A DNA stretch of 36,270 bases from Clostridia bacterium (GTDB lineage Bacteria > Bacillota > Peptococcia > DRI-13 > SV3-B141): NCBI GenBank assembly GCA_018433015.1, contig JAHDSB010000151.1, forward strand, positions 1-36,270. Reading direction: 5' to 3'. The translations under genes were made by a program, and so were the position numbers. A model generated the notes under the pieces. The model was not told the DNA's origin and made no database searches. It saw only the letters and a list, made by a program, of their open reading frames with translations. Position 1 is the first letter of the stretch; every line of letters begins with the position of its first letter. Below are positions 1 through 36,270 of this stretch, piece after piece.

Positions 1-1
1 A

Positions 2-727
2 ACCATATTTCTTGAGGAAGATGCTGCTATGAAAATGAAGTTATATCTAGATGTAGAAGAAAAAGTAAAATTACCTGCTGAATTATATATTAATGTGGCT
101 TCAAAATCGGAGCTCTTTACAGCTGCTAAAAAAGAAAATGCATTGATCACAAAAGAAGAGCAGGTTGAAATGTATTTAAGGGAGGACCGAGGATACATAA
201 AGACAGATGATGAAGAGTACTGGCATAAAATAAATGGCATTAATAAGATAGATATTTTAGAAGAAGTTCAAGATAAAATTGATTTAGATGTAGCAATCTA
301 TGAAAGTATAGGGTTAATTCCCCAATATGTTGGTACTGAGAATATAGATAGACACACATACCACGTTATAAAAGGCAATTTTGAGGGCACTAATTTCTTT
401 GAAATAATGGATGAATATTTTGAGTTAGAAGATTTACTAGAGAACTTGGCCTTGCTGGATCAGAGACTTATGGAAAAAATAGTGAACAACATTCAGGGAG
501 AGTATACATATTGGGTAGATGTGGAAAAAGAAGAGCAAGTTAAATTTAATATTAACTTTTCTATGCACTTGCCCGACAAAGAGTTAAAAATACCTCTTAG
601 GATGAATTTTACCATTCATGGTAATTTTGATTTAGGAGAAAGCATTACTAGTCCCTTCGTAAGAATTGATAAAGTGGCTGAAGATGAAGTTGAAGAAATA
701 CTAAAAGAGCATTGGGTTAAAATCTGA
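2..727 (+). CDS. partial hypothetical protein, resembles DUF6612-type beta-rich lipoproteins
   Basis: The reading frame is open from base 2, so the gene probably begins outside the window. An ATG at 29 has a GAGGAA sequence 9 bases upstream and is an alternative start giving 232 residues. That shorter form would lack any signal peptide. The protein alternates short amphipathic strands (residues 1-25, 60-70, 155-205 of the ATG form) with an acidic helical middle, and has Tyr/Trp-rich strands such as EYTYWVDVE. This layout resembles the DUF6612/LppX-like lipoproteins that are secreted and fold as half barrels. No catalytic motif is visible. The family assignment comes from overall pattern only, and the function is unknown. 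The next gene faces the other way. Confidence 0.55.
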   Translation, partial: TIFLEEDAAMKMKLYLDVEEKVKLPAELYINVASKSELFTAAKKENALITKEEQVEMYLREDRGYIKTDDEEYWHKINGINKIDILEEVQDKIDLDVAIYESIGLIPQYVGTENIDRHTYHVIKGNFEGTNFFEIMDEYFELEDLLENLALLDQRLMEKIVNNIQGEYTYWVDVEKEEQVKFNINFSMHLPDKELKIPLRMNFTIHGNFDLGESITSPFVRIDKVAEDEVEEILKEHWVKI

Positions 728-775
728 TTTGAGCAGAAAGAGGGATACTATTTCAGGTATTCCTCTTTCTGATAT

Positions 776-1168
776 TTAAAATATATTTTTTAGAATTAAG
801 ATCTCTTTTTGGGGGATGTGTTGAATAAGCTGAACAAGGGTTAACAACTCGGCCAGGGCATGGCTGTTTTCCTGATATTGTATATAGCTTTTTAATTTAA
901 CTAAACTTTCTTCGATACGGTCCACTTCCTGGTGATGTATAAGTATGGGCCAATAGTTTAACATTTCTTCCCACTTTTTTTCCGTATCTTGATATAGTTC
1001 ATGAGCTTCTTGCCATGCATTATTATTAATAGAATTTTGCAGGCGATCAGTATATGTTATCAAAAAATCCGTATCTTTTTTTATTATGTAATAATTTCCC
1101 CAGCAAAAGAACAGCAAAAATAACAGCAGTAATATAAGCCCTAAAGGCACCATCACATTTTTAGGCAT
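776..1168 (-). CDS. DUF4363 family membrane-anchored protein
   Basis: A 130-residue protein with one N-terminal transmembrane segment (residues about 7-28, Leu/Phe-rich) and no cleavage site, so it is probably anchored with the rest outside the membrane. The remainder is helical, with the spaced Trp, Glu and His residues typical of DUF4363 (NNAWQEAHELYQ, then a WEEMLNYW stretch). The gene overlaps the end of the upstream DUF421 gene by 8 bases, so the two are co-transcribed and translationally coupled. DUF421-DUF4363 pairs are common in clostridia; their role is not established. No enzyme motif is seen. Confidence 0.75.
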   Translation of the reverse strand: MPKNVMVPLGLILLLLFLLFFCWGNYYIIKKDTDFLITYTDRLQNSINNNAWQEAHELYQDTEKKWEEMLNYWPILIHHQEVDRIEESLVKLKSYIQYQENSHALAELLTLVQLIQHIPQKEILILKNIF

Positions 1169-1844
1169 TGAAATTCTCCTTATGCTGCCAAATCAGATTA
1201 CCTGAACCATCTATGATGACAAACAGCAATTCTTTAACGGAAGATATTCCTTGCGACTGTAACTTTTCCAGTAATTCTTCTTTGGTTAGACTACAGATTT
1301 GTAGATTGTTATAGATAATGTTGCCATCAATAATCAGTGTAAGAGGCAAATCGGGGTCCTTGTCCTGTATGCCCAGATCCTTAGTGATGACTGGACGACT
1401 TTGGCTTTTAGGAATGATACTCATTTGCCCATTTGTCTCTAAAATCGCATAATAAACATCAGAAATATTGGGATAATTTTTGACACGCAGTTGTTCTAGT
1501 AAATCATTTATATTTATCCGTAAACGCCTCAATTCGCCTTCGCAAACTTTACCTTGATTGATCAAGATACTTGGTCCACCACAGACAAATTTACGTGCTT
1601 TATTGCTTTTAAGAGTAAAATAAGCTAGAGACACCTGGGCCAAAAGCAGAGTTAGGATAGGAATAATGCCATTTAAGAGAGGTATTTCATTATCGGTGAT
1701 GGGGTCGGAGGCCAGTTCCGAGATCATGATTGCTACAACTAGCTCAAATGGCTGCATTTCTCCCATTTGACGCTTACCCATAATGCGCATAACAAAAACT
1801 ATTAAAAAATATTGTATCAAGGTTCGAATAAATACAATAATCAT
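1161..1844 (-). CDS. DUF421 (YetF-like) membrane protein
   Basis: A DUF421/YetF family protein with three N-terminal membrane helices followed by the conserved cytosolic YetF C-terminal domain. The family signature MGKRQMGEMQPFELVV follows the first helix. I place the start at 1844 because GGAG lies 6 bases upstream of that ATG, whereas the ATG at 1856 has no ribosome site; this gives 227 residues. YetF-like proteins occur in spore formers, some with roles in spore membranes, but the molecular function is uncertain. It is the first gene of a two-gene operon with the DUF4363 gene, which it overlaps by 8 bases. Confidence 0.85.
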   Translation of the reverse strand: MIIVFIRTLIQYFLIVFVMRIMGKRQMGEMQPFELVVAIMISELASDPITDNEIPLLNGIIPILTLLLAQVSLAYFTLKSNKARKFVCGGPSILINQGKVCEGELRRLRININDLLEQLRVKNYPNISDVYYAILETNGQMSIIPKSQSRPVITKDLGIQDKDPDLPLTLIIDGNIIYNNLQICSLTKEELLEKLQSQGISSVKELLFVIIDGSGNLIWQHKENFNA

Positions 1845-1926
1845 TTTACACTCCATTATTTAAAGGATTTATGAAGATAAAAGCAAAATTAATATATTAA
1901 AGCAGTGGGGGCTTAGGAGGATATAG

Positions 1927-2523
1927 ATGGTTCAAGGACTACTTTGGCTAATAGCTTTTCTTTTAACATTATTCTTTGCCATTTTGCTATTAACTATGCT
2001 GCCTTATCATTATTGCTTACAGGGTGTTTGGCAGGAGAGTCTGTGTGCAAAAATATATATTAAGGTAGGATTCTTTAACAAGCCTTTGTATAGTTGGAAG
2101 ATAGGGAAAAAGAGAAAAGAAACAGAGGGAAAAAAACGGGGAAAATCCCCTTTTAAGCTAAAAAAAGTATGGGCTCTGTTAAAGCATGAGTTTTCTGAAG
2201 AATTGTGGGAAACTACAAAGGTAGTAATAAGGCATGCTGTACCTGGAAAGATGGAGATAAGGGGGAAGTTGGGCTTCTCTGACCCGTATTACACAGGGCT
2301 TTTTGCTGCTGGTAGTTCCTTAATACCAGATGTTAATGTAAAGCCGGTATTTACAGGACCAGTACGAGATATTACCTTTCACTTAGAAGGACGAGTAATT
2401 CCTCTTTGGATTTTGTATAAAGTATTAAGTTTTATATGTTTTTACCAAAAAACCAAGTTGAAGCGGAAAATTAGAAATATGTTAACGAGGAGGCTGAGTT
2501 ATGAATCTAGAGGGAAATATTGA
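1927..2523 (+). CDS. ytfI: DUF2953 domain protein (YtfI-like)
   Basis: A 198-residue protein with an N-terminal transmembrane helix (residues 4-26), a basic linker rich in Lys/Arg (about 58-78) and a C-terminal half holding the DUF2953 pattern, including KMEIRGKLGFSDPYYTG near residue 115. AGGAGG lies just upstream of the ATG. The gene overlaps the following ytfJ gene by 23 bases. In Bacillus subtilis the DUF2953 gene ytfI likewise precedes ytfJ, so the neighbourhood is a conserved sporulation pair. The biochemical role is unknown; a forespore membrane location is inferred. Confidence 0.8.
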   Translation: MVQGLLWLIAFLLTLFFAILLLTMLPYHYCLQGVWQESLCAKIYIKVGFFNKPLYSWKIGKKRKETEGKKRGKSPFKLKKVWALLKHEFSEELWETTKVVIRHAVPGKMEIRGKLGFSDPYYTGLFAAGSSLIPDVNVKPVFTGPVRDITFHLEGRVIPLWILYKVLSFICFYQKTKLKRKIRNMLTRRLSYESRGKY

Positions 2524-2899
2524 TACTTTATTTACACGTTTAGAAAAATTTTTTCGCACTGAGACAGTGGTGGGAGAGCCTATTGAGATTGGTCAAATAA
2601 CCTTGATTCCCATTATTAATGTAACATTTGGTTTAGGTACGGGGGGAGGTTCGGGCCTAAATAGTGATGCAAAAGAAGAATTGGGAGGAGGAGCAGGAGT
2701 AGGGGCTAAAATTTCCCCTGATTGTATAGTAGTGGTCAAAGGAGACGAGGTATCCTTGCTTCCTTTAAATGAAAGGGATTCTCTGGATAAGATAATAGAA
2801 ATGGTTCCGGGATTGCTTAAAAAGATTAAAAAGAGTGATGATAAAAATCAGGATGAAAAAAATGACGAAAGATATAATGAAAAACTAAACAATGCTTAA
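2501..2899 (+). CDS. ytfJ: GerW/YtfJ family spore protein, first copy
   Basis: 132 residues matching the GerW (YtfJ) family: an N-terminal helix with FFRTETVVGEPIEIG, the strand TLIPIINVTFG, a Gly-rich stretch (TGGGSG and GGGAGVGAKISP) and a short C-terminal helix ending in charged Lys/Asp/Glu residues. A GAGGAGG site precedes the ATG, which lies inside the end of the DUF2953 gene. B. subtilis YtfJ/GerW is made in the forespore and is linked to germination. The role here is inferred by family. A second, diverged copy follows 46 bases downstream. Confidence 0.85.
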   Translation: MNLEGNIDTLFTRLEKFFRTETVVGEPIEIGQITLIPIINVTFGLGTGGGSGLNSDAKEELGGGAGVGAKISPDCIVVVKGDEVSLLPLNERDSLDKIIEMVPGLLKKIKKSDDKNQDEKNDERYNEKLNNA

Positions 2900-2945
2900 G
2901 TGAATTCCTGATGAGGGGATTAATCAAGAGATGGAGGATAAGGGG

Positions 2946-3290
2946 ATGGATGTAAATCAAAAGCTACTTGATACACTTTTTTCCCGCTTAGAGGAATTTA
3001 TATGTACAGAATCTGTAGTGGGTAAGCCTATGGAAATTGGGAAGGTAACTTTAATACCCCTAATTGATATAGGATTTGGAGCAGCGGTGGGAGGAGGAAA
3101 CGGCTATAAAGATAAAAAGGACTTAACGGAACGAGGCGGAGCCGGTACAGGAGCGAAAATTACTCCCCAGGCAGTTCTTGTTATTAAAGACGGAGAAGTA
3201 TCTCTTTTATCATTACAGGATAGAAATTCCTGGGAAAAAGCCTTTAAATCTATTCCCGGGTTGATTAGCAAGATAAAAGGAGATAAGTAA
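2946..3290 (+). CDS. ytfJ: GerW/YtfJ family spore protein, second copy
   Basis: 114 residues with the same order of elements as the preceding gene: a TESVVGKPMEIGKVTLIPL block, a Gly-rich GAAVGGGNG segment, the GAGTGAKITPQA motif and the conserved VSLLSL strand. I chose the ATG at 2946 because GGAGG lies 8 bases upstream; an in-frame ATG at 2931 has no such site. It differs from the first copy at many positions and lacks its charged tail, so this is an old tandem duplication. It is probably co-transcribed with ytfI-ytfJ. Confidence 0.85.
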   Translation: MDVNQKLLDTLFSRLEEFICTESVVGKPMEIGKVTLIPLIDIGFGAAVGGGNGYKDKKDLTERGGAGTGAKITPQAVLVIKDGEVSLLSLQDRNSWEKAFKSIPGLISKIKGDK

Positions 3291-3351
3291 GAACCAATAT
3301 ATGCTGTAATAAGTTATCTAAGCTATAAAGGTTATAGTGAGAGGAGAATAG

Positions 3352-3789
3352 ATGGTGCGCTTGTGGTCAATACATCCTCAATATCTTGACACAAAAGGAT
3401 TAGTAGCTCTCTGGCGGGAAGCCTTATTAGCCCAGAAGGTGTTGCAAGGAGAAACAAAAGGTTATAGGAACCATCCTCAGTTAAAGAGATTTAAAGAACA
3501 GCAGGATCCTTTAATGGCGATTGGAACTTATTTATATCATGTTTATGGGGAAGGGAAAAACAGAGGGTATAATTTTACTTATGAAAAGATAAGGCGGCAC
3601 GGGGAGCAGCTTCCCATTTCTGTGAATACGGGACAGATAAAATTTGAGTTTAACCACCTTTTAAATAAATTAAAAATCAGAGATAAGACTAAATATCAAG
3701 AGCTTTTAGAAGTGGGGGAAATTAAAATCCACCCCCTTTTTGCAAAAAGAGAGGGTGGTATAGAAGAATGGGAGAGAGTTGAGTTTTAG
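3352..3789 (+). CDS. pyrimidine dimer DNA glycosylase family protein
   Basis: A 145-residue protein of the Pyr_excise family (homologues of phage T4 endonuclease V). It starts with the family-typical RLWSIHPQYLDTKGLVALWR, followed by the KGYRNHPQLKRF block. Such enzymes cleave the glycosidic bond at UV-induced pyrimidine dimers and can nick the backbone, acting in base excision repair. The length fits the family. GAGGAG precedes the ATG. Position directly after two spore protein genes suggests, as inference, a link to UV damage in spores. No terminator lies between it and the spore genes, so co-transcription is possible. Confidence 0.8.
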   Translation: MVRLWSIHPQYLDTKGLVALWREALLAQKVLQGETKGYRNHPQLKRFKEQQDPLMAIGTYLYHVYGEGKNRGYNFTYEKIRRHGEQLPISVNTGQIKFEFNHLLNKLKIRDKTKYQELLEVGEIKIHPLFAKREGGIEEWERVEF

Positions 3790-3883
3790 TATATTAAAAA
3801 TAAGTAAAAATTGTAAAAAAGGATACAATTATCATTGCATTATAGTATACTGTATTATGTATACCGGATTAATTTCACAGAAG

Positions 3884-3892
3884 TGGTATAAT
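3884..3892 (+). promoter_or_regulatory. extended -10 promoter of the aminotransferase gene
   Basis: TGG followed by TATAAT fits an extended -10 box (TGnTATAAT). No good -35 is visible at the right spacing. Just upstream (3845-3864) two GTATAC hexamers lie 8 bases apart and could be a repressor site. Both are inferred from sequence alone. Confidence 0.4.
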
Positions 3893-3975
3893 ATTATATT
3901 GTCTTGCTGATGTAGCAGGAAGTATAAGGTTATGCTAAAATAAGGTCAACAATTTTTATGAAAGGTGGTATTTTT

Positions 3976-5217
3976 ATGACCCAAATGTCCATGACTGCTT
4001 CAAATGCGACGGGGAAAGGCGCCAACGATGTTGTATTTGCCGTTCTTAAAAAAGCAAACGACGCTATAGCGCGATATGGTAAAGATAAAGTTGTTAATGG
4101 TTCTATAGGTGCGATTTTTGATGATGAAGGAAACTTTGCAGCTATGCCTACTGTTGATGAGTATTACCGTAATATGCCAAGTGCTGAGTTAATGAATTAT
4201 GCTCCTATAGCAGGTTTACCAGAATTTTTAGATGCAGCCATAGAGTCTGCTTTTGAAGACCAGAAGCCGGAAAAGGCCTACATAAAATCTATTGCTACTC
4301 CTGGAGGAACAGGAGCGGTAAGACACGTATTTTATAATTATGTAGAGCCGGGAGAAAAGGCCTTAATTCCAGATTGGTTCTGGGCCAATTATAAAACTAT
4401 TTTAGCAGAACATTTAAGGGGCCATGAAACTTATCAGATGTTTGATAGTGAGTACAAATTTACTCTGGCTTCACTGAAAGAAAAAACGGAAAAAATGCTC
4501 AAAGCGCAAAATAGTCTTGTAATCGTGTTTAACACGCCTGCTCATAACCCAACAGGCTATAGTATGTCCTATGAAGAATGGGAAGAAGTAGTAGAATTTT
4601 TTAAAGGCTGTGCCCAAGATAAAAATAAAAAAATTGTCTTGCTTGTAGACATGGCTTATATCGACTATGCAGGAGAACCTGCAGAAACTCGCCGCTTCTT
4701 GAAGCTATTCTCGGACTTGCCGGAAAACATTTTAGTTACCTTGGCTTTCAGTATGTCTAAGTCCTTTTTAGTTTATGGTATGAGGTCAGGAGCGTTAATC
4801 GGCATAAGCAGTTCCCAGGAAATAGCGGAAGAATTTTTCCGTGTTAACTCTTTCTCCAATAGAGGTGTATGGTCTAACGGTACTAGAGGAGCTCAAAAAC
4901 TTTTAGCTGATGTGATGACAAATCCCGATTTAAAACAAAAAATAGATAATGAGAGAAATGCCTATACTAAATTAATTAAAAAGCGCTCAGATATATTTTT
5001 GCAGGAAGCCCAAGAAGTAGGGTTACAACTATTGCCCTTTAAAGCCGGATTCTTTATAACTGTACCGGCAGATGATCCTAAAGCTGTTGCTGATAAGCTA
5101 GGGGAAAACAATATTTTTGTTGTTCCTCTGCAGAAAGGCTTACGTTTTGCCATGTGTTCCATACCTACTCATCAGATTGCAGGTTTAGCAACAAAGACGA
5201 AAGAAGCTTTAAAATAA
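3976..5217 (+). CDS. class I/II PLP-dependent aminotransferase
   Basis: 413 residues of fold type I. The HNPTG motif (about 190-194), the YIDYAGE region that includes the PLP-contacting Asp/Tyr, and SMSKSF with the Schiff-base Lys at about 262 are all present. An Arg in the C-terminal half (LRFAMCSIPTHQ) is in place to bind the substrate carboxylate. It probably moves amino groups between aromatic or acidic amino acids and a 2-oxoacid; the exact substrate cannot be read from sequence. I chose the ATG at 3976 because AGGTGG precedes it at good spacing, while the in-frame ATG at 3958 has none. It stands alone, with its own promoter and a strong terminator. Confidence 0.85.
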   Translation: MTQMSMTASNATGKGANDVVFAVLKKANDAIARYGKDKVVNGSIGAIFDDEGNFAAMPTVDEYYRNMPSAELMNYAPIAGLPEFLDAAIESAFEDQKPEKAYIKSIATPGGTGAVRHVFYNYVEPGEKALIPDWFWANYKTILAEHLRGHETYQMFDSEYKFTLASLKEKTEKMLKAQNSLVIVFNTPAHNPTGYSMSYEEWEEVVEFFKGCAQDKNKKIVLLVDMAYIDYAGEPAETRRFLKLFSDLPENILVTLAFSMSKSFLVYGMRSGALIGISSSQEIAEEFFRVNSFSNRGVWSNGTRGAQKLLADVMTNPDLKQKIDNERNAYTKLIKKRSDIFLQEAQEVGLQLLPFKAGFFITVPADDPKAVADKLGENNIFVVPLQKGLRFAMCSIPTHQIAGLATKTKEALK

Positions 5218-5271
5218 TTTAGCATGACCTTTTATAAAAAATCATAAATATTTAAGTTTTACACAATTCAA

Positions 5272-5302
5272 ACACAATGCTGATCAGGCATTGTGTTTTT
5301 TT
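5272..5302 (+). terminator. rho-independent terminator of the aminotransferase gene
   Basis: ACACAATGC and GCATTGTGT form a perfect 9 bp stem around a 7-base loop, followed by seven T. Confidence 0.9.
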
Positions 5303-5364
5303 GCTTATAATATTTAGTCAAGTGGGCAATAATTTGGGTAGCATACTATTAATGAGGGATATTT

Positions 5365-6357
5365 ATGTCTACAAAAATTGGTTTTCCGCGAGCCTTATTT
5401 TACTATTTATATTTTCCTTTTTGGCATCAATTTTTTAAGGAACTTGGCTATGAGGTAGTAACGTCTTCACCCACTAGTAAGTTAAATATGGATATGGGTA
5501 TAAAAGAGGCAGTTAATGATGCTTGTTTACCTGTGAAAATTTATCACGGGCATACAGCTGAGTTAAAGAATAAAGTTGAGTTACTTTTTCTCCCTCGTAT
5601 GATTAGAGTGAGAAAATATGATACAGAAACCTTTTGTCCTAAGTTTTTAGGCTTGCCTGATATGATAAAAAATTCCATACAAGATTTACCCCCTCTAATT
5701 GAAACTGATATAGATTTATTCAGGGGCAAACTATCTTTGTGGAGGCTTTGTCATGATATTGCTGGAAGTTTAAAAATAAAAGATTTTAGAATTGAAAGAG
5801 CCTTTCTGAAAGGTCTTCTTGCTCAGGATAGGTTTAAGGCTTGTTTAGCAAAGGGATATCTTGCTCAACAAGCTATAGATTATGTTTTATATGATACACC
5901 TCTGGAAGATATCCCTTTGCCTCGACAGGATATGGAACTGGCAGTGTTAGGTTATCCCTATTTGATTTATGACAATTTCGCTAATGAAGAAATTTTTGTG
6001 AGACTAGCGCAAATGGGGGTCAAGGTTTGGACAGTGGAGATGGTACCTCCTTTGCGGATGAACCGCTATAAAAAAAGTTTACCCAAGAATCTCTTTTGGA
6101 ATTTCAGCAACAGGACAATACAAGCAGCATTTTATTATTTAAACGAACATAAAATTGATGGGATTATTCATGTTACAGCTTTTGGCTGTGGACCTGATGC
6201 AGTGGTTGGTAAGTTAATGGAACTTATGGCCAAAGAAAAGGGGAGAGTTCCTTTTATGACCCTCTCTTTAGATGAACACTCAGGACAAGCAGGAATAATA
6301 ACCCGTCTAGAGGCATTCGTAGATATGTTGCATTTAACAAAAGGAAAAATCTCATAG
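5365..6357 (+). CDS. DUF2229 acyl-CoA dehydratase activase-related protein
   Basis: 330 residues of the DUF2229/CoA-substrate activase-associated family. It opens with IGFPRALFYYLYFPFW and carries conserved Cys residues in NDACLPVKIYHGH (about 51-60) and AFGCGPDAVVGK (about 270-280), then LSLDEHSGQAGIITRLEAF near the end, a motif also found in HgdB-like subunits. In many anaerobes this domain is fused to BcrAD/BadFG ATPase domains in one very large protein; here it is separate. The Cys residues suggest an iron-sulfur cluster (inference). First gene of a three-gene operon with the ATPase and a second HgdB-like protein. No soluble dehydratase subunits are nearby, so the target is unknown. Confidence 0.8.
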   Translation: MSTKIGFPRALFYYLYFPFWHQFFKELGYEVVTSSPTSKLNMDMGIKEAVNDACLPVKIYHGHTAELKNKVELLFLPRMIRVRKYDTETFCPKFLGLPDMIKNSIQDLPPLIETDIDLFRGKLSLWRLCHDIAGSLKIKDFRIERAFLKGLLAQDRFKACLAKGYLAQQAIDYVLYDTPLEDIPLPRQDMELAVLGYPYLIYDNFANEEIFVRLAQMGVKVWTVEMVPPLRMNRYKKSLPKNLFWNFSNRTIQAAFYYLNEHKIDGIIHVTAFGCGPDAVVGKLMELMAKEKGRVPFMTLSLDEHSGQAGIITRLEAFVDMLHLTKGKIS

Positions 6358-6398
6358 ACTAGTAAAACTTAATTAATTAAAGAAAGAAGGTCAGTATA

Positions 6399-7364
6399 GT
6401 GAAGGCATATTTGGGAATAGATGTAGGGTCTGTTAGTACAAATCTCGTGGTTATGGATGAAGAAGAACAGGTTCTAGATAGTATATATATCAGAACTTTA
6501 GGACAACCGGTAAAGGCTGTTCAAGAAGGATTAAAGATTATGGGACAAAAATGGGGAGATAAAACAGCAATTAATGGTGTGGGAGTAACGGGAAGTGCCC
6601 GTAACCTTACGGCTGTTTTAGTAGGTGCAGATGCCGTTAAAAATGAAATTACTGCCCATGCTGTAGCTGTTTCCCAGGTTGTACCTTCAGCTCAGACTAT
6701 TATTGAAATAGGGGGACAAGATTCCAAGATTATCGTCATGCGTGATGGTATTGTCACTGACTTTGCTATGAATACCGTTTGTGCTGCGGGAACAGGATCC
6801 TTTTTAGATCAACAAGCTATGCGTTTAAATATTCCTATTGAAGAGTTTGGTGAACTGGCTCTAAAGGCTCATAATCCTGTGCGGATAGCAGGTCGATGTG
6901 CCGTATTTGCTGAATCGGATATGATTCATAAGCAACAACTGGGACATTCTCTGGAAGATATTATTGCCGGTTTATGTGAAGCATTAGTGCGCAATTACCT
7001 TAATAACGTGGGTAAAGGAAAAGATATTATGCCGCCCCTGGTGTTCCAGGGTGGAGTAGCCGCTAATATTGGAATCAAGACTGCTTTTGAAAAAGCTCTC
7101 GGTCACGAGTTGATAATACCCAAATACTATGATGTTATGGGAGCCTTAGGTTGTTGTTATCTGGGTAAAAAGGCAACTGCCCATTCAACTACTAAGTTTA
7201 AAGGATGGCAGGCTGCTAATTTTAATTTTAGGCCTACAAGCTTTGAATGCAAGGGATGTCCTAATCTCTGTGAAGTTATTGAAATCTATGAAAACGATGT
7301 ACTTATAGCACGCTGGGGAGATAGGTGCGGTAAGTGGTCAAATAAAAGTATCAAAGTCGGATAA
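6399..7364 (+). CDS. acyl-CoA dehydratase activase (BcrAD/BadFG ATPase, HgdC-like)
   Basis: 321 residues with the ASKHA ATPase fold: phosphate loop GIDVGSVSTNLVV at the N terminus and IEIGGQDSK near residue 103. The two Cys that in HgdC bridge one [4Fe-4S] cluster between two subunits are present as VCAAGTGSF (Cys128) and GRCAVFAESD (Cys167). HgdC-type proteins use ATP to inject an electron into 2-hydroxyacyl-CoA dehydratases. A C-terminal tail adds more Cys (ECKGCPNLC and DRCGKW), as in larger YjiL-type activases. The start is GTG at 6399, supported by AGAAGG 8 bases upstream. It sits between two DUF2229/HgdB-like genes. Confidence 0.85.
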   Translation: MKAYLGIDVGSVSTNLVVMDEEEQVLDSIYIRTLGQPVKAVQEGLKIMGQKWGDKTAINGVGVTGSARNLTAVLVGADAVKNEITAHAVAVSQVVPSAQTIIEIGGQDSKIIVMRDGIVTDFAMNTVCAAGTGSFLDQQAMRLNIPIEEFGELALKAHNPVRIAGRCAVFAESDMIHKQQLGHSLEDIIAGLCEALVRNYLNNVGKGKDIMPPLVFQGGVAANIGIKTAFEKALGHELIIPKYYDVMGALGCCYLGKKATAHSTTKFKGWQAANFNFRPTSFECKGCPNLCEVIEIYENDVLIARWGDRCGKWSNKSIKVG

Positions 7365-7390
7365 TTATAATTTTATGAAAGGAGTTTATT

Positions 7391-8470
7391 ATGCTGCTTT
7401 CTTTTCCCCATATGGGGAATATACATTTTCCTCTTACTCGTGTATGTCAGGTTCTAGATATACCCTATTTACTTCCCTCTCCGCCAGGACCTAAAGCTCT
7501 TGCCTTAGGGCAGGAGTTGGCACCGGAAGGTTCCTGTTTACCTTTTCTCCTTGTTTTGGGGAACATGAGGGAGGCTTTAGACCAAGGGGCTGATACTATT
7601 CTAATGTTAGGTGGTTCAGGCCCCTGTCGTTTCGGGTACTTTGTATATTTAGCTGACAAATTATTAAAAGATGCTGGCTACGAGTTTCAGATGTTAATAG
7701 TTGATAAAGGCCATCACCTAGAGAATTATACGTTCCTAAAAAAAGAAAGAGAGATTAAGCTATCTCAAATTATTTCAGCTGTGCAATATGGTTGGGAACT
7801 CTTGAATTGTCAGGATATGGTGGAACGCATGGAGAGGGAATATTTTCCTGCTGTTTGTGAACCTCTTAAATTTAAAGAAGAATTAGCTTATTATCGTAAA
7901 AGAATAGAAGAGGCTTGTTCAAGGACTGATCTTAAATCTTTACGTAAAGAGATGGTGGAGAACTTAGAAAATACTCCTCGACGTCCGGTTGAGAGTGTGC
8001 TGAGAATAGGTTTAGTGGGGGATATTTATACCATGTTGGAACCTCAAGCGAACCAGCACATTGAAGAATATTTGCTTTCTAAAGGAATTTGCATTTATAA
8101 AGATATGGCAGTAACAAAATGGATTCCTAATGTATTTTTACCTTGGCGTAAGAGTAAATATAAACGTCATCTCTTAAAGGAATCATATCCCTATTTATGT
8201 AATTCTGTAGGTGGTTTTGGTTTAGAATCTGTAGCTTCTACATGTAAATTGGGAAAGAATGAAGTAGATGGTATAATACAGCTCTTTCCTTTGGGCTGTA
8301 TGCCGGAAATTGTAGCTCGCAGTGCCCTTAATAAAATATGTAAGGAAGAACGGTTACCTGTTATGAGCATTACTATGGATCAACATCAAAGTATGACAGG
8401 ATTTCAAACTAGGCTGGAAGCTTTTCTTGATTTGGTCCAAAATAAAAAAGAGGCCCCATCGGCCTCTTAA
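7391..8470 (+). CDS. HgdB/DUF2229-like CoA-dehydratase-related protein
   Basis: 359 residues related to the 2-hydroxyacyl-CoA dehydratase subunit fold. Conserved Cys occur in EGSCLPFLLVLG (about 48), GGSGPCRFGYF (about 83) and FPLGCMPEIVARSA (about 308), where iron-sulfur cluster ligands lie in the family. The C-terminal DQHQSMTGFQTRLEAF parallels the DEHSGQAGIITRLEAF motif of the first gene in this operon. AAAGGAG precedes the ATG. This protein, the ATPase and the DUF2229 protein together correspond to parts of the large single-chain activases, so they probably form one complex. The stop codon lies within a hairpin that terminates the convergent sdp operon. Confidence 0.75.
   Translation: MLLSFPHMGNIHFPLTRVCQVLDIPYLLPSPPGPKALALGQELAPEGSCLPFLLVLGNMREALDQGADTILMLGGSGPCRFGYFVYLADKLLKDAGYEFQMLIVDKGHHLENYTFLKKEREIKLSQIISAVQYGWELLNCQDMVERMEREYFPAVCEPLKFKEELAYYRKRIEEACSRTDLKSLRKEMVENLENTPRRPVESVLRIGLVGDIYTMLEPQANQHIEEYLLSKGICIYKDMAVTKWIPNVFLPWRKSKYKRHLLKESYPYLCNSVGGFGLESVASTCKLGKNEVDGIIQLFPLGCMPEIVARSALNKICKEERLPVMSITMDQHQSMTGFQTRLEAFLDLVQNKKEAPSAS
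8442..8468 (-). terminator. terminator of the sdp-type operon, overlapping the converging gene
   Basis: AAGAGGCC pairs with GGCCTCTT around a 5-base loop. On the minus strand six T follow, so it ends transcription of the sdpR-sdpI pair. The plus side has no T tract. The stem codes for the last residues of the converging HgdB-like gene. Confidence 0.8.
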
Positions 8471-8490
8471 CATAACATTAACAGGGTGCA

Positions 8491-9162
8491 TTAACTATGG
8501 AGTTTTCTATAGATTAAATAAGAGTAAATTATCGGTATAGTACCCATAACAATATAAGAAGTTAACAGTAAAACATTTGCCCATGTAGCTTGAATAAAAC
8601 TTAAAAGAACACCTATAATACCCAAGCTGACCCAGAGGGGCGCTGCAAATCTATGAGTTTTAGACCAGACTTCTGCACTGGCTAAAGTCCAGGGGGTCTT
8701 TATACCTACAAAGTAATTGTGTTTAACTTTACCCATGAGATTGCCCAATAAGATGAATAAGCAGGAAACAGATATTTTAACGATGATGCCAACTTTAAGA
8801 TGTAAACCTAAGGAAGATAAAAGGCTTACAAGGTAAATTAGTGAGAAAAAGCAATGAATAATGAAACGTATAAATTTATAAGCATTTTGAAAGCGCAGGT
8901 AATTTTTTTTCTTAGGGTCAATGAGGGGTAAAAACATCATCAACAAATAGATGGCAAAATTTAAAAGGGGGAAGAACCATACTGCGAAGTTTTTGTTAGA
9001 CCATCCATCAACTTGCCCATAAAAGTTCCAATGGGTAGGCACTTTTTCCGGTAGTTGAGGGTATAATACTAAACCGATCAATAAGGGTATGAATATTACG
9101 AGGAAAAAATACCATTCTTTTTTTACTAGCGATCTCAGGGAGAAATTCTTTTTATTATTCAT
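8491..9162 (-). CDS. sdpI: SdpI family (DUF1648) membrane protein
   Basis: 223 residues, six or so membrane helices. The N-terminal DUF1648 motif PEKVPTHWNFYGQVDGWSNK and the later VGIKTPWTLASAEVW block mark the SdpI/YhfL family. B. subtilis SdpI gives immunity to the SdpC toxin and holds the repressor SdpR at the membrane. Here no sdpC toxin gene is visible, so the role may be stress sensing or immunity to an outside peptide (inference). The gene starts directly after the ArsR-type regulator stop codon, so the two are co-transcribed. Symbol given by family only. Confidence 0.8.
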   Translation of the reverse strand: MNNKKNFSLRSLVKKEWYFFLVIFIPLLIGLVLYPQLPEKVPTHWNFYGQVDGWSNKNFAVWFFPLLNFAIYLLMMFLPLIDPKKKNYLRFQNAYKFIRFIIHCFFSLIYLVSLLSSLGLHLKVGIIVKISVSCLFILLGNLMGKVKHNYFVGIKTPWTLASAEVWSKTHRFAAPLWVSLGIIGVLLSFIQATWANVLLLTSYIVMGTIPIIYSYLIYRKLHS

Positions 9163-9163
9163 A

Positions 9164-9448
9164 TTAGGAGTTCTCCTTTCCGGATGTATCTGTTAAGTCA
9201 AGAAACCAGGTAATTAGATCATCTAGCACACTAGTATTTAGAGAGTAGATAATGTTTTGTCCTTCCCGTTCATCCTGAACCAAATCAGCCTGTTTAAGAA
9301 TACTGAGATGGTGACTAATACTAGGTTTAGAGATGGAAAAGTGATTTGCAATTTCTCCCGCTGTCATATCTTGTGTGCGTAAAAGCTGTAATATTTTTCT
9401 GCGGGAGGGGTCTGACAATGCTTTAAAAGTATTATTGAGAGGAGTCAT
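9164..9448 (-). CDS. sdpR: ArsR/SdpR family transcriptional repressor
   Basis: 94 residues with a winged helix-turn-helix: ALSDPSRRKILQLLR, then the recognition region FSISKPSISHHLSILKQADL and a wing around QNIIYSLN. No metal-binding Cys pair is present, which fits the SdpR branch rather than metal sensors. GAGGTGAT precedes the ATG. First gene of the pair with sdpI; a promoter and nested palindromes just upstream suggest that it represses its own operon. Confidence 0.85.
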   Translation of the reverse strand: MTPLNNTFKALSDPSRRKILQLLRTQDMTAGEIANHFSISKPSISHHLSILKQADLVQDEREGQNIIYSLNTSVLDDLITWFLDLTDTSGKENS

Positions 9449-9482
9449 AAAATCACCTCACTGAAATCCCCATAGTCATTAA

Positions 9483-9530
9483 ATAGTTAGGTAATTATCT
9501 AATTAGATATTTAGATAATAATCTAACTAT
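9483..9530 (-). promoter_or_regulatory. nested palindromic operator of the sdpR-sdpI operon
   Basis: Three symmetric elements overlap. ATAGTTAG (9483) pairs with CTAACTAT (ends 9530). ATCTAATTAGAT at 9497-9508 is a perfect palindrome. TTAGAT and ATCTAA flank four bases at 9511-9526. They lie just downstream of the -10 box, where an ArsR-type dimer would block transcription. Binding is inferred. Confidence 0.6.
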
Positions 9531-9534
9531 CTTT

Positions 9535-9563
9535 AATATATAATGGCAAGAATGAGCTGTCAA
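9535..9563 (-). promoter_or_regulatory. sigma-A type promoter of sdpR-sdpI
   Basis: On the minus strand TTGACA is followed after exactly 17 bases by TATATT. The expected start site falls inside the palindromic operator region. Confidence 0.75.
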
Positions 9564-9635
9564 GAGGAGAAAAATGGTATGAAATATTATATTTGACTTA
9601 TTAGATAAACTAGTTAAGAATAGAGATAATATAAA

Positions 9636-9932
9636 TTATTCTCTTGGACGAGGTGCCAGAACTATAGTAATACTATTTAAAATAATTTCTGTACTGTAGC
9701 TTTGAGTAGTAGGGGTAAAAGAAGATTTGTTTCGTACTTCTACTCTAGGCAAGATTACCGAAAGTTCCGAGGGGATTTCAGAAGTAGTCTCATGCTTAAC
9801 TGACAGATTTATTCCACCGATGTTTAGATTTATCTGATCCGTAGTTTTCTCTTGTGAGGGCAAAACAACATGTTTAGTTTTGAAAGTATTGTTTAACTTC
9901 TCCCTTAATTTTTTTCGGATACTTCTAAACAT
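9636..9932 (-). CDS. small hypothetical protein
   Basis: 98 residues, not recognised. The N terminus is strongly basic (FRSIRKKLREKLN), the middle has short beta-prone stretches (INLNIGGINLSV, then LSVILPRVEV), and the end is IVLAPRPRE. There is no signal peptide or membrane helix. An AGGGG sequence 10 bases before the ATG is a fair ribosome site. It lies between the sdp promoter region and a repeat array and could be a stand-alone gene. Codon use looks native. The function is unknown and the call rests on the open frame and ribosome site only. Confidence 0.5.
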   Translation of the reverse strand: MFRSIRKKLREKLNNTFKTKHVVLPSQEKTTDQINLNIGGINLSVKHETTSEIPSELSVILPRVEVRNKSSFTPTTQSYSTEIILNSITIVLAPRPRE

Positions 9933-9965
9933 TTATATTCAACCCCTAATAAATGTTGGGTGGGA

Positions 9966-10218
9966 AAACACATTGATAGAGTTTCAATCTACCACGCAAT
10001 AACTGTCCGTAAGGTGGATGTTTGAGATGAGAGAGGACGGACAGTAACATCCTGATTGGTTCAACTAGCTATCAGGAAAAAACACCTGATAGAAGTTTCA
10101 CTCTACCACGTAGTAACTGTCCGTATTATGGATGTTTGGGATAAGAGAGGACGGACAGTAACATCCTGATTGGTTCAACTAACTACCAGGAAAAAGCACC
10201 TGATAGAAGTTTCACTCT
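9966..10218 (-). repeat. two-hairpin interspersed repeat, array of two units plus a decayed part
   Basis: Two units of 114 bp follow a degraded end piece (9966-9994). Each has a stem ACTGTCCGT/ACGGACAGT (10002-10010 with 10037-10045; 10116-10124 with 10151-10159) around a 26-base loop. A linker with CCTGATTGGTTCAACTA follows, then a small hairpin (CTATCAGG/CCTGATAG at 10069-10092; one mismatch in the second unit), then AAGTTTCACTCTACCACG. Orientation is opposite to the copies at 22.64 kb. The array fills the gap upstream of the nucleoside kinase gene. Confidence 0.85.
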
Positions 10219-10275
10219 ATGTTATGGAGGATTTGTCCTTTTGGTGACTGTTGTTGTGAAGAAAGGAGAGAAAAT

Positions 10276-11967
10276 ATGAATAAAGGGATAGAGAAAAAAC
10301 TAGAACAGATTCCATTACAACTAGCTGATAAAGTTTATAATATTCCCCAGGGTAAACCCTTATTAGCATTAGCAATTCAAGTACAACCAGAATATTCTTC
10401 ACCGATTGTAGGTGCAAAAATTGATAATGAAATCGTTGATTTATATACAGAAATAACTAAACCGGGTAGAGTAGAGTTCCTTGATTTAACGACAGAGGAT
10501 GGTATGAGGATTTACAGGCAAAGTTTGGTGTTTTTAATGACTAGAGCTGCCTATGAATTATCGGCTCCTTATCTAATTAGGGTAGAACATTCTTTAGGAA
10601 AGAGCTACTATTGCGAATTGATTGGTTCAGGACACAGAGCTTTACCTCTAGAGTTGATTACATTAGAAGCTAAAATGCGCCAATTGATAGAACTAGATGA
10701 GCCCATTATTCCCCAGAGAATACATCGGGGAAACGCAATAGGCATTCTATCAACTTTGGGTTTTGAAGATAAAGTTGATTTTCTAAAAAATATAGATTGT
10801 GATCAGGTTACACTGCATAGTTCCGGATCTTTTTCAAATTATTCTTACAGTAAATTAGTACCTACTACGGGGTGCTTAGGGGTTTTTAAACTAGAACCCC
10901 ATGATAAAGGCTTTTTATTGCGTTTCCCGGCCTCAGAGAACCCTGCAGTTGTAGCACCTTATCCTGATTTACCTAAACTAGATCAGGTATTCCGTGAGTC
11001 GGAAAAATGGGCAAATATTTTAGAAATAAGTAATTTAGTGGGAATGGTAAAGCTCTTAAATAGAGACTCTCATGCCGGAAATGAGTTAATTCATATTGCC
11101 GAAGCTTTGCATGAAAAGAAAATAGCTCAGATTGCTGATGAAATATATGCGCGTAGGGATAAAGTAAGGGTAGTATTAATAGCAGGACCTTCATCATCAG
11201 GCAAGACAACTTTTGCTCAGCGCCTAGCTATTCAATTACGGGTTTGCGGGTTAAAGCCTATATCCATCTCCCTAGATGATTATTTTGTCAATCGGGAAGA
11301 TACACCCCTAGATGAAAAGGGAGATTATGATTTTGAGGCCTTAGAAGCTGTAGACGTTGCTTTATTTAATGAACACTTAAAAGAGTTAATAAATGGTAAT
11401 AAAATCGAGTGCCCCATATTTAATTTTCACCGAGGAGCGCGAGAAAGCCAGGGCAGAGCAATAAAAGTATCAGAAGATAGTCCCATCATTATTGAAGGGA
11501 TTCATGGACTTAATGAAAAACTTACCTCCGCTATAAGCAGAGAGAATAAATATAAAATATATATCAGTGCTCTAACTCAGCTAAGCATTGATGATCATAA
11601 CCGTATTCCTACCACTGATACGCGCTTAATTCGCCGGATTGTGCGGGATAATCAGTTCCGTTCGCAAAATGCTTTAACTACCTTGAAGAGATGGGCTTCT
11701 GTGCGGCGAGGAGAAGAGCGTAATATCTTTCCTTACCAAGAGGAAGCTGATATTATGTTTAACTCTGCCTTAATCTATGAATTAAGTGTATTAAAGACAT
11801 ATGCTTATCCCCTGCTTAAGGCAGTGAGTCGCACGGAAGTGGAGTACTCTGATGCCCAAAGGCTCCTTAAGCTCTTATCATATTTCCCCGAACTGAAATC
11901 GTTAAATGTACCTTTGAATTCAATTTTACGAGAATTTATCGGGGGAAGTTCTATCCATGGCAATTAA
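10276..11967 (+). CDS. nucleoside (uridine-type) kinase with threonyl-tRNA-synthetase-like N-terminal region
   Basis: 563 residues in two parts. Residues about 1-230 resemble the TGS plus second additional domain of threonyl-tRNA synthetase (EFLDLTTEDGMRIYRQS). Residues about 280-500 form a uridine-kinase/phosphoribulokinase type P-loop domain with Walker A GPSSSGKT at 304-311, then ISLDDYFVNREDTPLDE, the region that binds the nucleoside. The family is common in Firmicutes and Thermotoga and probably phosphorylates a pyrimidine or related nucleoside; the role of the front part is unknown. I chose the ATG at 10276 because AAAGGAG precedes it. A longer frame from 10219 starts inside the repeat boundary with no ribosome site. 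Confidence 0.85.
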   Translation: MNKGIEKKLEQIPLQLADKVYNIPQGKPLLALAIQVQPEYSSPIVGAKIDNEIVDLYTEITKPGRVEFLDLTTEDGMRIYRQSLVFLMTRAAYELSAPYLIRVEHSLGKSYYCELIGSGHRALPLELITLEAKMRQLIELDEPIIPQRIHRGNAIGILSTLGFEDKVDFLKNIDCDQVTLHSSGSFSNYSYSKLVPTTGCLGVFKLEPHDKGFLLRFPASENPAVVAPYPDLPKLDQVFRESEKWANILEISNLVGMVKLLNRDSHAGNELIHIAEALHEKKIAQIADEIYARRDKVRVVLIAGPSSSGKTTFAQRLAIQLRVCGLKPISISLDDYFVNREDTPLDEKGDYDFEALEAVDVALFNEHLKELINGNKIECPIFNFHRGARESQGRAIKVSEDSPIIIEGIHGLNEKLTSAISRENKYKIYISALTQLSIDDHNRIPTTDTRLIRRIVRDNQFRSQNALTTLKRWASVRRGEERNIFPYQEEADIMFNSALIYELSVLKTYAYPLLKAVSRTEVEYSDAQRLLKLLSYFPELKSLNVPLNSILREFIGGSSIHGN

Positions 11968-12016
11968 ACCAAAAAAGTACTTGCAGGTAGTTAGAAAAGG
12001 TTAATTAAGAATCAAA

Positions 12017-12062
12017 AAGACCGTCCACAAAAGCTTAGTTTGTGACGGTCTTATTTTTTTTA
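12017..12062 (+). terminator. rho-independent terminator of the nucleoside kinase gene
   Basis: AAGACCGT pairs with ACGGTCTT and CACAAA with TTTGTG, separated by one bulged C, around a 7-base loop. A T-rich tract follows. Confidence 0.9.
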
Positions 12063-12151
12063 AAATGTTTAAATTTCTTGAAATTTCCTGAAAATAGCAT
12101 CAGATCTACAACAAACATTAAAAATATCTTCTGTACTATAGCATACTACAA

Positions 12152-12180
12152 TAGACAGTGGAAGATAAAGGTGTTATAAT
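12152..12180 (+). promoter_or_regulatory. promoter of the NSS transporter operon
   Basis: TAGACA and TATAAT are separated by exactly 17 bases, 38 bases before the start codon. Confidence 0.65.
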
Positions 12181-12218
12181 ACAATTATTCTGAATCATAT
12201 TTACAAGGAGTTGGTAAA

Positions 12219-13727
12219 ATGGCACGTGATCAATGGGGTACCAGGTTAGGTTTTATCCTTGCCGCCGTGGGCTCCGCAATCGGTCTGGGCAACATTTGGC
12301 GTTTCCCATATGTTGCAGCATCTAATGGAGGAGGAGCATTCTTACTTCCGTACTTTATTGCAATAATAACTGCAGGGATACCTATAATGATATTAGAATT
12401 TGTCTTAGGAAATAAATATAATAGTAGTGCACCTATGGCTTTTGCTAAGATCAAGAAAAAATGGGAAATTTTAGGATGGTTCCAGGCAGCTGTAGCTTTC
12501 TTCATCTCAGTTTATTATGTAGCTGTTGTGGCTTGGTCCATAAGTTATATGGTATTTGGTGCAACTCAAGCTTGGGGCACAGATACTGAAGGATTCTTTT
12601 TTGGAAATTATCTAGGTTTAACAGATAGCCCCTGGATTATGGGAGGAATTCAGTGGAGTGTATTTATTCCTTTCCTCTTAGTATGGATTGTCAGCTATTT
12701 TATTCTTGTTAAAGGTGTTAAAAACGGGATCGAAAAGGCCAATAAGATATTAATGCCTACTTTATTAGTTTTAACTGCAATTATAGTTGTACGTGGCCTT
12801 ACTTTACCGGGAGCTGTAGATGGACTAAATTATCTTTTGACACCTCAGTGGGATAAGATCTTCGATGCTAAAGTGTGGGTAGCTGCTTATGGGCAAATTT
12901 TCTTTAGTTTAAGTATAGGATTTGCCATCATGATAACATATTCAAGTTATCTACCTAAGAAAACAGATATCGTTAACAGTGCTTTCATGACATCTTTTGC
13001 CAACTGCGGTTTTTCACTTTTTGCCGCATTAGGTGTTTTCAGTGTTTTAGGATATATGGCTCATGCCCAAGGTGTTGCTGTATCTGAAGTGTCTACTGCC
13101 GGAGTTGGCTTAGCTTTCGTTGTATTCCCGCAGGCTATCAATGCCATTCCTGCTTTGAAAGGATTAGTAGGTACGGCGTTCTTTGCTACTTTAGTTTTTG
13201 CCGGATTAAGTTCCTTTATTTCTATCATTGAAGCCTTCATGGCTGCTATCATGGAGAAATTTAGCATATCCAGAAAAAAAGCTTTAAATATTTGTATGGG
13301 TACAGCTTTCATTCTCAGCTTACCTTTTGCAACTAATGCTGGTTTATATTACTTAGACATTGTCGATTATTTCGTTAATAATTTAGGTATTGTTATAGGT
13401 GGATTAGTAGAGGTTATTCTGATTGGTTGGTTCTTTAATTTAGAAAGTGTCCGTGAACACGCTAATAGATATTCTGATTTTGCTATTGGTTCATGGTGGA
13501 ACTTTACGATTAAAATAGTTACTCCTATGTTATTAGGTTATATGATGATACAAAATATCATCACAAACCTTACATCTCCTTACGGAGGATATCCCTGGAG
13601 CTCTGTAATAGTCATCGGTTGGGGAGTGTTTGTTGCTTGTATTGTTATAGGAGTTGTGTTCTATGCAATTAAAGGTAAAGAATCTCCTATGCTTGAGCCT
13701 AGTAAGGAGGTAAGCTATAATGAATAG
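12219..13727 (+). CDS. sodium-dependent NSS (SNF) family amino acid transporter
   Basis: 502 residues with about 12 membrane helices. Helix 1 holds the sodium- and substrate-site motif AAVGSAIGLGNIWRFPY typical of the neurotransmitter:sodium symporter family, to which LeuT and MetP belong. It takes up an amino acid with sodium across the cytoplasmic membrane; the substrate cannot be told from sequence. AAGGAG precedes the ATG. Its end overlaps by 8 bases a 36-residue single-helix protein like MetS, the small partner of MetP, which points to the MetP-like branch (methionine or alanine uptake, inference). Confidence 0.9.
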   Translation: MARDQWGTRLGFILAAVGSAIGLGNIWRFPYVAASNGGGAFLLPYFIAIITAGIPIMILEFVLGNKYNSSAPMAFAKIKKKWEILGWFQAAVAFFISVYYVAVVAWSISYMVFGATQAWGTDTEGFFFGNYLGLTDSPWIMGGIQWSVFIPFLLVWIVSYFILVKGVKNGIEKANKILMPTLLVLTAIIVVRGLTLPGAVDGLNYLLTPQWDKIFDAKVWVAAYGQIFFSLSIGFAIMITYSSYLPKKTDIVNSAFMTSFANCGFSLFAALGVFSVLGYMAHAQGVAVSEVSTAGVGLAFVVFPQAINAIPALKGLVGTAFFATLVFAGLSSFISIIEAFMAAIMEKFSISRKKALNICMGTAFILSLPFATNAGLYYLDIVDYFVNNLGIVIGGLVEVILIGWFFNLESVREHANRYSDFAIGSWWNFTIKIVTPMLLGYMMIQNIITNLTSPYGGYPWSSVIVIGWGVFVACIVIGVVFYAIKGKESPMLEPSKEVSYNE

Positions 13728-13830
13728 TGGTGCTATAGTGATGTTAGTTATAGGTGGATTAGGTTTATGGGGTGGTTTAGCCGTATGCCTCAACATAGCA
13801 ATAAAAAACCAACACAGTTTTGATCAATAA
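13720..13830 (+). CDS. MetS-like small subunit of an NSS transporter
   Basis: A 36-residue protein. It has one hydrophobic helix (residues 5-28, with GGLGLWGGLAV) and a short polar tail NQHSFDQ. AAGGAGG lies 9 bases before its ATG, inside the end of the transporter gene, so the two are translationally coupled. Corynebacterium MetS is a similarly small one-helix protein required with MetP for methionine and alanine uptake, and such small genes commonly follow NSS genes. The position, size and Gly-rich helix fit. It is too short for most gene finders. Confidence 0.75.
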   Translation: MNSGAIVMLVIGGLGLWGGLAVCLNIAIKNQHSFDQ

Positions 13831-13837
13831 AGAATTT

Positions 13838-13890
13838 AAAAGGAGCTATTGCACAACGGACTAATAGTCCCGTGTATATAGCTCCTTTCT
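13838..13890 (+). terminator. hairpin terminator after the NSS operon
   Basis: An 11 bp stem (AAAGGAGCTAT with ATAGCTCCTTT) encloses an inner GGACT/AGTCC hairpin. The following tract (CTTTG) is only weakly T-rich, so termination may be partial and completed by the next hairpin. Confidence 0.6.
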
Positions 13891-13908
13891 TTGTATCCAT
13901 TAATAAAA

Positions 13909-13960
13909 GAGGGAGAGTTACAAACTTACTTTTAGAGTAGTTTATAACCCTCCCTTTTTT
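13909..13960. terminator. bidirectional terminator between the NSS operon and degV
   Basis: A long imperfect stem pairs GAGGGAGAGTTACAAACT with the AGTTTATAACCCTCCC side. Six T follow on the plus strand and CTCTTTTATT on the minus strand, so it can serve both converging genes. Confidence 0.75.
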
Positions 13961-13976
13961 ATGCATTTTTTCTTGC

Positions 13977-14822
13977 TTAATAGGTAAAGGCAAATCCTAA
14001 AGCCCCGGGTCCCGTATGAACCCCAATAGCAGGGCCCGTTTCGCTGAAAAGGGATATATCAATACCGAAGGTTTCTTTTACTAAATCTTTTAATGTAAGA
14101 CCAGCTTCTTCAGAAGCACCATGGGCCACAGCCATATGATGTGGCAACTTACCATCCAGTATTTTGACAGCATGATTTAACATTTTTTGAATGGCCTGTT
14201 TTTGATTTCTTACTTTATCTATGGGTACATAAATACCGTTTTCGACTCTAATCACAGGTTTAATTCTCAGAACAGAGCCTAAAAGGGCCGAAACTTTACC
14301 GATACGTCCCCCTCTTTCTAGATATTCTAGGGTATCTAAAGAAAAAAGAACTTCCGTTCTTTCTCTGATCTCATTGAGACGTTTGGAAATGTTTTCTAAT
14401 GAAAGGTTTTGATTTACCATTTCTACAGCTTCTTGGACTTGTAGTCCTATTCCCAAGCTGATACTCTTGGAGTCGAAGACATGTATTTGACCTTTTAATT
14501 TTTGGGCAGCAGCTTCGGCGATAGATGAAGTGCTGCTTAAACCGGAAGAAATATGGATGGAAAGGATATCATATCCTTTTTTTAATAAAGATGTATAGAT
14601 ATTAGTAAAATCTCCAATAGAAGGAGTGGAAGTTTTAGGAAGAATATCTTTACAGCGTTGTAACATTGGGTAAAATTCTTTAGGCTGAATGGTAACACCG
14701 TCTAAAAAAGAGGCATTAGGAAAATTAATATGAAGAGGTACAACTTCTATGTCATACTTTTCTATAAAATCACGTGGTAAGTCAGCAGTACTATCTGTTA
14801 CTATTTTAATTTTTCGAGACAT
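13977..14822 (-). CDS. DegV family fatty-acid-binding protein
   Basis: 281 residues with the DegV signature: N-terminal VTDSTADLPRDF, ISSGLSSTSS in the middle that binds the fatty acid carboxylate, LEYLERGGRIGK, and a C-terminal ETGPAIGVHTGPGALGFAF. In Gram-positive bacteria DegV/FakB proteins hand an acyl chain to the kinase FakA for phosphorylation and entry into phospholipid synthesis. No fakA is in the window. AAAGG lies upstream of the ATG. It is a single gene converging on the NSS operon with a shared terminator. Confidence 0.9.
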   Translation of the reverse strand: MSRKIKIVTDSTADLPRDFIEKYDIEVVPLHINFPNASFLDGVTIQPKEFYPMLQRCKDILPKTSTPSIGDFTNIYTSLLKKGYDILSIHISSGLSSTSSIAEAAAQKLKGQIHVFDSKSISLGIGLQVQEAVEMVNQNLSLENISKRLNEIRERTEVLFSLDTLEYLERGGRIGKVSALLGSVLRIKPVIRVENGIYVPIDKVRNQKQAIQKMLNHAVKILDGKLPHHMAVAHGASEEAGLTLKDLVKETFGIDISLFSETGPAIGVHTGPGALGFAFTY

Positions 14823-14979
14823 TTTTCAACAACCTTTCCTTGAATTACGATAGATCAGTACTAGTACAATGTTAGTTTACAGGAAAATATAGCTAATAAC
14901 AAGGTTAATCGTCTGAAAATTTGTCTAACATCTAATAATTATTTTACTATTGTCTTTTTTTACTTTTTTTAATGTTAAG

Positions 14980-15007
14980 TTGACAACATACCTTTTTGTA
15001 GTATAAA
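14980..15007 (+). promoter_or_regulatory. promoter of the pyr operon
   Basis: A consensus TTGACA is followed after 16 bases by TATAAA. It lies about 350 bases before pyrB, leaving room for the two attenuators described next. Confidence 0.75.
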
Positions 15008-15039
15008 ATTAGTTGAAGAAAAACAAATAGAGAATCCCA

Positions 15040-15155
15040 ACCTTTAATGTGGTACAGAGAGACCAATAAGGTGAGTAGGATGTAAGTTTAAGAGAAGTGT
15101 AAAGTGTAGTGAGATTATTACCTACTTGCTAAGGTGTCTTAGTAAGTAGGTTTTA
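15040..15155 (+). promoter_or_regulatory. PyrR-type attenuator 1 in the pyr leader
   Basis: The PyrR-binding hairpin has ACCTT (15040-15044) pairing with AAGGT (15068-15072) and GGT (15051-15053) with ACC (15062-15064), closing over an ACAGAGAG loop that resembles the PyrR box. GGTGAGTAGG (15070-15079) can instead pair with CCTACTTGCT (15121-15130) as antiterminator. The terminator is ACCTACTTGCTAAG with CTTAGTAAGTAGGT around GTGT, followed by TTTTATTAT. The three structures exclude one another. With uridine nucleotides, PyrR would favour termination (family knowledge). Confidence 0.7.
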
Positions 15156-15175
15156 TTATATTACAAATAAATATT

Positions 15176-15285
15176 CCCTTGAAATTAGTCCCGAGAGGCT
15201 AGTAAGGGTTAGATTTTGCTGACTATCTATAAGGATAATTGTAAAGCAAAGATAAACCTCCTAGCCCTGGGCAGGGGGTTTTTTT
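15176..15285 (+). promoter_or_regulatory. PyrR-type attenuator 2 in the pyr leader
   Basis: The binding hairpin has CCCTT (15176) pairing with AAGGG (15204-15208) and TAG with CTA, enclosing TCCCGAGAGG; AGTCCCGAGAGGCT matches the PyrR consensus closely. The antiterminator is AGGGTTAG (15205-15212) with CTAGCCCT (15261-15268), extended by TTTGCT (15215-15220) with AGCAAA (15245-15250). The terminator is AACCTCCT with AGGGGGTT followed by a run of T to 15285. Its left arm overlaps the antiterminator partner. Confidence 0.85.
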
Positions 15286-15354
15286 AACGAGAAAAGTAAG
15301 ATTATTTTAAGGTTTTTATGGCTTTGGGTAATAATAATTTTGAGGAGGGAGAAC

Positions 15355-16284
15355 ATGGGAATTAAAGAGAAAGATCTTATAACAATGGGTCAGCTCTCTA
15401 AGGAACAAATTGAAGAGATATTGAGTACTGCCAAAGAAATGAAGAATATTATAAAACGTGATATAAAAAAGATACCTACTTTACGGGGAAAAGTTGTAGT
15501 TAATTTATTTTATGAACCCAGTACTCGTACCAGAACTTCCTTTGAATTGGCCGGAAAATATATGAGTGCCGATGTTATTAATATCAGTACTTCTGCTAGC
15601 AGTGTTGTAAAAGGTGAAAGCCTGAGGGATACAGGATATACTCTGCAGAGCATGGGTGCTGATATTGTTGTAATCCGGCATAGTATGGCAGGGGCTCCAC
15701 AATTACTTGGTAATTATCTGAATGCACGGGTTATAAATGCGGGAGATGGTTTCCATGAACATCCCACTCAAGCCCTGTTGGACATGCTAACTATTAAAGA
15801 GCAATTGGGCAGTTTTGCAGGTTTGAAAGTTGCTATCATAGGTGATATTTTACACAGTCGTGTAGCCAGGTCAAACTTAAGCGGCCTTACAAAAATGGGA
15901 GCCGATGTATGGCTGTGTGGACCACCTACTTTAGTACCTCCCGGCATAGAAACATTAGGTGGTAAAGTAACTTATAACATGGATGAAGCCCTGCAGGATG
16001 CCGATGTAGTCATGATGTTACGGATTCAGTTAGAACGACAAAAAGCCGGACTTTTTCCTTCCCTTAAAGAATATAGCCAGCTTTATGGGCTAACCCAGGA
16101 AAAAATAAAACTAGCGAGCAAAAACAGTCTGATTTTGCATCCGGGACCTATGAATAGAGGAATTGAAATAGCAGGAAATACGGCCGATAGTTCTCAATCC
16201 CATATTCGGGAACAGGTTACTAATGGAGTGGCTATCCGTATGGCCTTATTGTACTTAATGCTGGGACAACAGAAGGGGGAATAA
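15355..16284 (+). CDS. pyrB: aspartate carbamoyltransferase catalytic subunit
   Basis: 309 residues. It makes N-carbamoyl-L-aspartate from carbamoyl phosphate and aspartate, the second step of pyrimidine synthesis. The carbamoyl-phosphate motif FYEPSTRTRTSFE lies near residue 50, followed by HPTQALLD near 140 and the HPGPMNRG aspartate-loop motif near 265. I chose the ATG at 15355 because GAGGAGGGA precedes it; a TTG at 15342 and before is not needed. No pyrI regulatory subunit follows, so it is the unregulated Bacillus-like trimer type. First gene of the operon; pyrC begins 2 bases after it. Confidence 0.95.
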   Translation: MGIKEKDLITMGQLSKEQIEEILSTAKEMKNIIKRDIKKIPTLRGKVVVNLFYEPSTRTRTSFELAGKYMSADVINISTSASSVVKGESLRDTGYTLQSMGADIVVIRHSMAGAPQLLGNYLNARVINAGDGFHEHPTQALLDMLTIKEQLGSFAGLKVAIIGDILHSRVARSNLSGLTKMGADVWLCGPPTLVPPGIETLGGKVTYNMDEALQDADVVMMLRIQLERQKAGLFPSLKEYSQLYGLTQEKIKLASKNSLILHPGPMNRGIEIAGNTADSSQSHIREQVTNGVAIRMALLYLMLGQQKGE

Positions 16285-16286
16285 AG

Positions 16287-17585
16287 ATGGAATATATTTT
16301 ACAAAATGGTTTAGTAATGGACCCTAAATCTAATTTAGAAAAAAAGCTTGATATTCATATACAAAAAGGAAAGATAAAGAATATGGCTCCACATCTGGAG
16401 GAACCGGGAGTTGAAGTTATTGATCTAGAGAATAAGATTGTAGCTCCTGGATTTATCGATATGCATGTACATCTTAGAGAACCGGGTGGAGAAGCTAATG
16501 AAACTATCCTTACAGGTTGCCGTGCCGCAGCAGCCGGTGGTTTTACTGCTGTAGCAGCTATGCCTAATACAAATCCTTGTGCCGATCAAGAAGGAGTTGT
16601 GGAATTAGTGAAGGCCCGGGCCCAACGTGCAGGGTTGTCCAGGGTTTGGCCTATTGGGGCTATCAGCAAAGGTCAAAAGGGAGAAGAAATAGCAGAAACC
16701 GGCACCCTATATAAGGCGGGAATCGTAGCTATCTCTGATGACGGCAATCCCGTAACTAATAGTGAAGTTATGCGGAGAGCTTTAGAATACAGTAAAATCT
16801 TTGACATACCCGTTATTTCCCACAGTGAGGACCTAAAGCTTTCAGCAGGAGGTTTGATGCATGAAGGGTATTGGTCAACAGTACTGGGCCTTAAAGGTAT
16901 TCCCCCGGAAGCTGAGGAGATAATGGAAGCCCGTGATATCCTTCTGGCCAAATTAACGGGAGGAAGGTTACATTTAGCCCATGTCAGTACGGCAGGCAGT
17001 GTAGAACTCCTTAAATTTGCTAAGGCTCAAGGTATAAAAGTTACTGCTGAAGCTACCCCCCATCATTTGTTGCTAACAGATGAAGAGGTACAGGGCTATA
17101 ATACTAGCACTAAAGTTAATCCTCCTTTGCGCAGCATCGAACATGTAAAGGCTTTGCGCAAGGCTGTAAAAGAAGGATTGATCCAGTGCCTCGTTACAGA
17201 TCATGCTCCTTGGGCGGAAGAATTAAAAGATCAAGAATTTGCTAAAGCTCCCAATGGCATTTCCGGACTAGAGACTGCAGTCCCCATTTGTTGGGATACA
17301 TTAGTAGTAAAAGAAAACCTTAGTCCCATGGATTTGATTGCTAAATTTACCGTAGGACCGGCAGAAATTTTACAACAACCTAAAGGTATGTTAGCAGTTG
17401 GTGAAGAGGCTGATATAACAGTAATCGATCCCCATTTACGCAAACAAGTAAAAGCAGCAAACTTTTATTCTAAAGGTAAAAACAGTCCCGTTGATGGGAG
17501 AACATTTCAAGGATGGCCTGTCCTGACTATTGTGGCGGGTAAAATTATTATGAAAGACGGAGAAGTAAAGGAGGGCAACCAATGA
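16287..17585 (+). CDS. pyrC: dihydroorotase
   Basis: 432 residues of class I dihydroorotase. It closes carbamoyl-aspartate to dihydroorotate. Zinc-binding signatures are present: DMHVHLREPGGE near residue 60, HSED near 175, LAHVSTAGS near 230 and the catalytic DHAPW near 303. It starts 2 bases after pyrB with AGGGGGA as ribosome site, and its TGA overlaps the carA start codon (ATGA), so translation is coupled both ways. Confidence 0.95.
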   Translation: MEYILQNGLVMDPKSNLEKKLDIHIQKGKIKNMAPHLEEPGVEVIDLENKIVAPGFIDMHVHLREPGGEANETILTGCRAAAAGGFTAVAAMPNTNPCADQEGVVELVKARAQRAGLSRVWPIGAISKGQKGEEIAETGTLYKAGIVAISDDGNPVTNSEVMRRALEYSKIFDIPVISHSEDLKLSAGGLMHEGYWSTVLGLKGIPPEAEEIMEARDILLAKLTGGRLHLAHVSTAGSVELLKFAKAQGIKVTAEATPHHLLLTDEEVQGYNTSTKVNPPLRSIEHVKALRKAVKEGLIQCLVTDHAPWAEELKDQEFAKAPNGISGLETAVPICWDTLVVKENLSPMDLIAKFTVGPAEILQQPKGMLAVGEEADITVIDPHLRKQVKAANFYSKGKNSPVDGRTFQGWPVLTIVAGKIIMKDGEVKEGNQ

Positions 17586-18700
17586 AAGCATATTTATGTC
17601 TAGCAGATGGTACTATTTTTGAGGGAGAATCCATTGGTTTAGCGGGTGAAACAGCAGGTGAAGTTGTATTTAACACTTCTATGACAGGTTATCAGGAGAT
17701 ACTTACTGACCCCTCCTATGCCGGGCAATTAATAACCCTCACGTATCCTTTAATCGGTAACTATGGTGTTAATAAAGAGGATGCCCAGTCTAAGGGAATA
17801 GCTGCTAAAGGGTTAATAATAAAAGAATTTTGCAACGAACCTAGCAATTATAGATCAGAGAAGAATCTACAGCGTTATTTAGTAGAAGAAAAGGTTGTAG
17901 GTATAAAAGATGTTGATACACGAGCCCTAACTCGCCATATACGCACTAAGGGAACAATGATGGGATTAATTAGCACGGAAACGGACTATGATAAATTAAG
18001 AAAGAAAGCAGCTACATTAGAATTTGATAAGAGCCTTCAATTAGTAAAGAGTGTTACCGCTGCTAAAACATATCCTGTATCTAAAGGTAAATATCCTATT
18101 GTTATGATTGACTATGGCACGAAAAAGAATATTATCGATTCTTTAGTAGCCCTTGATTGCCAAGTTACGGTAGTACCTGCAGAGGCTTCAGCAGAAGAGA
18201 TTCTTGCCCTGAATCCCTGGGGAGTGTTATTAAGTAATGGACCGGGAGATCCGCGGGATCTGGAGTGTGTTTTACCGACAATTAAAAAACTGGTAGAAAC
18301 AAAAATACCCATGATGGGGATATGTTTAGGTCATCAATTGTTAGGATTAGCTTTAGGTGCCGATATCTTCAAAATGAAATTTGGACATAGAGGCGGTAAC
18401 CATCCCGTAAAGGATTTGACTACTAATCGTATCCATATAACTTCGCAAAACCATGGGTATGCCATTGATCCCCAAAGTTTAGAAGGCAAGGATGCTGAAA
18501 TAACCCATATTAATTTACATGATCATACCATTGAAGGAATACGTCATAAAGAGAAGAAAATCTTTTCTGTTCAGTTTCACCCCGAAGCTTTTCCGGGACC
18601 TCAGGATGTTTCCTTCTCTTTTGATATCTTCTTAAATGATGTAAAAGAATACGGCAGGACCCACGGTTCGGAGGAGAAAAGGAGTGAAGTAAATGCCTAA
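17582..18700 (+). CDS. carA: carbamoyl-phosphate synthase small (glutaminase) subunit
   Basis: 372 residues. It releases ammonia from glutamine and passes it to CarB. The N-terminal half carries the CPSase small-chain signature ([17 protein letters not shown]). The C-terminal half is a class I glutamine amidotransferase with nucleophile Cys in [10 protein letters not shown] (about 249) and the His/Glu pair in [10 protein letters not shown] (about 333-335). The length is normal. Its start overlaps the pyrC stop, and its end overlaps carB by 8 bases. Placement in this PyrR-controlled operon marks it as the pyrimidine form (pyrAA of Bacillus). Confidence 0.95.
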
Positions 18701-21700
18701 AATTACTGGTTTAGATAAAGTTTTAGTGATTGGCTCAGGTCCCATCATCATCGGGCAGGCAGCGGAGTTTGATTATGCAGGTACCCAAGCTTGTCGTACT
18801 TTAAAAGAAGAAGGAATAGAAGTAATCCTAGTAAATTCCAACCCTGCTACAATTATGACTGATAAAGATATGGCTTCTCGTGTATATTTAGAACCCTTAA
18901 CTCCGGAAACAGTAGAAAAAATTATAAAAAAAGAAAAACCCCAGGGCCTTTTGGCTACTTTGGGAGGTCAGGTTGGACTTAATCTGGCCATGACTTTAGC
19001 AAAAAGCGGTGTCCTGGAAAGAGAAGGTGTAAAATTATTAGGCACTCCTTTAAGAGCCATAGAAAAAGCGGAAGACAGAGAAGTATTCAAAGCTACTATG
19101 GCAGAGATAGGGGAGCCGGTACCGGAAAGCACCATAGTTAGCAGCGTAGAAGATGCCCTAGCTTTTGCCAGAAGTATTAGTTATCCAGTAATTGTACGCC
19201 CTGGCTATACTTTAGGGGGTACAGGGGGCGGAGTTGCAAATAATGATGAAGAACTAATTGAAATTGCCTCTAAAGGTCTCAAATACAGCTTGAATTCCCA
19301 GCTATTAATTGAACGCAGTGTAGCAGGCTGGAAGGAAATTGAATTTGAAGTAATGCGGGATGCCAACGATAATTGCATCACTATCTGTTCTATGGAAAAT
19401 ATAGACCCGGTGGGTATTCATACCGGAGATAGCATAGTTGTGGCCCCTACTCAAACATTATCTGATAGAGATTATCAGATGCTGAGAAGTGGTGCTTTGA
19501 AGATGATAAGGGCTTTGGGAATTGAAGGTGGTTGTAATGTTCAATTTGCCTTAGATCCTCAAAGCAGTCAATATTATGTGATTGAAGTTAATCCGCGGGT
19601 AAGTCGTTCTAGCGCTCTAGCCTCTAAGGCTACGGGATATCCTATTGCCAAGGTAGCGGCCAAAGTAGCTTTAGGGTATACCTTGGATGAAATCGTTAAC
19701 AGTGTCACAGGTACAACATCAGCCTGTTTTGAACCAACCATAGATTATGTTGTAGTGAAAATTCCCCGGTGGCCCTTTGATAAATTTTCTTCGGCGGGAC
19801 GTACATTAGGTTCGCAAATGAAAGCCACGGGGGAAGTTATGGCTTTAGGAAGGAATTTTTCAGCTGCTCTCTTAAAAGCCATCCGTTCTTTGGAAATGAA
19901 CTTTAGTGGACTCTTGGGTACAGAAATGAAAAATTATGACTGGACAGAACTTTTGGAAAAGCTGCAGAGGGCTGACGACGAAAGGCTTTTTGCAGTGACA
20001 GAAAGTCTGAGACGTGGTATATCCATTGAGCAACTCCATCAAATTACAGGGATAGATATGTTTTTCCTGGATAACTTGCAGCAGATTGTAGAATTGGAGA
20101 TTTCCTTGTCCCAAAAGAAAAACTGGACCAGAGAAGATTGGCTCCTGGCTAAAAAGTTTGGTTTTAGTGACCATCAGCTGGCATTTTTCTTGGGCACTAC
20201 AGATAAAGAAGTGTGGCAGAAGAGAAAAGAGCTGGGAATAGAAGCCGGGTATCGAATGGTTGATACTTGTGCCGGAGAATTCGAAGCCACCACTCCTTAT
20301 TACTACTCCAGTTATGGGGAAGATGATGAGTTTGTTTTATCACAGAAGCCCAAGGTTCTGGTATTAGGTTCAGGACCCATCAGAATTGGGCAAGGTGTGG
20401 AGTTTGATTATTGTTCTGTTCACTCTTCCTGGGCTATTAAAGAAAGTGGCAGAGAATCTATCGTAATAAATAATAACCCGGAAACAGTTAGTACTGATCC
20501 TGATACTTCAGACCGCTTGTATTTTGAACCCTTAACCGTAGAAAATGTCTTAAATGTTATTGAAGCAGAAAAACCTCAGGGTGTTGTGGTTCAATTCGGC
20601 GGACAGACTGCTATAAACTTGGCAAAACCCTTAGAGTCTTATGGAGTTAAAATCTTAGGTACAACGGTAGACGATATTGATAGAGCAGAAGACAGAGAAC
20701 GTTTTGATGCTCTGCTGGAAGAGCTGGATATTCCTCGTCCCCAGGGAAGCGTAGCCTATACCCATAATGCTGCCAAATCTATTGCTAAAAAATTAGGCTT
20801 TCCCGTACTTGTGCGACCTTCTTATGTACTGGGAGGAAGGGCTATGGAGATAGTCCATAACGAAGGGGAACTGGTCAACTACCTGGCAGAAGCTGTACGG
20901 CTTTCTCCTGAACATCCTGTTTTAGTAGACCGTTATATTATGGGAAAAGAAGTTGAAGTTGATGGGATCTGTGATGGGGAGAAGGTCTTAATACCTGGAA
21001 TCATGGAGCATTTAGAAAGGGCTGGTGTCCATTCTGGTGATAGTACAGCCATCTATCCTCCTCAAACATTAAGCCAGGAGTTAATTGATACAATTATAGA
21101 CTATACACAACGCATAGCATTAAGCTTGAACATCAAAGGTCTTGTTAACATACAGTTTGTAATTCAAGATAATGAAGTATATGTTTTGGAAGTTAATCCT
21201 CGGGCTAGTCGTACAGTGCCATTTTTAAGTAAGGTTACAAATATACCTATGGTTAAGTTAGCTACCAGAATTATGCTGGGTGAAACCTTAGCAGATATGG
21301 GTTATCAGGGAGGACTATGGCAAGCTCCTAATTTAACAGCCATTAAAATGCCTGTTTTCTCCTTTAATAAATTAACTAATGTAGAACCATCCCTAGGACC
21401 GGAAATGAAATCCACAGGGGAAGTTATGGGCTTAGCTGATAATTTCGCGGAAGCTCTCCATAAAGCTTTCTTAGCGGCAGGTTATACAATCTCTCAGAAG
21501 GGAGAACTTCTGGCTACCGTAGGAGACAAAGATAAGGAAGAAGCCCTTCCTATCATCAAAGAATTTGCCGCTTTAGGTTACACCATCTGGGCAACTCAAG
21601 GAACGGCTGAATTCTTAAAGAATCAGCAAGTTGCTGTTAAAGAAATAGCTAAGATTCATCAAGGAAAGCCTAACGTATTGGATTTAATTCACAGTGGAAA

Positions 21701-21887
21701 ATTAGCTTTTGTAATGAACAGCTTGACTAAGGGAAAACAACCGGAGCGTCATGGTTTTCAAATACGTAGAGCTGCTGTAGAATTTAATATCCCTTGCTTA
21801 ACATCACTGGATACCTGTAAGGGTCTATTGAGTGTAGTACAGCAGGATGAGAAGGACTTACCTGTTAAAGCGTTACAAGAGTATTAA
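18693..21887 (+). CDS. carB: carbamoyl-phosphate synthase large subunit
   Basis: 1064 residues, close to the usual length. Two homologous halves each contain an ATP-grasp domain: the first starts [21 protein letters not shown], the second [19 protein letters not shown] near residue 555. Each half has a VNPR metal-binding motif ([20 protein letters not shown]). A C-terminal MGS-like domain (about 935-1060) binds allosteric effectors. It makes carbamoyl phosphate from bicarbonate, ammonia and two ATP. The preceding gene supplies the ammonia. A 55-base gap separates it from pyrF. Confidence 0.95.
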
Positions 21888-21942
21888 GAAAAATAGGCGC
21901 CAAAAGTAAAGATAAGTTGATTCATACGGGGGACTGAATGAT

Positions 21943-22650
21943 ATGATTAATGGGCAAGAAAAAGTGATTATAGCGTTAGATTATCCAAATTGGAAAGAAG
22001 CCGAAAAGCTTGTATTACAAATACCTGAAGTAAAGTATTATAAGGTGGGTTTGGAGCTATACTTGGCCAGTAGAGGAGAAGCGGTACAAAATTTAAAGAA
22101 GTTAGGTAAGAAGGTTTTTCTAGATCTGAAGTTTCATGATATACCTAACACGGTTGCCCAAGCTTGTTGCCAAGCTGTAGATCAAGGAGCTGATATTCTT
22201 AATGTCCATGCTTTAGGGGGAAAAGAAATGATGGCTAAAAGTGCTAGTGCTGTACAGGAACAGGCCTTAAAGCAAAAGAGGGAAAAGCCTCTCCTGATAG
22301 CGGTAACACTATTAACCAGTATGAATGAGGATGATTTGCAAGGTGTAGGCTTGAGCGGAGTAGAACAGTCGGTAGGAAGGTTAGCTCATTTGACCAAGGA
22401 AGCAGGTTTAGACGGAGTAGTAGCTTCTCCCCGAGAAATAAAATTAATCAGAGAAAAATGTGGTAAAGATTTTAAGATTATCTGCCCCGGTGTTCGTCCA
22501 ACCTGGGCTGCTAAAGGTGACCAAAAACGAGTGTTAACACCGAAGGAAGCCTTAGCTTTAGGAGCAGATTTCTTAGTGATCGGGAGGCCCATTACTAAAG
22601 CAGACAACCCCCGAGAAGCCGCCCAAAGAATCCTCGAAGAGGTACAGTGA
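21943..22650 (+). CDS. pyrF: orotidine 5'-phosphate decarboxylase
   Basis: 235 residues, a TIM-barrel of the bacterial OMP decarboxylase type I. It carries the catalytic motif LDLKFHDIPNTV (about 60-72) and the phosphate-binding end GADFLVIGRPITKA (about 205-218). It makes UMP from OMP. GGGGGA precedes the ATG. The last two sense codons and the stop (GTA CAG TGA) lie inside the first unit of the repeat array, so the repeat has replaced or formed the original end of the gene. pyrD and pyrK, which usually sit between carB and pyrF, are missing. Confidence 0.95.
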   Translation: MINGQEKVIIALDYPNWKEAEKLVLQIPEVKYYKVGLELYLASRGEAVQNLKKLGKKVFLDLKFHDIPNTVAQACCQAVDQGADILNVHALGGKEMMAKSASAVQEQALKQKREKPLLIAVTLLTSMNEDDLQGVGLSGVEQSVGRLAHLTKEAGLDGVVASPREIKLIREKCGKDFKIICPGVRPTWAAKGDQKRVLTPKEALALGADFLVIGRPITKADNPREAAQRILEEVQ

Positions 22651-23113
22651 AACTTACGTCAGGGGTATTTTACCTGATAGTTAGTTGAACCAATCAGGGT
22701 AATACTGTCCGTCATCTGAAATTATGTAAGCAATAAAAGTACGGACAGTAATAGCGTGGTACAGTGAAACTTCCGTCAGGGGTGTCTTTTCCCCTGATGG
22801 TTAGTTGAACCAATCAGGGTGATACTGTCCGTTATCTGAAATTATGCAAGCAATAAAAGTACGGACAGTAATAGCGTGGTACAGTGAAACTTCAATCAGG
22901 GGTATTTTACCTGATAGTTAGTTGAACCAATCAGGGTAATACTGTCCGTCATCTGAAATTATGTAAGCAATAAAAGTACGGACAGTAATAGCGTGGTACA
23001 GTAAAACTTCCATCAGGGGTGTTTTTCCCCTGATGGTTAGTTGAACCAATCAGGGTAATACTGTCCGTTATCTGAAATTATGCAAGCGATAAAAGTACGG
23101 ACAGTAATAGCGT
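22641..23113 (+). repeat. two-hairpin interspersed repeat, array of four units inside the pyr operon
   Basis: Four head-to-tail units start at 22641, 22758, 22878 and 22995 (117, 120, 117 and 119 bp). Each has GGTACAGTGAAACTT, a small hairpin around TCAGG/CCTGA, the linker TTAGTTGAACCAATCAGGG, then a 10 bp stem TACTGTCCGT/ACGGACAGTA around 28 bases, ending ATAGCGT. Units 1 and 3 match each other and units 2 and 4 match each other, so a two-unit block was duplicated. The array fills the gap between pyrF and pyrE with no T tract after either stem, so it is not a set of terminators. Confidence 0.9.
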
Positions 23114-23137
23114 GGAAAAGTGAAAAGGAGGCCGAAA

Positions 23138-23716
23138 ATGGAACGTGAAGATATTTTAAATATATTTAAGGATAATAAGGCAATGTTAGAAGGTCATTTT
23201 CTTTTAACGTCTGGAAGGCACAGCAATCAATATTTGCAATGTGCTTTAGTTTTACAGAAACCTTCCGTAGCTGAAAAACTCTCTCAAGAGCTCTGCAAAA
23301 AAATTGAGGAGCAAAACGTCGATATTGTTATCGGACCGGCAATAGGAGGCATTACCTTTGCTTATGAGATGGCTCGCCAGTTAGGAGCACTAGCATTATT
23401 TGCTGAAAGGGAAGAGGGAGCAATGACCTTGCGCCGCGGTTTTACCATAGCTCCGGGAGCCAGGGTTTTAGTAGTAGAGGATGTTATAACTACAGGTGGT
23501 TCTGTACGGGAAGTTGTGGAGTTAGTTAAGAAACTGGGGGGACAGGTTGTAGGTGTTGCCTCCTTAGTAGATCGAAGCAATGGAAAAGTTGAATTCGGCT
23601 GCCCTTTTACTAGTCTACTTCCTATAGAAGTAGTGTCATATTCTCCTGAGGATTGTCCTTTATGTAAAGAAGGAAAACCCATAGTTAAACCAGGTTCCAG
23701 AAAGGTAAAGAAGTAA
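23138..23716 (+). CDS. pyrE: orotate phosphoribosyltransferase
   Basis: 192 residues. It joins orotate to PRPP to give OMP. The PRPP-binding motif [14 protein letters not shown] lies near residue 110, with substrate contacts in [12 protein letters not shown] and [13 protein letters not shown]. The C-terminal stretch with CPLC resembles archaeal and clostridial PyrE forms. AGGAGG lies 7 bases before the ATG at 23138; an in-frame GTG at 23120 comes before that site and is unlikely. The last gene of the operon, separated from pyrF by the repeat array and followed at once by half a repeat unit and a terminator. Confidence 0.95.
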
Positions 23717-23766
23717 AGTGAAACTCTATCAGGGTATTTTACCTGATAGCTAGTTGAACCAATCAA
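23717..23766 (+). repeat. half unit of the two-hairpin repeat after pyrE
   Basis: Starting at the base after the pyrE stop codon, AGTGAAACT leads into a perfect small hairpin CTATCAGG/CCTGATAG and the linker TAGTTGAACCAATCA. The following TACTGTCCGT stem is absent. This is a truncated copy in the same orientation as the array before pyrE. Confidence 0.85.
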
Positions 23767-23790
23767 AGTAGTATTAACCAGTATCCTTTT

Positions 23791-23831
23791 AAGGTCCTCC
23801 AATGACAGTATTGTAATCGGAGGGCCTTTTT
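23791..23831 (+). terminator. rho-independent terminator of the pyr operon
   Basis: AAGGTCCTCC pairs with GGAGGGCCTT (one G-U pair) around an 18-base loop, followed by five T. Confidence 0.85.
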
Positions 23832-23842
23832 GTGCCTAAATC

Positions 23843-24559
23843 CTACAGCTGCTTTTGTGGCAGCCGCAGGGAAATGATTATGCTTACGAGCCCGATTGCG
23901 AGAAAGGCTATTCTTCCTGCAATAAAAGCAGAGGTGAATGCAAACTCATGTTCTCCCATATAGAGGGGTAGAGTCACAGAGCTCCCCATGATGTCCAGAT
24001 ATGTGGGAAGTGGGACCCGGAAAACACCGACAATCAAAACTACTGCCAGCAGAATGTAAACCTTTACAGCTTTTCTGTTCCCCAGAAGCATTGCTGCTCC
24101 AAACAGCAGAAAGGACGGCGGCAAAAGAAGCAGAATGCCGCACCAAAGCAAGGTGCCAAAGGATGTATAGTCAAAAACCAGTCCGTAGAAGGCAAGACAG
24201 ACGATAATGGATAGGATAGTGGCAATCAGGAAAGCACATGCTATTGCGCCATAGCGCAGGAGTTTATATGTTGAGGCCGGCAAGGGTGTAGCACTTATGA
24301 TAGCTGCTGCACCATATTCCGCTGAGGAAAACTGCCGGGCGCATAAGGCTAGCAGCAGGACAAACAGAAGTGGTGATAAGGAGGAGATATAAGTGCAAAA
24401 CGTCCAGGGAGAAAAGGGAGCAGTGTACAGCGTGCCAAAGATAACGGTACTACGCAGCAGAGAAAAGCAGTAGGCAAGTGTTGTCGCCAGAAGCAGCAGA
24501 TAGGCCCGGGAACAGACAAGCCTCCTGAATTCATAGTAAAATATTGTTTTCTTACGCAA
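23843..24559 (-). CDS. ABC-2 type permease subunit
   Basis: 238 residues with six hydrophobic helices and little else, the pattern of an ABC-2 exporter membrane subunit. The start is TTG at 24559 with GGAGG 9 bases upstream. It overlaps the preceding permease-peptidase gene by 8 bases. It probably pairs with that protein and the ATPase to form one exporter in the membrane. Codon use is more G+C-rich than in the pyr operon next door. The substrate is unknown. Confidence 0.75.
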   Translation of the reverse strand: MRKKTIFYYEFRRLVCSRAYLLLLATTLAYCFSLLRSTVIFGTLYTAPFSPWTFCTYISSLSPLLFVLLLALCARQFSSAEYGAAAIISATPLPASTYKLLRYGAIACAFLIATILSIIVCLAFYGLVFDYTSFGTLLWCGILLLLPPSFLLFGAAMLLGNRKAVKVYILLAVVLIVGVFRVPLPTYLDIMGSSVTLPLYMGEHEFAFTSAFIAGRIAFLAIGLVSIIISLRLPQKQL

Positions 24560-26777
24560 GCTTAAGCACCTCCTTAGTTAGTTCTGTTACGGACAAAAAG
24601 TCATCATATGTTATGCAGTTGCCCAAGTATGATTGATATAGCTCCGACAGCTTATTCTGAAAAGCTTCCGGCCCGCCTACAGCTGTTTCAGCCTTCAACA
24701 GTCCGAGGGGCATAATGTCATACAATCCTATACTATTTAAAGAGGACATTACGTTGGATGCGTCATTAGCCGAAAGCTTTGCCAGGTATTCGGGGTTTTG
24801 TATATAGAAGGCATTTTTATATGTATCCCAGTTATTGTGCCACTCGTTGATGTAATGTTCATTTGCATAATCTGCTCCAAAATAGTACTCCATGAATCGG
24901 TAAGTGCTGTAGCAGGTGATACCTTCCGCAGACCAGTAGGAAGTACCGTCATATATTGGACAGGTTGCAAGCCCCCACCACTGGTGGGCAAGTTCGTGAA
25001 CCAGTACGTCTACGCCGCCTCCCGAGTGGGGAGCGTCCGATTCATTGGGAAGATAACCCGCCACAGCAAAGGAGGTTTCATCCATGGCACTTATATTCCC
25101 AAAAGCGCCTCCGCCACAGAAAGAAGCGGGAAGCTCCAGAACAGTCAGGTGATCCTCATAGGGCAGGGGACCGAAGGTCTTCGTAAAATAATCTATGGCT
25201 GCCTTCATGACGTTGATAGTATCCATGTTGGCTATGGCCCCGTCCTGCTTCGCAAAATACTTAAACTTTATGTTCAGACCGCCCGCTTCAAAAATCTTTG
25301 TGTGATACTCGGCGGCATCCAGTCCGGTGCGTTCAATACCGGAGTTGGTAGAAAACTGCCACTTTGTCTTGCCGTTTACCGTTTCACCTTTTTCTCCTTC
25401 CACCCTTGTAAAAACGGGCTCCAGATGTTCATCAAGATATAATGTACCCGTAAAGCTGCAATTATCGGCAGCCGTCGTATCAGCGCTCGGTGAAAATCCT
25501 GTCGATGGCAAAGAAATATATTCATCGCATATGCCAAAAGTTGGATTTTGGCCCAATGTCCCGTTATTCTGTACTTTGCCTGAATAACGAAGCTCAACCT
25601 CATATTCCGAAGAGTCAGGCAACTCAATCCTCCATGTGGCATTACCGCCTTCCTCAGCATCATCCCGAACTGCTTCGGCAGGCTGGTTGTTAACCAGTGC
25701 ATCCTTAATCGTATAGCCGGTATTCACAAGCACCGAAAGGTGCTGCGCTTCCTCGGTGAGGTTTTGCAGGATATATAGAGCCTTTCCCGTTACTGTACGG
25801 CTAGTGGTATCAATAGAGAGTTCCACATTTTTGTCTGTCAGCAGCAGATTTGTGTTTCCCTCTTCCTCACTGCCTGAAACAAACATTGCAATGCCGGTTC
25901 CGGAATCGTAGGTCGCTCCGTAGTCTAGGGGGATACTGTCGTCAAATATCGGTTCCCCGGCATAGCTTACGCCCGACAGAACAACCGCAATTGTAAAAAA
26001 TACAGGTATCCAGGCACGACGTGCGTTACTGAGAAAAGAGCCCCAAAAACCGCGTTCGTATCGTCTGAGGGAGCACATTCCGAAAAACCACACACTCAGT
26101 GCTGTCAGCATACAGAAGAGGCGGTTCCACAGGATCAGATCTATCTGAAACTGGTTGCTTATCAGATCGGAAAAACCGGCAGCGTTGGTTTGAACCCAAA
26201 ACAGCAGATAACTGGGATTCAGATCATACTGGTACTCAAGGAGATTGGAAAGAATGATCAGGCCCACCATGATGACAAAGGCAGCATCGACCCGCCTTAA
26301 AAGTAGATACAAACCTGATGACAACAGGATGGAAAGCACCAGCGCTCCAAGAAAAATCAGATACCAGGACGCGGCAAAGGCATCTGCCTGAAAATATATT
26401 CCAGTTTTTATAAGCGCATAAGGAAGGGCAAATAGCGTTACAATAAGGGCTGTAATAACGGCAGCGCAGATAAGAGCCAGTGTACGGCGAAGCTGATAAA
26501 AAATCGGGTCTGTACTTGTAAGGACGATACTGTCCGTTTTATTCTTATAGTCCCTGTGAAACTGTGTCAGGGTAAGTAGAGTAAAAAACAGAGCGCCCAA
26601 AAATGCGCTGTTTTTCGCCGCTTCCAAAATATATGCATCTGAGGCGGTTCTTCCTGCGGAATTGAGGCAAAACCACAAAGCTCCTACTGTTGTGCTTGCA
26701 ATAAAGAGCATAGTGACCCGCTCACACAGCAGCCGCCTTACCTCCCGTAAAAATTTAGCAAGAGGATTCATGCACAT
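24552..26777 (-). CDS. ABC-2 permease fused to an M1 family metallopeptidase
   Basis: 741 residues. The first 270 hold about seven membrane helices like an ABC-2 permease. The rest is an M1 (aminopeptidase N-like) domain that would lie outside the membrane. The zinc motif is VHELAHQWWG (His594, Glu595, His598) with the third ligand probably Glu618 in WSAEG, 19 residues after His598 where M1 enzymes usually have 18. At the GAMEN position the sequence reads GGGAFGN (555-561), so the Glu that binds the peptide amino terminus is replaced by Gly. Aminopeptidase activity is therefore doubtful. Overlaps the ATPase and permease genes. Confidence 0.8.
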   Translation of the reverse strand: MCMNPLAKFLREVRRLLCERVTMLFIASTTVGALWFCLNSAGRTASDAYILEAAKNSAFLGALFFTLLTLTQFHRDYKNKTDSIVLTSTDPIFYQLRRTLALICAAVITALIVTLFALPYALIKTGIYFQADAFAASWYLIFLGALVLSILLSSGLYLLLRRVDAAFVIMVGLIILSNLLEYQYDLNPSYLLFWVQTNAAGFSDLISNQFQIDLILWNRLFCMLTALSVWFFGMCSLRRYERGFWGSFLSNARRAWIPVFFTIAVVLSGVSYAGEPIFDDSIPLDYGATYDSGTGIAMFVSGSEEEGNTNLLLTDKNVELSIDTTSRTVTGKALYILQNLTEEAQHLSVLVNTGYTIKDALVNNQPAEAVRDDAEEGGNATWRIELPDSSEYEVELRYSGKVQNNGTLGQNPTFGICDEYISLPSTGFSPSADTTAADNCSFTGTLYLDEHLEPVFTRVEGEKGETVNGKTKWQFSTNSGIERTGLDAAEYHTKIFEAGGLNIKFKYFAKQDGAIANMDTINVMKAAIDYFTKTFGPLPYEDHLTVLELPASFCGGGAFGNISAMDETSFAVAGYLPNESDAPHSGGGVDVLVHELAHQWWGLATCPIYDGTSYWSAEGITCYSTYRFMEYYFGADYANEHYINEWHNNWDTYKNAFYIQNPEYLAKLSANDASNVMSSLNSIGLYDIMPLGLLKAETAVGGPEAFQNKLSELYQSYLGNCITYDDFLSVTELTKEVLKLA

Positions 26778-27499
26778 TCCCTCCCCTCCATAAGGGCTAT
26801 GTAGGCAGTTTCCAGAGAACCTGTGTTTTTGGCAGTCATCAGTTCCTCTGGAGTTCCCTTATAGAGAATCTCGCCGTTGTGCAGGACTATAAGGTGGTCG
26901 CATGCAGACTGAACGTCTTCTATGATATGGGTGGACAATATAACCAAACTGCTTTTGGCTGTATCGGCAAAAAGATTACGGAAAGCAACCCGCTCCGCCG
27001 GGTCAAGGCCGACGGTCGGTTCATCAAAGATCAGCAATTTCGGGGTACCCAAAAGAGCTTGTGCAATGCCTACTCGTTGTTTTTGTCCGCCCGACAATGT
27101 CCGGATCTTTGCTTTGTACTTGTCCTGCAGATGCGTAAGCGCAATAACCTTGTCGATTTCCTTCTTTGCTCCCTTTTTGTCAAGGCATTTGAGAGCCGCC
27201 ATATAGTCCAGAAACTGCGCTGTTGTCAGGTCCTCAAAAAGCCCGAATTCTTGGGGAAGGTAGCCGAGACTTGATTTGAGCGCTTTTTCCTGTTTTAGAA
27301 GCGGTAGTTTGTTAAGCAAAATTTCACCGGAGCTTGGCAAAAGGTTGGCTGTCAACAGTTTCATTAGGGTACTTTTACCCGCACCGTTAGGTCCGACAAG
27401 GCCAATCAAGCTGGGACTGGCAAGCATAAGGCTTATATCCTTAAGAGCAGTCTTTCCACCTTTGTACGTTTTGTTTATGTTTTTTAGTTCAATTTTCAA
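26768..27499 (-). CDS. ABC transporter ATP-binding protein
   Basis: About 243 residues with all ABC motifs: Walker A GPNGAGKST, Q-loop LPQEFGLFEDLT, signature LSGGQKQR, Walker B LLIFDEPTVGLDP and switch His in STHIIED. It powers the two permeases that overlap it. I favour a TTG start at 27499, giving a typical KIELKNINKTYKGG beginning, with GGAG 9 bases upstream. An ATG at 27514 is possible but lies inside a terminator hairpin and has no ribosome site. Expression may depend on read-through of that hairpin. Confidence 0.85.
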   Translation of the reverse strand: MKIELKNINKTYKGGKTALKDISLMLASPSLIGLVGPNGAGKSTLMKLLTANLLPSSGEILLNKLPLLKQEKALKSSLGYLPQEFGLFEDLTTAQFLDYMAALKCLDKKGAKKEIDKVIALTHLQDKYKAKIRTLSGGQKQRVGIAQALLGTPKLLIFDEPTVGLDPAERVAFRNLFADTAKSSLVILSTHIIEDVQSACDHLIVLHNGEILYKGTPEELMTAKNTGSLETAYIALMEGRECA

Positions 27500-27555
27500 A
27501 AAAAACAACTCCATTCTTAGGTGATAGCTATAAGCATAGCATCTAAGAATGGAGT
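27500..27555 (-). terminator. intrinsic terminator or attenuator overlapping the ABC ATPase ribosome site
   Basis: On the minus strand a perfect 13 bp stem (ACTCCATTCTTAG with CTAAGAATGGAGT) with an inner GCTAT/ATAGC stem is followed by TG and eight T. The right arm contains the only plausible ribosome site (GGAG) of the ATPase gene. It lies after the histidine kinase stop codon. Confidence 0.8.
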
Positions 27556-27588
27556 GATTATGAAACCCATATGTAGCAGATATGAAAT

Positions 27589-29109
27589 TCAGAAATTTAT
27601 GGTAAAACGCATTCCCTCAGGAGACGTCATTGGCTCAAAGCTGTAGTTTAGCTCAAGTAAGTGCAAAATAGAGTCTGTAATGTATAGTCCAAGACCGTTA
27701 CCCCCTGTAGCGCGGTTCCGGGAATCATCCGGTCTGTAAAACGGGTCAAACAATTGGGACAGATGATCTTCCGGGATGGGTGTGCATTCATTTTCCACAA
27801 CGAGGCTGCGACCTTTACAATATACGGATAATTTTCCTCCTGGAACAGTATATTGGACGGCATTGGAAAAGATGTTGGAAAGTGCCTTGCCCAGCAGCTT
27901 TGGTGGCAGCGTAACAGGAAACGATGCGCTCCAGTCAATATACAGGGTAAATCCTTTGGCACGGGCAACGGTAACGTAAGGTTCGATTATTTCCGCGCAA
28001 ATGCTCTCTATACTTTTTGTAACGCTGGCTTCAGTCACATCCTCCAGATGCGAGGCATCCAGAATCTCACGTAGCATATCCGAAAGATTATCCAATAATT
28101 TTTTACATTTTGGAAGCCATTCACCGTGATTTTTATACTTGCCGATATTTAATATCATATTGTCCATAATAACACTTACGGCGGTAACCGGCGTTTTTAG
28201 CTCATGGGAGGCAGCCCACAGAAAATTGGTTTTTGCCCGTTCCACGGCGCCAACCTTTTTTAGTTCTATTTCAAGAGATTCTATTGTTCCCAGCAAATTT
28301 TCATAAAGGTTATTAACATTGGTGGCCAAGGTGCCGATTTCATCTTTTGTAACGACGTTGCATTGTGCGTCCCGCTCTAGCGCAATCATAGAGTGAGTCT
28401 CTTGGGAGATTGCCTTGATCGGACGTGTAATAGTGCGGGCATATAGTAGTGAGAATATGATGGCGATGATAATGCAAAGGAAAAGAGATATGGGTAACAA
28501 GGATACGATTACTTGAACGGCCTGATCGACTGGTGCCAGAGTAAGGGCCGCCGTAAGCGTACCCTCTTCACCGGCTATGGTAAAATTTCGCTGTACTTCA
28601 ATGGTTTTGGAACCAGCCTCCCCGCTTGAAACGATCCCGGTGAACGTACCGTCGTTTTGAGAGCTGGTACCGCTGACTGTAACCGAGGTTGAGGCAGTAT
28701 CGCTGATGATCTGTACCCCATTGTTATCTGCTATAGTAACGATTTCAATTGTATCACTGTTGTTCGATATATCCTCTTCATTTCCAGCACTTGTTTTTAT
28801 TGAGTCTGATTCATTGATCTCGGTAATGACACCACTGTTCCATGTTAACATGGAGTAAGAGTTATTTCCTATCTTGATAATCAGATTCACCTGAAGAGTA
28901 TCCGCATACTGGGCCATCAGGGCAATGATTTCGTCACGCTTCGCGGTTTTCAGCTGTTCCACAAATTTATCCGTCTGTTCCTTTAGTTCCTGCTGCTTTT
29001 GATTTATATAAACTTTGGGCATGAGATTATATACCAAACCATTAGCCAAGAGAGCGATCATCACCAGCAGAGCCAAGGTATATAAAAAGATCTTGGTAAA
29101 AATTTTCAT
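27589..29109 (-). CDS. sensor histidine kinase
   Basis: 506 residues: membrane helix 1 (about 8-28), an outside sensor region (about 30-200) rich in Ser, Thr and acidic residues with no known fold, helix 2 (about 200-224), HAMP (about 225-280), HisKA with phospho-accepting His302 in AASHELKTPVTAV, and an ATPase domain ending with GGNGLGLYI. It overlaps the upstream response regulator gene by 4 bases. It would sense an outside signal and phosphorylate that regulator; control of the adjacent ABC/M1 genes is inferred from position. Confidence 0.9.
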   Translation of the reverse strand: MKIFTKIFLYTLALLVMIALLANGLVYNLMPKVYINQKQQELKEQTDKFVEQLKTAKRDEIIALMAQYADTLQVNLIIKIGNNSYSMLTWNSGVITEINESDSIKTSAGNEEDISNNSDTIEIVTIADNNGVQIISDTASTSVTVSGTSSQNDGTFTGIVSSGEAGSKTIEVQRNFTIAGEEGTLTAALTLAPVDQAVQVIVSLLPISLFLCIIIAIIFSLLYARTITRPIKAISQETHSMIALERDAQCNVVTKDEIGTLATNVNNLYENLLGTIESLEIELKKVGAVERAKTNFLWAASHELKTPVTAVSVIMDNMILNIGKYKNHGEWLPKCKKLLDNLSDMLREILDASHLEDVTEASVTKSIESICAEIIEPYVTVARAKGFTLYIDWSASFPVTLPPKLLGKALSNIFSNAVQYTVPGGKLSVYCKGRSLVVENECTPIPEDHLSQLFDPFYRPDDSRNRATGGNGLGLYITDSILHLLELNYSFEPMTSPEGMRFTINF

Positions 29110-29768
29110 CGTTCATCCTCCAGCTTGTAGCCCACGCCAGTAACGGTGTTGATGCAATCAATGTTAAGTTTTTTACGAAGATTTTTGATATGAGAATCCA
29201 CGGTCCTGTCAAAGACAGGCCTGTCTTCTCCCCACAACTCATCCAGAATGCGTTCACGGGAAAGTACCTGGCCTTTATGTTCTACCAGCAGCCGCAGAAG
29301 CATGATTTCTCTTGGCGTGATGTCTATGGGCCCATCTGCACCTTCCGCCGTGTATCCGTTAAAGTCTACCGTAATATCCTTGTGCCGCCATATGTAGGAA
29401 ACATCGCCGGGCTTTCCGCGCCGTAACAGGGCCTCGACTCTTTTTTCAAGCAGGACGATAGAAAAAGGCTTGGTCACATAATCGTCCGCCATGCCATTGA
29501 AACTTGCGATTTGAGTGTACTCATCACCAATAGCTGTGAGCATGATAACCGGTACATTGCTCGTCTTGCGTAGTTCATGAAGTACCGCTAATCCCGTGAG
29601 TTTGGGCAGCATAATGTCCAGCAGAACAAGATCATAAGAGTCTCCCTTACTTAATAACAAGGCCTCTTCGCCGTCATAGGCAGGAGTGACTTTATATCCT
29701 GCTTCTCTGAAATATTCACAAACACCTTCGCTAGTGTCACGGTCGTCCTCCACCACAAGCAGTTTCAT
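29106..29768 (-). CDS. OmpR family response regulator
   Basis: 220 residues. The receiver domain starts KLLVVEDDRDT with phospho-acceptor Asp51 in LVLLDIMLPK and the conserved Lys in YVTKPFS. A winged-helix DNA-binding domain follows (about 130-220; ITPREIMLLRLL, and DSHIKNLRKKL as recognition helix). I start it at the ATG at 29768; a GTG at 29780 overlaps the AAGGAG ribosome site itself and is unlikely. First gene of the block with the kinase and probably of the whole ABC cluster. Confidence 0.9.
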   Translation of the reverse strand: MKLLVVEDDRDTSEGVCEYFREAGYKVTPAYDGEEALLLSKGDSYDLVLLDIMLPKLTGLAVLHELRKTSNVPVIMLTAIGDEYTQIASFNGMADDYVTKPFSIVLLEKRVEALLRRGKPGDVSYIWRHKDITVDFNGYTAEGADGPIDITPREIMLLRLLVEHKGQVLSRERILDELWGEDRPVFDRTVDSHIKNLRKKLNIDCINTVTGVGYKLEDER

Positions 29769-29907
29769 GGGGTGAATCACTCCTTTTGGGCAGCATAGTA
29801 ATTTCTTGGAAGATAGATTATCACATTAATATTAACATGAAAATGTGTATTGAATATGAAATTGGAATTAAAAGGTCAGAAGAATAATATAGAGAAACGG
29901 CTCAATT

Positions 29908-29949
29908 AAATGCACCTCAAAAATTACTAATATTAGTAGGTGCATTTTT
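29908..29949 (+). terminator. stand-alone hairpin with T tract
   Basis: AAATGCACCT pairs perfectly with AGGTGCATTT, which is followed by TTTATT. The loop contains the palindrome ACTAATATTAGT. No plus-strand gene lies upstream for several kilobases, so what it terminates is unclear; it marks the edge of the ABC/two-component block. Confidence 0.5.
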
Positions 29950-29983
29950 ATTATGAAGAATTCCTATAGTGTACTAAAATAGA

Positions 29984-30019
29984 TAAATAACCCCACCTTC
30001 CTTGATAAGATGGGGTTAT
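29984..30019 (-). terminator. terminator of the 210-residue hypothetical gene
   Basis: ATAACCCCA pairs with TGGGGTTAT around 15 bases; the minus strand continues TTATC after the stem. It lies 22 bases beyond the stop codon. Confidence 0.7.
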
Positions 30020-30040
30020 GTTACATATGAAAGTCAGTCA

Positions 30041-30673
30041 TTAAGATTTGTCATCAATAACCAAACCGCGAATATCGAGATTGGATGCTTTAGAGTCAAT
30101 TTTTAAGCTTTGAAAAGCTTGTAAAAGTTGATGCATCATCCCTTCCTTAGGCTTAAATAACTGGTTTAATAGCAAAAGTCTATAGTTATCCTTTTGTTTC
30201 CAGACTTCTTTATCTAAGTACATAATTTTATTATCCAGCAGTTCAATTCCTACCTTCTTTAAAGGTGATCTGTATTTGAAGGGAATTTGTTTTATTTCAT
30301 GGGCTAAATTTGTTCCTGCAGCTTTATCAAATGCTTCTAATGATAAAATAGTTTCATTATATTTATTGATCACGTCCTCTAGACTGTTGGTAGGGTTTTG
30401 AGTAATTGAGTCAAAATCTGTTATAGCCTTTATCAGGGCTTGTTTATTACGGTGAAAAGTTTTGAAATCTTTTTTTAATTCTTTTATTTTCTCATAGTAA
30501 ATATCATAATCTAACAGCTGGTTTTCATGGGGATAAGCTGTTTTATTTTGCAGGTTAGCCGCCGGAGAAAGGGGTTCTATCTCTTCTACCTGCTGGGGAG
30601 TTGTTAAACGATTAACATGACTAGACCGAATTCGACTACTTTTTAGGGAGGAAACACGGGAAATTTTACTCAT
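30041..30673 (-). CDS. hypothetical protein, mainly helical
   Basis: 210 residues, not recognised. The first 30 residues are basic and Ser-rich (ISRVSSLKSSRIRSS), then a Pro-rich stretch, then helices with coiled-coil character (YEKIKELKKDFKTFHRNKQ) and a C-terminal segment SNLDIRGLVIDDKS. There is no signal peptide or membrane helix. GAGGTGAT precedes the ATG. The Ser/Arg-rich start and long helices bring to mind flagellar or spore structural proteins, but this is only an impression. It is a single gene with its own terminator. Confidence 0.7.
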   Translation of the reverse strand: MSKISRVSSLKSSRIRSSHVNRLTTPQQVEEIEPLSPAANLQNKTAYPHENQLLDYDIYYEKIKELKKDFKTFHRNKQALIKAITDFDSITQNPTNSLEDVINKYNETILSLEAFDKAAGTNLAHEIKQIPFKYRSPLKKVGIELLDNKIMYLDKEVWKQKDNYRLLLLNQLFKPKEGMMHQLLQAFQSLKIDSKASNLDIRGLVIDDKS

Positions 30674-30789
30674 ATCTGTATCACCTCAATGCAGAATTAG
30701 AGATTAGTTGGTATAATTATACTATTAGTTGCCTATTTAATAAAATGTTATTTATTTAGAAGAACCTAAATCAAAGGAGGATAAGCAAA

Positions 30790-31149
30790 ATGAAAGTTGT
30801 AAATATTCTTGAAGCTATGAAAAACACTCCCATCGATCCGGAAGTAGGAATTGCAGTAGTTAAAGGGGTAGAAGAACCGGGAGTGAGCATTGGTTTAGCT
30901 GTAGTAAAGGACAGTATTCGTCCCCATTATCAAAAAGTTAGTGATGAGATTTATTATGTAATAAAGGGGCAGGGAAGAGCAACAGTTGGTGAGGAAACCC
31001 AAGATGTAAAAGAAGGGGATGTAGTAGCTATTCCTAAAGGTACAGTTCATAGTATTGTAAACACAGGAGAAGAACCCTGCTTAATTTTATTCTCAACGGG
31101 ACCTAAATTTGATCCGGAAACAGACAGATTTTTTCCTGACGAAGAATAG
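30790..31149 (+). CDS. cupin domain protein
   Basis: 119 residues forming a single small cupin barrel. Conserved motif 1 is partly kept: RPHYQKVSDEIYYVIKGQG has one His and Glu but lacks the second His of the usual HxH pair. Motif 2 reads DVVAIPKGTVHSIVNTG with its His. It may bind a metal with an altered ligand set; the substrate is unknown. AAAGGAGG precedes the ATG. cysK starts 15 bases after the stop with its own ribosome site, so they probably share an mRNA, which hints at a role near sulfur metabolism. Confidence 0.8.
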   Translation: MKVVNILEAMKNTPIDPEVGIAVVKGVEEPGVSIGLAVVKDSIRPHYQKVSDEIYYVIKGQGRATVGEETQDVKEGDVVAIPKGTVHSIVNTGEEPCLILFSTGPKFDPETDRFFPDEE

Positions 31150-31164
31150 GTTGGAGGGAAGAAG

Positions 31165-32091
31165 ATGAAAATAGCTAAGAAAATTACTGAACTAATCGGT
31201 AATACACCCATGTTAGAATTCAATAACTTTACAAGTTCAGAAAACCTTCAGACAGGAATAATAGGGAAATTGGAGTACTTTAACCCTTTAGGAAGTGCTA
31301 AAGACCGAGTTGGATATGCTATGCTGAAGGATGCTGAAGAAAAGGGTTTACTTACAGCTGATACTGTTATTATAGAGCCTACCAGTGGTAATACGGGAAT
31401 AGGGCTGGCTTTTACTGCAGCTTCTTGCGGGTATAAGTTGATTCTCACCATGCCGGAGACCATGAGTCAGGAAAGAATTAAGCTCTTAAAAGCTTTAGGT
31501 GCAGAAATAGTTCTTACTCCTGGTAACACAGGCATGAAAGGAGCCATTGATAAGGCGAATGAACTGGCCCACGAGTATCCCAAGGCCTTTATACCACAAC
31601 AGTTTACAAATAAAGCTAACCCCGCTGCTCATAAGGCAAGTACAGGTAAGGAAATTTGGAGAGATACAGCAGGGAAAATAGATATATTTGTAGCTACTGT
31701 AGGAACAGGCGGTACTATAACCGGGGTAGGGGAGTATTTGAAAAGCCAGAATCCTCAGATACAGATAGTTGCTGTAGAACCTTATAATTCCGCAGTCCTT
31801 TCTGGAGAAGAACCAGGCCCTCATAATTTACAGGGAATTGGGGCAGGATTTATTCCTGAAGTCCTTAATGTAGATATTATCGATGAAATAATTAAAGTGC
31901 GGGATGAGGAAGCTTATAGTACTTGTCGTAAATTGGCCAAGAAAGAAGGACTTCTTGTAGGTATATCTTCCGGTGCTGCAGTATTTGCTGCCTCTGTTCT
32001 GGCTAAAAAAGCAGAGAATAAGAATAAAATGATAGTAGCCTTACTTCCTGATACAGGTGAAAGATATCTATCTACAGAACTTTTTTCTTAG
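31165..32091 (+). CDS. cysK: cysteine synthase (O-acetylserine sulfhydrylase)
   Basis: 308 residues of PLP fold type II. The PLP Lys lies in NPLGSAKDRVGYAM (about 43), the Asn/Thr phosphate motif in PTSGNTGIGLAF (about 72), and GTGGTITGVG forms the phosphate-binding Gly loop (about 178-187). It makes cysteine from O-acetylserine and sulfide in the cytoplasm. The length fits CysK rather than longer cystathionine synthases. GGAGGGAA precedes the ATG. It follows the cupin gene closely. No cysE or T-box is seen, so its control is not evident here. Confidence 0.9.
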   Translation: MKIAKKITELIGNTPMLEFNNFTSSENLQTGIIGKLEYFNPLGSAKDRVGYAMLKDAEEKGLLTADTVIIEPTSGNTGIGLAFTAASCGYKLILTMPETMSQERIKLLKALGAEIVLTPGNTGMKGAIDKANELAHEYPKAFIPQQFTNKANPAAHKASTGKEIWRDTAGKIDIFVATVGTGGTITGVGEYLKSQNPQIQIVAVEPYNSAVLSGEEPGPHNLQGIGAGFIPEVLNVDIIDEIIKVRDEEAYSTCRKLAKKEGLLVGISSGAAVFAASVLAKKAENKNKMIVALLPDTGERYLSTELFS

Positions 32092-32193
32092 TAAAAACAA
32101 TGGGGTAACTACTGTTCGGTTATACTGGACTTATTTTCCTGAAGATAATACAATAATAAGGTGAAATAATCAGTTATTGGAGTTATAAAAATA

Positions 32194-33150
32194 ATGAAGC
32201 AGAATAAACTTTATTTAAACTATGCAGAACATTTACAGCAAAGATATGGAGAAAAAGTATATAAGTTGCCCATAAACTTGCCGGGAACATGTCCTAATCG
32301 TGATGGTACTGTGGGTTATGGAGGATGTATCTTCTGTGATGAGGAAGGTTCAGGCTTTGAATGTCTGTCTAATACTTTGGCGGTTGAAAAGCAGTTAGCA
32401 GAAAACAAGGCATTCTTTAAGAAACGCTTTAATGCCCAAAAGTTCATTGCCTATTTTCAGGCCTTTACTAACACTTATTTACCCTTGGAAGACTTCAAAA
32501 GAAACATTCGTGCTGTTAGTGAGAGTGAAGATTTAGTAGGAATATCTATATCCACGCGGCCTGATTGTATTAATGAGCAGTATTTAGAATTCTTAGCAGA
32601 AATCAGCAAAGAAAAATCTTTGGATATTACCATTGAGTTAGGGTTACAAACTGTTAATTATCATGCCTTACAGCAAATAAATAGAGGTCATACTTTAGCC
32701 GAGTTTATAGATGCAGTTATGCGCATTAAAAAGTATAAGTTTGCAGTATGTGCCCATGTAATTCTTAACCTTCCTTGGGACAATGAGTTGGATGTTGTAG
32801 AGAACGCTAAAATAATATCCGCTTTAGCTGTAGATTATGTTAAATTACACTCTCTATATGTAGTGAAAAACACTAAGTTAGGCGAATTATATAGGGATAA
32901 TAAAATTACAATAATTAGTTTGAATGAATATATTGAAAGAGTCATTTTATTCCTAGAATACTTGCAGCCTGGCACAGTTGTTCAACGTTTAGTGGGAAAA
33001 GGCCCTCAAGGAAATCTATACTTTTGTAATTGGGATACTAGTTGGTGGAAAATAAAAAGCTTAATAGAAGAAAAAATGGAGGCAAAAGGTACCTTTCAGG
33101 GGAAAAAATTTGATTATTTAAATGGCAAAGCAGTTAAGTCGATGTTGTAG
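32194..33150 (+). CDS. TIGR01212 (YhcC-like) radical SAM protein
   Basis: 318 residues. The iron-sulfur Cys lie in GTCPNRDGTVGYGGCIFCDE (CxxxxxxxxxxxCxxC form with the first Cys near residue 30), the long-spaced pattern typical of TIGR01212/YhcC rather than the standard CxxxCxxC. ISISTRPDCI and ELGLQTVNYHALQQINRGH match Elp3-like radical SAM barrels, and CAHVILNLPWDNELD follows. The substrate is unknown; relatives act on RNA. A GGAG 12 bases before the ATG is a weak ribosome site. Confidence 0.9.
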   Translation: MKQNKLYLNYAEHLQQRYGEKVYKLPINLPGTCPNRDGTVGYGGCIFCDEEGSGFECLSNTLAVEKQLAENKAFFKKRFNAQKFIAYFQAFTNTYLPLEDFKRNIRAVSESEDLVGISISTRPDCINEQYLEFLAEISKEKSLDITIELGLQTVNYHALQQINRGHTLAEFIDAVMRIKKYKFAVCAHVILNLPWDNELDVVENAKIISALAVDYVKLHSLYVVKNTKLGELYRDNKITIISLNEYIERVILFLEYLQPGTVVQRLVGKGPQGNLYFCNWDTSWWKIKSLIEEKMEAKGTFQGKKFDYLNGKAVKSML

Positions 33151-33201
33151 ACAGAGCAACTAATAATCTTAGTTTTTTCTTTAAAGAAAGGGGAGAGCGA
33201 A

Positions 33202-33783
33202 ATGCAGGATTACTGTCCGTGGGACAATACCTGGAAGGATCAGGTGATTTTCGTCATGACACCTTTTGCTGCTAGTGAAGCTCCTGTAGAAATGCCTGCT
33301 ACTTTTACTTACCCTGTTTTTCTATCTGTTTTTCATAAGAGGCTGAAGGAAAAAGAGTTTTGGCAGTCAGTAGCTGGAGCCATGGTTTATGTGTTAGGAC
33401 ACTGTCCCGAACATCCTCAAACTCCTGCTTACATATATTGGTTAAACCAATATAATAATAAAATCAAAGAAGAGCTAATTTTTGATGGTACAGAACAGGT
33501 TCTGAAGGGTAATTATGATACTGCTGTCTGGCTTTTACAGGCTGCGGTACTACTGAACCCGGAGCAAGTAGAGGCCCATTACAATTTGGCCTTAGCCTAT
33601 TACCAAATTGGCTTATCTTTACAAGAGGATGAAGAAGTGACAGAAAGAAAGGGCTGCCTGAAGCAGGCAGAAAAATATTTAAAAAATGCAGCGACACTAG
33701 ATCCTGAAGGGAGCCTTATCAATAACTATCTAAATGATATCCATCAACAATTAGGACTGTATGATCAGGAGTATTACACTTGA
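33202..33783 (+). CDS. tetratricopeptide repeat protein
   Basis: 193 residues. Two or three TPR-like helical pairs cover about residues 90-190, including GNYDTAVWLLQAAVLLNPEQ followed by AHYNLALAYYQIG, and a final AEKYLKNAATLDPEG. The N-terminal 80 residues (YCPWDNTWKDQVIF) are not recognised. TPRs bind other proteins; the partner is unknown. AAAGGGGAG precedes the ATG. The gene lies between the radical SAM gene and cobO with short gaps and no terminators, so it may be in the same transcript. Confidence 0.8.
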   Translation: MQDYCPWDNTWKDQVIFVMTPFAASEAPVEMPATFTYPVFLSVFHKRLKEKEFWQSVAGAMVYVLGHCPEHPQTPAYIYWLNQYNNKIKEELIFDGTEQVLKGNYDTAVWLLQAAVLLNPEQVEAHYNLALAYYQIGLSLQEDEEVTERKGCLKQAEKYLKNAATLDPEGSLINNYLNDIHQQLGLYDQEYYT

Positions 33784-33811
33784 AATAAGGAAAAAGTGAA
33801 GGAGGTTTAAT

Positions 33812-34399
33812 ATGAGTTTTAAAGGTTATGTACAAGTCTATACAGGGAATGGGAAAGGAAAAACCACAGCTGCCATAGGTTTAGCTATACGTGCTCTTGG
33901 AGCAGGGAAAAAAGTATTATTTATGCAATTTATGAAGGCCAAAAGTTATAGCGAACACAAGATATTGCCTGAAATATCTCCTAATTTAACCCTAGAAACC
34001 TTGGGCAAACCTTTTTTTGTGATGAAGGAAGGTAGTATGCCTGAAGAAGAACTGGAAAAATGGAAAGACAAAGTTGTGATTTTTCCGCCTGGACAACCTC
34101 CTCAGGAATATGTAGAACTTGTTTCTAATGGTATTAATAAAGCGAAAGAAGCCCTTACTACTGGTGAGTATGATTTAGTTATACTGGATGAACTAAATGT
34201 AGCCCTTCATTTTGATCTTGTTAAATGGGAGCAAGTTAAAGATTTAATTGACAGCAAAAGGGAAGATGTAGAACTAGTTATGACAGGGCGTGGGGCAACT
34301 GAAGAATTAATAGAAAGTGCCGATTTAGTAACGGAAATGCGGGAAGTAAAGCATTATTATACGAAGGGTGTCATGGCTAGAATTGGCATTGAGAATTAA
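33812..34399 (+). CDS. cobO: cob(I)alamin adenosyltransferase, CobO/BtuR type
   Basis: 195 residues. P-loop GNGKGKTTAAIGLAIRALGA (about 12-31) and the DLVILDELNVALHFDLV block (about 118-134) are the CobA/BtuR/CobO signature. It transfers the 5'-deoxyadenosyl group of ATP to a reduced corrinoid, forming the coenzyme B12 type cofactor. GGAGG precedes the ATG, and a terminator follows. No other cobalamin genes or riboswitch are seen in the window, so this may be a salvage copy. Confidence 0.9.
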   Translation: MSFKGYVQVYTGNGKGKTTAAIGLAIRALGAGKKVLFMQFMKAKSYSEHKILPEISPNLTLETLGKPFFVMKEGSMPEEELEKWKDKVVIFPPGQPPQEYVELVSNGINKAKEALTTGEYDLVILDELNVALHFDLVKWEQVKDLIDSKREDVELVMTGRGATEELIESADLVTEMREVKHYYTKGVMARIGIEN

Positions 34400-34427
34400 G
34401 GCAGGAGCTATTAGTAAGATCCAGGAG

Positions 34428-34456
34428 ACGGTGTAGTGTAAACTGCACCGTTTTTT
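34428..34456 (+). terminator. rho-independent terminator after cobO
   Basis: ACGGTGTAGT pairs with ACTGCACCGT (one G-U pair) around GTAA, followed by six T. Confidence 0.9.
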
Positions 34457-34534
34457 GTTACTTTTCAGTAGATACATTAAAATATTACTAAATTAGAAGA
34501 ATAGCAAAAAAGTTGTAGTAAGTATCAAGAGTAG

Positions 34535-34578
34535 ACAGAAAACAGCGGCTACAGAGGTATTTAGCTCTGCGACCGCTG
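34535..34578 (-). terminator. terminator downstream of the oadG-like gene
   Basis: CAGCGG and CCGCTG form an outer stem with an inner CAGAG/CTCTG stem; TTTTCTGT follows on the minus strand. A second hairpin (34588-34617, CCTGT/ACAGG with inner AGGC/GCCT) lies between it and the gene without a T tract. Confidence 0.65.
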
Positions 34579-34636
34579 CCTTCAACACCTGTTCATTAGG
34601 CTTAGCCTAAGGACAGGGAGTTTTGCTTTATTTGAT

Positions 34637-35011
34637 TTATAACAAATTCATATTCATGAGTTGGCCCATATTCATTGCATCTTTACGTGCGGCTAAGCTC
34701 CATGTAGGTGCATTAACTTCGGGGATCCGCTTAATATTTTTTATAATAAGATTATTGCGGTAAAAATTATTTTCAGCTTGTTCAGTTTCCTGCATATAGG
34801 CCAAGGCTGCTGCAATTACGGCTACAACTTCTTCTTCGCTTTCATCTGCTTTTATTGTCTCGTGAGGAGTAGGGAGAGAAGGTTGTTTGGCTTGTTTATT
34901 GGTAGAATCAAGAATGTATCCAAGTAATTTAATACAGGCGATTAACAGGATTAAAATACTGAAAACAACGCCTATACCTATTACTGCAACGATTAAGCCA
35001 AATTTCAGCAA
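34637..35011 (-). CDS. OadG-like sodium-pump decarboxylase gamma subunit
   Basis: 124 residues. One N-terminal membrane helix (about 5-30, GLIVAVIGIGVVFSILILL), a Pro/Glu-rich linker, then EEEVVAVIAAALAYMQ and the Trp-containing tail APTWSLAARKDAMN, the pattern of the OAD_gamma family. The gamma subunit holds together the membrane-bound biotin decarboxylase complex that pumps sodium. The start is TTG with GGAGGG 7 bases upstream. No alpha, beta or biotin-carrier genes are nearby, so its partners must be elsewhere. Confidence 0.75.
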   Translation of the reverse strand: MLKFGLIVAVIGIGVVFSILILLIACIKLLGYILDSTNKQAKQPSLPTPHETIKADESEEEVVAVIAAALAYMQETEQAENNFYRNNLIIKNIKRIPEVNAPTWSLAARKDAMNMGQLMNMNLL

Positions 35012-35108
35012 GGGAAATCCCTCCTTTATTTAATGAATATTCTGTATATATAACATATTCACTTGCAGATAAAATATAACAAATAAAATCTAATATTTTA
35101 CAAAAAAA

Positions 35109-35789
35109 CTAATATCTATGTGGTGCTTCGTTTTTTTTTAAAAGAGTCATTAATAGGATACCTGCTAAAAAACCGCCGATATGGGCCCACCAGGCAACAG
35201 TGTTGCCCATGATTCCCAAGCTTGATATTCCGTTGAAAACTTGCATGAGAAACCAGACCAGAAGGAAGAAGACCGCTGGAATATCACGAATGGTTACAAA
35301 GAAGAAGATAAAAATTAAGGAAGTTATTCTTGCCCGAGGGAAGGTGATAAAATAAGCTCCCAGAACGCCGGCGACAGCACCGCTTGCTCCAATGAGAGGT
35401 ATGGGAGAAAGGGGATCGGTTAGGGCATGAGCTAGGTTAGCCAAGATACCTGTGGCTAAGTAGAATAATAAAAAACGACCAGGGCCTAGCTTATCTTCCA
35501 CATTATCTCCAAAGATCCAGAGATAAAGCATATTAAAGATAACGTGGAACCAGCTTCCATGCAGAAAAATAGAGGTAATAAGGGGTAGATGTAATAAACC
35601 TGGCCAGGATAATACTTGTAATTGTTCCGTTAAATGAATGGGAGTAAAAGCGTAATTAAGAATTATTCTTTCCAGTTCAAATTGTGTACTGGTATATTGG
35701 CGCAAGAAAATATATAGATTAATGATAATTAAACTTATTGTAATAAGAGGAAAAGACCGAGAACGAGTGCTGTCGCGTAGAGGAATCAT
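35109..35789 (-). CDS. rhomboid family intramembrane serine protease
   Basis: 226 residues with six or so membrane helices. The catalytic Ser is in GASGAVAGVLGAYF (Ser about 133) and the catalytic His in WWAHIGGFLAGILL (about 203). The HGSWFHVIFNMLYLWIFG block in the loop before helix 2 supplies the conserved WxHxxxNM-type motif. It cleaves membrane proteins within the bilayer; its target is unknown. GAGGTAAG precedes the ATG. A single gene. Confidence 0.9.
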   Translation of the reverse strand: MIPLRDSTRSRSFPLITISLIIINLYIFLRQYTSTQFELERIILNYAFTPIHLTEQLQVLSWPGLLHLPLITSIFLHGSWFHVIFNMLYLWIFGDNVEDKLGPGRFLLFYLATGILANLAHALTDPLSPIPLIGASGAVAGVLGAYFITFPRARITSLIFIFFFVTIRDIPAVFFLLVWFLMQVFNGISSLGIMGNTVAWWAHIGGFLAGILLMTLLKKNEAPHRY

Positions 35790-35851
35790 ATTCTTACCTC
35801 ATTTCTAATAGTTTCACCTTTTTATCCTACCCTATATAGCCAAGGATTAAA

Positions 35852-35891
35852 ACAAAAAACTAAGGCTCTAATCAGAGCCAAAGCCTTAGTT
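35852..35891 (-). terminator. terminator of the 43-residue protein gene
   Basis: On the minus strand AACTAAGGCT pairs with AGCCTTAGTT around 14 bases, then TTTTTTG follows. Confidence 0.85.
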
Positions 35892-35895
35892 GCCA

Positions 35896-36027
35896 CTATT
35901 TTTTTGACTTAACTTGTTTGCAATGATATATCCATTGTTCTTCTTTAGAATCGACTTTTACACTTGTGAATTTAATAGTTGCTTTAGGAATGCGATATTT
36001 TTTAATACTATAAATCCATTCCTTCAT
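35896..36027 (-). CDS. 43-residue hypothetical protein
   Basis: A short frame coding for a basic protein that begins MKEWIYSIKKYRIPKATIKF and ends HCKQVKSKK. AAGGAGG lies a few bases before the ATG, and a strong terminator starts right after the stop, so it has the marks of a real gene. No membrane helix, one Cys. Not recognised. Confidence 0.6.
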   Translation of the reverse strand: MKEWIYSIKKYRIPKATIKFTSVKVDSKEEQWIYHCKQVKSKK

Positions 36028-36096
36028 TAATCTTCCTCCTTAGTTGTCCTTTGATATGAGAAAAATTTTTTCACCTTACCATCCTTTTATTACATT

Positions 36097-36270
36097 GTAA
36101 CCGTCTGTAATTTCTTCTTAAAATAGAAAAGAGAAAACGGACAGTAACATCCTGATTGGTTCAACTAAACTATCAGGAAAAAACACCTGATAGAAGTTTC
36201 ACTCTACCACGTAGTAACTGTCCGTAAGATAAAAGTAAGTATGAGAGAAAACGGACAGTAACATCCTGAT
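36097..36270 (-). repeat. two-hairpin interspersed repeat array running off the right edge
   Basis: A first unit has a decayed left stem arm (ACCGTCTGT at 36100-36108) and a good right arm (36137-36145), then the conserved linker and a perfect small hairpin CTATCAGG/CCTGATAG (36170-36193). A second unit has a perfect ACTGTCCGT/ACGGACAGT stem (36217-36225 and 36251-36259) around 25 bases and continues past the window. Same orientation as the 10 kb array and opposite to the pyr array. Confidence 0.85.

Follow-up and report, generated by a model that had tools for sequence, protein, structure and literature searches.

Two predicted PyrR-dependent transcription attenuators in series within the pyrB leader of a Clostridia bacterium

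The leader considered here lies in the 3.75-Mb genome of a Clostridia bacterium, in the window, by which we mean the whole 36,270-nucleotide stretch that was analysed and which corresponds to one contig. It is flanked on one side by a divergent degV-type gene on the minus strand (13977-14822) and on the other by pyrB, which encodes aspartate carbamoyltransferase on the plus strand (15355-16284; NF002032, 408 bits). The likely start of pyrB is the ATG at 15355, placed after GAGGAGGG at 15342-15349, where the ORF list gives a TTG at 15340. The remainder of the operon (16287-23716) is read from the same strand and comprises pyrC (16287-17585), carA (17582-18700), carB (18693-21887, assigned by size and place and not by a profile), pyrF (21943-22650), and pyrE (23120-23716), with no candidate ORF for pyrK or pyrD between carB and pyrE (18693-23716). 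The gap between pyrF and pyrE (22641-23125) harbors a 117-bp repeat in 4.1 copies, 90% alike, and for one unit only 1 of 200 shuffles folds at least as well. Upstream of the leader, a candidate sigma-70 promoter is found at 14980-15009 on the plus strand (TTGACA, 18 nt, TAAAAT); it matches 11 of 12 consensus positions, and since the scan also returns about two weaker matches by chance in shuffled sequences, it is retained as a candidate only. No second promoter was found by this consensus scan between the two elements described below.

A genome-wide search with RF00515 identifies two matches in this leader, both on the plus strand: element 1 (15037-15156; 39.7 bits, under the cut-off of 54; E = 8.3e-4) and element 2 (15173-15287; 59.3 bits, above the cut-off; E = 1.8e-7). 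The first-pass annotation, made from the letters alone, had proposed that two PyrR-type attenuators stand one behind the other upstream of pyrB, each composed of a binding hairpin, a competing antiterminator, and a terminator with a T tract, and this division is recovered for both elements by the folds and the terminator scan. In element 1, the predicted PyrR binding hairpin (15040-15072; -7.8 kcal/mol in isolation) is supported by the RF00515 match, the fold, and covariation in six sequences, the antiterminator (15070-15130; -13.0 kcal/mol) folds through 10 pairs between arms 15070-15079 and 15121-15130, and the intrinsic terminator (15120-15156; -19.9 kcal/mol) consists of a 14-pair stem at 15120-15151 followed by a U-rich tail. 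In element 2, the predicted binding hairpin (15176-15208; -11.1 kcal/mol in isolation) combines a consensus box with the RF00515 match and the fold, the antiterminator (15205-15268; -17.3 kcal/mol) folds with outer arms at 15205-15212 and 15261-15268, and the intrinsic terminator (15254-15287; -15.9 kcal/mol), found by both scan and folding, has its stem at 15254-15281 and ends in a U tract. In both elements, some bases of the antiterminator also belong to the binding hairpin (3' arm) or to the terminator (5' arm), and because of these shared bases the hairpin/terminator state and the antiterminator state are mutually exclusive. These two U-tailed terminators, recovered by folding as well, are exactly those returned by the terminator scan, when 0.2 would be expected in shuffles, and none of 100 shuffles folds as well as the 301-nt leader itself (z -5.3). 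When the leader is folded as a whole, its minimum-energy structure contains other, long-range pairs outside the attenuator model, as does, for some pairs, that of the whole of element 2; folding during transcription would be expected to favor the local hairpin, antiterminator, and terminator structures.

Element 1 has orthologues in 6 of 25 genomes of the order (G000, which is the present genome, G001, G003, G004, G008, and G010). Across the six, the pairing of its hairpin and terminator is kept in 93.8% of alignment cells, against at most 54.9% in slid controls, and 7 of the 24 pairs have changed on both sides, including 3 of the 14 terminator pairs. The pairing of its antiterminator is likewise kept in 86.7% of cells (at most 48.3% when slid), with zero two-sided changes in the orthologue alignment and thus without support from covariation. 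The box of element 2 is almost unchanged across 11 genomes of the order. As an attenuator of the element-1 type is the sole one in G003, immediately 5' of pyrB, and as other families of the order have the element-2 type only, each type can apparently serve alone.

The regulator on whose presence the proposal depended is encoded in this genome: a profile search finds one pyrR (G000:C135:104601-105134, 262 bits), so that both elements have a pyrimidine gene downstream of them and a PyrR gene in the same genome. All 15 genomes searched, the present one among them, yielded a single pyrR. Here, the genes lspA and rluD precede pyrR, which begins before rluD ends and therefore has no leader of its own. 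Further PyrR elements precede uraA (48.3 bits) and codB-codA in the same genome. The latter attenuator (locus L002, G000:C148:70693-70824, minus strand, 58.8 bits) lies before the cytosine permease and deaminase genes, which would make cytosine salvage a PyrR target.

Our reading is that this one leader RNA very probably contains two PyrR-dependent transcription attenuators in series. In a single unit of Bacillus subtilis, UMP-PyrR stabilizes the anti-antiterminator, according to the accessible part of PMC7430163. By extension to both boxes, when uridine nucleotides are plentiful, UMP-PyrR would hold each binding hairpin and thereby block the antiterminator in the same element, so that the polymerase would stop near 15155 or 15285; at low UMP, the two antiterminators would form and pyrB-pyrC-carA-carB-pyrF-pyrE would be transcribed. 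Because only those polymerases that pass both gates would reach pyrB, readthrough probabilities are expected to multiply, which would strengthen repression by UMP-PyrR and make the response either sharper or wider depending on the relative affinities of the two gates. In a toy product model with arbitrary basal (0.1) and maximal (0.95) termination, the control range goes from 18-fold with one gate to 324-fold with two, and the maximal log slope from 0.62 to 1.24 when the two gates have equal affinity, falling to 1.01 at a 10-fold and 0.66 at a 100-fold difference in affinity. The suggestion of the first-pass annotation that serial control could sharpen the response thus holds in this model at equal affinity and fails at a 100-fold difference, where the response widens; since the slopes fall as affinities diverge, sharpening would be restricted to gates of similar affinity.

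The best-known counterpart is the pyr operon of B. subtilis, where, in the text of PMC7430163 available to us, three attenuation regions are described, before pyrR, pyrP, and pyrB. It shares with the present operon the RF00515 architecture (PyrR hairpin, competing antiterminator, terminator, pyrimidine genes downstream) and the presence of several attenuators on one operon. The regions of B. subtilis are however separated by genes, as the first-pass annotation had correctly pointed out and as the same partial text has it (PMC7430163), whereas here a single leader upstream of the first gene contains two. Also unlike B. subtilis, pyrR lies elsewhere in the genome and the box of element 1 is a variant. 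The tandem glycine riboswitch, whose two aptamers have a single expression platform in common, likewise puts two like sensors in one leader, whereas each PyrR unit has its own terminator. It further differs in that its tandem aptamers sense the metabolite directly, with cooperativity proposed (PMC3766115, as far as its accessible text goes). The tandem T-box of trp operons also places two copies of one regulatory RNA in a leader, yet its antiterminator senses tRNA and no protein is involved; such a tandem is reported for trpE of B. methanolicus in PMC4342826, the accessible part of which mentions PyrR sites beside other RNA elements and not two PyrR sites. Finally, the tandem attenuators of Salmonella mgtCBR are another case of serial attenuation in one leader but act via two short leader ORFs, without PyrR (PMC3641672, in the part available). 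In the open literature searched, which covers the main PyrR papers only in part, we found no leader described as having PyrR attenuators in tandem; single PyrR attenuators are well known, and the stacking of two in one leader may be new, with a prior mention possible.

From a comparative perspective, 30 of the 46 genomes of the class have RF00515 matches at E <= 0.02, and all 30 have an element before pyrB. The 57 matches distribute as 39 for pyrB, 10 for uraA, 5 for carA, and 1 for codB, with 2 considered spurious (G036:C129, 31.8 bits; G001:C1:3280466, 32.5 bits) that lack the box core, lie far from pyr genes, and are left out of the target counts, which rest on the other 55. Since 37 of the 39 matches scoring under the cut-off (39 of 57 in all) precede pyrimidine genes, this cut-off is not a defining limit of the family. 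Tandem leaders are found before pyrB in 9 of the 30 genomes (G000, G001, G004, G008, G010, G025, G031, G036, and G038), against 0 of 16 class leaders that precede other targets, and a further set occurs in genus g38 of family f20 (G053, G184, and G313). At the scale of the phylum, a strict two-box pattern is found in at least 2 of 398 genomes, a pattern that misses the known tandems of G000, G025, G031, and G053; an RF00515 survey of 299 genomes covers the best 150 matches only, from which no tandem frequency can be derived, and its stricter filters lose element 1 of the present genome. A search for related loci returned at least 80, mostly from other phyla, 10 of which were scanned for RNA families. 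Two PyrR switches stacked in one leader are uncommon. PyrR control would be stackable without intervening genes, an arrangement that seems to have arisen repeatedly and, among the leaders examined, only before pyrB, and related genomes, where this leader occurs naturally with one gate or with two, offer material in which the effect of serial attenuation on a nutrient response could be tested.

How such tandems arose can be approached through the sequence that follows the box. In the five tandems of the order, elements 1 and 2 are 0.50-0.60 identical after the box, close to the 0.52-0.54 of shuffled sequences, and the idea that element 2 arose as a recent copy of element 1 is rejected for this order; the corresponding identity is 0.74 in G031 and 0.92 in G038, both from another family, and a local duplication is plain in these two. 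Given shuffle-like tandems in the order, duplicated ones in G031 and G038, and a third set in g38, tandem PyrR leaders seem to have arisen more than once. For the present order, another origin has a chance just short of even, namely that the pair represents the first and second attenuators of an ancestral attenuator-pyrR-attenuator-pyrB arrangement, joined when pyrR left and not produced by tandem duplication. Boxes on both sides of pyrR are indeed seen in 19 of the 28 loci shown from other Bacillota, most of which were picked for that feature, while pyrR of the class, which has no PyrR element upstream, is found behind lspA and rluD (lspA-rluD-pyrR) at 13 of 14 loci, with a contig end truncating the remaining one. 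The low resemblance of the two elements after the box points the same way, although an old duplication diverged past recognition would give an identical picture. In addition, the lower stem is extended by a C..G pair in 11 of 22 elements that follow pyrR against 1 of 22 that precede it (p 0.0015) and, within the order, in 5 of 5 element 2s against 0 of 5 element 1s; this extension is nonetheless a single base pair, read from letters typed by hand in loci that are not independent, and the PyrB tree (in which the G025 row is partial, 48% filled) leaves the branching of the order unresolved. Locus L029 was excluded from alignment A1 because of a stop. The view of the tandem as a remnant of pyrR leaving the operon is therefore suggestive only.

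Whichever way the pair was formed, its two boxes differ. With the consensus ARUCCNGNGAGGYU, taken from the Rfam alignment and the accessible part of PMC7430163, the good match of box 2 reported by the first-pass annotation is upheld, and so is the A in place of C in box 1, but the latter description was incomplete, as the partner side also reads GA and not GG. Element 1 has UAC-AGAGAG-A where the consensus is UCC-NGNGAG-G, so that the upper stem is topped by A.G in place of the closing C-G, with U-A replacing the adjacent U.G. Of the class elements, 4 of 4 with an A at the first of these positions have an A at the second as well, which is the case for 11 of the remaining 50 (p 0.004, an approximate value as the genomes are related); these are the 54 of 57 matches with a readable core, the two spurious matches and that of G022, with a different 5' arm, being left out. 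In one of the four, from G025, a U replaces the G and an A-U pair is restored. The variant-box pattern is present in 4 of 299 phylum genomes, against 0 of 299 for a reversed control pattern, and the four sites are element 1 and the leaders of pyrR (G075), uraA (G179), and codB (G253, locus L189). As G032 and G035 of the class also carry it, as their only pyrB site, the variant occurs in five other genomes, upstream of pyrB, pyrR, uraA, or codB, and on sequence grounds it is a real though rare form of the PyrR box. Its recurrence would broaden the PyrR recognition consensus and help to explain why searches with a cut-off undercount PyrR sites.

In this regard, it is possible, though we tend to doubt it, that element 1 has another affinity for PyrR, in which case the pair would mainly widen the range of UMP concentrations and not sharpen the response. 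Box 1 departs from the consensus in the top pairs of its upper stem, a region important for PyrR binding in B. subtilis in the available text of PMC7430163, its isolated hairpin is the weaker of the two, and the toy model broadens at a 100-fold difference in affinity. Against this, the variant, as the only pyrB site of G032 and G035, may bind well, and element 1 of the tandem relatives G001, G004, G008, and G010 has the consensus box, which would make such a two-threshold trait peculiar to this genome. A broader synthesis is held more loosely still: serial PyrR attenuation would have evolved several times, always before pyrB, once via relocation of pyrR and once via local duplication, with a consensus box and a coupled U-A/A.G-topped box of different affinity forming here a two-threshold UMP gate.

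It is improbable, by comparison, that element 1 is a PyrR-independent terminator or a relic that has lost PyrR binding and left element 2 as sole regulator. Its score is under the RF00515 cut-off and, among the six orthologues, the C-G closing pair is absent only in this genome; however, such scores are usual in the class, the change at the top of the stem is a coupled one, and the variant box also stands before pyrR, uraA, and codB in distant genomes. More generally, element 1 is unlikely to be a degenerate copy, considering that its variant box recurs elsewhere and that five relatives keep the element with compensatory changes, one of them as its only pyrB attenuator. As for chance, the genome-wide E-values of the two RF00515 matches, together with the terminator scan, rule it out as the origin of the elements. 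Two serial attenuators that both respond to PyrR thus remain the preferred reading of the leader.

PyrR-like boxes are also seen in other positions. In the uraA leaders of G001 and G008, a PyrR attenuator has downstream of it another PyrR-like hairpin (L053:1107-1151 and L054:1114-1158), the 3' arm of which includes the uraA Shine-Dalgarno sequence, and attenuation may there possibly be combined with translational control by PyrR; the uraA leader of the present genome has no second PyrR-like box. Translational control by PyrR is known for mycobacteria. In five loci titled as Actinobacteria (L116, L125, L126, L133, and L144), the 3' arm of the box falls at a Shine-Dalgarno-like stretch near the start codon, and this position, a few bases 5' of the start codon, is as expected for translational control by PyrR.

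Follow-up and report, generated by a model that had tools for sequence, protein, structure and literature searches.

The repeat array that separates pyrF from pyrE in this genome very probably represents a non-autonomous mobile element, present in four tandem copies, that targets ATAAA and was inserted in the ancestral tail of pyrF. The repeat unit is dispersed in this genome and in other Bacillota, and its mobility is evident from occupied and empty orthologous sites in Lysinibacillus. The window is the whole stretch of DNA that was analysed, 36,270 nucleotides in length, and its features are collected in Table 1.

The array at the pyrF-pyrE junction

The array (22641–23113) contains four head-to-tail units of 117, 120, 117, and 119 nt, and is reported by Tandem Repeats Finder as 22641–23125, with a period of 117, 4.1 copies, and a score of 796. 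The original prediction held that two versions of the unit alternate as A-B-A-B, and the four-way alignment bears this out. Nine columns split two against two; eight of them join units 1+3 and 2+4, one joins units 1+2 and 3+4, and none joins units 1+4 and 2+3. Units 1 and 3 differ at 3 positions and units 2 and 4 at 5, compared to 11–12 for every A/B pair. The loop letters quoted for the two types are right (ATGTAAGC in units 1 and 3, ATGCAAGC in units 2 and 4), as is the CCCC/GGGG stem of units 2 and 4. This pattern implies that a two-unit block was duplicated, as had been proposed, but the duplication is “recent” only in a relative sense, because the paired units differ at 3–5 positions.

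The array also takes over the end of pyrF as predicted, in that the first 10 nt of unit 1, GGTACAGTGA, form the final codons and stop of the gene. Between this stop and the pyrE start lies a spacer of 487 nt. The short stretch at the right edge of the array is possibly the stump of a fifth unit. Upstream, carB stands directly before pyrF, and positions 21888–21942 between them contain no pyrK or pyrD open reading frame. The operon is probably under PyrR attenuation, since a PyrR site precedes pyrB. The array does lie inside the pyr operon, as was first described, but its units are not unique to this site, being four copies of a dispersed mobile repeat.

Table 1. Positions of genes, repeat units, and other features in the window
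Feature	Position	Strand	Basis
Array of two full units and part of a third (to about 9965)	9990..10218	-	Tandem Repeats Finder, covariance model
PyrR binding site ahead of pyrB	15173-15287	+	RF00515, 59.3 bits
pyrF, 235 aa, C-terminus ILEEVQ* supplied by the element	21943..22650	+	Stop inside unit 1
Unit 1 (type A), full-length element	22641..22757	+	Covariance model match 22644-22761, E 1.6e-24
Unit 2 (type B)	22758..22877	+	Covariance model match and unit alignment
Unit 3 (type A)	22878..22994	+	Covariance model match and unit alignment
Unit 4 (type B)	22995..23113	+	Covariance model match and unit alignment
Array right edge: GGAAAAG (degenerate GGATAAAG) and TGAAA	23114..23125	+	Repeat finder extends to 23125
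AAGGAGG, pyrE ribosome site	23125..23131	+	Sequence comparison with pyrF tails of relatives
pyrE; stop TAA within the GTAAAG start of the next element copy	23138..23716	+	
Degenerate solitary copy directly at the pyrE stop	23715..23807	+	Covariance model, E 1.6e-7
Third array, interrupted by the contig end	36088..36270	-	Covariance model

The junction was compared in 15 relatives from other families of the order that have both genes in place. The same array in relatives over a long evolutionary distance had been named as the observation that would speak against the prediction; instead, the element is absent in 15 of 15, which marks a lineage-specific insertion. The gap between pyrF and pyrE in these genomes ranges from -4 to 112 bp, with a 4-nt overlap of pyrF and pyrE in G002, G009, G010, and G004 (pyrE identity 67–74%). 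In relatives, pyrF has the tail GAAGAA-ATAAAGGAGGC (G012) or a closely similar one, in which the target motif overlaps the pyrE ribosome site. At the place of the last codons, relatives have GAAGAAATAAAGGAGGC (G012) or similar, with ATAAAG also in G007 and G014, and their AAGGAGG motif forms part of the last pyrF codons (GAAATAAAGGAGGC). In the genome analysed here, GAAGAG runs into the GTACAG-TGA of unit 1, and GGAAAAGTGAAAAGGAGGCCGAAAATG comes after unit 4; the ATAAA boundaries at this locus are degenerate (GTACAG, GAAAAG). Since relatives have the motif within the last pyrF codons, the AAGGAGG ahead of pyrE is probably retained from the pyrF tail.

In the simplest history, the array would have arisen in several steps. 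Ancestral pyrF would have abutted or overlapped pyrE, and a copy of the element would have entered ATAAAG in the last pyrF codons. The first bases of the element (ATAAAGTGA, now GTACAGTGA) would have given pyrF a new stop, presumably from the ATA AAG TGA of the element, and the displaced pyrF tail, AAGGAGGCC, would have remained as the pyrE ribosome site. The array may then have grown to A-B and later to A-B-A-B through unequal exchange or slippage. An insertion of this kind predicts that the empty site would read GAAGARATAAAGGAGGCC. The end of pyrE may have been acquired likewise, as its stop falls in the GTAAAG of the copy at 23715.

Structure, mobility, and distribution of the repeat unit

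A covariance model built from 23 copies gave 43 matches at E < 1e-4 in this genome, at about 27 loci where the unit is solitary or arrayed. The copies are intergenic, and many adjoin the stop codon of the gene upstream without a gap, which fits the target because ATAAA contains TAA. Their orientation to neighboring genes is inconsistent, and at some loci both neighbors are antisense. Elsewhere in the window, the minus-strand array at 9965–10219 abuts the start of a plus-strand open reading frame (10219–11967). The end of another contig, C108 (L003, 1–164), has the same unit sequence as the minus-strand array at 36088–36270, and because both ends bear this sequence the two contigs probably adjoin, the assembly having broken within the repeat.

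Across 35 copies from many genera, the element is built as ATAAA-GTGAAACTTC-hairpin 1-GTTAGTTGAAC-short linker-hairpin 2-GCGGG-ATAAA. It has no terminal inverted repeats, with GTGAAACTTC at one end compared to CCCGCATTAA as the inverse of the other end. Units in this genome are 105–140 nt in length (about 118 nt) and have a reduced upper stem. The two hairpins are kept by compensatory changes: 29 of 36 pairs are altered on both sides, 86.5% of cells pair, and at some positions, such as columns 87–165 and 91–161, each of the four Watson-Crick pairs occurs. The covariation score is 0.416, compared to 0.161 for shuffled sequences and at most 0.117 with slid partners, for a structure that was written by hand and with the proviso that related sequences may beat shuffles without structure, while the slid control retains relatedness.

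Conservation of this kind could also be expected if the unit were a cis-acting structured RNA, such as a riboswitch or protein-binding leader in tandem, that is selected at the RNA level. The strong covariation in two conserved hairpins accords with such a role, as do the outer stem, GTGAAACT/AGTTGAAC, which is conserved and has GA steps facing each other when folded by prediction, and the excess of G-T over A-C pairs in hairpin 1 (45 vs. 14 in an alignment fitted to the structure). In the core of hairpin 2, however, G-T and A-C pairs are about equally frequent (16 vs. 13, again in an alignment fitted to the structure), and the unit has no constant orientation to downstream genes. No Rfam family matches the unit, the sole Rfam match being the PyrR site upstream of pyrB. 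Mobility is shown by the variation in copy number and by the filled and empty orthologous sites described below, and an RNA-level function of this type is considered highly improbable. A literature search with the unit sequence itself found nothing.

For Lysinibacillus, the sequences on either side of occupied sites were spliced together with the element left out, and close species were searched for the result. Contiguous matches exist in which the empty site is a single ATAA(A), compared to ATAAA-element-ATAAA at the occupied site. Because ATAAA flanks the unit on both sides while orthologous empty sites hold one ATAA(A), the unit is a mobile element. The empty junction reads AATCGATAAATTTG at L233 (vs. 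G095 and G076), GTTAAAATAAATTTT at L252 (vs. G060), and CCGAAATAATACG at L234 (vs. G080); in two further cases, L247 and L250, the junctions are blurred by indels. One array site has three units in G060, two in G095, one altered unit in G076, and none in G080. Empty sites and varying unit number therefore indicate that the element inserts at ATAAA and that arrays gain or lose whole units.

Matches were found in 11 of 59 other relatives, and G012, which belongs to another family of the order, has 40 matches and one five-unit array. In the Bacillales order of G066, 20 of 80 sampled genomes contain 1–37 copies and 60 contain none (E 1e-6). This patchy presence, together with tens of copies in carriers, is typical of a mobile repeat. 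In a pattern scan over one genome per species, carriers among the matches listed include Bacillus, Oceanobacillus, Lysinibacillus, Virgibacillus, Ornithinibacillus, Paenibacillus, Clostridium, and others, and most copies among these listed matches are preceded by ATAAA and end in GGGATAAA. Nearly all Bacilli copies have ATAAA before and after them, and the size of the Bacilli copies is about 150–160 nt. Tandem arrangement is frequent in the family, with arrays of 2–4 units in this genome.

A plasmid scan revealed a few copies on Bacillaceae plasmids and one on a Klebsiella plasmid. The latter copy (L212, 2001–2092) is shortened and falls outside Bacillota, its plasmid being recorded as Klebsiella grimontii pNY3A; transfer or a mixed sample is possible. 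No copies were found in phages, and one scan of viral contigs was empty. At L035, L040, L067, L115, and L127 (Cytobacillus, Bacillus, and Lysinibacillus), short palindromes are nested within the element (GCCACGTCCTGTGGC... and GTACCTGTCGCTAAAGC...), and G076 has a nested short palindrome at L208 as well. In G138, closely spaced copies were considered as cassettes and rejected, as they sit between ordinary chromosomal genes. Longer composite elements, with a gene between two ends, were not recognized among 120 loci with a strict pattern.

Movement of the element and its nearest known systems

At 34 of 40 loci from four genomes (G076 9/10, G095 9/9, G482 10/12, G165 6/9), the element is on the strand opposite to the leading strand as judged by GC skew; of these genomes, G076 and G095 are close relatives whose loci may not be independent. 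In the five loci where skew and gene direction conflict, the element is on the lagging side by skew. Over all Bacilli loci, 66 of 107 are opposite the leading strand, as are 55 of the 84 with clear skew (p = 0.006). The bias is absent or reversed in this genome (6 of 19 loci). At L276–L294, from two Lysinibacillus genomes, the element is opposite the leading strand at 18 of 19 loci, which is a strong bias.

Elements of the IS200/IS605 type have subterminal hairpins, no inverted repeats, and a fixed short motif at both cleavage sites. The repeat unit resembles elements derived from them in its two subterminal hairpins, its lack of inverted repeats, and the fixed pentanucleotide that is shared by its flank and its opposite end. 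A replication-strand bias may be a further likeness, being present in several Bacilli but absent or reversed in this genome. It differs in that several carriers have no Y1 transposase: none (Y1_Tnp) was found in this genome or in the copy-rich G062 and G063, and none of the Y1 genes examined is flanked by element ends. The strand bias in several Bacilli, the subterminal hairpins, the fixed pentanucleotide at both ends, and the tandem insertion would fit single-strand insertion of the IS200/IS605 type. Such insertion is put forward here tentatively, at somewhat less than an even chance, because Y1 transposases are absent from these genomes and the examined Y1 loci lack element ends.

Another possibility is that the unit is a REP/BIME-like palindrome moved by a resident Y1 transposase of the RAYT type. 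Dispersed intergenic palindromes in arrays of alternating units do resemble the BIMEs of E. coli and others, which also lie between operon genes, and many carriers encode Y1 proteins. However, Y1_Tnp is lacking in the three genomes named above, the Y1 loci examined are without element ends, and no RAYT partner was found. The units here are also all in the same (+) orientation, as complete two-hairpin elements of 117–120 nt, and the 105–160 nt unit with two different hairpins compares poorly with the 20–40 bp of REP. Such an origin is thus very unlikely. Miniature elements (MITEs) of DDE transposons are likewise short, non-autonomous, dispersed, and flanked by 5-bp direct repeats, but the element described here has no terminal inverted repeats, and its flanking sequence is in every case ATAAA, intact or decayed.

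Among described families, the nearest is bcr1 of the Bacillus cereus group (group A, with bcr2 and bcr3), to which the element is likened by description, not by sequence. The size of bcr1 is about 147–167 nt (PMC2267715), compared to about 150–160 nt in the Bacilli copies, and its TTTAT motif (PMC6542083) corresponds to ATAAA on the other strand, which is degenerate in the window. Both have MITE-like mobility, stem-loop structure, and tens of copies. bcr1 is positioned in UTRs and between operon genes (PMC3446304), and the copies described here are chromosomal and intergenic. In contrast, descriptions of bcr1 confine it to the B. cereus group, whereas these copies occur in many other Bacillota genera, and the units of this genome are shorter (105–140 nt), with a reduced upper stem and arrays of 2–4 (5 in G012). 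It may be speculated that bcr1 is one branch of a Bacillota-wide two-hairpin family, in which an enzyme other than a resident Y1 transposase would catalyze single-strand insertion at TTTAT on the lagging-strand template and head-to-tail arrays would form via the TTTAT of the element itself; this combined proposal is regarded as doubtful.

Consequences for pyrE and for the family

To judge from the relatives, the tight spacing of pyrF and pyrE has clearly been lost. Translational coupling between the two genes has probably been lost or weakened as well, because a close or overlapping junction became a 487-nt spacer. The most likely effect would leave both genes whole, with the stems transcribed along with them and pyrE translation initiated independently instead of being coupled to pyrF.

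The original prediction went further and proposed that the array may separate the expression of pyrE or its mRNA stability from the preceding genes. In a stronger form, the array would serve the pyr operon as a module for regulation or stability, with stems that protect or process the message or set the output of pyrE apart. Its position inside an operon, where it is presumably transcribed, would be suitable for this, and RNA 22641–23150 is predicted to be highly structured (-170.6 kcal/mol, z = -8.5 compared to shuffles). Repeats of the bcr type are often parts of transcripts in B. cereus, where about half of the copies are transcribed (PMC3446304). bcr1 is often among them, but only bcr3 correlated with decay rate, with a longer half-life (PMC3446304). 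Moreover, the plus strand of the junction shows no conspicuous terminator-like or promoter-like site, the unit has other genes as neighbors in either orientation, at some loci with both antisense to it, and the element is missing from the pyrF-pyrE junction in relatives. A separating role is thus not supported so far, and a dedicated module is improbable; the array may nevertheless affect pyrE as a by-product of the insertion of the mobile element.

The junction offers an example history of how a mobile repeat may enter a tightly packed operon without harm. The ATAAA target coincides in part with stop codons and with the pyrF end, a stop would come with the element, and the downstream gene would keep its ribosome site. 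More broadly, bcr1-like repeats have been described as confined to the B. cereus group, yet look-alikes exist throughout Bacillota, and their empty sites and strand bias make the mechanism of mobility testable.
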